In this document: positions 1-64,000 of the stretch, one piece after another | Numbering within the stretch: the first letter of the stretch is position 1 | Layout of the letters: every line of letters begins with the position of its first letter | From: Arthrobacter sp. M2012083 | Lineage (GTDB): Bacteria > Actinomycetota > Actinomycetes > Actinomycetales > Micrococcaceae | Length of the DNA stretch: 64,000 nt | Direction of reading: 5' to 3' | Assembly (NCBI RefSeq): GCF_000281065.1 | Contig: NZ_AKKK01000009.1 | Span: 62,001-126,000 of the forward strand | Made by a program: the position numbers and the translations under genes | The notes under the pieces: model-generated | Told to the model about the DNA's origin: nothing | Databases searched by the model: none | Seen by the model: only the letters and a program-made list of their open reading frames with translations

Positions 1-761
1 GCCGTTCCGTCGGCGGGTTCGGCGAGTTCTCCGATGCCGGTTGCCTGCGCACCGACGAAGTCCTCGGTCGGCCGAAGCAGATCCAGCACCCGCCCGAAGT
101 AGTCCCCCAAACCTTCGGGCGGAACCACGGCATCCACGAGCCCATGATCGAACAGGTTCTCCGCGAGCTGGACGCCGGCTGGGAAGGCTTCACCGTGCAG
201 GGCCTCATATACACGCGGTCCAAGGAATCCCGAAAGTGCCCCCGGCTCCGCAGCGGTCACGTGCCCCAGTGATCCCCACGACGCCATGACCCCTCCGGTG
301 GTCGGATGCCGCAGGTACACCAGATACGGCAGGCCCGCAGTTCGATGGGCCTGCACGGCCGCCACGATTTCCACCATGGCCAGGAACGCATTGGTTCCCT
401 CCTGCATGCGAGTCCCTCCGGACGCCGGCATGGCCACCAACGGCAGCCCAAGGTCCGTGGCGCGTTCGACGGCGGCTACCAGTCTTTGCGCTGCATCCCG
501 CCCGATTGATCCGGCAAGGAAAGCAAAGTCGGACACCACAAAAGCAATGCGATGGTTCCGTATGCGTCCCTCGCCTGTGAGGATGGATTCGTCGCTGCCG
601 GATTTCGACCGGGCTGCGGTCAAGTCGGCAGCGTACCCGACGTTGGCAGAGCCAACCACCCCCCGAACGGGAGCATCCCACGAAACGTATGTCCCGGCGT
701 CGAGCACGTGATCCAACAGTTCGCGTGCACCGAGTCGCCGGCGTGTGGCAGTGGCCGCCAT
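1..761 (-). CDS. Acyl-CoA carboxylase carboxyltransferase, AccD-like (partial)
   Basis: This is the start of a biotin-dependent carboxylase carboxyltransferase, which moves the carboxyl group from carboxybiotin to an acyl-CoA. The reading frame is open from the ATG at 761 to the window edge, 253 codons, so the 3' part is missing. Visible motifs are 'PASGGTRMQEG', the AccD oxyanion-hole motif, 'TTGGVMASWGSLG', and 'GFLGPRVYEALHG', all typical of the beta subunit. No N-terminal zinc-ribbon cysteines are present. The sequence after about residue 240 ('GELAEPADG') looks like a linker, so an AccDA-type beta-alpha fusion is possible but unseen. The ATG directly abuts the TGA of the upstream CoA-transferase gene, so the two are co-translated. 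The acyl-CoA substrate cannot be told. Confidence 0.85.
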   Translation of the reverse strand, partial: MAATATRRRLGARELLDHVLDAGTYVSWDAPVRGVVGSANVGYAADLTAARSKSGSDESILTGEGRIRNHRIAFVVSDFAFLAGSIGRDAAQRLVAAVERATDLGLPLVAMPASGGTRMQEGTNAFLAMVEIVAAVQAHRTAGLPYLVYLRHPTTGGVMASWGSLGHVTAAEPGALSGFLGPRVYEALHGEAFPAGVQLAENLFDHGLVDAVVPPEGLGDYFGRVLDLLRPTEDFVGAQATGIGELAEPADGT

Positions 762-1979
762 TCAGTCCACCTCCATTGAGGCCAGCCATTTTCGGACACC
801 GTCGCCGTGTTGGTTCAGTAGCGGCGGGGCGGTGTGGGAGCGGCGGGTGGATTCTTCGCCGGTAGCATTGTCGAAGAATCGAAGCGGTGGCCCCGGCAAA
901 GTCACAGACCCTAGGAGAGGGTGCTCGACGTCTACCAACAACCCTTGGGATACCAGCTGCGGCCATTCATAAACTTCTTTGAGGGTACGCACTTTACCGG
1001 CAGGCACTCCGGCGGCTGCAAGCTTGGCAAGCAGCGGCTCTGAGTCGTAGTTGGCGAACGCGGACTCCACCACTTCAATGATGCGGGTACGGTTACGGAC
1101 CCGGTCGGAGTTGCTGTCGAGGCCGTTGGCATCGATGCCGAAAGCGGAGGTGAAAGCAGCCCATAGCTTCTCGCTGCCGACGCTGATCTGGACGCTCCCA
1201 TTCCGGCATCGGAACAGGCCGTAGGGTGCGATGGACGGGTGATGGTTGCCTTGAGCCTCAGGTTCCTCCCCGGCAACTGTGACCTTGGTGCCTTGGAACG
1301 CATGAACCCCAACAAGCGAGGCCAGCAACGAGGTTCGAACCACTTGCCCCCGGCCAGTGCGCTCACGCTCCAACAGGGCGGCCACCACCCCGTATGCCCC
1401 ATACATGCCGGAGAGTAGATCGGCAATCGGGACACCCACGCGCTGTGGATCATCTGGACCGGATCCCGTCAGGGACATCAGCCCGGCCTCGCCCTGAAGA
1501 ATCTGATCGTAGCCGCTGCGGCGTGACTCCGGGCCGTCGTGGCCGAAGCCCGTGATGGACAAGATGACCAGCCGCGGATTGATGCTATGCATGGCATCAG
1601 TGCTGAAGCCGAGCCGCTCCAGGACACCGGGCCGGAAGTTCTCGACCACAACATCGGCACGCTCCAGGAGCTGGCGGAGGACGGTTTTGCCGTCCTCGCT
1701 CTTGAGGTCCAGGGCCAGGGATTCCTTGTTGCGGTTGCATGACAGGAAGTACGTCGCCTGCGGCTCCTCCTCGGGTCCCACGAAGGGCGGTCCCCAGCCC
1801 CTGGTGTCATCCCCGGAGCCTGGGTTCTCTATCTTGATGACCCGCGCTCCAAGGTCTCCCATCATCATGGACGCGTGCGGGCCTGCGAGCGCCCGGCTGA
1901 GGTCCACCACCAGGCGCCCTGCCAGGGGACCATCGGCTGTCTGGAGAACAGGGGCTGTTTCTGTCAGTGCTGAAGTCAT
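762..1979 (-). CDS. CaiB/BaiF family (class III) CoA-transferase
   Basis: A 405-residue protein of the family III CoA-transferases, which move CoA between carboxylic acids. The N-terminal signature (residues 22-66) includes 'VVDLSRALAGPHASMMMGDL', then 'GARVIKIE' and 'GDDTRGWGPPF'. The expected catalytic aspartate is Asp158 in 'GYDQILQGEAGLMSLTG'. Length is usual for the family. It lies between an M20 amidohydrolase (21-nt gap) and a carboxyltransferase (no gap), which suggests that an acid released by hydrolysis is activated to a CoA thioester and then carboxylated or decarboxylated. The acid itself is unknown. The ATG at 1979 follows a GGAATCTCC-like ribosome site. Confidence 0.9.
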   Translation of the reverse strand: MTSALTETAPVLQTADGPLAGRLVVDLSRALAGPHASMMMGDLGARVIKIENPGSGDDTRGWGPPFVGPEEEPQATYFLSCNRNKESLALDLKSEDGKTVLRQLLERADVVVENFRPGVLERLGFSTDAMHSINPRLVILSITGFGHDGPESRRSGYDQILQGEAGLMSLTGSGPDDPQRVGVPIADLLSGMYGAYGVVAALLERERTGRGQVVRTSLLASLVGVHAFQGTKVTVAGEEPEAQGNHHPSIAPYGLFRCRNGSVQISVGSEKLWAAFTSAFGIDANGLDSNSDRVRNRTRIIEVVESAFANYDSEPLLAKLAAAGVPAGKVRTLKEVYEWPQLVSQGLLVDVEHPLLGSVTLPGPPLRFFDNATGEESTRRSHTAPPLLNQHGDGVRKWLASMEVD

Positions 1980-2000
1980 GGAGATTCCTTGAAGTGAAGT

Positions 2001-3230
2001 TCAATTGCCCAGCCGGGACAGGAGGACGGCGACGGCGGCAGAGACTCCGCCTGCCAGCGAACCTTCCAGCTCGGGAGCGAAGAACGGCGAGTGGTTGACT
2101 GGGATGGGACCCGGCCCTTCGTGGCCGGCTGTGGGGGTCCCGCCGAACATCCAGAACACGGAAGGCGCTCCGATAGCGGTTCCCAAGTGCCCGAAGTCCT
2201 CGCTTCCCATCATTGGCGGGGTGATTGCGACAGCCTCTTGGCCAAGCGCGAGTCGCAAGGCCTCAATAACGGAAGGAACGGCGTCGGGATCGTTGAAGCA
2301 CTGCGGGAAGCGGTACATTTCCTCGATGTCCGGTTGCGGCGCTCCTGAGGCGGCGGCTTCTGCCGCGATGATGCGGCGGACTGCGGCGAGGACCTGGCTG
2401 CGGACGTCCTCGTCGAACGTGCGGATGTTGAGGGTGAACTCGGCCGACTCCGGGATGATGTTCTCCTTGAGACCCGCGTGGAAGGTTCCTACGGTCACGA
2501 CGGCGGACTTCCGCGGGTCCAGCTCACGGGACACGATGCCCTGCAACCGGGTGACCATATGCGCGGCCATGACGATGGGATCGATGGAATCCTGGGGCTG
2601 TGAACCGTGCGACTGCTGGCCGTGAACGGTGACCCTGAGTGAATCTGCCATAGCAGCCACCGGTCCGCTGGAGATGGCGACCGTACCCACGGGCCGGGGC
2701 ATGACGTGCTGGCCGAAGACCACCTCCGGCCGCGGGGCCTTGTCCCACAGCCCGTCGTCGAGCATCGCGAGTGCACCGGCGGCAGTCTCTTCACCGGGCT
2801 GGAAGATCAACACCAGCGTCCCCGACCACGCGTCCAAGTTGCCGGCAAGCACTTCGGCGGCACCCAGCAGGCTGGCCACATGGGTGTCATGGCCGCAGCC
2901 ATGCATGACCGGGACAGAAGTGCCGTCCGGCAAGGTGCCCATATCGGTGCTGGCGTACTCCAACCCGGTGGCTTCCTCGATAGGCAGGCCGTCCGAGTCG
3001 GCACGGAAGGCCACAACGGGACCATCGTCGTTGCGCAGGATCCCCACCACACCGGTGCCCCCGCAACGGAAGTGCTCAATTCCAAGGCCGTCCAGCTGTT
3101 CCTCGATCAGAGTGGCGGTGGCAAACTCCTGCATGGACAGTTCCGGATGTGCGTGGAGGTGCCGATAGAGGACATGGAGCTTGGTGATCTGGACTGAATC
3201 GAGTTTGAGGGCGGTCACTGTGGACGTCAT
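2001..3230 (-). CDS. M20 family amidohydrolase (hippurate hydrolase/AbgB-like)
   Basis: A 409-residue cytoplasmic metallo-amidohydrolase that should cleave an N-acyl amino acid or similar amide. Visible are 'HAHPELS' (residues 26-32), the metal-binding 'MHGCGHDTH' with His110, Cys112 and His114, the Glu pair in 'FQPGEE' (147-148), and the C-terminal 'GSEDF'. A Cys in HGCGHD is typical of the hippurate/IAA-amino-acid hydrolase branch of M20, which often binds manganese. It follows two membrane-protein genes in the same operon, so the substrate is probably imported by them. Natural substrate unknown. Confidence 0.9.
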   Translation of the reverse strand: MTSTVTALKLDSVQITKLHVLYRHLHAHPELSMQEFATATLIEEQLDGLGIEHFRCGGTGVVGILRNDDGPVVAFRADSDGLPIEEATGLEYASTDMGTLPDGTSVPVMHGCGHDTHVASLLGAAEVLAGNLDAWSGTLVLIFQPGEETAAGALAMLDDGLWDKAPRPEVVFGQHVMPRPVGTVAISSGPVAAMADSLRVTVHGQQSHGSQPQDSIDPIVMAAHMVTRLQGIVSRELDPRKSAVVTVGTFHAGLKENIIPESAEFTLNIRTFDEDVRSQVLAAVRRIIAAEAAASGAPQPDIEEMYRFPQCFNDPDAVPSVIEALRLALGQEAVAITPPMMGSEDFGHLGTAIGAPSVFWMFGGTPTAGHEGPGPIPVNHSPFFAPELEGSLAGGVSAAVAVLLSRLGN

Positions 3231-3279
3231 GGGTCTTGTCTTCCTCTTGGATGCGGGTAGTCACGCTGGCGGGGGCTGG

Positions 3280-4011
3280 CTACTCTTGACGGATCGCGGG
3301 CGCCGCGGGGAATCGCTTCACGCGAAGGATCCACGACAGCAGGATGGTGCCCAACACGACGATGGCGGTGGACACCATCGCGAGCGACGGCACCAACGGC
3401 AGCACAACAAACACGACGACGGCTGAAACCAAGAGTGCGAACACGGTGGTCCGGGGCTGCTTCATGGAGACGATGGCCTGCACCAGGACCGCGCCCAGCA
3501 CGGCGGGCAGTACGTACAGACGAGTGACGAGCAGTACCGATGGCGGGATGACGCTGATCAGCCATGTGCCCAGTAATCCCACAAAGAATGCCAACGAGAA
3601 TAGGTGCACCACTGCTGCTCCGCAGATGGCTACGACGGCGGCAAGTTCGGCTCGTTTGCTTCCTGGCTTTGCCCCGATATTGGTTTGTGCGATCAGCGCC
3701 GCGGGAAGGAGTTTGCTGGAAATGTTTCCGATCATGAACGCTTGGTACATGCCAGCGGGTCCCAGAATCGGGTAGTACGTGAGCGGCTCCACGATCCAGA
3801 TGATGCCGAAAGTGGCGGCTACGGCGGCGAAGGCGATCCACAACTGGGCGGCAGCTATGTCCAGGCCGCCGAAGAACACCAGGTATAACGGACCTGCGAT
3901 GGAGATCAAGAGCCCTGCGATCATGGTGATCTGACCCCAGCGGGAGGTGGTGCGGTTGAAGTCCGCCATGCCGGTGCTGCTGGTGGTGGGAGCGGATGTG
4001 ATGGAAGACAT
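3280..4011 (-). CDS. Multispanning membrane protein, partner of a DUF5058-like protein
   Basis: A 243-residue integral membrane protein with about six hydrophobic segments. I chose ATG 4011 because AAAGGA sits just upstream; the open frame continues further 5' (to 4170) but reads as arginine-rich, non-membrane sequence. A well-defined stretch is 'EPLTYYPILGPAGMYQAF' followed by 'MIGNISSKLLPAALIAQ', which lies between the second and third membrane segments. The gene is 50 nt after a DUF5058-like gene and 49 nt before an M20 amidohydrolase. I infer that the two membrane proteins form one transporter for the amidohydrolase substrate. No named function is recognised. Confidence 0.75.
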   Translation of the reverse strand: MSSITSAPTTSSTGMADFNRTTSRWGQITMIAGLLISIAGPLYLVFFGGLDIAAAQLWIAFAAVAATFGIIWIVEPLTYYPILGPAGMYQAFMIGNISSKLLPAALIAQTNIGAKPGSKRAELAAVVAICGAAVVHLFSLAFFVGLLGTWLISVIPPSVLLVTRLYVLPAVLGAVLVQAIVSMKQPRTTVFALLVSAVVVFVVLPLVPSLAMVSTAIVVLGTILLSWILRVKRFPAAPAIRQE

Positions 4012-4061
4012 TGGGGATGTTCCTTTCGTGCTCAGAGGAATGACGGCGGCGACAGGTTGGC

Positions 4062-4808
4062 TCAAGCGCCGACAGCAAGGTACGCGGCGATGAGGCCGAC
4101 GACGATCGAGAAACCGAGTCCCCATTCCCGGAGCCAACTCGTGCCGAGTCTCTTGGCCAGCAGCAGGCATACCCCCATGACGGCCGCGGAGACAGCGAAG
4201 GACAGGAGGTGGGTCCCGGATTTCGGCAGTTCAGTAAGCCCAAGGCAGGAAAACGCACCGATCAGTGCCGCCGCAGGGACAATTGCCATGGCGGCCGGAT
4301 TCACGGAACGGATTTTCGCGTCGCCTTTGCGGAGCAGTGGCGTCAGGATCAGGGTGGCCAGCATCCACATGGCACCGCCGATGCTCATGACGAAGAACGC
4401 CACAGCAAAGACGCTCTGGGTGTAGCTGGCGTCACCCAGTTTCGCTCCCATCGTCCCCGCAGAAACGCTTGCCGCTGACACTTCGTACGCCGCGGACCCT
4501 ATGAGGCCGATCCGCACAAGGACTGCCGGCGCCCCAAAGAGGCCCAGTAAAGCGATGGCAACGAGGCACACCGCCAAGGAGGGACCGATGGCCGATACAG
4601 CGCCGGAGCGGAAGGACGTCTTGATGTCCTGAGTGCTCATGCCCACGGAAGGGGCAGCCCGCCTGGCGGCATTCATGAAAATAACGGACTGAATGATGAT
4701 CACCCCGAAGACGCCAGCCACACAGATCCAGAGGACGGGGTTGTTGGCGAGGGCCATGATGTCGGTGGCATTGTTGGCGAGCGCTTGAAGAGCCAAGGGT
4801 TGATGCAA
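4062..4808 (-). CDS. DUF5058-like integral membrane protein
   Basis: A 248-residue membrane protein with about six or seven hydrophobic helices; 'NNPVLWICVAGVFGVIIIQS' marks the first. I recall this as the DUF5058 family, whose function is unassigned. The start chosen is TTG 4808 because a strong GGGAGG site (4814-4819) lies five bases upstream; ATG 4757 has no ribosome site and the more upstream ATG 4847 would include it in the coding part. 'SVSAGTMGAKLGD' between helices may be a conserved loop. It is the first gene of the minus-strand operon leading to the M20 amidohydrolase, CoA-transferase and carboxyltransferase. Family call is from memory. Confidence 0.75.
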   Translation of the reverse strand: MHQPLALQALANNATDIMALANNPVLWICVAGVFGVIIIQSVIFMNAARRAAPSVGMSTQDIKTSFRSGAVSAIGPSLAVCLVAIALLGLFGAPAVLVRIGLIGSAAYEVSAASVSAGTMGAKLGDASYTQSVFAVAFFVMSIGGAMWMLATLILTPLLRKGDAKIRSVNPAAMAIVPAAALIGAFSCLGLTELPKSGTHLLSFAVSAAVMGVCLLLAKRLGTSWLREWGLGFSIVVGLIAAYLAVGA

Positions 4809-5082
4809 GGGAACCTCCCAGGTGTTGGCCCCTTGGCAGGTCCCCAACCGGACTACGCTGTGCGGTTCGGGGGCGCTTGGGGGCTAATCCTTACCATCGA
4901 CCAGATCGGTCAGTGGGATACCAACACCTTCCGCTATGAGACGCATCACATGCAATATCTGACGGAATCAGCCGCAATCTTGGCAGAATCAGTCAAGGCT
5001 TGCCTTTGGTTGTTCCGAGGCTTCCGTCGTCTTCTGTGACCGGGCACACTTTCAGGAAGTAGGAATCCAGCAAAGGAGCACC
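4809..5082. promoter_or_regulatory. Divergent control region between DUF5058 operon and amidase
   Basis: A 274-bp gap between divergent genes that must contain both promoters. No clear -35/-10 pair stands out. A near-direct repeat, 'GGAATCAG' near 4963 and 'AGAATCAG' near 4985, lies about 100 bp before the amidase and could be contacted by a regulator such as the Lrp/AsnC protein encoded at 6512-7468. That link is a guess. The amidase ATG has an AAAGGAG ribosome site. Confidence 0.3.
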
Positions 5083-6531
5083 ATGCCTGACACCCTTGGC
5101 GAGTTGTCCGCCGTCGAACTCTCCGCAGCCATCCGCGATAAGAAGGTTTCCGCGCGCGAAGCCCTGGCCGATCACTTGGATCGCATTTCCGAGGTGAATC
5201 CCGCGATCAACGCTGTGGCCACCCTCGACCCGGAAGGCGCCCGGGCACTGGCGCTTCGCGCGGATCAACTCACGGCTTCCGGGGCCGCGTTACCTCCCCT
5301 CCACGGCCTGCCCATGACGCACAAGGACACCAATAACACCGCCGGGATGCGTACCACGCAGGGCTCACTGGCCCTACGTGATTATATTCCCGACGCCGAC
5401 GACCTCATCATTGCGCGCTTGAAGGCTGCCGGCGTGGTGAGCACCGGGAAGTCGAACGTTCCCGAGTTTGGTGCGGGCTCACATACGTTCAACGACCTCT
5501 TCGGTACCACCACCAACCCCTACGCTCCCACGCTGAGTGCCGGCGGCAGCAGCGGCGGAGTGGCCGCCGTCGTCGCCGCCCGCGTCCAGAGCATCGGGGA
5601 CGGCAGCGACATGGGCGGATCGCTCCGCATCCCGGCGTCCTTCTGCAATGTGGTGGGCTTCAGGCCGTCGACGGCGGTGATCCCCATGCCGTCGGACATC
5701 AATGCCTACGCGTGGCTGGGCAGGACCGGCCCCATGGCACGCACCGTGGAGGATGTTGCCTTGTTCATGTCTGTGACGGCAGGCAAGGATCCCCGCGTGC
5801 CGCATCCGGCCGGCCTCGATCCGGAGGTCTTCCGATCCGGCTTGGAGACGGACATGCGGGGGGTCCGGATCGGCTGGTCCCGCGACTTTGGCATCGGGGT
5901 GCCTGTGGAAGCCGAAATCGTTGACCACCTTGAAAGGCAACTGGCCATCTTCGAGGATCTTGGAGCAATCGTGGAAGAAGCCACCCCGGACTTCAGCGAA
6001 GCAGACCTGGTGTTCGGCAACACCCGTGCCCTGGACTTCGCCGCGGGCCTGGGGCCGATTCTGGAGCGTGCCGGCGATGTCATCAAGCCTGAAGTGCACT
6101 GGAACGTGGAGAAGGGATTTGCCCTCACGGCGCGGGATTTGATTGAGACCGCAGCCGCCCGCAGCCGGCTGGAATTGAGCGTCCAGGGTTTCTTTGGACG
6201 CTACGATCTCTTCGCCAGCCCCTGCGCCCAGGTCCTCCCCTTCGACGCAACACTGAGGTACCCCTCCGACGTTGCAGGGGTACCTTCAGGGACATACTTG
6301 GACTGGATGCGATCGGCTTGCCTCCTGTCCGCCACAGGGCTTCCCGTGCTCAGCGTTCCGGCTGGATTCAGCTCCACGGGCCTGCCCATCGGCCTTCAGC
6401 TCGCCACCAACCACTACACGGACATGCAGTTACTACGTTATGGCCGTGCATTCGAGCAGCAGACCGGGTACGCGTCCGTTGCCCCCGTGATAACGGCTGA
6501 GCCGGCGCCGTTTACGACGGCGAGCGCATAA
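5083..6531 (+). CDS. Amidase (amidase signature family)
   Basis: A 482-residue amidase-signature hydrolase that releases ammonia from an amide. The Ser-cisSer-Lys triad is visible: Lys81 in 'MTHKDTNN', Ser156 in 'AGGSSGG' and the nucleophile Ser180 in 'DMGGSLRIPA'. Length and layout match stand-alone amidases rather than GatA, and no gatB or gatC is near. The gene is divergent from an operon that contains an M20 amidohydrolase, so both hydrolases may act on related compounds. Its last 20 bases overlap the end of the convergent Lrp/AsnC gene. Good AAAGGAG ribosome site. Specificity unknown. Confidence 0.92.
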   Translation: MPDTLGELSAVELSAAIRDKKVSAREALADHLDRISEVNPAINAVATLDPEGARALALRADQLTASGAALPPLHGLPMTHKDTNNTAGMRTTQGSLALRDYIPDADDLIIARLKAAGVVSTGKSNVPEFGAGSHTFNDLFGTTTNPYAPTLSAGGSSGGVAAVVAARVQSIGDGSDMGGSLRIPASFCNVVGFRPSTAVIPMPSDINAYAWLGRTGPMARTVEDVALFMSVTAGKDPRVPHPAGLDPEVFRSGLETDMRGVRIGWSRDFGIGVPVEAEIVDHLERQLAIFEDLGAIVEEATPDFSEADLVFGNTRALDFAAGLGPILERAGDVIKPEVHWNVEKGFALTARDLIETAAARSRLELSVQGFFGRYDLFASPCAQVLPFDATLRYPSDVAGVPSGTYLDWMRSACLLSATGLPVLSVPAGFSSTGLPIGLQLATNHYTDMQLLRYGRAFEQQTGYASVAPVITAEPAPFTTASA

Positions 6532-7468
6532 CCCGGCCTCCGCGCTTGCGGGCGTCCAGAAGGATGGAAACGTCTACTCCTGCGGCGCTCTGAGCCCACT
6601 CCGACGCGGTAATGAAACGGTAGAGGGACGTCATGTCCTCCACTGTCACATCCGCCATGATCTGATAATTTCCGGCGATCGCCACGGCGTAACGGACATT
6701 ATGCAGCTCGGCCAAGCTTTTTCCCACGTGCTCAACATGCTGCGGCGAAGCCCGGATCCACAGGAGCGCTTCCACACCCAAGCCGAAAGATGACGGTTCG
6801 ACGATCGCCCTCAAATGAACTTGGTTATTGGCCAATAACCATTCGCTGCGTCGGCGGGCAGTGGCTTCCGAGACTCCCACCCTGCGTCCCAGTGCTTCGA
6901 AGCTCATCCGGCCATCAGCACAAAGCGCATCAACGAGCTCATTGTCCTGCCGGCTCAGGTCTTGCCGCGGGACCAGGATGCCGGAATCTTGCGTGAGACT
7001 CGAGCGGAGGGCCTCCACTTTGTCTGCGGGAAGAATCTCCGGCCGCCACCCTCGGATAGTCCTGAAATAGCGAAGCACGGGGTAGCTGGTGGAATCACGC
7101 AAGCCGATGGTGGATGGCAGCTCATCGGACAAGACGTCACCCATGCGTGCCGGTTCAGTGAGTATTTCCGCCACGCAATCGCCGGTCCCGGTGGTGGTGT
7201 AGACAAAAGTGGTGTCTGCCCGTTGCGACAGAGCGTGGGCGGCGGCCCGCAAAGTTCCGGGCGTGCACCGCATCTCCACCAGCACCACCGTCTGCTTTGG
7301 CCTGATTCCCACCACGGCTACCGCTCCGGATTCCAAGAGTTGGGAACCCCGGCGAGCAACAGTGCGCTCCGCTTCCCCTAAAACGGCAGCCATCTTCCGC
7401 CAGGGGCAACGCGGATCCAATTGGAGGGCAGCAACGATCTGCCGCTCCAAAGCGTCAAACGCCACCAT
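6512..7468 (-). CDS. Lrp/AsnC regulator with duplicated domains
   Basis: A 318-residue transcription factor made of two consecutive Lrp/AsnC units. The first winged helix begins at 'FDALERQIVAAL' right after the start; the second begins at 'LSRQDNELVDALCADGRMSF' near residue 165, and the C-terminal part ('VRYAVAIAGNYQIMADV') is a ligand-binding RAM/AsnC domain. I prefer ATG 7468, which has GGAG five bases upstream and puts the HTH at the usual place, over the upstream GTG 7525 with no ribosome site. Family knowledge: such double AsnC proteins usually control neighbouring amino acid or amide catabolism. Here the neighbours are an amidase and the DUF5058/M20 operon. Confidence 0.88.
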   Translation of the reverse strand: MVAFDALERQIVAALQLDPRCPWRKMAAVLGEAERTVARRGSQLLESGAVAVVGIRPKQTVVLVEMRCTPGTLRAAAHALSQRADTTFVYTTTGTGDCVAEILTEPARMGDVLSDELPSTIGLRDSTSYPVLRYFRTIRGWRPEILPADKVEALRSSLTQDSGILVPRQDLSRQDNELVDALCADGRMSFEALGRRVGVSEATARRRSEWLLANNQVHLRAIVEPSSFGLGVEALLWIRASPQHVEHVGKSLAELHNVRYAVAIAGNYQIMADVTVEDMTSLYRFITASEWAQSAAGVDVSILLDARKRGGRVMRSPS

Positions 7469-7558
7469 GCCAACTCCGTCCGTCCGTCGATCAATTTCAA
7501 CACAGACTTCGGTGCGCTGCGTCACTGAGGCGAGGGCCGTCGTCGAGCGTTAACGGCA

Positions 7559-7591
7559 GGTGCCCCGCCCCCAGGAAGGGGACGGGGCACC
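7559..7591 (-). terminator. Hairpin after aldo/keto reductase
   Basis: GGTGCCCCG (7559-7567) pairs with CGGGGCACC (7583-7591), and inner C and G runs extend the stem. It lies 20 nt beyond the aldo/keto reductase stop. There is no U tract, so termination is likely but not certain. Confidence 0.5.
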
Positions 7592-7610
7592 GCGGTAAAG
7601 CTCGGAGAGG

Positions 7611-8450
7611 TTAGGCGAAGTCGGAAACTGCCGGGTCCGGTCCGATGCGGCCTTCAGCACCGCGGTCCAGGCCGTTGATGGCCTCGACGTCGGTGGCGTC
7701 CAGTGTGACGTTGAGCGCCGCGAAGTTCTCCTGGATGCGGGACTCGGTGACGGACTTGGGGATTACCACGTTGCCGATGGCCAGGTGCCAGGCGATGACG
7801 ACCTGGGCCGGCGTGGCATCATGCTTGGCGGCGATCTCAGCCACAGTAGCGCTTTCGAGCAGCTCGCCACCCTGGCCCAGCGGGGACCAGGCCTGCGTCA
7901 GGATGCCCTTGGAAGCGTTGAACTCGCGAAGGTCGGCCTGGTTGAAGAACGGGTGCAGCTCAACCTGGTTGATGGCCGGAACGACCCCGGTTTCATCGAT
8001 GATGTGCTGCAAGCCTTCCTTGGTGAAGTTGGAGACGCCAATGGACTTGACCCGGCCGCGCTTCTTGAGCTCGATGAGGGCCTTCCAGGTGTCCACGTAC
8101 TTTTCCTGCTTGGGCTGCTGCCAGTGGATCAAGTACAGGTCCAGGGTCTCGAGGCCGAGACGATCCATGGACTCCTCGAAGGCTGCGAGAGTGGATTCGT
8201 AGCCTTGGTCTGCATTCCACAGCTTGGTGGTGATGAAGATTTCCTCGGCGGAAAGGCCGGAAGAAGCAATGGCCCGGCCGACGCCTGCCTCGTTGCCGTA
8301 GATCTTGGCGGTATCAATGTGGCGGAAGCCGGCCTCGAAAGCCTGGCGCACCACCTTTTCGGCTACATCGTCTTCAACTTGCCACACCCCGTAGCCGAGC
8401 TGGGGGATGGTGTTGCCGTCGTTGAAAGTAAGTGTTGGTGACGAAGTCAT
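7611..8450 (-). CDS. Aldo/keto reductase (2,5-diketogluconate reductase type)
   Basis: A 279-residue NADPH-dependent carbonyl reductase with a TIM-barrel fold. The tetrad is visible: Asp46 in 'FRHIDTA', Tyr51 in 'KIYGNE', Lys76 in 'ITTKLW' and His109 in 'DLYLIHWQQP'. The C-terminal cofactor part contains 'VVIPKSVTESRIQENF'. I chose ATG 8450 (starting MTSSP), which gives the usual family length; ATG 8459 three codons earlier is equally possible. The longer frame from 8528 adds basic, unlikely sequence. It appears to be a single-gene unit, with a hairpin 3' and a small helical protein gene 138 bp upstream. Substrate cannot be told. Confidence 0.93.
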   Translation of the reverse strand: MTSSPTLTFNDGNTIPQLGYGVWQVEDDVAEKVVRQAFEAGFRHIDTAKIYGNEAGVGRAIASSGLSAEEIFITTKLWNADQGYESTLAAFEESMDRLGLETLDLYLIHWQQPKQEKYVDTWKALIELKKRGRVKSIGVSNFTKEGLQHIIDETGVVPAINQVELHPFFNQADLREFNASKGILTQAWSPLGQGGELLESATVAEIAAKHDATPAQVVIAWHLAIGNVVIPKSVTESRIQENFAALNVTLDATDVEAINGLDRGAEGRIGPDPAVSDFA

Positions 8451-8588
8451 GTCTGCCATCCTGCCAGCACGTGGCCCCCTAAAGCGCCGAATATTACGCA
8501 GATCAGCTATACGCTTAACTTTTTGCACGCAAGGAATAAAGGCGCGCGCGGATAGTTGCGAACGCGTTGCATTTAGTTCGGCTGCGAT

Positions 8589-9029
8589 TCAGGCGTCGAG
8601 TTGACGCTCCGCGTCTGCAACCTGTTCAAATACAGACTCAGCCCGCCGCCGAACCGACAAAGCACCTACTGGGACGGGCCCAACGGCCAACCTCAACATG
8701 GCCGCAGCCTCTGCCGTGGTGGCGAGGGAATTTCCTGCTTTGGACAAAGCCCGGTGCACACCGGCAAGCCCTCCCGGGACATCCAAACCGTCGCTGGGAG
8801 ACCTTTTCTGCGCCTCAACGCAGATGCTTCTCACCCTTGGCGACAACTCGGCCAGTTCGTTGGCTATTTGCACGAGCTCGTTGTAGAGCTGCTCATCATC
8901 CACGCCCTCAAGGACCTGGTGGTACCGATCCAATCCCCGATGGAAACGGTCATGGGCGCGGCGCCACAGCCCCTTGCCAAGCTCCAGATCGTCCTTCCGC
9001 CCTTGCCGGACGGCCCCAAAGAAACCCAC
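8589..9029 (-). CDS. Conserved hypothetical helical protein downstream of bpa
   Basis: A 146-residue soluble, strongly helical protein that I do not recognise. It starts with GTG 9029, only eight bases after the bpa stop codon, so the two genes are almost surely co-transcribed and translationally linked. The sequence is rich in Arg, Glu and Leu, with 'QLYNELVQIANELAELSPRV' as a likely long amphipathic helix. It has no signal peptide or membrane segment. Its position suggests a role linked to the proteasome activator, but nothing in the sequence proves it. Confidence 0.7.
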   Translation of the reverse strand: MGFFGAVRQGRKDDLELGKGLWRRAHDRFHRGLDRYHQVLEGVDDEQLYNELVQIANELAELSPRVRSICVEAQKRSPSDGLDVPGGLAGVHRALSKAGNSLATTAEAAAMLRLAVGPVPVGALSVRRRAESVFEQVADAERQLDA

Positions 9030-9037
9030 CTGGGAAC

Positions 9038-9691
9038 TCAGAGGTACTGACCCGGACCGTGGTCGGGGTCTTCCCTGCGGCCCTGGGCGGCAGCGCCGGG
9101 CGCACCGGGTGCAGCCGCCCGCTGGGGCTGTCCGTTCTCACCAATGATGATGCCCGGCGCAATCACCGTTCCCGGCGGGAGCTGACGGAGCTGCATCTGC
9201 GCGGCCGCGTGCTCTTTGGCAGCCTGCTGAGCGGCGATCGCGGCCTGGATGCCATGAAACAAACCCTCCAGCCAGCCAACCAGCTGCGCCTGCGCAATGC
9301 GAAGCTCCGCATCGGAAGGCGCCTTCTCTTCGGGGAAAGGCAAGCTGATTCGTTCCAGCTCCTCAATAAGTTCCGGAGCCAGCCCGTCTTCGAGTTCCTT
9401 AATGGAGCGCTCATGGATCTCCGCAAGGCGACCGCGTGCAGCGTCATCCAAAGGTGCGGCCTTCACCTCTTCAAGGAGCTGCCGGACCATGGTGCCGATC
9501 CTCATCACCTTGGCCGGCTCATCAACAAGTTCGTGAAGGTTGCCTCCCTTGGGTTTGGCATCCTTCGCCACCCCTTCCGCCGGAGGTTGCTGTGCCGTGG
9601 GCTTCTCAAGGCCCTCGTCCAGCGTTGTTCCCTCTACGGGGGTGTCGTCCGAAGCCTCATCCGTGGGCTGAATGTTGTTCAGATCGCTCAT
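9038..9691 (-). CDS. bpa: Bacterial proteasome activator Bpa
   Basis: A 217-residue protein closely resembling mycobacterial Bpa (also called PafE), an ATP-independent ring that opens the 20S proteasome gate. Shared blocks include 'EPAKVMRIGTM', 'LLEEVKAAPLD', 'ELEDGLAPEL' and 'DAELRIAQAQLVGWLEGLFH'. The protein ends in 'GQYL', the C-terminal motif that docks into the proteasome. The core is helical (about residues 55-165); the N-terminal 50 residues and the Ala/Pro/Gln-rich stretch before the tail look disordered. A 20S proteasome should therefore be encoded elsewhere in this genome. Confidence 0.93.
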   Translation of the reverse strand: MSDLNNIQPTDEASDDTPVEGTTLDEGLEKPTAQQPPAEGVAKDAKPKGGNLHELVDEPAKVMRIGTMVRQLLEEVKAAPLDDAARGRLAEIHERSIKELEDGLAPELIEELERISLPFPEEKAPSDAELRIAQAQLVGWLEGLFHGIQAAIAAQQAAKEHAAAQMQLRQLPPGTVIAPGIIIGENGQPQRAAAPGAPGAAAQGRREDPDHGPGQYL

Positions 9692-9782
9692 TCGTTCATA
9701 CTCTCACGTGCTTGAAGGGAACCCCGGTCCAAGCCTTGGTTTTGGACTTCGTTCGTAGCGAAACTTCGTCCCGAACGCCGGC

Positions 9783-9974
9783 TCAGCAGCACCTGCCTTG
9801 CGGGTTGCTGTCCTGCCGGTCCATCCGGTCCCGCCAGAACTCGCGTTCAGTCATAGCGGGACCGGAATGGGCCGTAGCTTCAAAATGCTCCAGGTACTTC
9901 TGGTACGCGTCCGCCCCCATGAGCGAGCCCATGTAGGTGGCGAAGCCCCGCAGGCCCCTAACGACCGTGTTCAT
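9783..9974 (-). CDS. YbdD/YjiX family small protein
   Basis: A 63-residue protein of the YbdD/YjiX (DUF466) family, with 'YMGSLMGADAYQKYLEHF' and 'MTEREFWRDRMDRQ', both typical. These small proteins are encoded right after cstA-type genes and are needed by the transporter in enterobacteria. Here it follows cstA by 15 nt, which gives the same arrangement. Length is normal for the family. Confidence 0.9.
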   Translation of the reverse strand: MNTVVRGLRGFATYMGSLMGADAYQKYLEHFEATAHSGPAMTEREFWRDRMDRQDSNPQGRCC

Positions 9975-9989
9975 CAGTGCTGAAGTCCA

Positions 9990-12260
9990 TTAGTGGTGGC
10001 CCGCCTTCTGGCTCCGTTTCTCCGCAGGCAGGGCGTTCCATTCTGCGAGCAACGTCTTCTCGGCAGCAGTCGGGAACAGCCCGGCCGGTGCGTAAACCTT
10101 GGAAGGAACGGGCGGGTCTTCATGGTCCTGGCCGCCGCCGGCGCGGATTGCCTTGATGGTTGCCAGGAGGGCGGCGACGATGACGATAATGCTCAGGGTC
10201 ACGAAGATGACGGAAAGCACGCCCTGGATCATGGTGTTGCGGACCACGGCTTCCATCGCTGCAACGGTCTTGGCTGTACCAAACTCCGTCTTGCCGTCAG
10301 CGAGTGCCTTGGAGAACGCCTGATTGTTGGCGAAGTAACCCACTGCAGGGACTGGCGAGAAGATCTTGTGGAAGCTGGCAGTGATGGTGACTACGGCCGC
10401 GAACGTCAGCGGAACCGCCACGATCCACAGCCATTTGAACACTCCACGCTTGGCCGTGATGGCCAGGCACACAGCCAGCGCTATGGCCGCCAGCAGCTGA
10501 TTGGCTATGCCGAACAGCGGGAAGAGCGTGTTGATGCCACCCAGAGGATCGGTGACGCCCATCAACAGGACTGCGCCCCAGGCACCCACCATGATGGCGG
10601 TGCAGAGCCAGGCTCCGGGCCGCCATGAGGCTTCCTTGAACTTGGGAACAAAGTTGCCGATGGAGTCCTGCAGCATGAAGCGGGCAACACGGGTGCCCGC
10701 GTCCACTGCGGTAAGGATGAAGAGGGCCTCGAACATGATGGCGAAGTGGTACCAGAAAGCCATCATTCCCGGTCCACCGATGAACTGCTGCATGATGTGC
10801 GCCAAACCGACTGCCAGGGTGGGAGCTCCGCCGGAGCGGGAAATAATGCTTTCCTCACCGACGTCCTTTGCCGTTTGAGCCAGCACCTCGGGGGTGATGT
10901 TCACATTGGCCAAGCCAAGACTGTTCACCCACTGCGCGGCGGATTCCACGGTGCCGCCGGTCAGGGCGAGGGGCGCGTTCATGGCGAAGTAGATGCCACG
11001 GTCGATGGAGATCGCAGCCACCAGCGCCATGATGGCCACGAAAGATTCCATCAGCATTCCGCCGTAACCGATAAAGCGGGTCTGCCGTTCCTTCTCAATC
11101 AGTTTGGGGGTTGTTCCCGAGGAGATGAGTGCGTGGAACCCTGACAGGGCGCCGCAGGCGATGGTGACGAACAGGAACGGGAACAGGGCTCCGGAGAACA
11201 CGGGGCCGTTCTCCCGGCTGGCGAACTCGCTGAACGCAGGGACGGTGATTTCCGGGCGCACCACGATGATGGCGACCGCGAGCATCACGATCACGCCGAT
11301 CTTCATGAACGTGGAGAGGTAATCACGCGGAGCCAGGAGGAGCCAGACGGGAAGGATTGCGGCGATGAACCCGTAAATGATGATGCCCCAGGCGATGGTG
11401 ACTTTGTCCAGGTGGAAGAAGGCTGCACCCCACTCGGTACCGGCGACGGCGCCGCCACCAATGATGGCTGCCATCAGGAGCACGAAGCCGATGATGGACA
11501 CCTCCATGACCTTGCCCGGCCGGATGAAGCGCAGGTAAACGCCCATGAACAAGGCAATGGGAATGGTCATACCCACGGAGAACACGCCCCACGGGCTCTC
11601 ACCGAGGGCGTTGACCACCACCAAGGCGAGGATGGCCACAATAATGATCATGATGAGCAGCGTGGCCACGAGGGCTGCCGTGCCGCCAATGACGCCGAGT
11701 TCCTCGCGCGCCATCTGGCCGAGTGAACGGCCACCGCGTCGCATTGAGAAGAACATGACCAAGTAGTCCTGGACGGCGCCTGCAAGAACGACGCCGATAA
11801 TGATCCAGATAGTGCCGGGAAGGTAGCCCATCTGGGCCGCGATGACGGGTCCCACCAACGGTCCGGCACCGGCGATGGCGGCGAAGTGGTGGCCGAACAA
11901 AACGTTCCTGTCAGTACGGACGTAGTCCTTGCCATCGGCTTTGTATTCGGCAGGGGTAGCGCGGCGATCGTCCGGCTTGAGCAGATAACGCTCAATAACC
12001 TTGGAGTAGAACCGGTAACCGATCAGGTACGTGCAGACAGCGGCGAAAACGAACCAGATGGCGTTGACGGTTTCACCGCGCACCAGTGCGAGCATGAACC
12101 ACGCCACTGCTCCCAGCAGCGAAATGGCAACCCAAAGACCGATCTTGGCCGGGGTCCACGTGCGTTCCTCCGCTTCACGCACGGAGTCCTCCACAGCCGG
12201 AGGAGGCAGCGTGGGATCCAATCCTTCCGCAAGCTTGGATTGGTCAGAAATCTTGCCCAT
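9990..12260 (-). CDS. cstA: Carbon starvation protein CstA (pyruvate/peptide transporter family)
   Basis: A 756-residue integral membrane protein of the CstA family with about 16 to 18 hydrophobic segments. Family members import pyruvate or are linked to peptide uptake in starvation. Characteristic parts are 'YRFYSKVIERYLLKPDDRR', 'GHHFAAIAGAGPLVGPVIAA', 'SGTTPKLIEKERQTRFIGYG' and 'FGIANQLLAAIALAV'. ATG 12260 was chosen because AAGGAGGA stands six bases upstream; the frame extends to 12368 without sense. A short acidic cytoplasmic N-terminus precedes the first helix. The next gene encodes the YbdD partner. Confidence 0.95.
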   Translation of the reverse strand: MGKISDQSKLAEGLDPTLPPPAVEDSVREAEERTWTPAKIGLWVAISLLGAVAWFMLALVRGETVNAIWFVFAAVCTYLIGYRFYSKVIERYLLKPDDRRATPAEYKADGKDYVRTDRNVLFGHHFAAIAGAGPLVGPVIAAQMGYLPGTIWIIIGVVLAGAVQDYLVMFFSMRRGGRSLGQMAREELGVIGGTAALVATLLIMIIIVAILALVVVNALGESPWGVFSVGMTIPIALFMGVYLRFIRPGKVMEVSIIGFVLLMAAIIGGGAVAGTEWGAAFFHLDKVTIAWGIIIYGFIAAILPVWLLLAPRDYLSTFMKIGVIVMLAVAIIVVRPEITVPAFSEFASRENGPVFSGALFPFLFVTIACGALSGFHALISSGTTPKLIEKERQTRFIGYGGMLMESFVAIMALVAAISIDRGIYFAMNAPLALTGGTVESAAQWVNSLGLANVNITPEVLAQTAKDVGEESIISRSGGAPTLAVGLAHIMQQFIGGPGMMAFWYHFAIMFEALFILTAVDAGTRVARFMLQDSIGNFVPKFKEASWRPGAWLCTAIMVGAWGAVLLMGVTDPLGGINTLFPLFGIANQLLAAIALAVCLAITAKRGVFKWLWIVAVPLTFAAVVTITASFHKIFSPVPAVGYFANNQAFSKALADGKTEFGTAKTVAAMEAVVRNTMIQGVLSVIFVTLSIIVIVAALLATIKAIRAGGGQDHEDPPVPSKVYAPAGLFPTAAEKTLLAEWNALPAEKRSQKAGHH

Positions 12261-12418
12261 ATCTCCTCCTTGAGAACTGCTGCGGTGACGAATGTTGCGG
12301 TGGGGACCGCGGCGTCGGGTACTTCTCCTCACCTTAACAACCGACACGGACAGGATAGGGCGGTACACGGCAAACGTCTGCAGGTACGCGGTGAACGGTC
12401 ATGACCCTGCGCCGGACG

Positions 12419-12988
12419 TCAGCTCTCCCGCCGAGGAGGAGCCTGCTGGCTCGATCCCCCGTTTACCTGGCCTTGGACCATGCGGGCCTCACAGAGATCC
12501 AACCAGCGGACTTCAGCTTCGGCTTGGAAAATCAAGGAATCGAGCACCAGGAGCCAGGCAGTGTCGGAGGACCGTTGGTTGGCCGAGACCGCTTTCCTGG
12601 CCTGTGTGTGCTCCTGCAGGGCCTTGACCGAAACCTCGCGCTGGGACTGGATCACCGCGGACGTGTCCACGCCGGGAAGCGTCACGGCGAGCGCCAACTT
12701 GATGGCAATTTCGTTCCTTGGAGGATTGCCCCGGTCCACTGCACCAGCGAACCAGGCCTCAACTTCCTCAGCCCCCGCGTCCGTGATGCTGTAGACGACG
12801 TGCCCGCCGCCGTCGTCGCCGTCCTTGCTGACCAAGCCATCGCGCTCAAGCCTGTCCAGGGTTGTATAAACCTGGCCAATGTTCAACGGCCAGGCGGCGC
12901 CGGTTCGGTCCTCAAATTCGACACGCAGCTCATAGCCGTACCGCGGCTGGTCCTGGAGCAGGGCCAGCAGGCTGTGCCGGATGGACAT
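12419..12988 (-). CDS. PadR family transcriptional regulator
   Basis: A 189-residue PadR regulator. The N-terminal winged helix (residues 1-85) reads 'SIRHSLLALLQDQPRYGYEL' and 'QVYTTLDRLERDGLVSKDG', both hallmark positions; the C-terminal half is the coiled dimerisation part (Vir_act_alpha_C type). It is 47 nt downstream of a quinone oxidoreductase gene in the same direction, so it probably represses that pair in response to a phenolic or drug-like compound. cstA follows after 158 bp but has its own leader. Confidence 0.9.
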   Translation of the reverse strand: MSIRHSLLALLQDQPRYGYELRVEFEDRTGAAWPLNIGQVYTTLDRLERDGLVSKDGDDGGGHVVYSITDAGAEEVEAWFAGAVDRGNPPRNEIAIKLALAVTLPGVDTSAVIQSQREVSVKALQEHTQARKAVSANQRSSDTAWLLVLDSLIFQAEAEVRWLDLCEARMVQGQVNGGSSQQAPPRRES

Positions 12989-13035
12989 ATGGCTCCTCGC
13001 TGCGGTGGGCGGATGAAAACAGTTGGGCGGCCGAT

Positions 13036-14019
13036 TCAGAGGAGAAGGAGGACCTTGCCCACATGCTCCCCGGAGTCGAAATACTCGTGCGCTTCCCGAA
13101 CATTCTCCAGGGGGAAGGACTTTGCGACGAGGGGCCTGATCCTGCCATCAGTGAGCATTGGCCACACGAACTCGCGCACGGCGGACATGATGATTCCCTT
13201 TTCGGCGACCGGGCGAGGCCGGAGCGCTGTTCCGATAACGGCTGCACGTTTGCTGAGGAGCTGACCCAAGTTGAGCTCCGCTTTTGTTCCGCCTTGCAGG
13301 CCGATGACGATGAGTCGTCCGTAATCGGCGAGCGCCTCGACGTTCTGTTGCAGGTATTTGGCACCCACGACGTCGAGGATCACGTCGGCGCCTTTGCCTC
13401 CGTTGTGCGCCTTGAGGCTTTCAGCGAAGTCTTCTTCGGTGTAGTTGATGGCGATATCGGCGCCGAGGAAGGCCTTGGCGGTGCCCACCTTCTCGTCAGT
13501 GCCGGCCGTGGTGGCCACCTTTGCGCCATAGGCTTTGGCCAGCTGGATAGCCATGGTGCCGATGCCACCGGTGGCGCCATGGATGAGTACAGTCTCGCCG
13601 GGTTGCAGCTGTGCGGTCATGATCAGGTTCGAGTACACGGTGGCGGCAACTTCGGGCAGGGCAGCGGCTGTAACCAAGTCCACGCCTTCAGGGATGCGGA
13701 GTACCTGCTCCGCCGGAACGGCCACCTGCTGGGCGTAGCCACCGCCGGACAACAGTGCCACCACTTTGTCTCCGACGGAGAACGCTTTGGTTACGCCGGG
13801 GCCGAAAGCCGAAATGCGGCCGGAGACTTCCAGCCCGGGAACTTCCGAGGCTCCTGGGGGCGGCGGGTAGAACCCGCGCCGCTGCTGGACGTCGGCGCGG
13901 TTCAAACCCGCAGCCACTACGTCAATGAGGACCTCGCCCTCGCCCGGCACCGGTGACGGGACCTCGCGGACTTCGAGGACTTCGGGCCCGCCTGGCTCTG
14001 AGATATAGACGGCTTTCAT
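13036..14019 (-). CDS. NAD(P)H:quinone oxidoreductase (zinc-free MDR family)
   Basis: A 327-residue medium-chain reductase of the quinone oxidoreductase/PIG3 branch. It begins 'MKAVYISEPGGPEVLEVREV', has 'GLNRADVQQRRGFYPPPPG' (about 37-56) and the Rossmann glycine motif 'GATGGIGTMAIQLAKA' (about 148-163). No zinc-ligand cysteines are present, as expected for this branch. It should reduce quinones or other alpha,beta-unsaturated carbonyls with NADPH. The following PadR gene suggests induction by such electrophiles. Confidence 0.92.
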   Translation of the reverse strand: MKAVYISEPGGPEVLEVREVPSPVPGEGEVLIDVVAAGLNRADVQQRRGFYPPPPGASEVPGLEVSGRISAFGPGVTKAFSVGDKVVALLSGGGYAQQVAVPAEQVLRIPEGVDLVTAAALPEVAATVYSNLIMTAQLQPGETVLIHGATGGIGTMAIQLAKAYGAKVATTAGTDEKVGTAKAFLGADIAINYTEEDFAESLKAHNGGKGADVILDVVGAKYLQQNVEALADYGRLIVIGLQGGTKAELNLGQLLSKRAAVIGTALRPRPVAEKGIIMSAVREFVWPMLTDGRIRPLVAKSFPLENVREAHEYFDSGEHVGKVLLLL

Positions 14020-14120
14020 GAAGAACTCCCGGTTTCTTGCTTGTTTTCCAGCCCCGGGGCAGGGGCAGGAATACGTGATGTTTTGGAACAGCCAACTCCC
14101 TATGAAACACTACTAGGCGA

Positions 14121-14208
14121 GGAAGGTTGTCCGAGCGGCCTAAGGAGCTGGTCTTGAAAACCAGTGTGCGGTAACCCCGTACCAAGGGTTCAAATCCCTT
14201 ACCTTCCG
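14121..14208 (+). tRNA. tRNA-Ser (anticodon TGA)
   Basis: Acceptor GGAAGGT (14121-14127) pairs with ACCTTCC (14201-14207), discriminator G. The anticodon arm CTGGT-CTTGAAA-ACCAG gives TGA. The T arm AAGGG-TTCAAAT-CCCTT and a long class II variable arm are clear. CCA is not encoded. Confidence 0.96.
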
Positions 14209-14215
14209 CGAATGA

Positions 14216-14249
14216 GATGCCCCGGGTTCCAGGACCCGGGGCATCTTTG
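14216..14249 (+). terminator. Terminator of tRNA-Ser(TGA)
   Basis: A perfect 12-bp stem, GATGCCCCGGGT (14216-14227) with ACCCGGGGCATC (14234-14245), loop TCCAGG, followed by TTTG. Confidence 0.85.
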
Positions 14250-14421
14250 CGTCCCCGGGCCTGTCTTGCGGACGAGTGTCTGCGGCAATGCCGCCCGAAC
14301 TGAGAACTGACACCCGGAAAATCATTGAAAGTGTCAGAGGCCCCGCATAGTGTTCTGTCTGTCTCCACCCCACTGACATCGGCCGCAGCCTGGCTGCGGA
14401 ATAACAACAGGAGCCTCACCT

Positions 14422-15207
14422 ATGCCCAAGCCTGATATCACTCCCGGTTCCCCTTGCTGGATTGACCTCGTGACGTCCGATACGGAGAAGGCCAAGGCCT
14501 TTTACACGGCTCTTTTCGGCTGGACCTATGAAACCGGAGACCAGGAGAAGTACGGCGGCTACATCACGGCTTCCAAGGACGGCCGGATGGTCGCGGGCAT
14601 CATGGAGAAGCAGGCGGACATGGGCGCAATGCCGGACGTTTGGTCCACTTACCTCCGCACGGATGACATCAAGGCGACCACCGAGGCCGCTGCCGCCAAT
14701 GGCGGCCAGGTGCTCCTGGAACCCATGGCGGTCCCTGAGCAAGGCAGCATGGCCATGTACGGGGATGCCTCCGGCGCAGCCGTAGGCGCCTGGCAGTTCG
14801 GTGAAATGAAGGGCTACGAGGTCGCGGCGGAGGCAGGAGCTCCCGCGTGGCATGAACTTCTGGCAAAGGACTACGAGTCGGCGGTCACGTTCTACCAGAA
14901 CGTCTTCGGCTGGGACACGGAGGTCATGAGCGACACTCCGGAGTTCCGTTACACAACCCTCGGCGCCGGCGACGACGCCAAGGCAGGCATCATGGACGCT
15001 TCCGGATTCCTGCCCGAACAGGTCCCGTCCATGTGGAGTGTGTACTTCGCGGTGGAGGATACGGATGCTGCCGTGGAGCAGGCCGCAGCCCTCGGCGCCA
15101 CGGTCATGCAGCCCGCTGAGGACACACCGTTCGGGCGTCTGGCCACATTGTCGGACCCAACGGGAGCTGTCTTCAAGGTCATTCAGGACTTGGGGCAGAC
15201 CGCCTGA
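14422..15207 (+). CDS. VOC (glyoxalase/bleomycin resistance) family protein
   Basis: A 261-residue protein made of two tandem VOC modules (about 8-122 and 138-258). Each module has the Phe-Tyr/Phe-Gly-Trp pattern: 'AKAFYTALFGWTYET' in the first and 'AVTFYQNVFGWDTEV' in the second, and each ends in the typical beta strand ('MYGDASGAAVGAWQ', 'LSDPTGAVFKVIQ'). Such two-module proteins resemble mycobacterial CFP30B/CFP32 antigens. The enzymatic role is unknown. The ATG has AGGAG eight bases upstream. It is a single gene after a tRNA terminator. Confidence 0.88.
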   Translation: MPKPDITPGSPCWIDLVTSDTEKAKAFYTALFGWTYETGDQEKYGGYITASKDGRMVAGIMEKQADMGAMPDVWSTYLRTDDIKATTEAAAANGGQVLLEPMAVPEQGSMAMYGDASGAAVGAWQFGEMKGYEVAAEAGAPAWHELLAKDYESAVTFYQNVFGWDTEVMSDTPEFRYTTLGAGDDAKAGIMDASGFLPEQVPSMWSVYFAVEDTDAAVEQAAALGATVMQPAEDTPFGRLATLSDPTGAVFKVIQDLGQTA

Positions 15208-15243
15208 TCGGCCGCTTTTCGGATCCTTGTCCGGTCCCTCATT

Positions 15244-15260
15244 GTTGACCCAAGGTCAAC
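15244..15260. promoter_or_regulatory. Inverted repeat upstream of secreted nuclease gene
   Basis: GTTGACC (15244-15250) and GGTCAAC (15254-15260) form a perfect 7-3-7 inverted repeat 137 bp before the start codon. A second short hairpin, GAGCCC-CACA-GGGCTC (15362-15377), lies 20 nt before the ATG and would be in the leader RNA. A regulator site is plausible; it is not the direct-repeat layout of an actinobacterial PHO box. Confidence 0.35.
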
Positions 15261-15397
15261 CCTCTATTCATCCGTTCGTGTTCAGCTAGGCCCGAGGCAG
15301 CTTTACCCGGGAGTAACTTCCGGTACTCGCCCACTTCATAAGACAGTGGGCGCCATTCATGGAGCCCCACAGGGCTCACTGATGAAAGTTCGAGCGG

Positions 15398-18300
15398 ATG
15401 AAACGTATGCATTGGAAATCCTTGGCGGGCACTGTCCTGTCGGCGGGGCTTATCACCGCCCCGTTGACGGCCGTGCCGGCCTTTGCAGCTGATGAGCTCG
15501 CCGTCGGCCCGTCGACGGTGGTGATCAACGAGGCCTATCTCAGCGGTGGCAGCAGCGGTGCCGCCTTCAAGAACAAGTTCGTTGAGCTCTACAATTCCTC
15601 GGACGCGCCGGTCAGCCTGGCGGGCTGGTCGCTGCAATACCGGGGTGCCACGGCCACAGCTGCACCCACGGGAATCACTCCCCTGACGGGCAGCATTCCC
15701 GCGAAGGGGTATTTCCTCGTCCAGGGGGCCACCAACAGCAGTACGTCCACCGCACCGGCCCTTCCCACGGCCGATGTGCAGGCCACAGGCACTCTGAACC
15801 CCAGCGGAACCACTGGAACACTCGTCCTGGCCAAACAAGCCACTGCTGTCTCCCCGCTGCCAACGGGTTCGGTGACGGGCAACACCGCCATCGCTGACCT
15901 CTTGGGCTACGGCACCTCCAACACTTTTGAGACCGCCGCAGCCACCGCACCTACCAGCAACGCGGACGTCAAGAGCCTGAATCGTGCCACTGGTGCGGAC
16001 ACCGACTCCAACGCCGCAGACTTCAGCCTCAGTGCAACCATCACCCCCACCGCCTCCAACGGCGGCGGAACCCCGCCGGTCGATCCCCAGCCGGAGCCCG
16101 GCGTCAAGACCATTGCCGAGATCCAGGGCACCGGTACGGCCAGTCCGTTTGTCGGCAGCACCGTGACCACCAGCGGTAAGGTCACCGCCGTCTACGCAAC
16201 CGGCGGCTTCAACGGCTACTACGTGCAGACCGCCGGAAGCGGCGGTGAAAGCGCGGGGGCGGCAAGGACGGCGTCGGACGCTTTGTTCGTCTACTCACCC
16301 TCCACAACGTCAGCGGTCCAGCCCGGCGACTACGTGCAACTCACCGGTGTCGTCAGCGAATTCGCAAACCAGACCCAGCTCACCGTTGAGGCGGCGGGGT
16401 TGAAGAAGCTGACCGAAGCCGCGCCGGAGGTTAAGTCCACGCCGTTCACGCTGCCAGCCAATGAGGCCGCCCGGGAAAGCCTGGAGGGCATGCTCCTGGC
16501 TCCCCAAGGTGACTTCACGGTCACGGACAACTACTCCCTGAACCAATACGGCGAGATTGGCCTCGCGGCCGGTACGTCTCCGTTGGTGCAGCCGACGGCG
16601 GTAGCGAGCTACGGTTCGCCGGAGTACGCCGCTGTGGTGGCGGACAACGCGCTGCGCGGCATCAAGCTCGACGACGGCGCATCCACCAACTTCCTCAAAG
16701 ACGCCACCACCAAAGCCCAGCAGTTGCCGTACCTGACAACATCGGATCCTGTACGCGTTGGCTCCCCGGCGACGTTCCGGACCGACGTCATCCTGGGCTA
16801 TGGCAACAACTCCTGGAAGTTCCAGCCCCTTGCCGCGCTGAGTCCGGCCAATGCTGAGTCGGTCCAGCCGGCAAGCTTCACCGCGACCCGGCCCGAAGGT
16901 CCCGCCGATGTGGGAGGCAATCTCAAACTGGCTTCCTTCAATGTGCTGAACTACTTTCCCACCACCGGTGACCAGCTCGCCGGTTGCGTTTTCTACACCG
17001 ACCGCGACGGCAACCCGATCACGGTTAAGGAAGGCTGCAACGCCCGCGGTGCTGCCAACGCCGAGAACTTCGAGCGCCAGCAGACCAAGATCATCGCCGC
17101 CATCGCCAAGTCCGGCGCCGACGTCGTGTCCCTTGAAGAGATCGAAAACTCAGCACAATTCGGCAAGAACCGCGACGACGCCCTCTCCAAGCTGGTGGGC
17201 GCCCTTAACGTCGAGGCCCCCGGAGTCTGGGACTACGTGCGCACACCCGCAAATGCTCCCCCGCTCAGCGACGAGGACATGATTCGCACTGCATTCATCT
17301 ACAAGAAGGCAGCGGCAGAGCCCGTGGGTGAATCCATCATCCACAACGACACCGTTGCCTTTGCCAGTGCTCGCAAGCCACTGGCCCAGGTCTTCAAGCC
17401 GGTTGGTGGAGATGACGACAAGAAGTTCATCGCGATCGTGAACCATTTCAAGTCCAAGGGCTCCGCCGCCACCCCGGATGACACGGACAAGGGCCAGGGC
17501 GCCTCGAACATTGCCCGCACCAAGCAGGCTGAATCGCTCCTTAACTTCTCCAAGGACCTCCAAGCTTCCAAGGGAACGGACAAGGTCTTCCTGATCGGTG
17601 ACTTCAACGCCTACGCCAAGGAAGACCCCATCAACGTCCTCACCGCAGCCGGCTACACCGACCTCGAGGCAGGTACCGGCAAGCACTCCTACCTCTTCGG
17701 CGGCATGGTGGGCTCCTTGGACCACATCCTGGCTTCCCCGGCAGCCCACAAGGTGGTCACCGGAACCGATATCTGGAACATCAACTCTGTGGAGTCCGTC
17801 GCGCTGGAGTACAGCAGGTATAACAACAATGTGACCAACTACTATGCCGGGGACGAGTTCCGGGCAAGCGACCACGATCCCGTGGTGGTGGGCCTGAACC
17901 TGACCGCTGACCAGCCGGCAACCGTTGACCTGCAGTTCCTGGGTATCAACGACTTCCATGGCCGGATCGACTCCAACACAGTCCTCTTCGCCGGAACGGT
18001 TGAAAGGCTCCGCGCTGCAGCAGCTTCTGGCGCTACGGCCTTCATTTCCGCAGGTGACAACATCGGTGCTTCCCTGTTCGCTTCTTCGGTAGCGAAGGAC
18101 CAGCCCACCATCGACGTCCTTAACGCGCTCGAACTGCAGGCTTCGGCTGTGGGCAACCACGAGTTCGACGGCGGTTGGGCAGACCTGCGCGACCGCGTCG
18201 CAGCTGGCGGTACCAACGCGAAATTCGCCTACCTCGGTGCGAACGTCTACCAGAAGGGCACCACCACTCCTGTCCTGCCGGAGTACAAGGTCCTGGACAT

Positions 18301-19927
18301 GAACGGCATGCGGGTAGCAGTTATCGGCACTGTCACGCAGGAAGTTCCTTCCCTGGTGACCCCTGCTGGAATCACCGATCTTGAGTTCGGCGATCCTGTG
18401 GAAGCGATCAACCGGGTGGCCGCGAAGATCAAAGCCGACAACCTGGCGGACCTCATCATCGTGGAAAACCACGACGGCGCTGCTTCAGGAACGCCCGAGG
18501 GCGCCACCTTAGAGCAGGAAGTTGCGGCCGGCGGACCATTCGCCAAGCTGGTCAACGAAACCACCCCCGACGTCGCCGCGATCTTCACGGGGCACACGCA
18601 CAAGGAGTACGCCTGGGACGCCCCGGTACTGGACGCCAACGGCCAGTCGACCGGCAAGACCCGACCCATCGTACAGACCGGCAACTACGGCGAGAACGTG
18701 GGCAGCGTGACCCTTACGGTGGATACCGCAAGCAAGTCAGTCACTGCTTACCGGGCCGCCATCGTGGACCGGACAACCGATACCGCTGAAAGCCTCGTAG
18801 CTGCCTACCCACGGGTGGCGACTGTGAAGACCATCGTGGACAAAGCACTCGCCGAGGCTGCCATCATCGGCAACCAGCCGGTGGGCGCAGTGACCGCTGA
18901 TATCACCACGGCCTTCACCCCGGATCCGGCCGGCGGTGCCCCCAAGCGCGACGATCGCGCGAACGAATCCACGCTCGGCAACCTGGTGGCGGACTCCCTG
19001 GTGGATACGCTCAAGGCGCCCGAACTGGGTGCCGCGGAGATCGGCGTCGTGAACCCCGGCGGGCTGCGTAACGAGCTGTACTACGCGCCGGACGGCACCA
19101 TCACTTACGCGGAGGCCAACGCGGTCCTGCCTTTCGTGAACAACCTTTGGACCACGTCCCTCACAGGTGCGCAGTTCAAGACGCTCCTGGAGCAGCAGTG
19201 GCAGACAAATGCTGACGGGACCATCCCCAGCCGCCCGTACCAGCAGCTGGGAGTGTCCAAGAACGTCAACTACACCTACGATGCCGCCCGCCCCGCAGGT
19301 GACCGCGTCACCGGCATCTGGGTCAACGGCGCTGTGATCGATCCTGCCAAGCAGTACAGGATCGGAACGTTCAGTTTCCTGGCTACCGGCGGTGACAATT
19401 TCCGGATCTTCAAGGAGGGCACGAACACGAAGGACACGGGCCTGGTGGACCGCGATGCGTGGATCAAATACCTGCGCGAGCACAATCCTGTCTCACCGGA
19501 CTTCGCGCGCCGTTCCGTTGCCGTGGCCAACACCACAGCGGCTGAGGTCAAGGCCGGCGACTCCATTACCCTGGCCGTCACCAAACTGAACCTCACCTCG
19601 ATCGGCAGCCCGGCCAACGCAACGTTGAACGCCGCGTTCGTGGACGCCAAGGGCGCCGCAGTGACGCTCGGTTCCGTCCCCGTGACCTCTGGGGCCGCCA
19701 CATTGGACCTTAAGGTTCCCGCCGCGGCGGCTGCAGGCACCGGCACAGTGGTCCTCACCGCCGTCGAAAGTGGAACCGTGGTGAAGGCCTTGGTGACAGT
19801 GGCTGAGAGCGGTCCGAACCCGCCGCAGTGCACTGCCCCTACCAAGCCGTCCAAGTGGTACGACATCGCAGGATGGCTCCGGTACGCCTTTGCGTGGCTG
19901 GAGTATCAGAGGTGCCTGAGGGGCTAA
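15398..19927 (+). CDS. Secreted ExeM/NucH-type endonuclease fused to 5'-nucleotidase
   Basis: A 1509-residue exported enzyme with a signal peptide (residues 1-30, cleavage near 'AVPAFA'). Domains in order: lamin-tail domain (about 40-165, 'VVINEAYLSGG'), OB-like nuclease N-terminal domain (about 229-340), endonuclease/exonuclease/phosphatase domain (about 508-825; 'LASFNVLNYF', 'SLEEIENS', 'IGDFNAYAKEDP', 'ASDHDPVVV'), UshA-type metallophosphatase (about 843-1130; 'GINDFHGRID', 'AVGNHEFDGG', 'FTGHTHKE') and 5'-nucleotidase C-terminal domain (about 1165-1340). It resembles Bacillus YhcR. It should degrade extracellular nucleic acid to nucleosides and phosphate. The C-terminus ends in a Trp/Tyr-rich tail with no LPXTG. 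ATG 15407 is an alternative start. Confidence 0.93.
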   Translation: MKRMHWKSLAGTVLSAGLITAPLTAVPAFAADELAVGPSTVVINEAYLSGGSSGAAFKNKFVELYNSSDAPVSLAGWSLQYRGATATAAPTGITPLTGSIPAKGYFLVQGATNSSTSTAPALPTADVQATGTLNPSGTTGTLVLAKQATAVSPLPTGSVTGNTAIADLLGYGTSNTFETAAATAPTSNADVKSLNRATGADTDSNAADFSLSATITPTASNGGGTPPVDPQPEPGVKTIAEIQGTGTASPFVGSTVTTSGKVTAVYATGGFNGYYVQTAGSGGESAGAARTASDALFVYSPSTTSAVQPGDYVQLTGVVSEFANQTQLTVEAAGLKKLTEAAPEVKSTPFTLPANEAARESLEGMLLAPQGDFTVTDNYSLNQYGEIGLAAGTSPLVQPTAVASYGSPEYAAVVADNALRGIKLDDGASTNFLKDATTKAQQLPYLTTSDPVRVGSPATFRTDVILGYGNNSWKFQPLAALSPANAESVQPASFTATRPEGPADVGGNLKLASFNVLNYFPTTGDQLAGCVFYTDRDGNPITVKEGCNARGAANAENFERQQTKIIAAIAKSGADVVSLEEIENSAQFGKNRDDALSKLVGALNVEAPGVWDYVRTPANAPPLSDEDMIRTAFIYKKAAAEPVGESIIHNDTVAFASARKPLAQVFKPVGGDDDKKFIAIVNHFKSKGSAATPDDTDKGQGASNIARTKQAESLLNFSKDLQASKGTDKVFLIGDFNAYAKEDPINVLTAAGYTDLEAGTGKHSYLFGGMVGSLDHILASPAAHKVVTGTDIWNINSVESVALEYSRYNNNVTNYYAGDEFRASDHDPVVVGLNLTADQPATVDLQFLGINDFHGRIDSNTVLFAGTVERLRAAAASGATAFISAGDNIGASLFASSVAKDQPTIDVLNALELQASAVGNHEFDGGWADLRDRVAAGGTNAKFAYLGANVYQKGTTTPVLPEYKVLDMNGMRVAVIGTVTQEVPSLVTPAGITDLEFGDPVEAINRVAAKIKADNLADLIIVENHDGAASGTPEGATLEQEVAAGGPFAKLVNETTPDVAAIFTGHTHKEYAWDAPVLDANGQSTGKTRPIVQTGNYGENVGSVTLTVDTASKSVTAYRAAIVDRTTDTAESLVAAYPRVATVKTIVDKALAEAAIIGNQPVGAVTADITTAFTPDPAGGAPKRDDRANESTLGNLVADSLVDTLKAPELGAAEIGVVNPGGLRNELYYAPDGTITYAEANAVLPFVNNLWTTSLTGAQFKTLLEQQWQTNADGTIPSRPYQQLGVSKNVNYTYDAARPAGDRVTGIWVNGAVIDPAKQYRIGTFSFLATGGDNFRIFKEGTNTKDTGLVDRDAWIKYLREHNPVSPDFARRSVAVANTTAAEVKAGDSITLAVTKLNLTSIGSPANATLNAAFVDAKGAAVTLGSVPVTSGAATLDLKVPAAAAAGTGTVVLTAVESGTVVKALVTVAESGPNPPQCTAPTKPSKWYDIAGWLRYAFAWLEYQRCLRG

Positions 19928-19962
19928 TCCCCTCAGCCATCCGGCCTTCCAAGAGCAACGGT

Positions 19963-20003
19963 AGGGCCCCTTACGATCTTCTTCGTAAGGGGCCCTGCGT
20001 TTT
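19963..20003. terminator. Strong hairpin terminator between convergent genes
   Basis: AGGGCCCCTTACGA (19963-19976) pairs perfectly with TCGTAAGGGGCCCT (19983-19996), then GCGTTTT. It serves the nuclease gene and, on the other strand, probably the FAD/NAD(P)-binding protein gene. Confidence 0.85.
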
Positions 20004-20040
20004 CCGGGCTTACTGGCGGTTCCGGCCTAGCTGATGCCCG

Positions 20041-21996
20041 TCACCGTCCGAGAATGCTCCGCGCTATCTCATCTGCATCGCGGAGGGTCCGCTGGCCGCT
20101 CGCGTAGGCAGGTCCGGTGCGCGGACGGGCCTCAGCGGCAATGGCTGTCCCCCACTGCGACGCGGACAGTTGGAGGCCCAGGACATACAGGTTCCTGGTG
20201 ATGGAACCGTTCGCCGCCAGGGGCCTGTAAGGATGCGGTTCAACGTCAAGGCCAGTGGTCTGCATGGGCGTGCCCTCAACACTCATCATGATCTTGGTGC
20301 GCACCAGCCCATCGGCCATGAGCTGTTCGAGAAGGGGCGACAGGTTGATGCCCACCCTATTTGCCGGCGACATCGCCTCTACAAGAGTCCTTGCTTCAAC
20401 CGGAGCGTCGCGCACCCATGGCGAAACCGCCCGGAACACCTTGGCTCCGCGGTCCACGCTGAACTTCGGGTCCGGCCCCACGAAGCTCACGACGCCGGCA
20501 CGCGCCAAAGCGGCCAGCTGCTCCGATCGCAGTGCAGGCGCTCCGCTTGCCAGACCTTCTACAAAAGATTCGAACCAGCCGCGCAAACCACCCAGCCACG
20601 ATTCATCGGTGATTCCCCCGTCAGCGACCACGGATTTGAGGATCGCCCGCCCGGTGTGGAGGGCACCGATCGCCATCTTGACAGGGTCCGCCTCACCCAG
20701 TGCTGATCGTCGCGCATCATCATCAAGGTAGGCCGTGATGGTGGCGTCCAGCTCGCGCCGGGAAGCGAAGGTCCGCCCAGCGAGCGGCGCCGCGAGCCCC
20801 CTCAGGTTCAGCCGGCGGGAGGCCACCACGTGTTTTTCCACGACGTTTCCCACCTCGACTTCCCAGTTCGCGGTGGTGTGCGCATGCGGTTGGAGCGCAT
20901 CCTCAAGGTCGGCAAGGAACTGGGCGGGGTCCTTGATCGCGGCAGGCTGGGACCGCGCAAGCGTTGAGTAATAGGCCCAAAGTGCATCCCGGTGAAGCAA
21001 CGGCCAGAGGTCATGATCGAACCCCGGCTGGATACCGGCTGCACGGAAACGGTCTACGGCGTCTTCCGTGAGGTAGCGCATGGTGATGCTGCTGGGGTAA
21101 TAGCCCGCCAGCCCGGCCTTCGCGCGGTACGGGGTGCCTCTGCGGGACGCTGCAATGATCTTGGGCTCCCGGCCCGAAGCCCGGTACTCGAGGATACCTG
21201 CGCCGGGCGTGCCAGCCTCGACGAACTTGCCGCCGCGCCCCTCCGTCAACTGGCCCATGACATCGAAGAAGTTCAGACCCATGCCGCGAACCAGTACGGG
21301 CTCGTTATCCGGCACCGCCTGCCAATCAACATCGGCAGGCGGTGCCGGCGGGAAATACATCAGGCCCTGATCCTCCGCGGCGCTCTTGAAGGCCCTCTGC
21401 TCGGGGTTCAGCCGGGACTCAATGTGGCCCAAAGCGAGGACCACGGAACCGACGGTGAGCGTCCCGCCGTTGTCGAGTTCGACGTCGAACCCGTCTTCCT
21501 TTTCGCCCTTCGCGGGCCGCGCTGCGACGGCGAGCGCCTCATGGAAGGTGACCTCGACGCCGTCGGGCAGCCGTTCCAGCAGCCCTTCCAAAGTTTGGCG
21601 CAGGTACCGCCCGTACAGCGCGCGGCTGGGGAAGTCGTGCGATTCAAGGGTGGCCAGTTCCGCCTTCTCGGCATCGTTCAGTCCCTGGCCGTCACGACGA
21701 CGGGCCTCCCGCCATTGATCGAACGAACCGCCAGCGAGCGGACGTGCGAGCTGGGGGTCCTCGGGGATGAGGGTGGGATAGAACGATTGGGTGTTCATCA
21801 AGTAGAGACGTGACTGCTCCGGCTGCCACACGTGCCCGGAACCGGCCGGATAAGGGTCCACAACATCGATGAGAAGGGTGGTTCCCGGCACGCTGTCCGC
21901 AGCCCAATTCGCGAGCAACCGCTCGAGGACACTGGTGCCCCGAGGGCCGGCCCCGATCAGGGCAACACGGTTGGTTTGCGATTTAGCCACGCTCAA
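20041..21996 (-). CDS. FAD/NAD(P)-binding protein
   Basis: A 651-residue flavoprotein-like protein with an N-terminal Rossmann motif 'VALIGAGPRGTSVLERLL' (residues 11-28) and the family stretch 'YPAGSGHVWQPEQSRLYLMN'. It matches the FAD-NAD(P)-binding family (PF13454 type), found in actinobacteria near biosynthetic or housekeeping genes; reaction unknown. A second segment, 'PVLVRGMGLNFFDVMGQLTE', lies mid-protein. TTG 21996 was chosen because AGGAAG lies six bases upstream; GTG two codons later is an alternative. It is divergent from the oligopeptidase gene with a 53-bp gap. Confidence 0.85.
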   Translation of the reverse strand: MSVAKSQTNRVALIGAGPRGTSVLERLLANWAADSVPGTTLLIDVVDPYPAGSGHVWQPEQSRLYLMNTQSFYPTLIPEDPQLARPLAGGSFDQWREARRRDGQGLNDAEKAELATLESHDFPSRALYGRYLRQTLEGLLERLPDGVEVTFHEALAVAARPAKGEKEDGFDVELDNGGTLTVGSVVLALGHIESRLNPEQRAFKSAAEDQGLMYFPPAPPADVDWQAVPDNEPVLVRGMGLNFFDVMGQLTEGRGGKFVEAGTPGAGILEYRASGREPKIIAASRRGTPYRAKAGLAGYYPSSITMRYLTEDAVDRFRAAGIQPGFDHDLWPLLHRDALWAYYSTLARSQPAAIKDPAQFLADLEDALQPHAHTTANWEVEVGNVVEKHVVASRRLNLRGLAAPLAGRTFASRRELDATITAYLDDDARRSALGEADPVKMAIGALHTGRAILKSVVADGGITDESWLGGLRGWFESFVEGLASGAPALRSEQLAALARAGVVSFVGPDPKFSVDRGAKVFRAVSPWVRDAPVEARTLVEAMSPANRVGINLSPLLEQLMADGLVRTKIMMSVEGTPMQTTGLDVEPHPYRPLAANGSITRNLYVLGLQLSASQWGTAIAAEARPRTGPAYASGQRTLRDADEIARSILGR

Positions 21997-22049
21997 GCCT
22001 AACTTCCTGTGACTTGCTTACTGTTGAAGAGTGTTGCTTGGATGGGGCG

Positions 22050-24260
22050 ATGACCACCACAGAAGCTGATCAGTCGCCACTTCCCGAGAATGAAACTGCG
22101 TCGGCCCCCGGCCCGCGGCATGCAGCGGAGGTCGCGCCTGAGCCCACGGATGAAAACGTTTGGCTTGAGGACATCCACGGCGAAGAGCAGCTGGCGTGGG
22201 TCCGCGAGCAGAACGCCCGCACCGAGGAATTACTGGAGGACTCGGAGTACGCGGCCGTTGAGGCTGGCATCCTGGAGGTCCTCGACTCCACCGATCGCAT
22301 CGCAATGGTCTCCAAACGCGGCGATTTCTACTACAACTTCTGGAAAGACCAGGAACACCCCAAGGGCCTCTGGCGTCGAACGACGTGGGACAGCTATCTC
22401 ACTGAGGAACCTGAATGGGACGTCCTGCTGGATATCGACGCCCTTGCCGCCGCCGAAGGCATTGAGTGGGTCTTCCATGGTGTCGGCTTCCTCCGTCCTG
22501 CCGAGGGGTCCGGGTACCGCCTGGCCATGGTTTCGCTCTCCCCCGACGGCGGCGACGCTGACCGCCATCGCGAGTTCGACGTCGAGTCCCGCACCTTTGT
22601 GGAGGGGGGCTTTGACGTGCCAACAGCCAAAGGCAACGTCAGCTGGCTGGATGCCGACACTTTGCTTGTGTCCAGCACGGCGGACGGGCTCCCCGCAACG
22701 ACGTCCTCCTATGCCCGCACCGGAGTGAAGCTTCGCCGCGGCCAATCACTGGCCCAGGCAGAGCGCCTCTTCGAAATCCCTGAGGACCACATGTTGGCCA
22801 TGGTGGCCCACGATTCCACCCCGGGCTATGAGCGGACCTTCGCCGTGGACTACATCGATTTCTACAACCGGAGTACGTCACTGCTGCGTGACGACTCCTG
22901 GGTGGTCATCGATGTTCCCACAGATGTGAACATCAGCGCCCACCGTGATTGGCTGCTGTTCCGTCCGCAGAAGGACTGGGATGTTGCGGGTGTTCTGTAC
23001 CCTGCCGGTTCCTTGCTGGCCGCGGACTTCGAGTCCTACCTGGCGGGTTCCCGGTCATTGCTGGTCCTGTTCACGCCGGACGCCCACACGTCGCTGCAGT
23101 CCTGGAGCTGGACCAAGGACTACCTCCTGCTGAACCTCCTGCACGATGTGTCCTCCGAAATTCGGGTGTTGGATCCAGCCCGTCCCGATTCTGAAGGCGG
23201 CTGGACCTCCACCGTCCTGGACGCCTGCCCTCCCCTGCATGACGTCAATGCCTATGCCGTGGATGACGAAGACCCGGGCGCTGAAGGCAACGATTTCTGG
23301 CTGGTGGCCACCGGCTTCACCACGCCCACCACCCTGACCAGGGGGACACTTGTGGCCGGCGCGGCGAGCCGGCACGCCGAGGTGAAGCGGTCGCCGTCGT
23401 TCTTCAACGAGTCCGACTACGAGGTCCAGCAGCACTTCGCCGTCTCCGAGGATGGGACCAAGGTTCCCTACTTCCAGGTCGCATCCAAGGACCTGGTGTT
23501 GGACGGTCAAAACCCCACCCAGCTCTCCGGTTATGGCGGGTTCGAAGTTTCCCGGACTCCGGCCTACAGCGGAACCATTGGCCGGGCCTGGCTGGAGCGC
23601 CGCACCTTGGGCGTATCCTCCGACGACGGAGCTGCCGCACACTCACGCGGTGGTGTCTACGTTGTTGCCAACATCCGCGGCGGTGGCGAATACGGTCCGT
23701 CCTGGCACCGTGCAGCGCTCCAGGAGAAACGGCACCGCGCCTACGAGGACTTCGCAGCCGTGGCGAAGGACCTCATCTCGCGAGGCGTCACCAGCCGCCG
23801 TCGACTCGGTTGCGTAGGCGGTTCCAACGGCGGCCTCCTGGTGGGCAACATGCTGACCCAGTACCCGGAACTGTTCGGGGCTGTTTCCTGCGGGGTGCCA
23901 CTCCTGGACATGCGCCGCTACACCAAGCTCTCCGCCGGATACTCCTGGATCGCCGAATACGGCGACCCTGATGTTCCGGTCCAGTGGGAGTTCATCCGTA
24001 CTTTCTCGCCGTACCACTTGCTTCACGACGGTGTGGAATACCCAGAGACGTTCATTTGGACAGCCACCTCCGATGACCGTGTGGGACCCGTCCAAGCCCG
24101 CAAGATGGCGGCGCGAATGCAGGCCATGGGTATCCCGAACGTCTGGTTCCATGAAGCTCTTGAAGGCGGCCATGCGGGCGCCTCTGACAATAGGCAGGCG
24201 GCGGCTTTGCAGGCGCGGAGCAACCACTTCCTGTGGCGTTCCCTGGCTGGAAGTAACTGA
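22050..24260 (+). CDS. S9 family prolyl oligopeptidase
   Basis: A 736-residue serine peptidase. The N-terminal part ('ENVWLEDIHGEEQLAWV') and the central beta-propeller region match prolyl oligopeptidases; the C-terminal alpha/beta hydrolase domain holds the nucleophile in 'CVGGSNGGLLVG' (about Ser590), Asp in 'TSDDRVGP' (about 672) and His in 'EGGHAG' (about 706). There is no signal peptide, so it probably cleaves short peptides in the cytoplasm. ATG 22050 was preferred over an in-frame upstream start at 22014 because a GG-rich site is adjacent and the extra residues are not family-like. Confidence 0.92.
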   Translation: MTTTEADQSPLPENETASAPGPRHAAEVAPEPTDENVWLEDIHGEEQLAWVREQNARTEELLEDSEYAAVEAGILEVLDSTDRIAMVSKRGDFYYNFWKDQEHPKGLWRRTTWDSYLTEEPEWDVLLDIDALAAAEGIEWVFHGVGFLRPAEGSGYRLAMVSLSPDGGDADRHREFDVESRTFVEGGFDVPTAKGNVSWLDADTLLVSSTADGLPATTSSYARTGVKLRRGQSLAQAERLFEIPEDHMLAMVAHDSTPGYERTFAVDYIDFYNRSTSLLRDDSWVVIDVPTDVNISAHRDWLLFRPQKDWDVAGVLYPAGSLLAADFESYLAGSRSLLVLFTPDAHTSLQSWSWTKDYLLLNLLHDVSSEIRVLDPARPDSEGGWTSTVLDACPPLHDVNAYAVDDEDPGAEGNDFWLVATGFTTPTTLTRGTLVAGAASRHAEVKRSPSFFNESDYEVQQHFAVSEDGTKVPYFQVASKDLVLDGQNPTQLSGYGGFEVSRTPAYSGTIGRAWLERRTLGVSSDDGAAAHSRGGVYVVANIRGGGEYGPSWHRAALQEKRHRAYEDFAAVAKDLISRGVTSRRRLGCVGGSNGGLLVGNMLTQYPELFGAVSCGVPLLDMRRYTKLSAGYSWIAEYGDPDVPVQWEFIRTFSPYHLLHDGVEYPETFIWTATSDDRVGPVQARKMAARMQAMGIPNVWFHEALEGGHAGASDNRQAAALQARSNHFLWRSLAGSN

Positions 24261-24325
24261 CACTCCGTCTGTTTTGCGCTCGACGGCACGTTCTGCGTAT
24301 CCTTGGTGGGCTAGCAATAGCAAAG

Positions 24326-24413
24326 GGAGACGTGCCAGAGCGGCCGAATGGGCTTCACTGCTAATGAAGTGTGGGGCACAACTCCACCGGGGGTTCAAAT
24401 CCCCCCGTCTCCG
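24326..24413 (+). tRNA. tRNA-Ser (anticodon GCT)
   Basis: Acceptor GGAGACG (24326-24332) pairs with CGTCTCC (24406-24412), discriminator G. The anticodon arm CTTCA-CTGCTAA-TGAAG gives GCT. The T arm GGGGG-TTCAAAT-CCCCC and a long variable arm are present. Confidence 0.96.
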
Positions 24414-24418
24414 CGAAT

Positions 24419-24448
24419 AGGTCCCGGTTTTCGAACCGGGACCTTTTG
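24419..24448. terminator. Terminator between tRNA-Ser(GCT) and MFS gene
   Basis: AGGTCCCGGTT (24419-24429) pairs with AACCGGGACCT (24434-24444), loop TTCG, followed by TTT. It lies three bases from the convergent MFS stop codon and may serve both strands. Confidence 0.85.
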
Positions 24449-24450
24449 CG

Positions 24451-25881
24451 TTAAGCCCTCTTCGCTCCGCCGCTGACTTCAGCCCCGGCGTGACGATGGA
24501 GGGCAAGGCTGTCCCCCGTGCTGATCAGCATCAGGACGGCCATGGCAATGAACGCGCCCTTGTAAGCTGCCACGTGGTCCGCCCCGAACACCTGGGTGGA
24601 TTCGAACAGGCGCAGGAACAGGGCACCCACCGCTATGCCTGCCGCCGCCGCCAATTGAACCAGCGTCGCGGAGATGGCGTTGGCTGAGGGCAGCTGGCCC
24701 GGGACGATGTCTGCGTACTGCACCGAGGCGTAAGCGGAAAAACCGATGGAACGGAATGCGCCGCTGAACAGCAGCAACGCAAAGATCAGTGGCTCCGGTG
24801 TTTTGGCGTCCAGGAAAGCGCACAACGCAAACGTCACGGCTGAAGCAAACGATGCAAAGACGAGCACCGGCTTGAACCCGAATCGCCTTATGAGTGGCGT
24901 GGTGGCCGGCTTGATTCCGATGTTGCCTACGAACACTGCGGCGACCATGACTCCAGCTTTGAGTGGATCCCAGCCAAAGCCGTCCTGGAACATCAACGGC
25001 AGCAGGAAAGGGACCGAACTAATGGTCAGCCGGTAAATGAAACCACCGGTGGAAGTCGCCCTGAAAGTCCTGGTGCCAAAGACGCTGAGATTGAACAGGG
25101 GGACATGGGCTTTTCTCATCCACCACACGGCACCAGCCAGTGACAGCACTCCGGCAGCAACTACCGCCGCGGCAAGAACATTGGACGCATGGCCTCCCAA
25201 GGTCTCCAGCCCCACAACCAGGGCACCCACGCCCAGCGTGGTGAGCAGCAGCCCGAACCAGTCCAACCGCCTCTTGGCATCAAATTGTGTTCGCGGCACC
25301 AGCCTGAGGGCGGCAATGAAGGCGGCCAGACCGAGGGGGACGTTGATGATGAAGATCCAGTGCCATGACAGGAAGGTGGTGAGAGCACCGCCCACCATCG
25401 GGGCCAAGACCGGAGCCAGCAAACCCGGCCACACAAGATATGCGGTGGCGCGGAGAAGCTCCGACTTGGGGGTGCCTCTCAACACCACCAGAGTGCCAAC
25501 CGGAACCATCATGGCTCCGCCCATGCCTTGGGCCACGCGGCTCAGCGTCAGCATGGTCAGGTCCGAGCTGATGGCGCAGAGCAGGGAGGCAATGGTGAAC
25601 ACCGATATCGCCAGACAGAAGATCTGCCTGGCACCGAACCGCTCGGCGAGCCAACTGCTCAAAGGAATTCCCATCGCCACCGTCACCAAATATGCGGTCA
25701 TGGTGATGTTGATGTCTGCCGGCGCCACCCGGAAATCGGAGGCGATGCTGGGAATGGCAGTGGTGAGGATGGTCCCGTCCAGGAACTCCATGAAGAACGT
25801 TGCCGCCACCAACAAGGCCAGCCGTGGCCGCCAACTGGTCTCGTTGGCCGAATCGACGTCCGTGTTGGGTTTTGTGCTCAT
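24451..25881 (-). CDS. MFS transporter, DHA2 (EmrB/QacA-like) family
   Basis: A 476-residue major facilitator efflux-type transporter with about 13 to 14 hydrophobic segments. The first helix carries 'FFMEFLDGTILTTAIPSIAS', a DHA2 hallmark; motif A-like 'LAERFGARQIFCLAI' and motif C-like 'YLVWPGLLAPVLAPMVGG' follow. It is expected to export drugs or metabolites by proton antiport. Single gene, convergent with the tRNA. No regulator is adjacent. Confidence 0.9.
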   Translation of the reverse strand: MSTKPNTDVDSANETSWRPRLALLVAATFFMEFLDGTILTTAIPSIASDFRVAPADINITMTAYLVTVAMGIPLSSWLAERFGARQIFCLAISVFTIASLLCAISSDLTMLTLSRVAQGMGGAMMVPVGTLVVLRGTPKSELLRATAYLVWPGLLAPVLAPMVGGALTTFLSWHWIFIINVPLGLAAFIAALRLVPRTQFDAKRRLDWFGLLLTTLGVGALVVGLETLGGHASNVLAAAVVAAGVLSLAGAVWWMRKAHVPLFNLSVFGTRTFRATSTGGFIYRLTISSVPFLLPLMFQDGFGWDPLKAGVMVAAVFVGNIGIKPATTPLIRRFGFKPVLVFASFASAVTFALCAFLDAKTPEPLIFALLLFSGAFRSIGFSAYASVQYADIVPGQLPSANAISATLVQLAAAAGIAVGALFLRLFESTQVFGADHVAAYKGAFIAMAVLMLISTGDSLALHRHAGAEVSGGAKRA

Positions 25882-26022
25882 GGCTCCGGTCCAAGTTCAG
25901 GCTGGTGGCCCGCGACAGGCGAGCAGGCGTGTTTGCTCGATCCTATAGACGCAGAGTGGGAGCGATCACAACATGACGTAGTTCTACCGCCCCCTACCTG
26001 CCCTCACTGGCCCGCGTAGGGG

Positions 26023-28188
26023 CTAACCGGCCTGGGCCAACGCCAGTGGCAGAACCGCGCCCACACCGGCTTGGCGCAGTGCCCTCGCAGATACGGTCAT
26101 TGTCCAGCGGCTGTCTATGAGGTCGTCCACCAGCAACACAGGCTGCCCACCCGTACCCGCCAAGGCTTGGGCAAGTTCGGGACCAACAACAAGCCTGTCC
26201 CAGACTCCGGCCAGCCTGTAAGCGCTGTTGCCTCCACGTGCCCCCGTCGGCCCTCCGTGCTGGGTTTGCAGCTGGCCGAGGTACGGCATTCGTCCTATCC
26301 CGGCAATTCCTTGTGCCAAGGACTCCACCAGCTGCGGCTTGCTCCGGGACGGGACGCTGACCACCGCCGAGGGCCGTCCGACGCCGCTCCACGGAGTTCC
26401 GCCCTCGGCTCCCGACCACTCGCGGAGTACTTGAACGCAGGCCTGCAGCATGGCCGGATCCACTGCCCGATCAGGCGCCCCTGCGGCAAACAGCTCCCGT
26501 AGAGCGCCGCCCCAGCCCAAGTCGGTTAGCCTGGCCAGGATCCGCCCCTCGGAAACACTCTCGTCGGGCTTGATCTTTCCCTTGACGGTCACGCCGAGCC
26601 GATCCATGCCACTGGGCCACTGAAGGCGCGGTTCCACGGCTATGCCGGCACGCCGGAGAGTTTGGCCTGCGGCGTCGGCTGCCGACGCTGCGACGTCCAC
26701 CGGGAACCAGCGGCCGGCGCAGTTGTCGCAGCGTCCACATGCTGCGGCTGTTTCGTCGTCCAGGACCGAGGTGATGTATTCCATGCGGCAACCAGCCGTG
26801 TCCTGGTAGATCACCATGGAATCCTGCTCATCCACGCGGGCCTCTGCGATGCGGGCATATCGCTCGGCGTCATAGTTCCACGGCTTGCCGGTGGATCGCC
26901 AACCGCCTCCAACGCGCTCTACGGCTCCATCCACCGCCAGGACTTTGAGGAGGAGTTCCAATGGCGTGCGGCGAAGGTCCACCCTGGCTTCCAGCGCAAC
27001 GGTGGAAAGGGCGGAGCCTGCTTCCCCAAGAGCCCTCAGCACAGACTCGGCCTTCTCGGCCGAGGGCATGGACGCGGTGGCGAAGTACTGCCAGATTTCC
27101 CGGTCTTCAGAGCCCGGCAGCAACAGGACGTCTGCGTTGGCTGCTCCACGTCCTGCACGGCCAACCTGTTGGTAGTAGGCAACAGGTGACGACGGAGCCC
27201 CAAGGTGGATAACGAAGCCCAAGTCCGGTTTGTCGAATCCCATTCCCAAGGCGGACGTAGCCACGAGAGCCTTAACCTGGTTCTCCTTCAACAGTTGCTC
27301 AGCACGTTCCCGGTCCGCAGGGTCCGTCCTCCCCGTGTAGGACAAGACGTTATGCCCGGACTCCGCAAGAAGCCGCGCAGTGTCCTCGGCCGCCGAAACG
27401 GTGAGGGTGTAGATGATGCCACTACCGGGCATGCGGGCGAGGTGTGTCAGCAGCCATCCCAGCCGATCCCTGGAATCGGGCAGCGTCAGGACACCTAGCC
27501 GCAGCGATTCGCGCCCTAGTGCGCCACGTATGGTCAAGACTCCGGCGCCAAGTTGTTCCTCAATGTCATGCACCACCCTGGAATTGGCGGTGGCGGTGGT
27601 GGCCAGAACGGGAACTGACTTTGGCAACTGTGCAATGAGGTCCGCGATGCGGCGGTAATCAGGGCGGAAGTCGTGTCCCCAGTCCGAGATACAGTGTGCC
27701 TCGTCAATCACCAGGAGCCCGGTGCGACGAATGAGCTCCGGAAGCTGGTTCTCCCTGAAGGAGGGGTTGGTAAGCCGCTCCGGAGAAACCAAAAGGACAT
27801 CGACCTCATCCGCGGCAAGCTGAGCCAGGACAGTGTCCCATTCCAAAGCATTGGCGGAGTTGATGGCGACGGCGCGCACTCCTGCCCGGGCAGCTGCGGC
27901 CACTTGGTCACGCATGAGCGCAAGCAACGGCGACACAATCAACGTTGGACCGGCGCCCCGCCGGCGCAACAACAATGACGCCACGAAGTAAACCGCTGAT
28001 TTCCCCCAACCTGTGCGCTGGACTACCAGCGCCCGCCGGCCCGCATCCACTAACGCCTCAATGGCTTCATACTGTCCGTCGTGGAACCGCGCTTCGGGGT
28101 TGCCCACCAGCTCACGAAGGCACGCCAGCGCCTGCTGATGGGTAGGTGATTGCACTGAAACGGCAGCGTTTGGGGAGTTGTTGGCCAT
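26023..28188 (-). CDS. RecQ-type DNA helicase with phosphoribosyltransferase-like C-terminal domain
   Basis: A 721-residue SF2 helicase. Walker A is 'RTGWGKS' (Lys63), motif II is 'DEAHCISDWGHDFRPDYRR' (DEAH 162-165), and motif VI lies in 'YYQQVGRAGRGAANADVLLL'. A RecQ zinc-binding part follows, with cysteines in 'CRMEYITS' and 'CGRCDNC'. Instead of an HRDC domain, the last about 120 residues read 'PSAVVSVPSRSKPQLVESL' and 'VLLVDDLIDSRWTMTVSARAL', which look like a PRPP-loop phosphoribosyltransferase fold. The function of this tail is unknown. ATG 28188 chosen; TTG one codon earlier is possible. Confidence 0.92.
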   Translation of the reverse strand: MANNSPNAAVSVQSPTHQQALACLRELVGNPEARFHDGQYEAIEALVDAGRRALVVQRTGWGKSAVYFVASLLLRRRGAGPTLIVSPLLALMRDQVAAAARAGVRAVAINSANALEWDTVLAQLAADEVDVLLVSPERLTNPSFRENQLPELIRRTGLLVIDEAHCISDWGHDFRPDYRRIADLIAQLPKSVPVLATTATANSRVVHDIEEQLGAGVLTIRGALGRESLRLGVLTLPDSRDRLGWLLTHLARMPGSGIIYTLTVSAAEDTARLLAESGHNVLSYTGRTDPADRERAEQLLKENQVKALVATSALGMGFDKPDLGFVIHLGAPSSPVAYYQQVGRAGRGAANADVLLLPGSEDREIWQYFATASMPSAEKAESVLRALGEAGSALSTVALEARVDLRRTPLELLLKVLAVDGAVERVGGGWRSTGKPWNYDAERYARIAEARVDEQDSMVIYQDTAGCRMEYITSVLDDETAAACGRCDNCAGRWFPVDVAASAADAAGQTLRRAGIAVEPRLQWPSGMDRLGVTVKGKIKPDESVSEGRILARLTDLGWGGALRELFAAGAPDRAVDPAMLQACVQVLREWSGAEGGTPWSGVGRPSAVVSVPSRSKPQLVESLAQGIAGIGRMPYLGQLQTQHGGPTGARGGNSAYRLAGVWDRLVVGPELAQALAGTGGQPVLLVDDLIDSRWTMTVSARALRQAGVGAVLPLALAQAG

Positions 28189-28313
28189 CAACCCAGTATT
28201 CCAGCCGACCCTGACAGCCAGAACCTGGGTGCCCTGCTATGTGGATAACGGCTATCCACAGGTCATCTCATCAAGTTCAACCCCAGCTGCCTTGCCACAG
28301 TAGGATTGAGCCC

Positions 28314-29732
28314 GTGACTAGCGAGCAGAACAAGACATTCGACCTCTCGGCTTCCTTCAAGGCGTACGACGTCCGGGGCATCGTGGGTGAAACCATCACG
28401 GCTGAAATCGTAGAGGCCGTTGGCGCTGCCTTCATCGACGTCCTGGGCTTGGAGGGCGAAACGGTACTGGTTGGCGGCGACATGCGTCCCTCCTCTCCGG
28501 AGTTCAGCCAAGCCTTTGCCAACGGGGCAGCCACGCGTGGCGCGAACGTCCAGTTGCTGGACCTCATCTCAACCGACGAGCTCTACTATGCATGCGGGGC
28601 CTTGAACGCAGCCGGCGCAACGTTTACCGCCAGTCACAACCCGGCCGCCTATAACGGGATCAAGATGGCCAAGGCCGGCGCTCAGCCCATCTCTTCGGAG
28701 AGCGGACTCAAGGAAATCCAAGCCCTCGCTGAGCAGTACCTGAACACCGGCGTTATCCCGGCGGCGGGCACCCGGGGCGAGATCGGCGTCCATGACGTCC
28801 TGAAGGACTACTCCGAGTACCTGCGGAAGCTCGTTGACCTTTCCGGCTCCCGCCCACTGAAGATCGTGGTGGATGCAGGTAACGGCATGGCCGGGCTCAC
28901 CACCCCTGCCGTACTCGGCGACAAACTCCTCCCGGCGCTGCCCTTCGACATTGTTCCCCTCTATTTCGAACTCGACGGCTCGTTCCCCAACCACCCGGCC
29001 AACCCTTTGGAGCCGGAAAACCTGCGCGACCTCCAGGCCGCCGTCGTCAAACACGGTGCCGACATCGGCCTCGCCTTCGACGGCGACGCGGACCGCTGCT
29101 TCGTCATTGATGAAAAGGGCGAGCCCGTTTCCCCGTCTGCGATCACCGGCATGGTGGCCCGTCGTGAGATCGCCCGAGCCCAGGCTGCAGGTGAAGAGAC
29201 CCCGGTGATCATCCACAACCTCCTCACCTCCAAGGCCGTGCCCGAGCTCGTAGCCAAGGATGGCGGCCGTGCTGTACGGACCCGGGTGGGTCACTCGTTC
29301 ATCAAGGCCGTCATGGCCGAGGAAGGCGCAGTGTTCGGTGGAGAGCACTCGGCGCACTTCTACTTCCGGGATTTCTGGAACGCTGACACCGGCATGCTTG
29401 CCGCCATGCACGTCCTCGCTGCTTTGGGTGAGCAAGACGGCCCGCTCTCCGAACTCGGCCGCCAATACGAACCCTATGTTTCCTCTGGCGAGATCAACTC
29501 CGAGATCGAAGACAAAGCCGGTGCCGTGGAGCGGGTTCGAGTCGACTTCGAAACCGAAGACATCGACATTGACCACATGGACGGCAGCACGTTCACGGCC
29601 AAGGACGGCAGCTGGTGGTTCAACCTTCGCCCATCCAACACCGAGCCGTTCCTGCGCCTGAACGCCGAAGCCAAGGACCAGGCAACCATGGAGAAGATCC
29701 GTGACCGTGTCCTTGCGCTGGTTCGGGCCTAG
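28314..29732 (+). CDS. manB: Phosphomannomutase/phosphoglucomutase
   Basis: A 472-residue alpha-D-phosphohexomutase that converts mannose-6-P and mannose-1-P (and perhaps the glucose forms). The phospho-serine is Ser107 in 'TASHNPAAYNGIKMAKAGA', the magnesium loop is 'FDGDADRC' (about 253-260), and the phosphate-binding loop is 'RPSNTEPFLRL' near the C-terminus. GTG 28314 was chosen: AGGA stands eight bases upstream and the encoded 'TSEQNKTFDLSASFKAYDVRG' fits the family start. Two genes of unknown role follow after 12 nt, likely in one operon. Confidence 0.93.
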   Translation: MTSEQNKTFDLSASFKAYDVRGIVGETITAEIVEAVGAAFIDVLGLEGETVLVGGDMRPSSPEFSQAFANGAATRGANVQLLDLISTDELYYACGALNAAGATFTASHNPAAYNGIKMAKAGAQPISSESGLKEIQALAEQYLNTGVIPAAGTRGEIGVHDVLKDYSEYLRKLVDLSGSRPLKIVVDAGNGMAGLTTPAVLGDKLLPALPFDIVPLYFELDGSFPNHPANPLEPENLRDLQAAVVKHGADIGLAFDGDADRCFVIDEKGEPVSPSAITGMVARREIARAQAAGEETPVIIHNLLTSKAVPELVAKDGGRAVRTRVGHSFIKAVMAEEGAVFGGEHSAHFYFRDFWNADTGMLAAMHVLAALGEQDGPLSELGRQYEPYVSSGEINSEIEDKAGAVERVRVDFETEDIDIDHMDGSTFTAKDGSWWFNLRPSNTEPFLRLNAEAKDQATMEKIRDRVLALVRA

Positions 29733-29744
29733 GAACGGGCTGGC

Positions 29745-30662
29745 ATGACGCAGATTCCGTCCGAGGCTCGAATCTCGCCTGAATCCGAATTGGCCGCAGT
29801 CGTGACCGAAGCCCTTGGACTGGCCGACGCTCAGTTAGTCCTCAACAAGAGCTTTGCCCCGTTCGTCTTGATGCTCGGCACCGACGGCACCATCCACCGC
29901 GGCGAAGTCCCCAAGGAAATTCGGGGGACCATGCCCCCGGACCCACTGCTGTCCGTGAAGCTGACCATTGATCTCTTCTCGGGCCATGCCGAAAACTTCC
30001 TCGCGATGGTTGCTGTACTGGATCCGCAGACGGGCAAGAACGAGGACACGCTGCACTTCTGGGCTGAACACCGCAGTGGCATCAGCCAAGTCATCCGTGT
30101 GGACTTCACCCGCAAGAAATTCCTGAAGCACCCCAGCTTGAGTGACCCCCGGGTCGAAACCCAGGAGCCCTACGTATGGGCCGGCCGAGCCGCTCCTGCT
30201 GAGGAATGGTGGCATGAGGGGCTCTCCGAGCAGGCCATTGAGGATGTTTTCGATCTTGTTGGTGCCGCCGTACCCTTCGCCCAGGATCAATTGGGGAAGA
30301 CCGGCTCGTTGGCGCCATATGGTGTCACCACAGATCTCAAAGGTGCGATCGGGCACCATATGGGCTACCAAGAGCCCAACGAGGACGACGAGGTTGATTC
30401 GGAAGAGTCCCTCCAGTTACTGACAGACGGTTTCCGCCAAGGGATGCAGTCGTTGCGGGGTACGTGCGTCATCAGCGATGTCCGCCTAACACCCAGTAAC
30501 GGCGAAGGCGATGCCCTTGACGCTCTTAGGCTCCACATCGAACACACAGAAGGTCTTTCGATGCTCCTTCTCAAGCCCTATGAAATCGACGAACAGACCC
30601 GGACGGTCGCGTTCGGCGAGACAGCAGTGATGCCAACTCCTGCACGGGTGTGGTCAGCATGA
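29745..30662 (+). CDS. Hypothetical protein with two related alpha/beta modules
   Basis: A 305-residue soluble protein I do not recognise. It seems to hold two related units. The first (about 12-125) has 'SFAPFVLMLGTDG' and 'LHFWAEHRSG'; the second (about 165-295) has 'VPFAQDQLGKTGSLAPYGVT', 'CVISDVRL' and 'LHIEHTEGLSMLLLKPYE'. The same order (amphipathic helix, PFGV-like strand, SDV strand, EH-x-G, PY turn) recurs in the next gene. It lies 12 nt after the phosphomannomutase and overlaps the next start by ATGA, so the three genes form one transcription unit. Confidence 0.75.
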   Translation: MTQIPSEARISPESELAAVVTEALGLADAQLVLNKSFAPFVLMLGTDGTIHRGEVPKEIRGTMPPDPLLSVKLTIDLFSGHAENFLAMVAVLDPQTGKNEDTLHFWAEHRSGISQVIRVDFTRKKFLKHPSLSDPRVETQEPYVWAGRAAPAEEWWHEGLSEQAIEDVFDLVGAAVPFAQDQLGKTGSLAPYGVTTDLKGAIGHHMGYQEPNEDDEVDSEESLQLLTDGFRQGMQSLRGTCVISDVRLTPSNGEGDALDALRLHIEHTEGLSMLLLKPYEIDEQTRTVAFGETAVMPTPARVWSA

Positions 30663-31114
30663 GCGAACAGCCCACCAGCGCGCCGCGTGAAGGCGAATCA
30701 GTCCAGGACCGCGAACTCCGCGAGACGCTGGGCACTGCACTTGGTACCGCCCAGGAGCACATCCAACAGAATGGCGGATTCTTCCCGTTTGGCGTCACGC
30801 TCTCAAATGATGATGAACTGCGGCTAGTGATGATTGCCCCGGGCGAGCCTGACGAAAACGGCGATGTGGATGCCGGACAGATGTTGACCGACATCCATGA
30901 ACTGCTACGGCAAGGCCGCGATGATTTCAAGGCTGTAGCAGTTGTGAGTGACGTCAGCCTGCCGGATCATGGTTCTGACGGCATCCATGGTGCCGCCGAG
31001 CACCGGGACGGCGAGGTCCGTGCTGCAATTATTCCGTATTTTCCAACACTGGACGGTTTTGAGTTCAGTGCCATGGAGCCCGATACCCACGAACCATCCA
31101 TCTGGGTGGACTAG
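30659..31114 (+). CDS. Hypothetical protein, single-module paralogue of the preceding gene
   Basis: A 151-residue soluble acidic protein. Its segments 'AQEHIQQNGGFFPFGVTLSN', 'AVAVVSDVSL', 'AAEHRDGEVRAAIIPYFP' line up with both halves of the upstream protein, so it is a third copy of the same domain. The ATG at 30659 overlaps the previous TGA (ATGA), which indicates translational coupling; an in-frame GTG at 30650 is less likely. Function unknown. Confidence 0.75.
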   Translation: MSEQPTSAPREGESVQDRELRETLGTALGTAQEHIQQNGGFFPFGVTLSNDDELRLVMIAPGEPDENGDVDAGQMLTDIHELLRQGRDDFKAVAVVSDVSLPDHGSDGIHGAAEHRDGEVRAAIIPYFPTLDGFEFSAMEPDTHEPSIWVD

Positions 31115-31136
31115 ACCTTATCCGTGAGCTGATCCC

Positions 31137-31607
31137 ATGAAAATCAACGCCTTCGCAGATGTCAGTCTCCGCGCGATCATGGTGTTGGCCGCGGCTCCAG
31201 AGGGCATGCTGCTGACTACCCAAGCGGTGGCGGATGCCGTGGGGACACCGTACAACCATGTCAGCAAGGCAATGGTCCGCTTGCGTGCACTGGGCTACAT
31301 CGATGTTGAACGGGGACGGCTAGGCGGTTCCCGGCTCAATGAAACCGGTCGGAGGGCCACCGTCGGCGAAGTCCTTCGGCATCTGGACAGCCGACAGGAT
31401 CCGGCTGAGTGCCAATCCCCCACCAAGAACTGCCCTCTCATCAATGAGTGCGGACTGCGCCATGCAATGAACCGGGCCAGGGAAGCGTTCTACACAGAGC
31501 TCGATGCCGTGGTTATCGCTTCCCTCCCCCATGCCCGGCAGATGAACCCGGTGTTCCAATCCATAGGGCTTCGGCCGGAGTTCAGGACCACTGCGGCGCA
31601 GTCCTAG
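31137..31607 (+). CDS. nsrR: Rrf2 family regulator, NsrR-like nitric oxide sensor
   Basis: A 156-residue Rrf2 regulator. The winged helix spans residues 1-75 ('TTQAVADAVGTPYNHVSKAM', 'VRLRALGYIDVERGRLGG'). Three cysteines, Cys92, Cys99 and Cys105 (C-x6-C-x5-C), are placed to hold an iron-sulfur cluster as in NsrR. It stands directly before the flavohaemoprotein gene, the classical NsrR target, so it should repress hmp until NO destroys the cluster. The spacing differs by one residue from the C-x5-C-x5-C I recall for Streptomyces NsrR. Confidence 0.9.
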   Translation: MKINAFADVSLRAIMVLAAAPEGMLLTTQAVADAVGTPYNHVSKAMVRLRALGYIDVERGRLGGSRLNETGRRATVGEVLRHLDSRQDPAECQSPTKNCPLINECGLRHAMNRAREAFYTELDAVVIASLPHARQMNPVFQSIGLRPEFRTTAAQS

Positions 31608-31664
31608 TCGCAACAGGAACAACAGCACCTCCCAAAAGCCTGTTCTGTCAGGTTTGCACATCTC

Positions 31665-31681
31665 TTCTACGCAGTGTAGAA
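31665..31681. promoter_or_regulatory. Inverted repeat 1 in the hmp promoter
   Basis: TTCTAC (31665-31670) and GTAGAA (31676-31681) form a perfect 6-5-6 inverted repeat. It overlaps a possible promoter, TTGCAC (31654-31659) with 17 bp to TAGAAA (31677-31682), so a bound protein would block RNA polymerase. Confidence 0.5.
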
Positions 31682-31693
31682 ATTGGGATATAA

Positions 31694-31718
31694 ATATAAG
31701 CATTTCGCGTGCTTATAT
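31694..31718. promoter_or_regulatory. Inverted repeat 2 in the hmp promoter (candidate NsrR operator)
   Basis: ATATAAGCA (31694-31702) and TGCTTATAT (31710-31718) form a perfect 9-7-9 inverted repeat 39 bp before the hmp start. It is AT-rich in a GC-rich genome and is the best candidate for the NsrR-like operator, although it is not the known consensus. Confidence 0.6.
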
Positions 31719-31757
31719 ATTCGGTCGGCGAAACCGGCCCCTACAGCCAGGAGAATC

Positions 31758-32915
31758 ATGCTCTCGGAAAAGTCCCGCCCCATCATTGAAGCCACGTTGC
31801 CACTGGTTGGTTCAAGGATCGGCGCGATAACCGTCGACTTCTACAATCGGCTCTTCGCGGCGCACCCTGAGCTGCTCGACGGGCTCTTCAGCCGTTCCAA
31901 CCAGCGTTCCGGAGATCAGCAGCGGGCGCTTGCCGGGAGTATTGCCGCGTTCGCAACCCATCTCATCAACAACCCGGACACCCTTCCGGAAAGGGTGCTT
32001 TCCCGCGTTGCGCACAAGCACGCCTCCCTCGGAATCACCGAGGATCAATACGGAGTGGTCTACGAGCACCTCTTTGCAGCCATCGCCGCCGACTTGGCCG
32101 ACGTCATCACTCCGGAGATCGCCGAAGCCTGGACAGAGGTGTACTGGCTCATGGCAGACGCCCTGATCAAGCTGGAGAAGGACCTCTACGCATCCCAGGC
32201 GAACCACGCAATGTGGACGCCGTGGCGTGTGACCAGCAAGGAACCGGCAGGCAAGGATTCGGTCACGTTCACCTTGGAACCGGCAGACGACACCCCGGTT
32301 ACGCCAGCAGAACCCGGTCAATACGTCAGCGTCAAGGTCCAACTTCCGGATGGCCTGCGCCAGGTGCGCCAGTATTCGCTATCCGGCGACGCGGGCATCA
32401 GCCGGACCTTCACTACCAAGCTGAACGACGGCGGTGAGGTGTCCACCGCCCTTCACACCGGCGTCGAGCCCGGCGACATCCTCGAAATTTCAAACCCGTA
32501 CGGGGAAATTACCCTCAGGAACGGTGACGGCCCCGTCATCCTGGCCTCTGCCGGTATTGGCTGCACCCCAACGGCTTCCATTCTGCGGTCGCTCGCCGAG
32601 GCTGGCACGGATCGGCAGGTCTTGGTCCTTCACGCCGAGAAGACCATGGACAACTGGGCACTCAGCAGCCAGATGACCGCGGACGCAGCGCGAATCCACG
32701 CTGACCTGCAGCTTTGGCTCGAGTCTCCCCACCCCGGAACCAACCACGGCTTCATGTCGCTGCGTGAACTGGACATGCCCGCAGACGCTTCGCTTTACCT
32801 TTGCGGCCCCCTCCCCTTCATGAAGAAAATCCGCGATGAAGCCATCGATGCGGGAATTCCGGCCACCCGCATTCACTACGAAGTGTTCGGCCCGGACGTG
32901 TGGCTCGCCAACTAG
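31758..32915 (+). CDS. hmp: Flavohaemoprotein, nitric oxide dioxygenase
   Basis: A 385-residue flavohaemoglobin that converts NO and O2 to nitrate with NAD(P)H. The globin domain (about 1-135) has the B10 tyrosine Tyr29 in 'VDFYNRLF' and proximal His88 in 'VAHKHASLGI'. The FAD-binding domain has 'RQYSLSGD' (about 204) and the NAD domain 'ASAGIGCTPTASILRSL' (about 266). ATG 31758 has AGGAG upstream; the frame extends 25 codons further without family-like sequence. The adjacent nsrR-like gene and two inverted repeats point to NO control. Confidence 0.95.
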   Translation: MLSEKSRPIIEATLPLVGSRIGAITVDFYNRLFAAHPELLDGLFSRSNQRSGDQQRALAGSIAAFATHLINNPDTLPERVLSRVAHKHASLGITEDQYGVVYEHLFAAIAADLADVITPEIAEAWTEVYWLMADALIKLEKDLYASQANHAMWTPWRVTSKEPAGKDSVTFTLEPADDTPVTPAEPGQYVSVKVQLPDGLRQVRQYSLSGDAGISRTFTTKLNDGGEVSTALHTGVEPGDILEISNPYGEITLRNGDGPVILASAGIGCTPTASILRSLAEAGTDRQVLVLHAEKTMDNWALSSQMTADAARIHADLQLWLESPHPGTNHGFMSLRELDMPADASLYLCGPLPFMKKIRDEAIDAGIPATRIHYEVFGPDVWLAN

Positions 32916-32951
32916 GGCACGCACGCCAACCGGGACAATAGCCCCAAGCAC

Positions 32952-32997
32952 GACGGCGGCCCGCCACCTTTCATTCGAAAGGTGACGGGCCGTCGTC
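32952..32997. terminator. Long hairpin between convergent hmp and pckG
   Basis: A 21-bp stem with two mismatches and an ATTC loop (32973-32976); left arm 32952-32972, right arm 32977-32997. It lies between two convergent stop codons and should work in both directions. Confidence 0.75.
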
Positions 32998-33030
32998 GTT
33001 CACTTAAGAACGCCGTTGTTCCTAAGAGGT

Positions 33031-34857
33031 CTAGCCCAGACGGGTCTTGAGACCGTCCAGCTCGGACTGAAGTGCCGCCGGAAGCGACTCGCCGAAGTTT
33101 GCGAACCATTCCTCGATGGACGCCAGCTCGGTTGCCCATTCCTCGGGGTCGACACGAACGGCCGACTCAACCTCGGCCGGGGTCATGTCCAGGCCCTCAA
33201 GGTCGATGGATTCACCGGTCGGCACGAAACCGATCGGAGTTTCCACGGCGTCAGCCTTGCCCTCGAGGCGCTCGATGGCCCACTTGAGCACACGGGCGTT
33301 GTCTCCGAAGCCAGGCCAGGCGAAACCGCCTTCAGCCGTGCGACGGAACCAGTTGACCAGGAAGATCTTGGGCAGACGCTCCGGGTTGGCCTTGGCGGAC
33401 AGGTTCACCCAGTGGTTCAGGTAATCACCTGCGTCGTAGCCAATAAACGGCAGCATGGCCATTGGGTCGCGGCGGACCACGCCAACGGCGCCGGCGGCAG
33501 CAGCCGTGGTTTCGGAGGACAGCGTGGAACCCATGAAGATGCCGTTTGACCAGTCACGGGCCTCGGTGACCAGCGGGATAGTGGTCTTGCGGCGGCCACC
33601 GAACAGAATCGCGGACAGTTCCACGCCTTCCGGGCTGAAGTATTCTTCGGCCAGCATGTCGATCTGGTCGATCGGTGTGCAGAAGCGGGAGTTCGGGTGC
33701 GCAGCCGGGGCGTCGGAGTCCGGAGTCCAGGACTCACCGCGCCAGTCGGTCAGGTGTGCCGGAGTTTCCTCCGTCATGCCTTCCCACCAGACGCCACCGT
33801 CGTCGGTCAGTGCGACGTTGGTAAAGATGCTGTTGCCCTTGGCGATGGCGCGCATGGCATTGGGGTTGGTGCCCCAACCGGTGCCCGGCGCAACGCCGAA
33901 GAGGCCGGCTTCAGGGTTGACGGCGCGGAGTTCGCCTTCCTTGCCGAAGCGCATCCACGTGATGTCGTCGCCAAGGGTCTCAACCTTCCAGCCCTTGATG
34001 GTGGGATCGAGCAATGCGAGGTTGGTCTTGCCGCAGGCGGACGGGAAAGCGGCGGAGACGTAGTAGGTCTTCTGCTCAGGGGAGGTCAGCTTGAGGATGA
34101 GCATGTGCTCGGCCAGCCAGCCTTCGTCGCGGGCCATCACCGAAGCGATGCGCAGCGCGTAGCACTTCTTACCCAGGAGGGCATTGCCACCGTATCCGGA
34201 GCCGAAGGACCAGATGGAGCGTTCTTCGGGGAAGTGCACAATCCACTTGTCGGTGTTGCACGGCCATGCGACGTCGGCCTGGCCGGCTTCCAGTGGCGCG
34301 CCCAGCGAGTGGAGGGCCGGAACAAAGAAAGCGTCGGTCTGCGTGATGCGGTCCAGGACGTCCGTTCCGATGCGGGCCATGATGCGCATGGAGGCAACAA
34401 CGTAGGCGGAGTCGGTGATCTCGACGCCAAACTTCGGGTCCTCGGCATCCAGGTGGCCCATGACGAACGGAATGACGTACATGGTGCGGCCTCGCATGGA
34501 GCCGGCGAAGAGTCCGCGCAGCTTCTGCTTCATCTCGGCCGGGGCCATCCAGTTGTTGGTGAAGCCTGCGTCGCGCTCGTTCTCGGAGCAGATAAAGGTC
34601 TGCTCTTCTACTCGGGCAACGTCGGCAGGGTCAGAGAACGCCGCGAAGGAATTCGGGAACGTTTCCGGGTTCAGCCGCTTCAGCGTTCCGGCCTCGACGA
34701 GTTCGTCGGTGAGCTTCTTGTTTTCTGCTTCGCTGCCATCAACCCAGTGGATGCGGTCCGGCTGAGTCAGCTCGGCAACTTCCTCAACCCAGGCCAGCAG
34801 GCGTGCATGCGTAGTAGGTGCCTTCTCAAGCAGCGGCAGTCGCGCCAGATCGCCCAT
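33031..34857 (-). CDS. pckG: Phosphoenolpyruvate carboxykinase (GTP)
   Basis: A 608-residue GTP-dependent PEP carboxykinase, which makes PEP from oxaloacetate and begins gluconeogenesis. The kinase P-loop with the reactive cysteine is '[13 protein letters not shown]' (about 270-282). Also visible are '[20 protein letters not shown]' and '[16 protein letters not shown]'. Length is typical for GTP enzymes of actinobacteria. The ATG at 34857 has GAAGGGAA upstream. It is a single-gene unit with its own leader of more than 80 bp. Confidence 0.97.
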
Positions 34858-35059
34858 TGCGGTTCCCTTCCTCGGGTTCAGTGGTGTGTCCTAAACGATA
34901 GGGGCCGCGGACCAGACCAATCCGCTGTCAGACATCGGACATCCCAAGGCGCAGGAGGCCAAAACCGCTAGAAATCAAGGTTTGGCGATTGAGAAAGACG
35001 AATTTAAGTGACAAAGGTCACGTAGACCGGTCTAGTTGCGTAGATTACAGCTTTTCGAT

Positions 35060-35088
35060 TTGGAACTTCACATGAACTTCTGTAAAGT
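35060..35088 (+). promoter_or_regulatory. Predicted promoter of tRNA-Arg
   Basis: TTGGAA (35060-35065), 17-bp spacer, TAAAGT (35083-35088), in an AT-rich stretch 53 bp before the tRNA. The rest of the 34858-35141 gap holds the pckG leader and nothing else recognised. Confidence 0.45.
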
Positions 35089-35141
35089 TTATTGAGGTTC
35101 GAGGGGGTCAGAGAAACAGACCGCCGGGAATCACACGAAAT

Positions 35142-35215
<74 letters not shown>

Positions 35216-35221
35216 CAGATC

Positions 35222-35260
35222 AAGACCCGCACCGGTTCGCCGGTGCGGGTCTTTTGTTTT
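35222..35260 (+). terminator. Terminator of tRNA-Arg
   Basis: AAGACCCGCACCGG (35222-35235) pairs perfectly with CCGGTGCGGGTCTT (35240-35253), loop TTCG, followed by TTGTTTT. Confidence 0.9.
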
Positions 35261-35377
35261 CTTGAATGAACCCACCTAAGCAGCAGTTCAGGCCGTTTAG
35301 CGGGTTCAGAGCGGGCGTTAGCTGTGACTCAGTTGGGTGAGCCACAGCGGAAGGTGACCCGCACGCAGAAACGCAAG

Positions 35378-35416
35378 GGCCGCCGTCGTACTTTCCAAAG
35401 AAGTACGACGGCGGCC
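35378..35416 (-). terminator. Hairpin after the nanR-like gene
   Basis: GGCCGCCGTCGTACTT (35378-35393) pairs perfectly with AAGTACGACGGCGGCC (35401-35416). It stands 23 bp beyond the stop of the minus-strand regulator gene. Confidence 0.75.
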
Positions 35417-35439
35417 GCTTCCGTTAAGGTCCGGAGCGT

Positions 35440-36168
35440 TTACTCCCCCACAGCGTCACTGATGCGGCGTCGGATGCCGTCAAAGTGCCGGTTGAGCAGT
35501 TCAGAAGCAGAAACCTTGTCGCCGGCAGCGACTGCTGCATAGATGCCGCGGTGCATCGCAGCGGTTTTCGCCAAGTCCTCGTTGCCCGGGCCAATCTCTA
35601 CGTGGATCTTCCGGTAGACCTTCCAAAAGACACCCATGAGGTTGATCAGGAGCTCGTTGTTGAGGGGCTCGAACAGCCTGCGGTGGAACTCGGCATCAGC
35701 GGCGACGAAGTTCTCGCCGGCGGCAGCCAGCTCTTCCATCTGCTTCACGGCTTCTTCGATGGAGGTGAGCTGCTCTTGGGTCATGACATCCATGGAGGAA
35801 CCAATCAGCCCGGATTCGAGCGCCTGGCGCACATCCACCAGCTGCAAAGCTTCGAGTCCCTGATGGCGCAGCGAAAGCCGGCCGCGGAACGTCAGGCCGT
35901 CCGCGAGGGCGTCAAAGTTGCTCGGTGCCACAAACATGCCGAAGCCATGCCGGATCTCAATGACACCCAAGGCTTGAAGCACTTTGAGGGATTCGCGGAG
36001 GGTGTTTCGCCCTACGCCAAGCGCGGCAGAGAGCTCACTTTCGGTCGGCAACGGGTCGCCTGCCTCAAGCTCCCGCTCAAGGATCAGTTCCATAATGTCC
36101 GACTGCAAGGCGCGCAGCCGGGCCTGCGCGCTGAACCGCGCCTGCGGAACCACACCGGAAGTTGTCAT
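35440..36168 (-). CDS. nanR: FadR/GntR family regulator, likely sialic acid repressor NanR
   Basis: A 242-residue GntR regulator with an N-terminal winged helix (about 15-80; 'GDPLPTESELSAALGVGRNT', 'LRESLKVLQALGVIEIRHG') and a C-terminal FCD ligand domain (about 100-235; 'ADAEFHRRLFEPLNN', 'HRGIYAAVAAGD'). ATG 36168 has GGAGA six bases upstream. It is divergent from a sialic acid transport and breakdown operon, like NanR in Corynebacterium glutamicum, and probably represses that operon. Inducer unknown here. Confidence 0.9.
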   Translation of the reverse strand: MTTSGVVPQARFSAQARLRALQSDIMELILERELEAGDPLPTESELSAALGVGRNTLRESLKVLQALGVIEIRHGFGMFVAPSNFDALADGLTFRGRLSLRHQGLEALQLVDVRQALESGLIGSSMDVMTQEQLTSIEEAVKQMEELAAAGENFVAADAEFHRRLFEPLNNELLINLMGVFWKVYRKIHVEIGPGNEDLAKTAAMHRGIYAAVAAGDKVSASELLNRHFDGIRRRISDAVGE

Positions 36169-36292
36169 GGCTTCTCCTTGCCGATGCACCTGCCCCGGGC
36201 TCCGGCGAAAGCCGGTTTGGGAAACATGTGCGGTGTTAATATTGAAGCGAGCCTAGTGCCCGCCCAAGAATGAGTGACTCGCAACATACAAT

Positions 36293-36301
36293 ATCGGATG
36301 T
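36293..36301. promoter_or_regulatory. Candidate NanR half-site
   Basis: ATCGGATGT, an exact match in inverted sense to the right arm of the repeat at 36455-36475. It lies 125 bp before the nanR start and may allow autoregulation. The 36190-36506 gap holds this site, the operon promoter and operator, and nothing else recognised. Confidence 0.4.
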
Positions 36302-36412
36302 CCCACCTCCCCGATAGCTAACAGCCGGGAATTCCCCGAGATTTCCCCCACGGACCGGCCGCAGCCGGCAATTCCTCAGACTCACGGTCTCCAAGCAAGC
36401 GTCATTTCTCAC

Positions 36413-36442
36413 TTGACGTTCCGTTGTGACCGCCCTTACAGT
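36413..36442 (+). promoter_or_regulatory. Predicted promoter of the sialic acid operon
   Basis: TTGACG (36413-36418), 18-bp spacer, TACAGT (36437-36442). The expected start point near 36449 lies just before the inverted repeat at 36455. Confidence 0.6.
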
Positions 36443-36454
36443 TTCACTACGAGC

Positions 36455-36475
36455 ATCGGACGTCCTACATCCGAT
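36455..36475. promoter_or_regulatory. Candidate NanR operator
   Basis: ATCGGACGT (36455-36463), spacer CCT, ACATCCGAT (36467-36475): a 9-3-9 inverted repeat with one mismatch, placed just after the predicted transcription start. A repressor bound here would block elongation. Confidence 0.6.
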
Positions 36476-36506
36476 AACCCACGAAATGCGAATGGTGAGG
36501 CACCTT

Positions 36507-38129
36507 ATGAGCAAGACGATCCAAAGCCTGCCGCTGGTCAACGACGCCAGCCGCCGGAACTTCCTGAAGCTAAGCGGCGCAGTTGGTGCAGCAGCCGCCT
36601 TCACGGCAACCCTCTCCGCGTGCGGCGGCGCTGCCAGCACCACTACCGGGTCAACTGCCAACACCGCGGCCGTCAATAAGGACCTCATCATTGAGGCAGG
36701 CATCTCCTACGCACTGTCCACCGGTTTCGATCCCCTGAGTTCGTCCGGAGCCACACCGATGGCAGCGAACCTGCACATCTTCGAAGGCCTCATTGAACTC
36801 CACCCGGCCACGCGTCAGCCCTACAACGCCCTGGCAGCTACGGATCCCATAAAGGTCAACGACACCACCTACCGGGTGACCATCCGCGACGGTGCCAAGT
36901 TCCACGACGGCTCCCCCGTCACCACCGAAGACGTCGCTTTCTCCTTCACGCGCGTCATGGATCCGGCGAACAAGTCACTGTTCTCCCAGTTCATTCCCTT
37001 CATCCAGGACGTCAAGCCGCTCGATGCCAAGACAGTGGAGTTCACGCTCAAGTACGCTTTCCCCGGCTTCGGACCGCGCATCTCCGTAGTGAAGATTGTC
37101 CCCAAAGCACTCGCCACCGATCTAAAAGCCTTCGACGCCGCACCCGTTGGCTCCGGCCCTTACAAGCTTGTCTCAGCGGTCAAGGACGACAAGATCGTCT
37201 TCGAAGCATTTGCCGATTACAACGGTCCCAAACCTGCACTGGCCAAGGGCATGACCTGGCTGCTGCTCTCGGACGCCGCAGCCCGCGTTACCGCAGTCCA
37301 ATCCGGCCGCGTCCAAGCGATCGAAGACGTTCCCTACCTGGACGTCGACGGTCTGAAGTCCAAGGTCAAGGTTGAATCCGTCCAGTCCTTCGGGCTGTTG
37401 TTCCTCATGTTCAACTGCGCCAAGGCCCCGTTCGACAACAAGCTTGTCCGGCAGGCACTTCACTACGGCATGGACAAGGAATCCATCATCAAGAAGGCCC
37501 TGTTCGGCAACGCCAAGGCCGCGACTTCCTACTTCCAGGAAGGCCATCCGGACTACGTCAAGGCCAAGAACGTCTACGGTTTCGATACTTCCAAAGCCGA
37601 GGAACTGCTGAAGCAGGCGGGCGTCACCAACCTTGAGTTCGAGCTCCTCACCACGGACACCGCCTGGGTCAAGGACGTCGCCCCGTTGATCCTCGAATCC
37701 TGGAACAAGATCCCGGGCGTCAAGGTCACCGTCAAGAGCCTTCAGTCCGGCGCTTTGTACAGCGACCGCGTTGGCAAGGGCGACTTCTCCGTGGTGGCGG
37801 CACCGGGCGACCCCTCGGTGTTTGGCAACGATGCAGACCTTCTTCTGAGCTGGTTCTACTCGGGTGCGACCTGGATGGACAAGCGCGCCTTTTGGACCAC
37901 CCCGGAGCGCACCCGCCTGCAGGAACTCATGAACAAGGGCTCGCAGGCTTCCGGTGACGAGGCCAAGAAGATCGTCGGCGAAATCGTGGACATGGTCTCG
38001 GACGAAGTCCCGCTATATCCGGTCTTCCACCGCCAGTTGCCCAGCGCCTGGGACGAGAAGAAGCTCAACGGTTTCCAGCCCCTGCCCACCACCGGCCTGT
38101 CGTTCATCGACGTCGGACGAACTGCCTAA
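36507..38129 (+). CDS. ABC transporter substrate-binding lipoprotein, likely sialic acid (SiaE-like)
   Basis: A 540-residue family 5 extracellular solute-binding protein. The N-terminus has a twin-arginine motif '[10 protein letters not shown]' (Arg16-Arg17) and a lipobox 'LSAC' with Cys39, so it is probably a Tat-exported lipoprotein. The core shows the family pattern '[20 protein letters not shown]' and '[19 protein letters not shown]'. ATG 36507 has GTGAGG six bases upstream. Family 5 proteins usually bind peptides, but the following nan genes and the Corynebacterium SiaEFGI precedent point to sialic acid. A 61-bp palindrome separates it from the permease gene. Confidence 0.88.
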
Positions 38130-38140
38130 GCACCCTTCGA

Positions 38141-38201
38141 GTTGTGAGGCCTGCTCTGCGGCCTGAATCCCTCAAATAGCCCGCAGAGCAGGCCCCGCAA
38201 C
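38141..38201. repeat. 61-bp palindromic element, copy 1
   Basis: An imperfect palindrome whose 21-base left arm pairs with the right arm with two mismatches; core GGCCTGCTCTGCGG is matched exactly by CCGCAGAGCAGGCC. It starts 11 nt after the binding-protein stop and ends 29 nt before the permease start, inside the operon. It could protect or terminate the upstream mRNA. Confidence 0.85.
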
Positions 38202-38230
38202 CAGCAGCACCCAACCAACCGGAGAACAAA

Positions 38231-39187
38231 TTGGTCACGATATTGCGTCTGCTTGGCCGCAGACTTGCAGCATTGCCATTGATGATCCTGGGCATCACGT
38301 TGCTCGTCTTCCTCGTCCTGCAGGCCGCTCCCGGCGACCAGGCAAGCTCGGCCCTCGGCGACGGTGCCAGTGAAGAAGCGAAGCAACAGTACCGCCAGGA
38401 AAATGGCCTCAACGATTCCCTGGTCTTGCAGTACTTCCGATTCCTCGGCAAGCTCCTGCAGTTCGACCTCGGCGTCACTACCCCGCCGGCCAAGTCGGTG
38501 GCTTCCATGATTGGCTCGGCGTTCCCCCTGACGTTGCAGCTCACCTTCCTGGGAGTCCTCATCGCGATAGTGCTCTCGCTCGCGTTCGGCATCCTCGGCG
38601 CCCTCTACCGCGACAAGTGGCAGGACCAGTTGGTCCGGGTCTTCTCCATAGCCGCGATCGCCACGCCGTCGTTTTGGCTGGGCATCCTCCTCATCCAGTG
38701 GTTCGCTCTCGGAGCCAACCCGATGTTCCCCTCAGGCGGAATTGCGACGCCGGAGTCCGGCTTCGGCGGTTGGCTCAATTCGATGGCCCTCCCGGCTTTG
38801 GCGCTCGGCATCCCTGTGTCAGCGTCGCTGATCCGCGTGGTCCGTACCTCCATGGTTGAAGAGCTGGACCGCGACTATGTCCGCACCGCTATCGGGAACG
38901 GCGTCCCCTACCGCGAAGTGGTTTCAAAGAATGTCCTCCGCAACGCGCTCGTCACCCCGGTGACCGTGCTAGGACTCCGCGTGGGCTACTTGCTGGGTGG
39001 CGCCGTCGTGATTGAAATGATCTTTGCCCTGCCCGGCATGGGCCAGCTGATCCTCAACGGCATCACCAACCTGGACGTCAACCTGGTCCAGGGTGTGGTG
39101 CTCACCATCTCCGTCACCTTCGTTCTGGTGAACATCGTGGTGGACCTTCTCTACCTGCTCATCAACCCCCGAATCAGGACGGTATAG
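38231..39187 (+). CDS. ABC transporter permease (DppB type), likely sialic acid (SiaF-like)
   Basis: A 318-residue inner-membrane permease with six hydrophobic segments; the first is 'LAALPLMILGITLLVFLVLQ'. The cytoplasmic EAA-like loop is 'RDYVRTAIGNGVPYREVVSK'. The start is TTG 38231 with GGAGA seven bases upstream. It follows a palindromic element and precedes the permease-ATPase fusion gene by three bases. Part of the same importer as its neighbours. Confidence 0.92.
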   Translation: MVTILRLLGRRLAALPLMILGITLLVFLVLQAAPGDQASSALGDGASEEAKQQYRQENGLNDSLVLQYFRFLGKLLQFDLGVTTPPAKSVASMIGSAFPLTLQLTFLGVLIAIVLSLAFGILGALYRDKWQDQLVRVFSIAAIATPSFWLGILLIQWFALGANPMFPSGGIATPESGFGGWLNSMALPALALGIPVSASLIRVVRTSMVEELDRDYVRTAIGNGVPYREVVSKNVLRNALVTPVTVLGLRVGYLLGGAVVIEMIFALPGMGQLILNGITNLDVNLVQGVVLTISVTFVLVNIVVDLLYLLINPRIRTV

Positions 39188-39190
39188 CTC

Positions 39191-41302
39191 ATGCGCAGCA
39201 AGCTCGCAGAACGGCTAAGTGCCCCGGGCATTCGTTTCAAGGCCCTGCCCTGGGGCTCCCGCATCGCCCTGCTCTTCCTCATCATGATTGTCCTGGCGGC
39301 CATCTTCGCACCGGTCATCGCCCCGCACGATCCGCTGGAGACCTTCATTCCGGCCACGCCCCCTGGCGCTGAGCACTTCTTCGGCACCGACCGGCTGGGC
39401 CGCGACATCTTCTCGCGACTCCTCTTCGGTGCACAGTCGTCGCTCTTGATCGGCCTCGGCGCGGTTGCGCTGGCCATCCTTGCCGGCGCGCTCCTCGGTT
39501 CCTTTGCCGCGACGTCAAGCAAGTCCGTAAATGAGATCATCATGCGGCTCATGGACATCCTCATGGCATTCCCCGGCATCGCGTTGGCTGCCGTGTTGCT
39601 GGCCGCATTCGGCAACTCGGTTCCGACGATCATCATCGCGATCGCCATCATCTACACTCCCCAACTGGCACGCGTGGTCCGCGCCAACGTGCTGGCCCAG
39701 TACGGCGAAGACTACGTCCGTGCCGAACGCGTGATTGGTGCCGGCCGTTTCTACATCCTGGTCAAACACATCGTCCGTAACACCGCAGCTCCTGTGCTGG
39801 TGTTCGCCACGGTCATGGTTGCCGACGCCATCATCCTCGAAGCCTCGCTCTCTTTCCTGGGCGCCGGTGTTCAGGATCCTGCGCCATCGTGGGGCAACGT
39901 GATTTCCTACGGCCGCAACCTGGTCCTGTCCGGCGGTTGGTGGGCCACAACGTTCGCCGGTGTGACCATCCTGCTGACCGTACTGTCCCTGAACATCCTG
40001 GCCGAGGGCCTCACCGACGCCATGGTGAACCCGAAGCTGCGCCGGGCACCGGTGGTGAAGGACGACGACGGCTCCACCGCAGTCCTGGCCGTGGACACCG
40101 AGGTTGCAACGTCCGTAGCCCAGCCTTCCGTGGTTGAGGAACACGAGCTCGACGGCGTCCCCGGGGCTTCCGGCGCCACCGTCACTTCTGACGTCGGCAC
40201 TTCAGCCGTCCTCACTGATGTGAAGCTGGCCGCCGCCAACCCGCACCTCCTGTTAGACCGCGAACTGGAACTTCTGGCAGCCATCGAAGCTAAGCGCACC
40301 GACCGACTCCCGCAGGTATCTCCCGGTACCCGCAACGTTCTGGAAGTGAAGAACCTGTCCATCCGCTTCCCGGGCCGCTTCGGTGACATCGCGATCGTGG
40401 ACAACGTCTCCTTCACAGTCCGCGAAGGAGAAACCATGGGCTTGGTTGGCGAATCCGGCTGCGGTAAATCCATCACCTCCTTGGCTGTCATGGGCCTGCT
40501 GCCCAAGACCGCCCAGGTCACCGGCTCCATCAAGTTCGATGGCAAGGAACTTCTGGACGCGAAGACCCAGCACAGCAACCCCAAGGCCTACGAAGGCCTG
40601 CGCGGCGAACAAATTGCCATGGTCTACCAAGATGCGCTCAGCTCGCTGAATCCGTCCATGAAGATCAAGGACCAGATGGAGCAGCTCACCAAGCGCGGAG
40701 GCCGCAAGACTCCCGCCGAGCTGCTGGAAATGGTGAAGCTTGACCCCGTCCGGACGCTCGCCAGCTACCCGCACGAGCTCTCCGGAGGCCAGCGCCAGCG
40801 TGTGCTGATTGCCATGGCCTTGTCCCGTTCGCCAAAGATCGTTGTTGCCGACGAGCCCACCACTGCCCTGGATGTCACCGTCCAGAAGCAGGTAGTGGAT
40901 TTGCTCAACGAACTGCGTGAGCAGCTCGGGTTCGCCATGGTCTTCGTCAGCCACGACCTCGCCCTGGTGGCCTCGCTGGCGCACCGCATCACGGTCATGT
41001 ATGCCGGCCAAGTGGTGGAATCCGCACAGGCTTCCGAGCTCCTGCGAAACCCCAAGCACGAGTACACCCGCGGGCTGCTCGGTGCCGTCCTCTCCATCGA
41101 GGCCGACGCCATCCGCCTGCACCAGATCCCCGGCACCGTCCCCTCCCCACGGGACTTCGCCACGGGAGACCGGTTCGCCGCACGTTCGCTGCGCGCCGAC
41201 GCAGACCCGAAGCAGAAGCTGGTCCTCACCACCGTTGCCTCCGCAAACGGCGATGATGCCGACCACTACTGGGCCAGCCACTTGAAGGAGGACGCGAAAT
41301 GA
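39191..41302 (+). CDS. ABC transporter permease-ATPase fusion, likely sialic acid (SiaG-like)
   Basis: A 703-residue protein joining a DppC-type permease (about 1-285, six helices; EAA-like loop 'EDYVRAERVIGAGRFYILVK') to a DppD-type ATPase (about 380-700), with a variable Ala/Val/Thr linker (about 290-375). The ATPase has Walker A 'GESGCGKS' (about 418), signature 'LSGGQRQR' (about 529) and Walker B 'IVVADEPTTALD' (about 552). This fusion is the arrangement known for SatABCD and SiaEFGI sialic acid importers, which supports the assignment. Ends with an ATGA overlap into the next gene. Confidence 0.92.
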   Translation: MRSKLAERLSAPGIRFKALPWGSRIALLFLIMIVLAAIFAPVIAPHDPLETFIPATPPGAEHFFGTDRLGRDIFSRLLFGAQSSLLIGLGAVALAILAGALLGSFAATSSKSVNEIIMRLMDILMAFPGIALAAVLLAAFGNSVPTIIIAIAIIYTPQLARVVRANVLAQYGEDYVRAERVIGAGRFYILVKHIVRNTAAPVLVFATVMVADAIILEASLSFLGAGVQDPAPSWGNVISYGRNLVLSGGWWATTFAGVTILLTVLSLNILAEGLTDAMVNPKLRRAPVVKDDDGSTAVLAVDTEVATSVAQPSVVEEHELDGVPGASGATVTSDVGTSAVLTDVKLAAANPHLLLDRELELLAAIEAKRTDRLPQVSPGTRNVLEVKNLSIRFPGRFGDIAIVDNVSFTVREGETMGLVGESGCGKSITSLAVMGLLPKTAQVTGSIKFDGKELLDAKTQHSNPKAYEGLRGEQIAMVYQDALSSLNPSMKIKDQMEQLTKRGGRKTPAELLEMVKLDPVRTLASYPHELSGGQRQRVLIAMALSRSPKIVVADEPTTALDVTVQKQVVDLLNELREQLGFAMVFVSHDLALVASLAHRITVMYAGQVVESAQASELLRNPKHEYTRGLLGAVLSIEADAIRLHQIPGTVPSPRDFATGDRFAARSLRADADPKQKLVLTTVASANGDDADHYWASHLKEDAK

Positions 41303-42105
41303 GCGAATCAACCGGAAAGCCGGTCATCGAGCTCAAGGACGTCAAGGTCTACCACCACGCGCGGACCGGTGGCCTCTTCCGGCCGAACATCGTCAAAGCC
41401 GTGGATGGTGTGGACTTCACCATCAGCCGCGGCGAAACCGTGGGCATCGTCGGTGAGTCCGGCTGCGGCAAGTCCACACTCGCGTCTGTGCTCGTGGGAC
41501 TTCAGCCGCCGACGTCGGGCAAGGTTTTGTTCCACGGAAAGCCGGCCATCAAGCGGAACGCGGCCATGCGCAAGCAGTTCGGCCGCTCAGTCTCCGTGGT
41601 CTTCCAGGACCCGGCGACGGCGCTGAACCCGCGCATGACCATCCAGGACATCCTCACAGATCCGCTGCAGATCCACGGCATCGGCAACGCTTCCTCCCGC
41701 GCTGCCAAGGTCAAGGAACTGTTGGCGCTGGTGGGTTTGCCCCAATCGGCGGCCGAAGTGACGCCGTCGCAGGTTTCCGGCGGCCAGCGACAGCGTGTGG
41801 CGATCGCCCGCGCGTTGGCTTTGGACCCGGACATCATCGTGGCTGACGAGCCGACGTCGGCCCTGGACGTTTCCGTCCGCGCGCAGGTCCTGAACCTGCT
41901 GTCCGACCTGAAGACCCAGTTGAACCTGGGCATGGTGTTCATCTCTCACGACATCCAGACCGTCCGCTACGTCTCTGACCGCATCTGCGTCATGTACTTC
42001 GGCAAAATCGTCGAGCAAGGCACAGCCACCCAGGTCTTCGACAACCCCAGCAACGACTACACCAAGAAGCTGCTGGGCGCCGCGCCGAGCCTGCTCCACA
42101 TCTAG
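41299..42105 (+). CDS. ABC transporter ATPase, likely sialic acid (SiaI-like)
   Basis: A 268-residue DppF-type ATPase: Walker A 'GESGCGKST', signature '[15 protein letters not shown]', Walker B '[12 protein letters not shown]', and a His switch '[10 protein letters not shown]'. It pairs with the ATPase half of the preceding fusion to drive the importer. Translation is coupled by a four-base overlap. The short C-terminal extension typical of oligopeptide ATPases ends in '[17 protein letters not shown]'. Confidence 0.92.
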
Positions 42106-42142
42106 TTTTTCCCTTCACAAGCTACAAACAACGGAGAATTCT

Positions 42143-43060
42143 GTGTCCACTCAGTTCCAGGGCGTCATCCCCCCGGTCATCACCCCCCGCCACGCAGACG
42201 GCAGCATCGACACCGCGTCGCTGAAAAACGTCACCAAGCACCTGATCGACGGCGGTGTGTCCGGCCTTTTCGTCCTGGGCTCCTCCGGCGAAGTCCCCTA
42301 CCTGACCAACGACGAGCGTGAGCTGGTGGTCTCCACCATCGCCGATGCCAACGCCGGAGCTGTCCCGTTGATCGTGGGCGCCAACGAGCAAACCACCAAC
42401 CGCGTGATCGAAGAGGCCCGCAAGGTGGTTGACCTCGGTGCTGACGCGATCGTAGTCACCTCCATGTACTACGCGATCGGCAATGCCGCAGAGACCGAAA
42501 CGCACTTCCGCAGCATTCACGCCGCTATCGAGAAGCCGATCTTCGCCTACGACGTCCCGGTCCGCACGCACTTCAAGCTGCCCACCGACCTCCTGGTCCG
42601 CCTCGGCCGCGATGGCGTCATTGCCGGCGTCAAGGACTCCTCCGGCGACGACGTTTCTTTCCGCCAGCTGCTGCTCGCCGCTAAGGACATCCCAAACTTC
42701 GACATCTTCACCGGTCACGAAGTTGTGGTGGACGGCGCACTCCTGGGCGGCGCGCAGGGCGTTGTTCCGGGCCTTGGCAACGTCGATCCGGCCGGTTACC
42801 GCCGCCTGTTCGATGCCGCGAATGCCGGCGACTGGGCTCTCGCGGCAAGGGAGCAGGACCGCTTGGCGGACGTCTTCGAGATCGTGTACACCCCCAACGG
42901 TCGCGTCTCCGGTGGCGCCGCTGGTCTGGGTGCGTTCAAGACGGCACTGCAGGTGATGGGTGTCATCGAGTCCAACACCATGAGCTCGCCGATGCTTTCC
43001 TTGAACGATTCCGAGACTGCAGCGATTCGCGAAATCCTGGAGCGGAACGGGCTGGTCTAA
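42143..43060 (+). CDS. nanA: N-acetylneuraminate lyase (DHDPS/NAL family)
   Basis: A 305-residue TIM-barrel class I aldolase. The Schiff-base lysine is Lys164 in 'VIAGVKDSSGD', the catalytic tyrosine Tyr136 in 'IFAYDVP', and the carboxylate-binding loop is 'GSSGE' (46-50). It should split sialic acid to ManNAc and pyruvate. The family alone cannot separate it from dihydrodipicolinate synthase, but its place between a sialic acid type importer and nanK/nanE makes lyase the best call. GTG start with CGGAGA upstream. Confidence 0.85.
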   Translation: MSTQFQGVIPPVITPRHADGSIDTASLKNVTKHLIDGGVSGLFVLGSSGEVPYLTNDERELVVSTIADANAGAVPLIVGANEQTTNRVIEEARKVVDLGADAIVVTSMYYAIGNAAETETHFRSIHAAIEKPIFAYDVPVRTHFKLPTDLLVRLGRDGVIAGVKDSSGDDVSFRQLLLAAKDIPNFDIFTGHEVVVDGALLGGAQGVVPGLGNVDPAGYRRLFDAANAGDWALAAREQDRLADVFEIVYTPNGRVSGGAAGLGAFKTALQVMGVIESNTMSSPMLSLNDSETAAIREILERNGLV

Positions 43061-43065
43061 GCTTC

Positions 43066-44052
43066 ATGACCCACGTGATCGGCGTTGACCTCGGCGGCAC
43101 CAAGACTGCCGCCGGGGTTGTTTCCCCTGCAGGTGAAGTGCTCATGTCGGAGACCTTCCCGACGTTGAACCGGGCCGGTGGCGAAGCCATCCTCGACGCC
43201 ACCGCTGCGCTGATCGCGGGCTTGGTAGAGCGCGCTGCCGACGCCGGAATCTCGGTTTCCGGCGTCGGTATCGGCTCCGCCGGGGTCATCGACGCTTCTT
43301 CCGGGGCTGTCTTGTCTGCGACGGATGCGATTCATGATTGGGCCGGAACTGAGCTTGTTTCGGGCTTGTCCTCGCGGCTTTCGCTCGCTCCTTCGATGGT
43401 CCGTGCCGTCAACGACGTCCACGCCCACGCCCTCGGCGAAGCTTGGCTGGGCGCTGCTGCGGGATCCTCGAGTTCGCTCATGGTGGCCTTCGGGACCGGA
43501 GTCGGCGGCAGTTTCGTGCTGGATGGTTCCCCGGTTTTGGGTCACCGCTTTGTTGGCGGGCATGTGGGGCACTTTGCTTCTCCATACGCCGCTTTTGAAG
43601 GGTCGCCGCTGCCCTGCGTGTGTGGCGGTTCCGGGCACGTTGAGGCGATTGCTTCCGGCCCTGCCCTTTATGAGGCGTTCCTGCGGTTTGGGGGTTCTAC
43701 CCTGGATGCGGCGGACTCCCGGGGCGTGTTTGCGCTGGCGACTTCTGCAACTGACGGGCTCGACGGCGGTGCTGGCGCAGCCTTTGCGGACAGCCGCGCC
43801 GCCGCACTGCGTGCCATCGAGGTTGCGGCAGCAGCAGCGGGCCAAGCCGTGGGCGGACTCATCAATATCCTCGACCCCGAAACCGTGGTGATCTCCGGTG
43901 GCTTGGCCGACGCCGGCGAGCTCTGGTGGAAGCCCATGGAGTTCGCCTTGCGTCAGGAACTCCTGGCTCCGTTGGTTTCCGTGCCAGTTGTCCGGGCAAC
44001 TCTCGGCAACACCGCTGCCATTGTCGGCGCCGCAAAACTCGTCCTTAAGTAA
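43066..44052 (+). CDS. nanK: N-acetylmannosamine kinase (ROK family)
   Basis: A 328-residue ROK sugar kinase that should phosphorylate ManNAc at C6. Motifs: ATP-binding 'DLGGTKT' (8-14), catalytic Asp117 in 'VNDVHAHA', and 'GGHVGH' (164-169). The first His of that motif replaces the Glu of most ROK kinases, as in E. coli NanK, which supports ManNAc specificity. The zinc motif is 'CVCGGSGHVE': Cys184, Cys186, and His191 where a third Cys is usual. It begins five bases after nanA and ends 10 bases before nanE. Confidence 0.9.
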   Translation: MTHVIGVDLGGTKTAAGVVSPAGEVLMSETFPTLNRAGGEAILDATAALIAGLVERAADAGISVSGVGIGSAGVIDASSGAVLSATDAIHDWAGTELVSGLSSRLSLAPSMVRAVNDVHAHALGEAWLGAAAGSSSSLMVAFGTGVGGSFVLDGSPVLGHRFVGGHVGHFASPYAAFEGSPLPCVCGGSGHVEAIASGPALYEAFLRFGGSTLDAADSRGVFALATSATDGLDGGAGAAFADSRAAALRAIEVAAAAAGQAVGGLINILDPETVVISGGLADAGELWWKPMEFALRQELLAPLVSVPVVRATLGNTAAIVGAAKLVLK

Positions 44053-44062
44053 GGGAGACATC

Positions 44063-44749
44063 ATGATTCTCACCCCCGAAGGCCTCGAAGCGTTACGCTC
44101 CCAGTTGATCGTCTCTTGCCAGGCCTATCCCGGGGAGCCCATGCGCGATCCCCGGACAACCGCCCAAGTGGCCGCGTCAGCGGTCATTGGCGGGGCTGCG
44201 GCGATCCGCGTCCAAGGGTTGGCCGACGTGCAGTTCACGCGCACCGCCGTCGAGGTTCCTGTCATTGGCCTCTGGAAGGACGGCCACGACGGCGTCTTCA
44301 TCACCCCCACGCTCTGTCATGCTTTGGCCGTCGCGAATGCCGGCGCGCATGTTGTAGCGATCGATGGAACGCGGCGTGCCCGCCCGGATGGGCTTACCCT
44401 GACTGCGACCGTGGCCGGAATTCACGCGGAATCGCACGCTTTGGTCATGGCTGATTGTGGCTCGTTCGATGACGCCTTGGCAGCCGTGGAGGCCGGAGCT
44501 GACCTCATTGGCACCACATTGTCCGGTTACACCGGCGAGCGCCCCAAGACGGAGGGCCCGGACTTGCCGCTCTTGGAGCAGATCGCTTCCGCTGAGTTGG
44601 GTAAGCCGCTCATAGCGGAAGGCCGCATCCATACCCCGGCCCAAGCGCGGCAAGCCCTCGACGCCGGCGCCTTTGCTGTGGTGGTGGGCACCGCCATCAC
44701 CCACCCGGCCAGCATCACCGGCTGGTTCAAGGGCGCGATGCACGCCTAG
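44063..44749 (+). CDS. nanE: N-acetylmannosamine-6-phosphate 2-epimerase
   Basis: A 228-residue TIM-barrel NanE that converts ManNAc-6-P to GlcNAc-6-P. The typical start 'LRSQLIVSCQAYPGEPM', the substrate strand 'VPVIGLWKDGHDGVFITPT', 'VVAIDGTRRARPDG' and 'DLIGTTLSGYT' are all present, with a C-terminal 'LIAEGRIHTPAQARQAL' phosphate loop. ATG 44063 has AAGGGAGA upstream. Last gene of the cluster. NagA and NagB, needed to finish the pathway, are not in the window. Confidence 0.95.
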   Translation: MILTPEGLEALRSQLIVSCQAYPGEPMRDPRTTAQVAASAVIGGAAAIRVQGLADVQFTRTAVEVPVIGLWKDGHDGVFITPTLCHALAVANAGAHVVAIDGTRRARPDGLTLTATVAGIHAESHALVMADCGSFDDALAAVEAGADLIGTTLSGYTGERPKTEGPDLPLLEQIASAELGKPLIAEGRIHTPAQARQALDAGAFAVVVGTAITHPASITGWFKGAMHA

Positions 44750-44755
44750 CCACGC

Positions 44756-44816
44756 GTTGCGGGGCCCGCTCTGCACCCTAAAACCCACGCAAACCCTGCA
44801 AAACGGGCCTCACAAC
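44756..44816. repeat. 61-bp palindromic element, copy 2
   Basis: Starts six bases after the nanE stop. Left arm begins GTTGCGGGGCCCGCTCTGCA; right end TGCAAAACGGGCCTCACAAC pairs with it with four mismatches. First of a tandem pair with period 73 bp. Confidence 0.85.
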
Positions 44817-44828
44817 AAAGGGGCACAA

Positions 44829-44889
44829 CTTGCGGGGCCCGCTCTGCACCCTAAAACCCACGCAAACCCTGCAAAACAGGCCTCACAAC
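44829..44889. repeat. 61-bp palindromic element, copy 3
   Basis: Nearly identical to copy 2 (differences at the first base and one G to A in the right arm), 12 bp after it. It ends 27 bp before the next gene. Together they make a recent tandem duplication. Confidence 0.85.
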
Positions 44890-44916
44890 GCTTAGGGAGC
44901 GGCGTAGGCTTTCCCC

Positions 44917-46374
44917 ATGACTGCCGAGAGCTCCCGGGAATTCGACGTAATCGTGATCGGCGCGGGCGCCGTAGGGGAAAACGTGGCGGACCGGGTGGTT
45001 CGCGGCGGCCTGACGGCGGTGATTGTCGAGAGCGAATTGGTGGGTGGTGAGTGCTCTTACTGGGCGTGCATCCCGTCCAAGGCGCTCCTCCGTCCGGGGA
45101 GTGTGCTCCACGCTGCCCAAGTGGTGCCGGGAGCGAAGGAAGCGATCACGGGAACGATTGATGCCGAGGCCGCACTGAAGCATCGGGATTGGTTCACCAA
45201 CAATTGGCAGGACGGCAGCCAGGTTGAATGGCTGGACAGCGCAGGCATTGAGTTGATCCGTGGACGCGGCCGCGTTACAGGCCCGCGCGAGGTCCAGGTG
45301 GAGGGGCTCGACGGCAACAGCTACGCACTGAAGGCCCATCATGCCGTGGTGATCGCGACAGGTTCAACCCCTACCATTCCGGACATCAAAGGCTTGAAAG
45401 ACATACCCGCCTGGACAACCCGCGGCGCCACGGCGGCAAAGGAAATTCCCAAGCGTCTTGTGGTGCTCGGCGGCGGTGTGGCGGGCGTGGAAATGGCGCA
45501 GGCATTCGCCCGGCTCGGTTCGGATGTCACGTTGATCGCCCGCGGCCGCTTGCTGAGCAGCTACCCGGAGGAAGCTGCAAATCTGGTCCTGGCAGGGCTT
45601 CGGGCCGACGGCGTCGCTGTGCATCTGCACACCGACGTGAAGAAAACGCAGAAGAACGACGACGGCACAGTGACGGTCACGTTCGACGACAAAACCGCCA
45701 CCGCCGACAAACTACTGGTCGCGTCCGGACGGCACCCCGCTTTGGCCAATCTGGGCCTGGAAAATGTGGGAGTCGAAGCACAGGACGGCAAGCCCCTCCA
45801 GCTCACAACCGATGCCAGCGGACTCGTCGAGGGCCCGGCCAGCGACGGCACCAGTGGGCTTTGGCTCTACGCCGCCGGGGATGCCGCTGGCAAAGTGCTG
45901 TTGACCCATCAGGGAAAGTACGAGGCCCGCGCCACGGGCGATGCGATCGTCGCGCGGGCAACCGGCAAACTCACCGGCACCCCGAAACCATGGAGCCCAT
46001 GGGCCCACACGGCGAACGACCATGCCGTCCCCAGCGTTGTCTTCACCGATCCCGAAGTGGCATCGGTGGGCCCAAGCCTTGAGCAGGCACTCTTGCAAGG
46101 CAGGAACGTCACCGGCGTGGAACTTCCCATCGACGTGTCCGGCTCCCAATTGCACTCTCCCGACTACAAAGGCTGGGCGCAGCTAGTGGTGGATGAGGAC
46201 CGGAAAGTGATCCTGGGCGCTACCTTCGTAGGCCCCGGCGTCGCCGAGCTCCTCCACTCTGCAACCATCGCGATCGTGGGCGAAGTCCCATTGGACCGCC
46301 TCTGGCACGCAGTTCCGTCCTATCCGACCATCAGTGAAGTATGGCTGCGGCTCCTGGAGAAGTACGGCCTCTGA
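44917..46374 (+). CDS. NAD(P)/FAD-dependent disulfide oxidoreductase family protein
   Basis: A 485-residue pyridine nucleotide-disulfide oxidoreductase. The FAD motif is 'VIVIGAGAVGENVADRVV' (11-28), the redox pair Cys46/Cys51 is in 'GGECSYWACIPSKALL', the second Rossmann motif is 'LVVLGGGVAGVEMAQAF', and the C-terminal part has 'HAVPSYPTISEVW' with the family His. It resembles dihydrolipoyl dehydrogenase and mercuric reductase relatives but no lipoyl enzyme genes are near, so the substrate is open. It follows the nan cluster after two repeats and probably has its own promoter. Confidence 0.88.
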   Translation: MTAESSREFDVIVIGAGAVGENVADRVVRGGLTAVIVESELVGGECSYWACIPSKALLRPGSVLHAAQVVPGAKEAITGTIDAEAALKHRDWFTNNWQDGSQVEWLDSAGIELIRGRGRVTGPREVQVEGLDGNSYALKAHHAVVIATGSTPTIPDIKGLKDIPAWTTRGATAAKEIPKRLVVLGGGVAGVEMAQAFARLGSDVTLIARGRLLSSYPEEAANLVLAGLRADGVAVHLHTDVKKTQKNDDGTVTVTFDDKTATADKLLVASGRHPALANLGLENVGVEAQDGKPLQLTTDASGLVEGPASDGTSGLWLYAAGDAAGKVLLTHQGKYEARATGDAIVARATGKLTGTPKPWSPWAHTANDHAVPSVVFTDPEVASVGPSLEQALLQGRNVTGVELPIDVSGSQLHSPDYKGWAQLVVDEDRKVILGATFVGPGVAELLHSATIAIVGEVPLDRLWHAVPSYPTISEVWLRLLEKYGL

Positions 46375-46399
46375 AAAGTACGAGCTCCAAAAGCTCTAT

Positions 46400-46428
46400 T
46401 TGAACTGACCGGTCAGTTTAGTTAGACT
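46400..46428 (+). promoter_or_regulatory. Predicted promoter of the YhgE/TetR operon
   Basis: TTGAAC (46400-46405), 17-bp spacer, TAGACT (46423-46428). The spacer contains most of a perfect palindrome. The GTG start of the first gene is 35 bp further on. Confidence 0.65.
46403..46418. promoter_or_regulatory. Perfect 16-bp palindrome, TetR-type operator
   Basis: AACTGACCGGTCAGTT is fully self-complementary and sits between the -35 and -10 boxes. Its form is typical of TetR-family operators. The likely ligand is the TetR protein at the end of the same operon (49284-49943). Confidence 0.75.
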
Positions 46429-46462
46429 TTCAGCAGACACCATTTCTGCGAAAGGCTTCATT

Positions 46463-47254
46463 GTGCTGTCCGTACAGCAACTCCAGATCAACGGCCGCCG
46501 GGACGATCTCCTCCCGGCAACATCACTCCAAGTCCGGCGCGGCGAACTCCTGCTCGTGGCCGGAGAGGGCCAGGACCAGCGGACCGCTTTGGCTTTGGCT
46601 CTGAGCGGCCGCATGAAGCCAAGCGACGGCATCCTGAGCTGGGACAACACCACCAAGACCAAAAAGATCCGCCTCGCAAGCGCCTTGGTGGACTCCCCGG
46701 GCGTCAACGAACCCGAGCAGCACCTGAGTGTCCGCGATCTGGTTACCGAAGACCTCTCCCTCATCCCTCGCCGTTACCGTGGCGCCCTCCTGAGCAAGCC
46801 CTGGCTGAAGGTCAACAGCTTCGAGGACATCGCCGGACTCTGGATAGAACAAATTCCGGCCGCCCGCCGGCTCGAACTTCTCACCGCGCTTGCCCTGGCA
46901 GATCCGGCCACCGATCTCCTTGTTGTCGACTCCCCGGATCGCCACAGTGCCGATCCCGAGGCTTGGTTGCCCCGGCTTCAGGCATTGGCGTCCGACGCCG
47001 GGCGGCCCCTTGCCGTCGTCGCCGTCGTGGGTGCCCTCCCGGAGAACTGGACCGGCCCCGCTGCGGTGATCGGCAACTCCGTCTCGCATCCACCTGAACC
47101 GGAAGCGGAACCCGCCCCCGCCCACATCAAGCCAGGCCAGGCCAAGCACGCGGCCGAGCCGGCAGCGGAAGCACCCCACAAGCCTGAAACCTCCGCAGCG
47201 ACCACAGCAGCTGCCAAAACTGAATCCGAAAACCTTCAAAGGACTGCAAAGTGA
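46463..47254 (+). CDS. Degenerate ABC-type ATPase-like protein
   Basis: A 263-residue protein that follows the outline of an ABC ATPase but lacks its catalytic residues. The Walker A position reads 'GEGQDQRTAL' (Lys replaced by Arg and the glycines lost), no LSGGQ signature is seen where 'IPAARRLELLTALALADPA' aligns, and Walker B reads 'LLVVDSPDRHSAD' with Ser in place of the catalytic Glu. The last 50 residues are Pro/Ala/Glu/Lys-rich and probably disordered. GTG start with AAAGG upstream. Its stop overlaps the YhgE/Pip gene start, so the two products probably work together. Confidence 0.75.
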   Translation: MLSVQQLQINGRRDDLLPATSLQVRRGELLLVAGEGQDQRTALALALSGRMKPSDGILSWDNTTKTKKIRLASALVDSPGVNEPEQHLSVRDLVTEDLSLIPRRYRGALLSKPWLKVNSFEDIAGLWIEQIPAARRLELLTALALADPATDLLVVDSPDRHSADPEAWLPRLQALASDAGRPLAVVAVVGALPENWTGPAAVIGNSVSHPPEPEAEPAPAHIKPGQAKHAAEPAAEAPHKPETSAATTAAAKTESENLQRTAK

Positions 47255-49287
47255 CTGTTCTGCGGCTCGCCCGCTCCGAACTCAAGCGCATGACCGGCGG
47301 GCTCCTGCCCAAGCTGACCATCCTCGCCCTGACCATGGTCCCGCTGCTCTACGGCGCCGTGTACCTGTACGCGAACTGGGACCCGTACGGCAACCTGAAC
47401 CAGATCGACGCCGCCTTGGTGGTGGAGGACACGGGAGCAACGTCGTCGGACGGTACTGAGCTGCAGGCCGGCAGGAAGGTGGCCGACAGCTTGGTTGAAG
47501 GCCACGTCTTCAACTGGAAGCAGGTGTCCAGCGCGGAGGACGCAGACGCGGGTGTTCGTACGGGTGAATACGCCTTCGCGTTGCGCATTCCCAAGGATTT
47601 CTCCGCCAACTTGGTCTCGCCCGGCAGCTTCGACGCCGCCAACCAGGCCATGCTGCACGTCACCACCAACGACGCCAACAACTACCTCCTGAGCACCATC
47701 GTGGACAAGCTCACAACAGCCGTACATTCAACGGTGGCCAAGGAAGTGGGCGAGGAAACAGCCAACCAGCTCCTCACCGGTTTCGGCACCATCCATGCCT
47801 CCATCGTGAAGGCTGCTGATGGCGCGTCGGAACTGGCCACTGGCGTCGGGAAACTCAGCGACGGCGCCGCGACACTCCACAGCGGCACCACCCAACTGGT
47901 CACAGGCGCCGACCAACTCGTGGCCGGACAGACCCAGTTGCGGGACGGCGCGGCACAACTGAACACCGGTGCCGGGCAGCTAAGTTCGGGACTGACCGAG
48001 CTCAAGAACGAAACCGCTACCCTACCAACTGATTCGCAGAAACTCGCCGACGGCGCAGCACAAGTAGCCGCAGGAAACGCCGAGCTGAACGCGAAAGTCC
48101 AGGACGTCGTCGGGCAGCTCGAAGCGGCGGACAAAGGCCTCCGCAACCGTGTGGTGGAATCGAACGCACGACTGGTGACTGCGGGTGTCCTGACTCAGGA
48201 GCAGGCCGACAAGGTCCTGGCGGACTTTGACGCCGCCGCAGCATCGAGCCCGGTAACGGACGCGAAGACCAAGATCACTGGTGATGCTGCCAAGATCCAG
48301 CAGCTATCGGACGGTTCAGCTGCCGTCAGTGCCGGAGCATCCAAGCTCGCCGCCGCGACACCAGCCCTGACCGACGCGATCTCGAAGGCTGCCGACGGAG
48401 CCGGACAGCTGAGCACCGGCGCATCAACGTTGGCCGCCGGGCAGCAAACCGCCCTGGACGGGGCCGCCAAGCTCGACGACGGCGCTCGCCAACTGGACAG
48501 CGGCGCCAGCCAGCTCGCCAGCGGCGGAGTCACAGCCTCCGACGGCGCCCACACCCTGGCCACCGAGCTCGCCAAAGGCGCGGGAGACATCCCCAACCCA
48601 AACGATGAACAGAAGAGCAGCGTGTCCAAGGTGATCGCGGATCCAGTGGCGGTGGACAACGTTTCCCAGGCTAAGGCAGGTTCCTATGGCGCCGGGCTGG
48701 CACCATTCTTCCTGACCCTCGCACTGTGGATCGGCGTATTCATGCTGGTCCAAGCCATGCGACCCATCACCCAACGGGCCCTCGCCTCTAACGCCCCCGC
48801 GTGGAAAATCGCCGTCGGAGGCTGGCTGCCATTCTTCGTGGTCTCCGTGCTGCAGGCCACCATCCTCACCCTCGTGGTGAATCTCGGCCTGGGCCTGAAC
48901 CCTGCGCACCCCATAGGGATGTGGCTGTTCATGCTCGCCGCAGTGATGGCGTTCAGCGCGATCATCCAAGGCATCGTGGCGCTCATGGGAACGCCCGGAA
49001 AGTTCGTGGTGCTGATCCTGCTGGTCCTGCAGCTCGTGTCCTCAGGCGGTACGTTCCCGTGGCAGACCACGCCGATGCCGCTCCATGTTGTTCACGAGGT
49101 CCTGCCTATGGGATACGTGGTGACCGGCATGAGGCACCTGATCTACGGAGGTGAGCTCAGCATGATCTGGCCCACCGTACTTGGCCTGCTTGGATACACT
49201 TTGCTGGGAGCGGCACTATCAACGCTCGCCGTCCGCAAGCACAAGATGTGGACCCTTAAGACGCTGAAGCCGGAGATCGCAGTATGA
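47251..49287 (+). CDS. YhgE/Pip family membrane protein
   Basis: A 678-residue membrane protein: one helix near the N-terminus (about 12-35), a long extracytoplasmic region, then about five or six helices (about 475-665). The middle (about 190-440) is full of 'L-x-x-G-A-x-x-L' repeats such as 'LSDGAATLHSGTTQLVTGAD' and should form a long coiled structure. The type is YhgE/Pip (phage infection protein) or the related ABC-2/MmpL-like group; some members export or anchor envelope factors. GTG start overlaps the previous stop; the stop overlaps the next ATG. Confidence 0.88.
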   Translation: MTVLRLARSELKRMTGGLLPKLTILALTMVPLLYGAVYLYANWDPYGNLNQIDAALVVEDTGATSSDGTELQAGRKVADSLVEGHVFNWKQVSSAEDADAGVRTGEYAFALRIPKDFSANLVSPGSFDAANQAMLHVTTNDANNYLLSTIVDKLTTAVHSTVAKEVGEETANQLLTGFGTIHASIVKAADGASELATGVGKLSDGAATLHSGTTQLVTGADQLVAGQTQLRDGAAQLNTGAGQLSSGLTELKNETATLPTDSQKLADGAAQVAAGNAELNAKVQDVVGQLEAADKGLRNRVVESNARLVTAGVLTQEQADKVLADFDAAAASSPVTDAKTKITGDAAKIQQLSDGSAAVSAGASKLAAATPALTDAISKAADGAGQLSTGASTLAAGQQTALDGAAKLDDGARQLDSGASQLASGGVTASDGAHTLATELAKGAGDIPNPNDEQKSSVSKVIADPVAVDNVSQAKAGSYGAGLAPFFLTLALWIGVFMLVQAMRPITQRALASNAPAWKIAVGGWLPFFVVSVLQATILTLVVNLGLGLNPAHPIGMWLFMLAAVMAFSAIIQGIVALMGTPGKFVVLILLVLQLVSSGGTFPWQTTPMPLHVVHEVLPMGYVVTGMRHLIYGGELSMIWPTVLGLLGYTLLGAALSTLAVRKHKMWTLKTLKPEIAV

Positions 49288-49943
49288 ACACCATGGAGCC
49301 GGTTCCTTTCCAGGCAGATTCGCGGGCGGAAGAACACGGCCCCGCGGAGAAGAAACTTCGTCCCGGCCGCACTAACGCCACTAAGCAACGCCTGTTCGAA
49401 GCCTCCATGGAGCTGATCGGCGAGCGCGGCGCTGCGGGCGTGACCGTGGATGAAATCGCGGCCGCCGCCGGGGTGTCCAAGGGGACTGTCTATTACAACT
49501 TCGGCAGCAAGTCCGACCTCATCGCGCAGCTCTTGCGGCACGGTGTGGACATCATGCTGGTCCGGCTCCAGGATGTCCGTGGACAGGCCAACGACCCCCT
49601 GGAATCCATGACCAACATGGTGGGGCAGGCTATGGAGTTTATGGACGATTACCCCTCCTTCGCCCGCCTGTGGGTCAGTGAAAACTGGCGCACTCCCGGC
49701 GAATGGAGTGCCGTGTTTGCCGAGCTTCGCGCTGAGCTCCTGGCCGTGATTGGTTCGGCCGTCGAGAGCGTCGCGTCCGGGTACAAGGTTGACGAGAGCA
49801 TTGCCCGGGGGTCCCTGGAGGCGGCGATTTTCGGAGCGATTTTCGTGGTTGGCCTCGACCGGCAGACGTACAACCCTGAGCGCACCCGCGAGCAGAGCGT
49901 CGCAGCCGTCATGACCATCATGCATGGGTACGTCATCAAGTAG
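49284..49943 (+). CDS. TetR/AcrR family regulator
   Basis: A 219-residue TetR regulator. The HTH (about 30-75) reads 'TKQRLFEASMELIGERGAAG' and 'VTVDEIAAAAGVSKGTVYYN'; the remaining helices form the ligand and dimer domain ('FMDDYPSFARLWVSENW'). The ATG overlaps the stop of the YhgE/Pip gene (ATGA). It probably represses its own operon through the palindrome at 46403-46418. Confidence 0.92.
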   Translation: MNTMEPVPFQADSRAEEHGPAEKKLRPGRTNATKQRLFEASMELIGERGAAGVTVDEIAAAAGVSKGTVYYNFGSKSDLIAQLLRHGVDIMLVRLQDVRGQANDPLESMTNMVGQAMEFMDDYPSFARLWVSENWRTPGEWSAVFAELRAELLAVIGSAVESVASGYKVDESIARGSLEAAIFGAIFVVGLDRQTYNPERTREQSVAAVMTIMHGYVIK

Positions 49944-49956
49944 CCCTACCTAGCCC

Positions 49957-50017
49957 GTTGTGAGGCCCACTCTGCAGGTTCTTATTGGCTCTTAGCGTGC
50001 AGAGCGGGCCCCGCAAC
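49957..50017. repeat. 61-bp palindromic element, copy 4
   Basis: Begins 13 bases after the TetR stop. Left end GTTGTGAGGCCCACTCTGCA, right end TGCAGAGCGGGCCCCGCAAC. Same total length as the others but a different centre. Confidence 0.85.
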
Positions 50018-50066
50018 GGTATCCAACTGCAATGTACGACGGCGTGGCGTGGCCACCTGGTCGGCG

Positions 50067-50723
50067 ATGATTAACCTCATGCGTCACATGGGGAACAGTG
50101 GGAAGCTTGCGGTGGTGTCCGCGTTCGTCTCCCTCGGGCTATTGGTTCTGGCCGCTGTGGTGCTTGAGGAACTGGTGTTGTACCTTTTCCTGGGTTCCGT
50201 GCTGATCTGCTACTTGGCGTCCATCGTGCAGGTCTTCAACCGGCGACGCTACTTAGTGGTCCTCCTCGGCGCAGCGGGGACCAGCCTTTTCATCGGTTGC
50301 AGCATCGCCTTCCTGCGAATGTGGGGCATCGCGTTCAATCAGGACGCCAACGCCTTGGGCAGTGCCGTGAGCACCCAGGATTCAGATATCTACTTCTACT
50401 TGGCCGCCGTGGCAGGGTTTGGGACGCTGGGCGTGCTTTTCCTGGGTGCTGTTGTGCCATCGTTCGGTTCGCGAACTGCAGCTCCCGTTCGACCGCGTCC
50501 GGCTGTTCAGCGCACCCCTTCACCCCGCAAACCTGCTCCGCGTGCAGGAACCCCCACCAAGCGCCCTGCTGCTACGGTCCCGCGGTCGTCCGGCGCAGCG
50601 AAGGCCCCCAGTGCAGCGAAGGCCCCTGCCGTGAAGCGTCCCACTTCCCGTACACCAACCACGGCAGCCAAGCGTCCGGCGTCGAGCGCTTCCACCCCAC
50701 GAAAGCCAGCCCCCAAACGCTAG
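50067..50723 (+). CDS. Small membrane protein with basic Pro/Ala-rich tail
   Basis: About 218 residues, no family recognised. Four hydrophobic segments lie in the first 140 residues ('AVVSAFVSLGLLVLAAVVLE' is the first), followed by an about 75-residue cytoplasmic or extracellular tail rich in Pro, Ala, Lys, Arg, Thr and Ser, with a 'KRPxxxxP' like pattern. The start is uncertain: GTG 50049, ATG 50067 and ATG 50079 are all possible and none has a clear ribosome site. It stands alone between two palindromic elements. Confidence 0.6.
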   Translation: MINLMRHMGNSGKLAVVSAFVSLGLLVLAAVVLEELVLYLFLGSVLICYLASIVQVFNRRRYLVVLLGAAGTSLFIGCSIAFLRMWGIAFNQDANALGSAVSTQDSDIYFYLAAVAGFGTLGVLFLGAVVPSFGSRTAAPVRPRPAVQRTPSPRKPAPRAGTPTKRPAATVPRSSGAAKAPSAAKAPAVKRPTSRTPTTAAKRPASSASTPRKPAPKR

Positions 50724-50742
50724 CTCACCCAACCAACCCTGC

Positions 50743-50803
50743 ATTGCGAGGCCCGCTCTACACGCTTCCACGAGATCTAAACGTGCAAAGCAGGCCCCAC
50801 AAC
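50743..50803. repeat. 61-bp palindromic element, copy 5
   Basis: Begins 19 bases after the membrane protein stop. Left end ATTGCGAGGCCCGCTCTACA, right end TGCAAAGCAGGCCCCACAAC. First of an exact tandem pair with period 74 bp. Confidence 0.85.
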
Positions 50804-50816
50804 GAACCAACCCTGC

Positions 50817-50877
50817 ATTGCGAGGCCCGCTCTACACGCTTCCACGAGATCTAAACGTGCAAAGCAGGCCCCACAAC
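50817..50877. repeat. 61-bp palindromic element, copy 6
   Basis: Identical to copy 5 and 13 bp after it. It ends 16 bp from the stop of the convergent FAD oxidoreductase gene, so the pair separates two convergent transcripts. Confidence 0.85.
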
Positions 50878-50893
50878 GAACCAACCGGGCGGG

Positions 50894-52312
50894 TCAGGAG
50901 TCAAAGCCCAACCCGACGGCGTCGAGCGCTTTGAGGATCAGGTTCCGTTTTCCCTGATTGTGGTCGGCGCGGTCCATGGACCAGCGCGTCAGGTTGATGC
51001 CCAGGGAAGCCAGGGGCTCAGGAGGGAACGGCAAAGGGCGCTTCCGGACCATTTCCACCCGGGTGCGTTCGGTATCCAGGCCGGCCAGGAGATCCAACAG
51101 GACGTCGGCGGCAAATGCCGTGGCACCCACGCCAAGTCCGGTGAAACCTGCCGCGTACGCCACCCGTCCCTTCCGCGCCGTACCGAAGAACGCGCAAAAC
51201 TGCGTGCTGGAATCAATAGGTCCGGCCCACTTGTGCGTGAACTTCAGCCCTTCCAACTGCGGGAAAGTCGTGAAGAAGTGCGAGGCGATCTTCTCCCACG
51301 TCGCGGGCTGGTGCTCGTGCCGCTGGTCCACCCGCCGACCCCAGAAGTAGAGGGCGTCATAGCCACCGAACAGGATCCTGTGGTCCTTGGTCATGCGGTA
51401 GTAGTGGAATTGATTCGCAACATCCCCAATCCCCTGGCGTCGGGACCAGCCGATGGACTCCAACTGTTCCGCGCTAAGCGGCTCGGTCATCAGCGCGTAG
51501 TCATACACGGGCACCGTCATCAGCTGGTTCCGTTTGAGCAGTGACGGAAACACGTTGGTACCCAGGACCACGTTGTCCGCTTCAACGTTGCCTCGTTCCG
51601 TAACAACGGTGACGCCCTGTTCGTGGTCCTTCAGCTCGCGCACACGGGTGTCCTCGTAGATCACCACGCCGAGCTCTGTTGCCACCCGGGCCAGCTCAAG
51701 TCCCAGTTTGTAAGGGTGGACCATCGCCACGGAGTCTTTATGCCAGCGGCCTGCCAGGTAGGTGGGCGAGTTGACCTCTGCCCGCACGGCTTCCTGGTCC
51801 AGGAAGACGCTGCCGGGGCTGTCGTCCTCCCGGAGCCAAGCCACCTGGTGTGGTTCCACGGCAACGTTGAGCTCGCCGGTGCGCTCCCATTCGCAGTCCA
51901 TGCCGTACTTTTCAATGGCTTCCTGCATACGATCCAGGTTCTCCATGCCTAATCGATCGAGCGTTTCCAATTCATCAGGCCAGCGGTTCTTGCCATTCTC
52001 GTGGCCGTGGGTGAGGCTCGCCTCGCAGAAACCGCCGTTGCGTCCCGAAGCCGCCCATGCCACCCGCTCCCCTTCCAGCAGGATCACCGTCCGGCCAGGA
52101 TCGCGTTCCTTGGCGCGCAGCGCCGTCCACAATCCGGTATAGCCGGCACCGACGATCACGAGGTCCGCGGCAGCATCGCCGTCAAGCCGTGGATAGCGCG
52201 TGGCTGAGTCCTTGAGGTGGTCGATCCAGAACGGCCGGTGGGCGGCGCCCTCCAGCGCACGGGATACGACGGCGGCCTGCGGGACATTCCGTTCGAAAAC
52301 GGTGGTATTCAC
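50894..52312 (-). CDS. FAD-dependent amine oxidoreductase (DAO family)
   Basis: A 472-residue flavoprotein of the D-amino acid oxidase/PuuB type. The FAD motif is 'DLVIVGAGYTGLWTALRAKE', followed by 'LEGERVAWAASGRNGGFCEA', where the small-residue loop and Cys are typical of gamma-glutamylputrescine oxidase relatives, and 'AYAAGFTGLGVGATAF' near the C-terminus. GTG 52312 has AGGAG eight bases upstream. Last gene of a six-gene operon after a peptide-type ABC importer. It should oxidise a secondary or primary amine to an imine or aldehyde. Substrate not known. Confidence 0.87.
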   Translation of the reverse strand: MNTTVFERNVPQAAVVSRALEGAAHRPFWIDHLKDSATRYPRLDGDAAADLVIVGAGYTGLWTALRAKERDPGRTVILLEGERVAWAASGRNGGFCEASLTHGHENGKNRWPDELETLDRLGMENLDRMQEAIEKYGMDCEWERTGELNVAVEPHQVAWLREDDSPGSVFLDQEAVRAEVNSPTYLAGRWHKDSVAMVHPYKLGLELARVATELGVVIYEDTRVRELKDHEQGVTVVTERGNVEADNVVLGTNVFPSLLKRNQLMTVPVYDYALMTEPLSAEQLESIGWSRRQGIGDVANQFHYYRMTKDHRILFGGYDALYFWGRRVDQRHEHQPATWEKIASHFFTTFPQLEGLKFTHKWAGPIDSSTQFCAFFGTARKGRVAYAAGFTGLGVGATAFAADVLLDLLAGLDTERTRVEMVRKRPLPFPPEPLASLGINLTRWSMDRADHNQGKRNLILKALDAVGLGFDS

Positions 52313-52350
52313 GGGAATTTCTCCTACTTCAATGGTTAGTCTCTTGCCGG

Positions 52351-53955
52351 TCAGGCAGTGACCGGCTCGGCGTCCCACAATGGCCGGGGACGGGAGGCGA
52401 TGAGGTTCCGCGTGTAGTCGTCACCGGGGTCCTCAAGGATTCGAGCCGTTGGCCCCTGCTCCACGATCCGTCCCTCATGCATCACCAGGAGCTCGGAACA
52501 AAGTCGTGAAACCACAGCCAGATCGTGGGTGACAAACAAGATGGTCAGCCCGAGCTGGTCCCGCAGTTCCTCCACGAGCTCCAGAACTTGGGCTTGGACA
52601 GAGACGTCCAAGGCACTGGTGGCCTCGTCCAGCACCAGGAGCCGGGGGCGGGCAGCGAGCGCCTTGGCCAACGCAACCCGCTGCCTCTGCCCACCCGAGA
52701 GTGCGCGAGGCCGTGCATCAAAGCGTTCCGCTCCGATGCCCACCCGCCCCAACAGCACCCGGGCGCTGTCTTTGGCTTCCTTGCGCCCTTGCTTCTGATG
52801 CAGGCGGAAGACATCTGCCACTGCGTTTCCTACGGGGATGCGCGGGTCCAATGAGAGGTATGGATCCTGGAACACAATTTGGACATCCTTGGCCAGGACT
52901 TTCCGTTCTGAGGCTTTCAGGGGCCTGCGCGGCCTACGAACGTCCCGCAGCGTGAGTTCACCCGATGTTGCAGTTTCCAGCGCCACTACCAGCCGGGCCA
53001 GGGTGGACTTTCCGGAACCCGACTCCCCCACGATGCCCAAAGACCCACCCTCAGGCAGGGCGAAACCGGCGTCGTCCAACGCGGTGATGATTTCGCCGCG
53101 AGGCAGTTGGTAAGTTTTGGATAACCCTGAAACCTTCAGCAGGGGTGACCCTGCGACCACCGGCGTAGCCAAGCCGCCCACTTCAATCACGGGGGTAGCC
53201 TCAACCAACTGCCTGGTGTAGTCCTGCTGGGGGGTCAGGAAAACGGTTTGGGTTTGCCCCTGCTCCACCACTTCGCCCCGGCGAAGCACGTAGACGCGTT
53301 CACACAAGCTGGCGGCAAGATTGAGGTCGTGCGTAATGAAGAGCATGCCCATTCCCCGTGACTGTTGCTCTTCGCGGAGGAGCCTCACGATCCCCGCCTG
53401 GGTAGTGACATCCAGGGCGGTGGTGGGCTCGTCGCACAGCAACAGATCCGGTGAGTTCAGGAGTGCAGCTGCGATCATGACACGTTGGAGCATGCCGCCC
53501 GAGAGCTGATGCGGGTGCTGGTCCATGAGCTCCTTGGCATGCCGCAGGCCCACCTGATCCAACTGCGTCACGGCCCGTTCTGTTGCCTCGGCCCGGGATA
53601 AACCATCAAGCCTCACCAGGGTTTCAGTGAGGAAGTCCCCCACGGTCCGGACGGGGTTGATGCCTGCCCTGGGGTCCTGGAAGATCATGGAAGCGCGCCT
53701 CCGCCGCAGCTCCATGAGGCGTTGCTTGCTCGCTGTGAGAGTGTCGAGGCCCTGAACCGATACGATGCCGGAGGACTGCGAGCCGCCAGGAAACAACCCC
53801 AGCGCGGCCCGGGTAGTCAGCGACTTGCCTGAGCCGGACTCTCCGACCAAGGCGACCGCTTCGCCGTCGTTAACGTGCAGGGAGACACTGTCCAGCAGCG
53901 GCGGCCTGCCCGGAAAACCGAGCGTAAAGTTTTCGATCTGCAAGAGCTGGCTCAT
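52351..53955 (-). CDS. Peptide-type ABC transporter, two-domain ATPase
   Basis: A 534-residue protein holding two complete ABC ATPase domains (about 1-265 and 275-530). Each has Walker A ('GESGSGKS' twice), a signature ('LSGGMLQRVMIAA' and '[15 protein letters not shown]') and Walker B ('LLLCDEPTTALD' and 'LLVLDEATSALD'). It combines DppD and DppF in one chain and so gives both motors of the importer. The start overlaps the preceding permease stop by four bases. Confidence 0.93.
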   Translation of the reverse strand: MSQLLQIENFTLGFPGRPPLLDSVSLHVNDGEAVALVGESGSGKSLTTRAALGLFPGGSQSSGIVSVQGLDTLTASKQRLMELRRRRASMIFQDPRAGINPVRTVGDFLTETLVRLDGLSRAEATERAVTQLDQVGLRHAKELMDQHPHQLSGGMLQRVMIAAALLNSPDLLLCDEPTTALDVTTQAGIVRLLREEQQSRGMGMLFITHDLNLAASLCERVYVLRRGEVVEQGQTQTVFLTPQQDYTRQLVEATPVIEVGGLATPVVAGSPLLKVSGLSKTYQLPRGEIITALDDAGFALPEGGSLGIVGESGSGKSTLARLVVALETATSGELTLRDVRRPRRPLKASERKVLAKDVQIVFQDPYLSLDPRIPVGNAVADVFRLHQKQGRKEAKDSARVLLGRVGIGAERFDARPRALSGGQRQRVALAKALAARPRLLVLDEATSALDVSVQAQVLELVEELRDQLGLTILFVTHDLAVVSRLCSELLVMHEGRIVEQGPTARILEDPGDDYTRNLIASRPRPLWDAEPVTA

Positions 53956-54809
53956 GAAAGTTTTCCTCCGATGCGGTCTGAGAGTTCCTCGCCGATGACG
54001 TTGACGGCCACCACCACCAGGACCACTACCAAGGCGGGCCAGAAGGCGGGCAGGATGTAGCCGCCCAGCAGCGCGCCACGGGATTCCTCGATCATGGCGC
54101 CCCAGTCGCTGGTGGGCGGTTGCACGCCGAGCCCGATGAAGGAGAGCGCCGCGAGGTCGGCCAGCACATAGCCAAAGTTCAGTGTTGACTGCGCGCCAAC
54201 AGTGGGAATCAGGTTGGGGAGAACCCGTCCCAGCACCACCCAGGGCGTCCGGAATCCAAGCACGCGGTAGGCCTGGACATAGGGCCTGCCCCGCTCAGCA
54301 ACCACCAGGGACTGCGCGAGCCTGGCAACATACGGAACGTAGGCGATGGTCATGGCCAGGATGGGCGCGAAGAGCCCTTTACCGAACAACGCGATGGCGA
54401 GCATGGCCATGAGCAGTGCGGGGAAGGCAAAGAGGAGATCGAAGAGGCGGCCCAAAACCTTGCCCACCCAGCCCTCGGACCAGCCGGCGACAAGGCCAAG
54501 CAGCAGACCCAGGACAGTGGAGCCGATCACCACGATGGTGGGCCCCAGCAGGGAGGTCCGCCCGCCGTGCATGAGCCGGCTGAGCAGGTCACGGCCCAGC
54601 GCGTCGGTCCCCAGCAGGTGTTGTCCGCTTGGACCGGCAAGGACATTGTTGAGGTCCACATAGTCGGGGTCGTACGGTGCCAGGACCGAGGCGAACAGCG
54701 AGAGAAGTACGACGGCGGCGGCCACGGCGAGCGCGCCCCACGCCATGGCTGACAGGAGGCTGCCGTAACGGCGAAGGCCCACCTGCGGCAGTTGGATGGC
54801 TAACGTCAT
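53952..54809 (-). CDS. Peptide-type ABC transporter permease (DppC type)
   Basis: A 285-residue permease with six hydrophobic segments; 'LLGTDALGRDLLSRLMHGGR' after the first helix is the DppC hallmark, and 'GRPYVQAYRVLGFRTPWVVL' is the cytoplasmic coupling loop. It overlaps both neighbours by four bases, so all importer genes are translationally coupled. Confidence 0.93.
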   Translation of the reverse strand: MTLAIQLPQVGLRRYGSLLSAMAWGALAVAAAVVLLSLFASVLAPYDPDYVDLNNVLAGPSGQHLLGTDALGRDLLSRLMHGGRTSLLGPTIVVIGSTVLGLLLGLVAGWSEGWVGKVLGRLFDLLFAFPALLMAMLAIALFGKGLFAPILAMTIAYVPYVARLAQSLVVAERGRPYVQAYRVLGFRTPWVVLGRVLPNLIPTVGAQSTLNFGYVLADLAALSFIGLGVQPPTSDWGAMIEESRGALLGGYILPAFWPALVVVLVVVAVNVIGEELSDRIGGKLS

Positions 54810-55831
54810 CGGGACTCCGTTCCGGCCGCGATACGCGGATCAATGAGGGGTTGGACGAGGTCCACCACGGTGTTGACCAGGACGAAAGCAGCCACCACCA
54901 CCATGACGATCGCTTGGACGACGCCGAAGTCGAGCCTGTCGATGGACTGCACCAGGAGCTGCCCGATGCCGGAAAGGCCGAACGTCCGTTCGATGATGGC
55001 GCTGGAAACCAGAAGTCCGGCAACAAGTACGCCACTCACGGTCAGGATGGGACCCAGGGCGTTGCGCAGCACATGGCGTGCCACCACCGATCCGCGGGCG
55101 AGGCCGCGACTGGTGGCGACCTCCACGTGTTCGCGGAGCAGTTGCTCGTTCATGGAGGAACGGGTCACCCTGGCCACCATGGCGATGTAGGTGATGCCCA
55201 AGGCGAGCGCCGGGAGGGTGAGATGCCAGATCCGGTCCCATCCGCCGTCGCCGCTTCCAAAGGAGGGAAACCAGCCCAAGCCCACGGAGAACAGCGCCAC
55301 CAACGCGATGGCGGCTACAAACGGCGGCACCGCTCCAGCGGCGGTGAGGGTGATGAGGATGAAGCGGTCGCCGAAGCCCTTGTTCAGGCTGGCAACAATG
55401 CCGGCGAACAACCCCAAGACCGTGATGAAGACCGCGGCGAGCGCCACGAGTTGAAGGGTAGTGGGCAGTCGCCCGAGCAGGACGTCGGATACATCTTGGC
55501 GGTAAGTCAGCGAACGGCCCCAATCCCCTCGGAGAATGCCACTGAGCCAGTTCAGGTATTGTTCCCAGGCCGGTTGATCCAGGCCGAACTGTCGGGTGAT
55601 CTCTTCCAGTGCCTCGGGCTTGGGGCTACGTCCCCTCAGCAGGAAGCGTGCCGGGTCACCGGGGACCAGGAAGCGTGAGAAGAACACGGCCAAGGAGGCA
55701 ACGAACAACGTCAGCAGCAATGCCAGCAGCTTCTTCACGATGTACACCGCCGGGCGGACTGCCCTGCGTTTTTCCCGCTTGCGGGCGGAAACGCCCGGCG
55801 TTGGTGCCTGCGCGTAATCGGTAGCGGTCAT
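54806..55831 (-). CDS. Peptide-type ABC transporter permease (DppB type)
   Basis: A 341-residue permease with six hydrophobic segments and an N-terminal basic tail ('SARKREKRRAVRP'). Markers are 'PGDPARFLLRGRSPKPEALE' and the loop 'REHVEVATSRGLARGSVVAR'. Only one base separates it from the binding-protein stop codon (TGACATG). Confidence 0.93.
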   Translation of the reverse strand: MTATDYAQAPTPGVSARKREKRRAVRPAVYIVKKLLALLLTLFVASLAVFFSRFLVPGDPARFLLRGRSPKPEALEEITRQFGLDQPAWEQYLNWLSGILRGDWGRSLTYRQDVSDVLLGRLPTTLQLVALAAVFITVLGLFAGIVASLNKGFGDRFILITLTAAGAVPPFVAAIALVALFSVGLGWFPSFGSGDGGWDRIWHLTLPALALGITYIAMVARVTRSSMNEQLLREHVEVATSRGLARGSVVARHVLRNALGPILTVSGVLVAGLLVSSAIIERTFGLSGIGQLLVQSIDRLDFGVVQAIVMVVVAAFVLVNTVVDLVQPLIDPRIAAGTESR

Positions 55832-55832
55832 G

Positions 55833-57530
55833 TCAGCGACCTCCTATCTGGGCTGCCCACGGGAAGTACATGTAGTTGATGGAGGGATCCGCGCCTGTAA
55901 TGCGTTTGCCCAGCCACATGGACGTGACGGTTTCATAGAGCGGCCCCCACACCACTTGGTCGCTGGCCAGCTGGGCGGCTTCGCCCGTGAGTTTGCCCCT
56001 GGCGTCGGGGTCCTGCACGCCGTACGCGGAGTTCACCAGGTCATCGAATTCCGGGTTGCTCCAACCGCCGTAGTTGCTGAAGTCTCCGGTGCGCAGCACG
56101 CTGTACATTTCCAAGGGCTCGGTGCTGGAGAGGTACCAAGAGGTGACCAGGAGGTCTACGTTCTTGCGCGACTCGGGGTCTGAGAACAGCGTGGTGTATT
56201 TGTCGTTGGACATGGTCTGGATTTCGGGCTCCAGGCCAATTTCTTTGGCCGCCGAGGCGATGGCCCGTGCCGTGATGTCGAAAGCTGCGTTCAGCGAGGC
56301 AGTGGCGAAGACGAAATTACTGCCCTCGGCGCCTGCTTCCTTCACGAGTTTCTTGGCTTCTTCCAGGTCATAGGGTGTGGACTGCAGACCGTCGAAAGCC
56401 TCGTCAGTAGTTTGCGATGCCACGTCCTTCCACACACTCTTGGTGGTCAAGGCGTCCGTCTTCTTCGCGTAGCCCTGTTCGGCCGCCTTGATCAAGGCTT
56501 CGCGGTTGATGGCCATCATCAGCGCCTTGCGGACCCGGACATCCTGGAAAGTGCCACCGAGATTGGTGAAGACCAGGCTTTGCACCGACGTGTCCTCGCC
56601 GAAGTACAGCGAGCCGGCATCCTTATTGGCTTTCAGGATGTCCATGGCATTGGAAGGGATGGCGAAGCCGCCATCGATTTCGCCCGTCTGGAACGCGTTG
56701 ATGCGCGACGTGGCATCAGGAAGCATCTTGAAGGTGACCTGTTGGGACTTGGCTTTGAGTTCCGGGTCCCAGTAATCATCGAAGCGCTTGAGGGTGATGC
56801 TCTCACCGGCTTCCCATTGCTCGAATTGGAAGGGGCCGGTGCAGTTCACACCTGTGCTTGAGTTCCCGTAGTCCTTGCCGGCAGCTTCCAGCGTTTCCGC
56901 GGACTCCACCACGCCCGTTGCTCCTACCAAGGAGCTGTTGAACACGTAGTCCGGCCGGGTGGTGGTCACCGTGACCTCGAAGTCGCCGGTCTTCTCGATG
57001 GACTCCACGTTCTGGTAGGCGGAGGCCCAGAAGGATCCCACTTCGGGGTCCACGTGGCGAGTCAAAGAGGCTACGACATCGTCAGCTGTCATCTCACTGC
57101 CGTCGTGGAACTTCACGCCCTGCCGGATGGTGTAAATCCACGTCAGCGGATCAGGGTTTTCAACTCCCGTGGCCAAGCCCGGCGCCGTGGACAGGTCAGC
57201 GTTCCAGCGGAACAGCGATTCACACACATTGGACAGCACAGTGTTGTCCGGGTAGTCGAACGCGTACGCATAATCCAGGGAGAACGGCTCCGCGTACATG
57301 GCCCAGTTGAAGTTATCGATCTCCTGAGCGGGGGCCGGCGTGGAGTCTGACATGGTGAACTTGGCTCCGCTGGCGGTGTCAGTCACGCTGGCGGGCCGGA
57401 CGCCGCAGCCGCCCAGGACCAACCCGGCCACGACGGCGGCGACGCCAATCGCGGTGATGCGCGACGGCGTCGTCCGCGGTTTCGAGCGCACGGCGCCCTG
57501 TGCAGGTTGGGGCGCTGGCTGCGGGCTCAT
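55833..57530 (-). CDS. Peptide-type ABC transporter substrate-binding lipoprotein
   Basis: A 565-residue family 5 solute-binding protein. A Sec signal ends in lipobox 'LGGC' (Cys42), so it should be a lipoprotein. The core has 'NVCESLFRWNADLSTAPGLA' and 'FHDGSEMTADDVVASLTRHV'. ATG 57530 overlaps the amidohydrolase stop by four bases; the frame extends 68 codons upstream into that gene and is not used. Ligand unknown; the flanking amidohydrolase and amine oxidoreductase suggest an amide or amine compound. Confidence 0.92.
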   Translation of the reverse strand: MSPQPAPQPAQGAVRSKPRTTPSRITAIGVAAVVAGLVLGGCGVRPASVTDTASGAKFTMSDSTPAPAQEIDNFNWAMYAEPFSLDYAYAFDYPDNTVLSNVCESLFRWNADLSTAPGLATGVENPDPLTWIYTIRQGVKFHDGSEMTADDVVASLTRHVDPEVGSFWASAYQNVESIEKTGDFEVTVTTTRPDYVFNSSLVGATGVVESAETLEAAGKDYGNSSTGVNCTGPFQFEQWEAGESITLKRFDDYWDPELKAKSQQVTFKMLPDATSRINAFQTGEIDGGFAIPSNAMDILKANKDAGSLYFGEDTSVQSLVFTNLGGTFQDVRVRKALMMAINREALIKAAEQGYAKKTDALTTKSVWKDVASQTTDEAFDGLQSTPYDLEEAKKLVKEAGAEGSNFVFATASLNAAFDITARAIASAAKEIGLEPEIQTMSNDKYTTLFSDPESRKNVDLLVTSWYLSSTEPLEMYSVLRTGDFSNYGGWSNPEFDDLVNSAYGVQDPDARGKLTGEAAQLASDQVVWGPLYETVTSMWLGKRITGADPSINYMYFPWAAQIGGR

Positions 57531-59224
57531 GGCATCACCGGGACAGGTTGGGCTTGACTGTTCCGGGTGAGTGCGCGGTGGTAGACGCACTCGCCCCCAA
57601 TCCACGTCTGCGTCACCAACGCCCGATGCAGATCCTCCGCAGGGAGGTCGAAAACATTGAGGTCCAAAACTACGAGGTCGGCGAGTTTTCCCGGTTCCAG
57701 CGTTCCCGTTTCTGTATCCAGGTGATTGATCCAAGCTGAACCCTGCGTGTAGGCATCCAGGATCTGTTTGAGGCTGAGCTTTTGTGATTCCGGGCCGAGC
57801 GGGGGCAGGTCCTCCCCCGGTGCTATGCGGTTCACTGCCACGTGAATGGCCGCCATGGGATCCGCCGTGGAGACAGGCCAGTCGCTCCCGGCCACCAAGC
57901 GGGCTCCGGCGGAAGCAAGCTCACCAAAGGGGTAGTGCCTGTCCTCGGCACCCGGCTCCAGGAACGGGAGAGTCAGGGTGTCCATCTGTTCTTCGTGGCA
58001 GGCCCAGAGAGCCTGGACGTTGGCCGCCGCATTCAGTCCGGCAAACCGGGGAACATCCTCGCTGCGGACCATCTGAAGGTGCGCCAGATGGTGCCGGTTG
58101 TCGTTGGCCCCATTGCTGTTCCGTGCCGTTTCAAGTGCATCCAAAGCGTCAGTCACGGCGCGGTCGCCGAGGGCATGGAAGTGAACCTGCATGCCGGCCG
58201 CATCTATCGCGGTGACGAGTTCCTTCAGCTCTTCGGGTTCGAAGAACTCGATGCCGCGGTTGTCCGTGTGGTGGCCATGATGATCCAGGTAGACGTGGTG
58301 CATTGCGGCTGTGTAATTCTCGGCCACACCGTCCACCATCACTTTCACTGTGTTGGCGTTGAGCTGATGGTGGTCGAAGGTGTCGGCGACCCTGTCCCGG
58401 CGTTCCGCGATTGCTTCCAGCTGGGCCATTCCGGCTGTCCTGTCCCACCATTGGCATGCGGTGACCCGGACTTTCAAGTCTCCCGCCTTCGCCGCGTCCA
58501 TGTAGACGTCCAGATGGTCGGCATGTTCGCCCTCGGGAATGGGAACCCAGGCGTCCTGCCAGGCGGTGATGCCCTGCGATAGCAACCGTTGCTGGGAAGC
58601 GAGAAGGCCTTGGTATGCCAACTCATACGGGACCGCTGGCTTGACCGCATTGAACAGGTCCATGGCCCCCTCATGAACTGTGCCGGCGGGCGTTCCGTCT
58701 TCTTCGCGTTCCAGCCGGCCGCCCTCAGGATCAGGTGTTTCCGCGCCGATTCCCGCTGCTTCAAAGGCGGCCGTGTTGGCCCACGCGCCGTGGTGGTCCC
58801 TGTTGACGAGGTAGACGGGCCGGTCCGGCACCACGGCGTCCAGAAGTTTCCGTGTTGGAGTGCCGCCCGGGAAGAAATCCATGGACCATCCAGCGCCCAG
58901 GATCCAGGGTTCATCCGGGTTGTCGGCTGCGTAACGGGCCACCCTCGCCACGGCTTCCTCTGCGCTGGTGGCCTCCGTCAGGTCGCACTGAAGCAACTCG
59001 ATTCCGGCGAAAATAGGGTGGATGTGGGCATCCTGAAAACCTGGCAGCACCAGTTGCCCCTGCAGGTCCACCCTGCGGGTGTCCGGCGTGACAGTTCCGT
59101 TGACGTCATCAGGCTTTCCGACGGCGATGATGCGGCCTTCGGCTACCGCCAGGTCTGCGCGGAGGGGCCCGGCGTCGTTGCCGGTATACACCCATCCGTT
59201 CTCAAACAAAATCTCTGCGAGCAT
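57527..59224 (-). CDS. Amidohydrolase, YtcJ-like (amidohydro_3)
   Basis: A 565-residue metal-dependent hydrolase. The N-terminal metal motif is 'PGFQDAHIHP' (His67, His69), 'VHFHALGDRAV' gives a later His, and 'LVAGSDWPVSTADPM' carries the Asp. The C-terminal 'GTLEPGKLADLVVLD' is typical of the superfamily. It is the first gene of the six-gene operon, divergent from a TetR gene and preceded by a palindrome. It should cut an amide, imide or formyl bond in the cytoplasm. Confidence 0.9.
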   Translation of the reverse strand: MLAEILFENGWVYTGNDAGPLRADLAVAEGRIIAVGKPDDVNGTVTPDTRRVDLQGQLVLPGFQDAHIHPIFAGIELLQCDLTEATSAEEAVARVARYAADNPDEPWILGAGWSMDFFPGGTPTRKLLDAVVPDRPVYLVNRDHHGAWANTAAFEAAGIGAETPDPEGGRLEREEDGTPAGTVHEGAMDLFNAVKPAVPYELAYQGLLASQQRLLSQGITAWQDAWVPIPEGEHADHLDVYMDAAKAGDLKVRVTACQWWDRTAGMAQLEAIAERRDRVADTFDHHQLNANTVKVMVDGVAENYTAAMHHVYLDHHGHHTDNRGIEFFEPEELKELVTAIDAAGMQVHFHALGDRAVTDALDALETARNSNGANDNRHHLAHLQMVRSEDVPRFAGLNAAANVQALWACHEEQMDTLTLPFLEPGAEDRHYPFGELASAGARLVAGSDWPVSTADPMAAIHVAVNRIAPGEDLPPLGPESQKLSLKQILDAYTQGSAWINHLDTETGTLEPGKLADLVVLDLNVFDLPAEDLHRALVTQTWIGGECVYHRALTRNSQAQPVPVMP

Positions 59225-59288
59225 GGTCGAGTCCTTTCGTGGGGAAATTCAACTCTGCGAGACACGCTATGAGCCGCATCACATTAAA

Positions 59289-59303
59289 GTCAACAGTGTT
59301 GAC
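59289..59303. promoter_or_regulatory. Perfect palindrome in the divergent amidohydrolase/TetR region
   Basis: GTCAACA-G-TGTTGAC, a 7-1-7 perfect inverted repeat between two divergent genes. It overlaps TTGACA (59299-59304) on the plus strand and TTGACT on the minus strand (59288-59293 reversed), so one bound dimer could control both promoters. Probably the operator of the TetR protein at 59386. Confidence 0.7.
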
Positions 59304-59385
59304 ATCAATGCTGACAAAGACCTTGACTGGACCTTGAAAGGAGGGCGCCATGAATCATGTAGGTTGATAACCAACCCGGGAACAC

Positions 59386-60090
59386 ATGGAAGGCGGACAA
59401 CTGATGGTGCAGCCAGCACAGTCGACGGACCGCCGCACGCGCCTTGACCCGGCCACCATCATCGACGCCGTCCTACGGATTTCCAGCCAGGAACTCGGGG
59501 AACGGCTGACCGTGCGACGACTGGGTCAGGAACTTGAGGTGGACGCCACCGCCGTCTATCGGCATTTCCGGAACCGGGACGCAATCGTCAGGGCAGCGCT
59601 GGACCAGTTGTTCATCATGTCCGTTGAGCGCACACTGGCCACGGCACGCGACAAGGATTGGCGTGCCCGGCTGGAGACCTACCTTGACGAACTCCTCAAA
59701 GCCTTCATGCAGCACCCCTCCTTGGGCAGCGAGTCCTTCGCCACGGACACCTACGGCCCCGGCGAACTGAAAGCGATCGAGTTCGTCCTGCAATGCCTCA
59801 CCGACGCCGGGCTGGAAGATGACCGCGTGGTGCACTACTACGCAGCCTTGGAAAGCTACACCCTTGCGCTCGGCGCCGGCATTGCGGTCGAAATCCAGCG
59901 GCTTCCGGACTCCGAGGGCCACGATCCCTGGCTCAACCCCCGGGTTTTTACCCGTATCACCGGTCGCCCGCTCCTTGAAAAACACCACGCTGCACTGCAA
60001 AACCTTGATTCCCTCAAGGCGTTCCAAGCCGGCCTCTCGGCCATCCTGGACAGCGCCGAACGCGAAAGCACCCGCCGACCGCAGGCCTGA
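59386..60090 (+). CDS. TetR/AcrR family regulator
   Basis: A 234-residue TetR regulator with HTH 'LTVRRLGQELEVDATAVYRH' (about 40-60) and a TetR_C-like effector domain ('YYAALESYTLALGAGIAVEI'). It is divergent from the amidohydrolase/ABC/FAD operon with a shared palindrome at 59289. ATG 59386 has GGGAA just upstream; ATG 59404 has GGAAGG ten bases upstream and is an alternative. The aldehyde dehydrogenase follows after 127 bp. Confidence 0.9.
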   Translation: MEGGQLMVQPAQSTDRRTRLDPATIIDAVLRISSQELGERLTVRRLGQELEVDATAVYRHFRNRDAIVRAALDQLFIMSVERTLATARDKDWRARLETYLDELLKAFMQHPSLGSESFATDTYGPGELKAIEFVLQCLTDAGLEDDRVVHYYAALESYTLALGAGIAVEIQRLPDSEGHDPWLNPRVFTRITGRPLLEKHHAALQNLDSLKAFQAGLSAILDSAERESTRRPQA

Positions 60091-60217
60091 CCACCTGCCT
60101 CACAGTCTGCTTAGCCAGCAACGAAACCCACCCTTCCCCGCACGACGCCACCATCCGGCGTCGTCCATTCAGCACTGCCCGGACAGCGACGCCCGGCAGG
60201 GAAAGCACGGTACCCTC

Positions 60218-61696
60218 ATGCACCAGTTCATCAACGGAAAGCTGCTGTCAGGAACCTCCGGAAGCAGCCTCGATGTCATCAATCCGGCTACCTCGGAGGT
60301 GGTGGAAAGGGTGGGTCTGGCGTCACTTGCGGATCTGGAGTCGGCAGTGGCAGCGGCCCGCAGCGCCTTCCCGTCATGGTCCCGCACCGCGCCGGGTGAA
60401 CGTGCCGGGATACTCCAAAAATTCGCCCGTATCGTCGAAGACCGTGCAGAGGAATTCGCCCGGGTTGAGAGTTCGCAGACAGGTAAACCGCTGCGGTTGA
60501 CCCGCGAATTCGATGTCCCCGGCACCATCGACAACATCGACTTCTTCGCAGGCGCCGCACGACACCTCGAGGGCAAGGCCACCGCGGAGTACTCTCCCCA
60601 GCACACCTCCTCCATCAGACGGGAGGCGATTGGCGTAGTGGGATCCATCGCGCCATGGAACTACCCCCTGCAAATGGCCGCGTGGAAGATCCTTCCGGCC
60701 ATCGCCGCAGGCAACACCATTGTTCTCAAGCCTGCCGAGATCACTCCGTTGACGTCACTGATGTTCGCGCAAGCGCTCAGTGACGCCGGCCTGCCCGACG
60801 GCGTGGTGAACGTGGTGGTGGGCGACGGTGCCACGGTTGGGGCTGCGCTCATGCGGCACCCGAATGTGGACATGGTCTCTTTCACAGGATCCACCGCAGT
60901 TGGCCGCACAGTATTGGAGGCCGCGGCCGTCAACGCGAAGCGCGTGCACCTCGAATTGGGCGGTAAGGCACCTTTTGTTGTGTTCGACGATGCCAATCTG
61001 GACGCTGCCGTCCATGGCGCCGTGGCCGGTTCGCTGATCAACACCGGGCAGGACTGCACCGCGGCCACCAGGGCTATCGTGCACCGGAGCGTGTATGAGG
61101 AGTTCGTAGCGAAGGTGGCCGCCCGCTTTGATGGGCTCGTCCTGGGCATCCCAGGGGAAACCACCGCAGATCTAGGCCCCCTCGTTTCCTTCAAGCAGCG
61201 CGACCACGTAGCCGGAATGGTGGACCGCGCCCGCACCTACAGCAAGGTGATGGCGGGCGGCTACGCCCCTACGGATGAGGGCTTGGAAAATGGCGCCTTT
61301 TACCGGCCTACGCTGATTGTTGACGCGGCGCCGGACTCGGAAATCGTGAAGGACGAGGTGTTCGGCCCGGTTCTGGTGGTCCTCCCGTTCGAAACGGACG
61401 ACGAAGCGATCCATCTGGCCAACGACACCGTCTACGGACTGGCCGCCTCAGCCTGGACGAACAACCTTCAGCGGGCCTTGCGGGCAACACGCGAGATCAA
61501 GGCCGGCTGTGTGTGGGTCAACGACCATGTTCCGATCATCTCCGAGATGCCCCACGGGGGCTTCAAACAATCGGGGTTCGGCAAGGACATGTCCGCCTAT
61601 TCCTTTGACGAATACACCCAGGTGAAGCACGTGATGTTCGAGTTGGACGGCGTTGCCGAGAAGGACTGGCACCGGACCATCTTCAAGCTGCGCTGA
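60218..61696 (+). CDS. Aldehyde dehydrogenase, aminobutyraldehyde dehydrogenase-like
   Basis: A 492-residue NAD(P)-dependent aldehyde dehydrogenase. Catalytic residues are Glu246 in 'HLELGGKAP' and Cys280 in 'NTGQDCTAATR'; the cofactor site has 'SIAPWNYPLQM' and 'FTGSTAVGRTV'. The C-terminal 'GGFKQSGFGKDMSAYSFDEY' resembles gamma-aminobutyraldehyde dehydrogenases (PatD/Prr). The ribosome site before ATG 60218 is weak. It probably takes the aldehyde made by the FAD oxidoreductase of the neighbouring operon. Confidence 0.9.
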   Translation: MHQFINGKLLSGTSGSSLDVINPATSEVVERVGLASLADLESAVAAARSAFPSWSRTAPGERAGILQKFARIVEDRAEEFARVESSQTGKPLRLTREFDVPGTIDNIDFFAGAARHLEGKATAEYSPQHTSSIRREAIGVVGSIAPWNYPLQMAAWKILPAIAAGNTIVLKPAEITPLTSLMFAQALSDAGLPDGVVNVVVGDGATVGAALMRHPNVDMVSFTGSTAVGRTVLEAAAVNAKRVHLELGGKAPFVVFDDANLDAAVHGAVAGSLINTGQDCTAATRAIVHRSVYEEFVAKVAARFDGLVLGIPGETTADLGPLVSFKQRDHVAGMVDRARTYSKVMAGGYAPTDEGLENGAFYRPTLIVDAAPDSEIVKDEVFGPVLVVLPFETDDEAIHLANDTVYGLAASAWTNNLQRALRATREIKAGCVWVNDHVPIISEMPHGGFKQSGFGKDMSAYSFDEYTQVKHVMFELDGVAEKDWHRTIFKLR

Positions 61697-61704
61697 GTCT
61701 TCGC

Positions 61705-61765
61705 GTTGCGAGGCCTGCTATGCGCGCTTTATCGCGATTTATAGCCGCAGAGCGGGCCTCACAAC
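61705..61765. repeat. 61-bp palindromic element, copy 7
   Basis: Begins eight bases after the aldehyde dehydrogenase stop. Left end GTTGCGAGGCCTGCTATGCG, right end CGCAGAGCGGGCCTCACAAC. It supplies the last eight codons and the TAA of the convergent EamA gene. Confidence 0.85.
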
Positions 61766-62704
61766 GGGCGTTTCCGGACGGACTTTACGTCCGGCGCCGA
61801 GCACTGCGATGGCAACTCCGAGGAGCAGAATCAGCCCTCCCAGGATCTCCGTCAGCGTAGGAATCTCGTTGAGGACAAGCCAAGCGGCCGTCATCCCCAC
61901 CACGGGGACCAAAAGCGTGAAGGGCACGACATCGGAACTCGGGTAAAGCGACAACAAGCGGTTCCAGATGCCGTACCCAATCAGGGACGCGAACACAGCC
62001 GTGTAGATCGCGCTCACGATGGTGGCGGGTTGCAGGTCCGTGAGCGTTGCCAGCACGGTGTCCGGCCCATCCACTACCAGCGATAAGCCAGCCAATGGAA
62101 CCGGGACCACGGCGCCGGACCACACCACCAACCCCAACCCGGAAGCGGCCTTCGTGTGCCTGGCCACCACATTCCCGACCGCCCACGACAACGCCGCGGC
62201 CAGAACGATCATGAGCGGCAGAACCGGAGCCACGGCACTTCGCCCCAACGCCACTACGGCTAAGCCTGCGATGCCCAGAGCCACGCCGGTTAGTTGTCGC
62301 CGGCTCGGCCTCTCTCCCAGGAATCTCGCCGCAAGCAAGATGGTGAACAACACTTGTGCCTGGAGCACCAGCGATGCCAAGCCTGCCGGCATCCCAAGTG
62401 CCATGCCTAGATACAGGAGGCCGAATTGGCCGGCACTCATGAAGAGCCCGACGCCGACAATCGCCTTCCAGCCCACGTCTGGTTTGCGGATGAAGAGGAT
62501 GAAGGGAAAGACCACCAGCAAGAAGCGCATGGCGACGAAGAGCAGGGGCGGGACTTCCCTGCCGTTCGTGTGCAGACCGAGGTCGATCGCAACGAAGTTG
62601 ATGCCCCACAGGACAGCAACCACAACGGCAAGGGCAGAGTGGCGAAGGTTCACAACTACACTCTGGCCTTCTTTTGGTTGAAGCACCAGCGTTGAATTCG
62701 ACAT
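61739..62704 (-). CDS. EamA/DMT family transporter
   Basis: A 321-residue membrane protein with ten hydrophobic helices in two EamA repeats ('ALAVVVAVLWGINFVAIDLG' and 'LPLMIVLAAALSWAVGNVVA' begin them), typical of YdeD/RhtA-like metabolite exporters. The last residues, 'VVRPALRL', are encoded by a 61-bp repeat. Only 21 bp separate ATG 62704 from the divergent LysR start and no ribosome site precedes it, so GTG 62653 may be the true start. The LysR neighbour is the likely regulator. Confidence 0.9.
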   Translation of the reverse strand: MSNSTLVLQPKEGQSVVVNLRHSALAVVVAVLWGINFVAIDLGLHTNGREVPPLLFVAMRFLLVVFPFILFIRKPDVGWKAIVGVGLFMSAGQFGLLYLGMALGMPAGLASLVLQAQVLFTILLAARFLGERPSRRQLTGVALGIAGLAVVALGRSAVAPVLPLMIVLAAALSWAVGNVVARHTKAASGLGLVVWSGAVVPVPLAGLSLVVDGPDTVLATLTDLQPATIVSAIYTAVFASLIGYGIWNRLLSLYPSSDVVPFTLLVPVVGMTAAWLVLNEIPTLTEILGGLILLLGVAIAVLGAGRKVRPETPVVRPALRL

Positions 62705-62725
62705 GGAACAGCGTAGATTTGCTTC

Positions 62726-63643
62726 ATGATCGACATCTCAGCGCTTAGGGCCTTGGTCGCCGTGGAGCAGCATGGCTCAGTGGTGGCGGCATCGGACGTT
62801 ATGGGCTTCAGCCCCTCGGCAATTTCGCAGCAGATCAAGAAACTTGAAAAACAAACCGGCGTCACTGTGCTGGAACGAAGCGGCCGTGGGGTGCTCCTCA
62901 CCGAGCGTGGCTTGGCCCTTGCAGGTTATGGCCGGCGGATCATGGGTGAGCTTGAGGAACTGCAAGCAACGCTGCTCGCCGACCCCGCAAAGCCTTCGGG
63001 TCTCCTAAGGCTCGTGGCTTTTTCTACGGCATGCCGCGGTCTGGTGGGACCTCTGCTCGGGCGGATCGCCGCTACCCACTCTGCCTTGGGCATCACCGTC
63101 CTGGCTGAGGATCCGCGGGAAGCGGTGCAAAGAGTCGCCTCAGGCGAGGCCGAACTCGCGGTGGTACACAACTGGAATTCGGTGCCCTTGGTGATCCCGG
63201 AGAACCTGGTGCATGAGGACCTCTGCATCGACCAAGCCGACGTCCTCGTCAGCAGCACCCACGCACTGGCGGTGCGCACCGCCGTCGAGCCTGAAGATCT
63301 TCTGGACGAGACGTGGATCAGCACCCCGGCAGGAGCCATCTGCAATGAGGCCCTTCTACAGATCTTCGCTGGACTGGGCAAGGTCCCACACATCCGCATC
63401 TACGATCCCGACTTCTCCACCCACATCGCCATGGTGGAACAAGGGGTGGCCGTGGCACTCGTACCGAGGCTCGGAAGGCCTCCCCTTCCCTACGGAGTCG
63501 TGGCCATCCCGGTGATCCGTCCGGTCCAGCAACGGTCCGTTGGTGTTGTTTACCGCAAAACGATGACAGCCAGTCCCAACATTCGACTCGCCGTGAACAT
63601 GCTGCGCGAGATAGCGGCGGAGCTACCGCTGCCGCGGAGCTGA
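62726..63643 (+). CDS. LysR family transcriptional regulator
   Basis: A 305-residue LysR regulator: HTH in residues 1-60 ('GSVVAASDVMGFSPSAISQQ'), effector-binding domain in about 90-295 ('LLRLVAFSTACRGLVGPLLG'). It is divergent from an EamA exporter gene, the usual arrangement in which the LysR protein activates the exporter when its substrate accumulates. Confidence 0.93.
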   Translation: MIDISALRALVAVEQHGSVVAASDVMGFSPSAISQQIKKLEKQTGVTVLERSGRGVLLTERGLALAGYGRRIMGELEELQATLLADPAKPSGLLRLVAFSTACRGLVGPLLGRIAATHSALGITVLAEDPREAVQRVASGEAELAVVHNWNSVPLVIPENLVHEDLCIDQADVLVSSTHALAVRTAVEPEDLLDETWISTPAGAICNEALLQIFAGLGKVPHIRIYDPDFSTHIAMVEQGVAVALVPRLGRPPLPYGVVAIPVIRPVQQRSVGVVYRKTMTASPNIRLAVNMLREIAAELPLPRS

Positions 63644-63710
63644 CGAGGAGCGACCAACCTCACAGGAGGGGAACAGCCGGCGCCAGGGAAGGTTGTTAGC
63701 TGCGCAATGA

Positions 63711-64000
63711 CTATTTACGGGGCACTGTGAAATGCGTCAGCCTGGCATCCTGCCCATCGAGCTCAGCCCACGGCTTTTCTGTTTCCATTACCGTCAACGC
63801 GCTGGTTGGGTAACGGGTTGCAGCATCCATGTAAGCGTCGTGGTCAGAATCGCGGGAGGCCAGATGCATGGCAAGATCCTGAACTCCGGGCATATGCGAG
63901 ATAACCATCAACGTGGTCACGGTGTCGGGGACGTGGTTGATCACCGTCAACATGCGGTTGGCTGAGGCTGAGTACAAGCCGTCCTCAAGTTTGGGCGTCG
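63711..64000 (-). CDS. Histidine phosphatase family protein, SixA-like (partial)
   Basis: The C-terminal 96 codons of a SixA-like phosphohistidine phosphatase; the frame stays open to the window edge, so the N-terminal RHG motif is not visible. Seen are 'YSASANRMLTVINHV', 'TLMVISHMPGVQDLAMHLAS' with the second catalytic His, 'YPTSALTVME' and the ending 'ARLTHFTVPRK'. These match SixA order. An internal TTG at 63977 is not the true start. Confidence 0.8.
   Translation of the reverse strand, partial: TPKLEDGLYSASANRMLTVINHVPDTVTTLMVISHMPGVQDLAMHLASRDSDHDAYMDAATRYPTSALTVMETEKPWAELDGQDARLTHFTVPRK

Follow-up and report, generated by a model that had tools for sequence, protein, structure and literature searches.

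What can an ATPase subunit do for its partner once the residues that handle ATP are gone? The question is raised by a three-gene operon in the window, that is, the whole stretch of 64,000 nucleotides from Arthrobacter sp. M2012083 considered here, in which gene A, outlined like an ABC ATPase, precedes genes for a YhgE/Pip protein and a TetR-family regulator (Table 1). The coordinates and overlapping gene order given by the first-pass annotation, made from the sequence of this DNA, were correct, with 4-nt overlaps at both the A/YhgE and the YhgE/TetR junctions. The product of the third gene scored 59.9 bits against TetR_N (gathering score, 24).

Table 1. Features of the A-YhgE-TetR locus, in positions of the window
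Feature	Position	Strand	Remarks
Candidate promoter TTGAAC-17-TAGACT	46400..46428	+	8/12 consensus bases
Perfect palindrome ACTGACCGGTCAGT	46404..46417	.	Between both hexamers; putative TetR operator
GAAAGG, likely ribosome-binding site of A	46450..46455	+	Read directly from the sequence
Gene A	46463..47254	+	GTG start, 263 aa; dead ABC nucleotide-binding domain (NBD), residues 1-207; variable low-confidence tail, residues 209-263
A residues 78-123, candidate YhgE contact	46694..46831	+	Part of the genus's most conserved stretch, around the Q-loop and helical subdomain
YhgE/Pip protein	47251..49287	+	678 aa; TIGR03061, TIGR03062, heptad-repeat model, ABC2_membrane_3
YhgE residues 500-528, first cytoplasmic loop of the membrane domain	48748..48834	+	Extra conservation where A is present
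TetR-family regulator	49284..49943	+	219 aa; third operon gene; TetR_N over cut-off

A candidate promoter upstream of A is suggested by its location and by the flanks, which are conserved in 30 genus loci; a mechanical promoter scan at a threshold of 9/12 gave no promoter there. The palindrome ACTGACCGGTCAGT occurs as a single exact copy in the window and in the strain's own genome, and the motif TGAC[CT][AG]GTCA lies 51 to 59 bp upstream of A in 30/30 genus loci and 80/80 named loci. This palindrome is a putative operator of the TetR regulator, which would repress all three genes from it. A wider TetR regulon was considered and rejected: besides the single exact operator, only 3 one-mismatch places were found in the genome, compared with 1 in the reversed control, and no further TetR targets are therefore claimed.

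Fold and catalytic motifs of A

The predicted fold of A is that of an ABC NBD. The best match in the fold search was AtABCG25 (VIA Z, 16.9; rmsd, 3.1 Å over 164 residues; AlphaFold model), and all 50 PDB matches listed per structure search with the model of A were ABC ATPases. Outside residues 82 to 129, the core was modeled with a pLDDT of about 80 to 96; confidence was low at residues 82 to 119. Thus, the ABC ATPase outline proposed by the first-pass annotation holds, and a structure unlike ABC ATPases did not emerge. At the sequence level, the window protein fell below the gathering score of Pfam ABC_tran (PF00005), with 0 families assigned, while this model matched 38/79 relatives at an E value of ≤0.01 and one relative (L200) passed its cut-off (49.8 bits versus 25). 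The disordered tail that had been described is real in that residues 209 to 263 have a pLDDT of about 30 to 40; it is not a conserved part of the protein, since total length varies from 224 to 276 aa among 30 genus proteins and constraint on the tail is weak (dN/dS of about 0.16 to 0.73 in the 10 pairs listed). The mean majority in 73 sequences was 0.95 for residues 73 to 99 and 0.92 for residues 100 to 123, compared with 0.87 in the P-loop area.

Alignment with five intact NBDs revealed Arg at the Walker-A Lys (GEGQDQRT), QIPAARR where LSGGQ belongs and Ser for the Walker-B catalytic Glu (LLVVDSPDRH), exactly the three losses claimed previously; the Q-loop Gln and the H-loop His are also absent, neither of which had been listed. 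A survey of actinobacterial homologues beside YhgE, proposed in the same annotation, extended this picture to the family: LSGG, the Walker-B Glu, the Q-loop Gln and the H-loop His were each kept in 0/106 aligned relatives (the signature column being gapped in 15/106, all decayed fusions), the Walker-A Lys was kept in 11/106, and no homologue with the full intact motif set was found among the 106. The eleven members with the Walker-A Lys may still bind nucleotide. This 106-row set consisted of a 79-row alignment plus 5 extra order loci and 22 more fusions. The 79 rows comprised the window, 47 non-genus loci, 26 A proteins of loci L153 to L177 (including three fusions recognised as such only later), L200 and 4 of the 13 fetched genus loci; the remaining 9 genus loci, which make 10 pieces since L117 is split, were left out, as were three intact ABC ATPases matched by the profile (second hits in L063, L081 and L112).

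Could A nevertheless work as a nucleotide sensor whose remaining loop binds but does not hydrolyse ATP or ADP, so that the occupancy of A switches YhgE? The Lys of the 11 relatives, the Walker-A Thr kept in 76/106, the Arg in place of Lys in 48/106 and the Gly-rich GPSGSGRT loop retained in several families outside the order (for instance, f37) are compatible with this idea. It is nonetheless unlikely, considering that the P-loop glycines have also gone in the window's branch, that other branches read AETEQRPT or GEPGHGHT, and that the Walker-B Asp is lost in 42/79 relatives, though the window protein retains it. Alternatively, A could pair in a heterodimer with an intact NBD from another locus, making the YhgE complex ATP-driven after all. 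ABC transporters with one degenerate site exist (TAP, CFTR and TmrAB), and shared ATPases such as MsiK are encoded far from their permeases; however, A lacks both its Walker A/B and its signature half-sites, so that no complete catalytic site would form with itself or with an intact partner. Moreover, in the window the three genes neither overlap nor border on a further ATPase gene, and the MMPL fusions described below point to another energy source, all of which makes a hidden ATPase partner very improbable.

Selection on A and its linkage to YhgE

The core of A is under strong purifying selection, with dN/dS values of 0.035 to 0.12 (the 15 nearest pairs of 72 computed), which rules out a decaying pseudogene. 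A was present in 37/37 genus genomes, own genome included, and its degenerate state is thus not a matter of chance. Arg40 and Thr41 are invariant in the 30 aligned genus proteins and in the set of 73. In one genus genome (G030, locus L117), the A and YhgE genes are each split over two frames.

The linkage to YhgE is similarly tight. Across 148 class genomes, A lay directly upstream of YhgE for 34/34 YhgE proteins over the cut-off, and YhgE was the next gene in 60/60 loci fetched by A. Likewise, an ORF of 673 to 697 aa followed A in 80/80 named loci, of which the 41 that were aligned proved to be YhgE at 68 to 96% identity, and the 4-nt overlap between A and yhgE recurred in 79/80. Even in a sample picked for having no recognised A, the gene was still found in 6/10, while no A was found for three YhgE genes from two genomes of the order (L323 and a tandem pair in L326). 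Outside the class, A stood beside YhgE in 1/11 genomes. These findings illustrate that a degenerate A beside YhgE is a general, class-wide pattern and not peculiar to the window. Two annotated plasmid examples, from Arthrobacter and Rhodococcus, name the gene upstream an ABC or ATP-binding cassette protein, a label that implies an ATP-driven transporter, whereas the sequence of A says otherwise. That A is a relic kept through translation coupling at the yhgE overlap, its protein not being needed, accords with the recurrent overlap and with the decay of the A-type domain in several fusions, but is highly improbable against the purifying selection on the core, the residues invariant over the genus and the conservation of the coupling loop in the partner YhgE.

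YhgE, its cytoplasmic loop and the MMPL fusions

The YhgE protein exceeded the cut-offs of TIGR03061 (169.9 versus 96.15 bits), TIGR03062 (221.5 versus 102.2 bits) and ABC2_membrane_3, its C-terminal membrane domain being of the ABC-2 type. A first transmembrane helix is followed by an extracellular part of roughly 400 residues between the first two helices, mostly a coiled coil of Leu-x-x-Gly heptads, and then by the C-terminal membrane domain. Residues 500 to 528 we take, from the topology of the ABC-2 family, to be the first cytoplasmic loop, at the position of the coupling helix. For anti-phage defence, PADLOC gave two weak matches only (YhgE with ZorA, E value of 0.0064; TetR with mad1, E value of 0.0002 over 20 residues).

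If A grips YhgE, this loop is where its trace would be expected. After thinning to 25 YhgE proteins with A and 22 without, two groups that also differ in phylogeny, identity in the loop was 0.356 and 0.149, respectively, a ratio of 2.4, compared with 1.07 to 1.36 in the other segments. When matched for identity, with L199 left out of the without-A group, the ratio peaked at 2.7 to 2.8 at residues 498 to 532, while comparison windows clear of the loop gave 0.97 to 1.36; 12 of the 13 fetched genus loci were left out of these comparisons and of the loop profile. Individual proteins departed from this division. For instance, L323, for which no A was found, scored 15.4 on the loop profile, well above other A-less proteins, and L199, from outside the class, retains the motif of the loop (27.3), with A neither next to its YhgE nor found elsewhere in the genome by a clear best match, while the with-A YhgE of L176, a fusion partner, scored only -9.6. 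Mutual information between A and YhgE, computed for 76 pairs (effective number of 27) with average-product correction, placed the loop in 16 of the top 100 pairs versus 14.9 expected; the loop is thus not enriched, and covariation counts as no support. The AlphaFold model of YhgE was confident for the long helices and poor for the membrane part (pTM, 0.34), and for this reason A was not docked on it.

Among 296 class genomes, at least 25 loci carry the A-type domain as the C terminus of an MMPL pump, which is proton-driven; the count is a lower bound from seven candidates scored per genome, among the matches listed, and in 6 of the 25 the C-terminal extension scores 0 on the A profile and is A-type by the junction profile only. 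An ambiguous match on contig 1 of G089 (model positions 2 to 121, 185.8 bits) stands outside the count. YhgE follows the fusion in 24/24 testable cases, compared with 0/7 for ordinary MMPLs (the best-scoring ones, mostly of family f37, with 1.5-kb flanks). With the A-type domain as the C-terminal tail of an MMPL directly before YhgE, the fusion would tie YhgE to a proton-driven pump. At a phmmer threshold of 1e-15, no MMPL was found in the window, where A is a stand-alone gene, or near the stand-alone A-YhgE loci examined, the matches being the five fusions then known; the bridge is thus shown for the fused branch only.

Taken together, an NBD that has lost its engine parts yet is retained beside YhgE suggests an engine turned connector. 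We put the probability at about 0.72 that A is an NBD devoid of catalytic function that acts as a clamp on YhgE and that, in one branch, links YhgE to an MMPL. A would then be a former ATPase subunit of an ABC transporter, no longer able to use ATP. It would dock under the YhgE membrane domain at the loop where an ABC ATPase grips its permease, with the role of a clamp or connector instead of a motor; in the stand-alone form, as in the window, it would keep the YhgE dimer fixed or under regulation. The first-pass suggestion that an inactive ATPase fold may serve as a regulatory or scaffolding partner gains support here from the loop conservation and the fusions beside YhgE. More tentatively, and with considerable doubt on our part, the machine may run on another fuel than before: in an ABC-2-type complex, the ATPase would have become a pure connector that couples YhgE to proton-driven MMPL pumps, by fusion in one branch and, in the stand-alone branch including the window, in trans or as a locked clamp.

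Among the matches listed from the open-access literature, none concerned a degenerate NBD next to YhgE or an NBD fused to an MMPL. Should A prove to be a dead docking domain, one could at once look for the power source and the cargo of the family and for what the MMPL link does. Moreover, an NBD that is fully degenerate, yet under selection throughout a class, would neatly exemplify the conversion of an enzyme subunit into a structural part.

Comparison with known systems

Phage-infection proteins belong to the YhgE/Pip family, as does a relative of a type VII secretion component. Pip of L. lactis, PIPEF of E. faecalis and EsaA/YueB share the N- and C-terminal YhgE models with the window protein, which, unlike EsaA, falls below the cut-off of the EsaA model TIGR03929 (40.4 versus 122 bits). 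The Bacillota relatives also differ in their neighbourhood, a homologue of A being present in 0/10 Bacillota and Deinococcota plasmid loci, whose ten YhgE proteins scored -36.7 or lower on the loop profile. A passage of PMC4999554 describes PIPEF with a YhgE domain lacking a known function. Among MMPL (RND) transporters, an A-type C terminus is fused in at least 25 loci, whereas A of the window stands alone. One table of PMC9782250 names a YhgE gene (F1721_04135) and an MMPL gene (F1721_04140), which, going by their locus tags, would adjoin.

Type V (ABC-2) exporters such as ABCG25 and ABCG5/8, and the heme exporter HrtBA, have NBDs that resemble A in predicted fold, and the ABC-2 membrane domain of such exporters is also present in YhgE; in contrast to ABCG25, ABCG5/8 and HrtBA, A lacks all five tested catalytic features, and YhgE carries the long extracellular part. 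SbmA/BacA shows that an ABC-like membrane domain can work without ATP hydrolysis; it is not known to have any NBD, whereas beside YhgE a dead NBD has been retained. In CFTR, TAP and TmrAB, NBDs with changed catalytic residues keep at least one working composite site, whereas all 106 aligned members of the A family have lost both the signature and the Walker-B Glu.

Fold of A and loss of its catalytic residues

No Pfam family matched A, the product of the first gene of the operon. Its AlphaFold model, built from 73 sequences, had a confident core and low confidence at residues 82 to 119 and 209 to 263 (whole model: mean pLDDT, 69; pTM, 0.64). When this model was searched with Foldseek and VIA-align, ABC ATPases made up all 50 matches listed by each, the best VIA-align match being the nucleotide-binding domain (NBD) of AtABCG25 (Z = 16.9, 164 residues, 3.1 Å). 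Relatives also link A to this fold by homology: ABC_tran was matched at an E value of ≤0.01 by 38 of 79, and one (locus L200) exceeded the cutoff of that family. The predicted fold of A is that of an NBD.

Alignment with five intact NBDs revealed that A of the window lacks the Walker A Lys, Q-loop Gln, LSGG, Walker B Glu, and H-loop His and retains the Walker A Thr and Walker B Asp, so that its motif set is dead; the first-pass annotation had rightly read the Walker A Lys, LSGGQ, and catalytic Glu as missing. A general loss of these residues among homologues, which it had proposed to survey, held for LSGG and Walker B Glu, which, like the Q-loop Gln and H-loop His, were each found in none of the 106 aligned A members, but not for the Walker A Lys, still present in 11. 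Judging from the aligned sequences, motif loss appears graded. Some lineages retain GSGKT or GSGRT loops and Asp-Asp at Walker B, and 51 rows, including the window, mostly carry P-D-R-H after Walker B, with the P-loop gone. These 51 rows formed one branch in the first quick tree (support, 98) and did not in a larger quick tree with fusions added, where deep forks were open. Because A has lost its signature half as well as its Walker half, a complete ATP site should be impossible for it, either as a homodimer or with a normal NBD. A probably uses no ATP.

A is under selection, with core dN/dS values of 0.035 to 0.12 in the 15 nearest pairs listed (of 72) and a much looser tail. Conservation in the genus alignment peaked at residues 73 to 123, the Q-loop and helical-subdomain area, which lies on the permease-facing side in ABC structures. 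In one genus genome (G030), A and YhgE are each broken over two frames (L117), reflecting true decay or an assembly error.

Operon and control region

The gene order A, YhgE/Pip, TetR, as first annotated, was borne out in its coordinates and overlaps. The upstream palindrome has no second exact copy in the window or elsewhere in the genome, and its core was kept in 30/30 genus loci and 80/80 named loci, the latter nearly all from Arthrobacter, Paenarthrobacter, or Pseudarthrobacter. The candidate promoter upstream of A fell below the threshold of the promoter scan. A unique, conserved palindrome between promoter-like hexamers suggests that TetR controls the operon by repressing it, its own gene included. 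Of 80 loci that could be scored, 35 had TetR in third place. The genes farther upstream were named by comparison with an Arthrobacter plasmid, on which the same order precedes A-YhgE.

Features of the window and fusion loci
Feature	Position (nt)	Description
Upstream genes	42143-44749	Dihydrodipicolinate-synthase-like, ROK kinase, N-acetylmannosamine-6-phosphate epimerase
Palindrome ACTGACCGGTCAGT		Perfect; upstream of A, flanked by two promoter-like hexamers
A	46463-47254	4-nt overlap with YhgE/Pip
YhgE/Pip	47251-49287	Exceeds the NCBIfam cutoffs for both YhgE models and the Pfam cutoff for ABC-2
TetR	49284-49943	Over TetR_N; 4-nt overlap with YhgE/Pip
ABC protein	52351-53955	Two intact NBDs in a single chain; control in NBD alignment
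MMPL pumps with A-type dead NBD C terminus		Directly before YhgE gene; L172, L173, L176, L324, L327, L358-L377

Linkage of A to YhgE and MMPL-A fusions

Of 297 order genomes searched with the genus profile, 55 had an A match, and YhgE adjoined A in 60/60 loci fetched by A (all 47 nongenus loci and 13 from the genus). In addition, 34 YhgE proteins over the cutoff were found in 31 of 148 class genomes, and A lay upstream of all 34, of which one (G002) was counted by coordinates only and three had A fused to MMPL, a proton-driven (RND) pump. In a harsher sample of 20 order genomes, every one without an A match in the genus-profile search, 10 YhgE proteins exceeded the cutoff, with a divergent separate A at five, an MMPL fusion at one, a contig end at one, and no A found for three. 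Outside the class, 1 of 11 YhgE-bearing genomes examined (G600) has A beside YhgE; no A was found adjoining YhgE in the remaining ten, several of which carry tandem YhgE and some of which are truncated at contig ends. Among 14 of 52 matching plasmid records, A accompanied 4/4 Actinomycete YhgE versus 0/10 from Bacillota and Deinococcota. A and YhgE are linked. One genome carries two tandem A-YhgE pairs (L168), and a glutamate decarboxylase gene lies close to plasmid YhgE of both Rhodococcus and Listeria.

Five A-type domains, met among the exceptions, form the C terminus of an MMPL pump in a single open frame; all five exceeded the MMPL cutoff and two also that of ABC_tran. A junction profile run on 296 class genomes yielded at least 25 matches extending beyond model position 187, and ordinary MMPLs, among the matches listed, ended at about 91 to 128, one match ending at 121 being ambiguous. 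YhgE came next after 23/23 fusions versus 0/7 ordinary MMPLs in the first set of loci, and after 24/24 testable fusions once the rest were fetched, one being cut by a contig end. The C-terminal extension was too decayed for the A profile in 6 of 25 fusions. The fusion label required four changes on the tree; a single origin may apply. No MMPL was found near stand-alone A-YhgE loci. Among the papers searched, two name both MMPL and YhgE; in one of them, PMC9782250, a table gives nearby locus tags for the two.

The YhgE coupling loop and proposed docking of A

If A docks like an NBD, extra constraint is expected on the first cytoplasmic YhgE loop (residues 500 to 528) only where A exists, and such constraint was observed. 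Identity in this loop was 0.356 with A versus 0.149 without (ratio, 2.4; other segments, 1.07 to 1.36). With matched identity, the ratio peaked at 2.7 to 2.8 at residues 498 to 532, windows clear of the loop giving 0.97 to 1.36. On the loop profile, the with-A proteins, each left out in turn, had a median score of 48.6 (the lowest being −9.6 at fusion locus L176; next, 21.7), and those without A reached at most −27.7, with the sole exception of 27.3 at L199 (G590). There the coupling loop of YhgE is conserved and a TetR gene is present, with no A adjoining, and A may have been recently lost. Among new loci, scores were 24.8 to 33.3 at the five with separate A, 22.7 and 24.0 at two fusions, 54.5 for a contig-end YhgE, and −39.7 for the one protein of an A-less tandem pair that could be aligned; L323 (G046), with no A found upstream, was intermediate (15.4) and may have a more decayed A there. 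Moreover, fusions with a better-kept A domain had a better YhgE loop fit (Spearman 0.53; P = 0.008; n = 24, related loci not being independent). The loop constraint favors docking as support, not proof, because the with-A and without-A groups also differ in phylogeny; A-YhgE covariation did not support docking.

A wider move of the A-YhgE family from ATP to proton-driven partners seems rather unlikely. Our main reading, with a probability of roughly 0.7, is that A is a dead NBD clamping YhgE. A would dock on YhgE and act as a connector, leaving ATP unused, a role in which the scaffolding or regulatory partner proposed by the first-pass annotation is taken up, with the loop constraint and the fusions in support.
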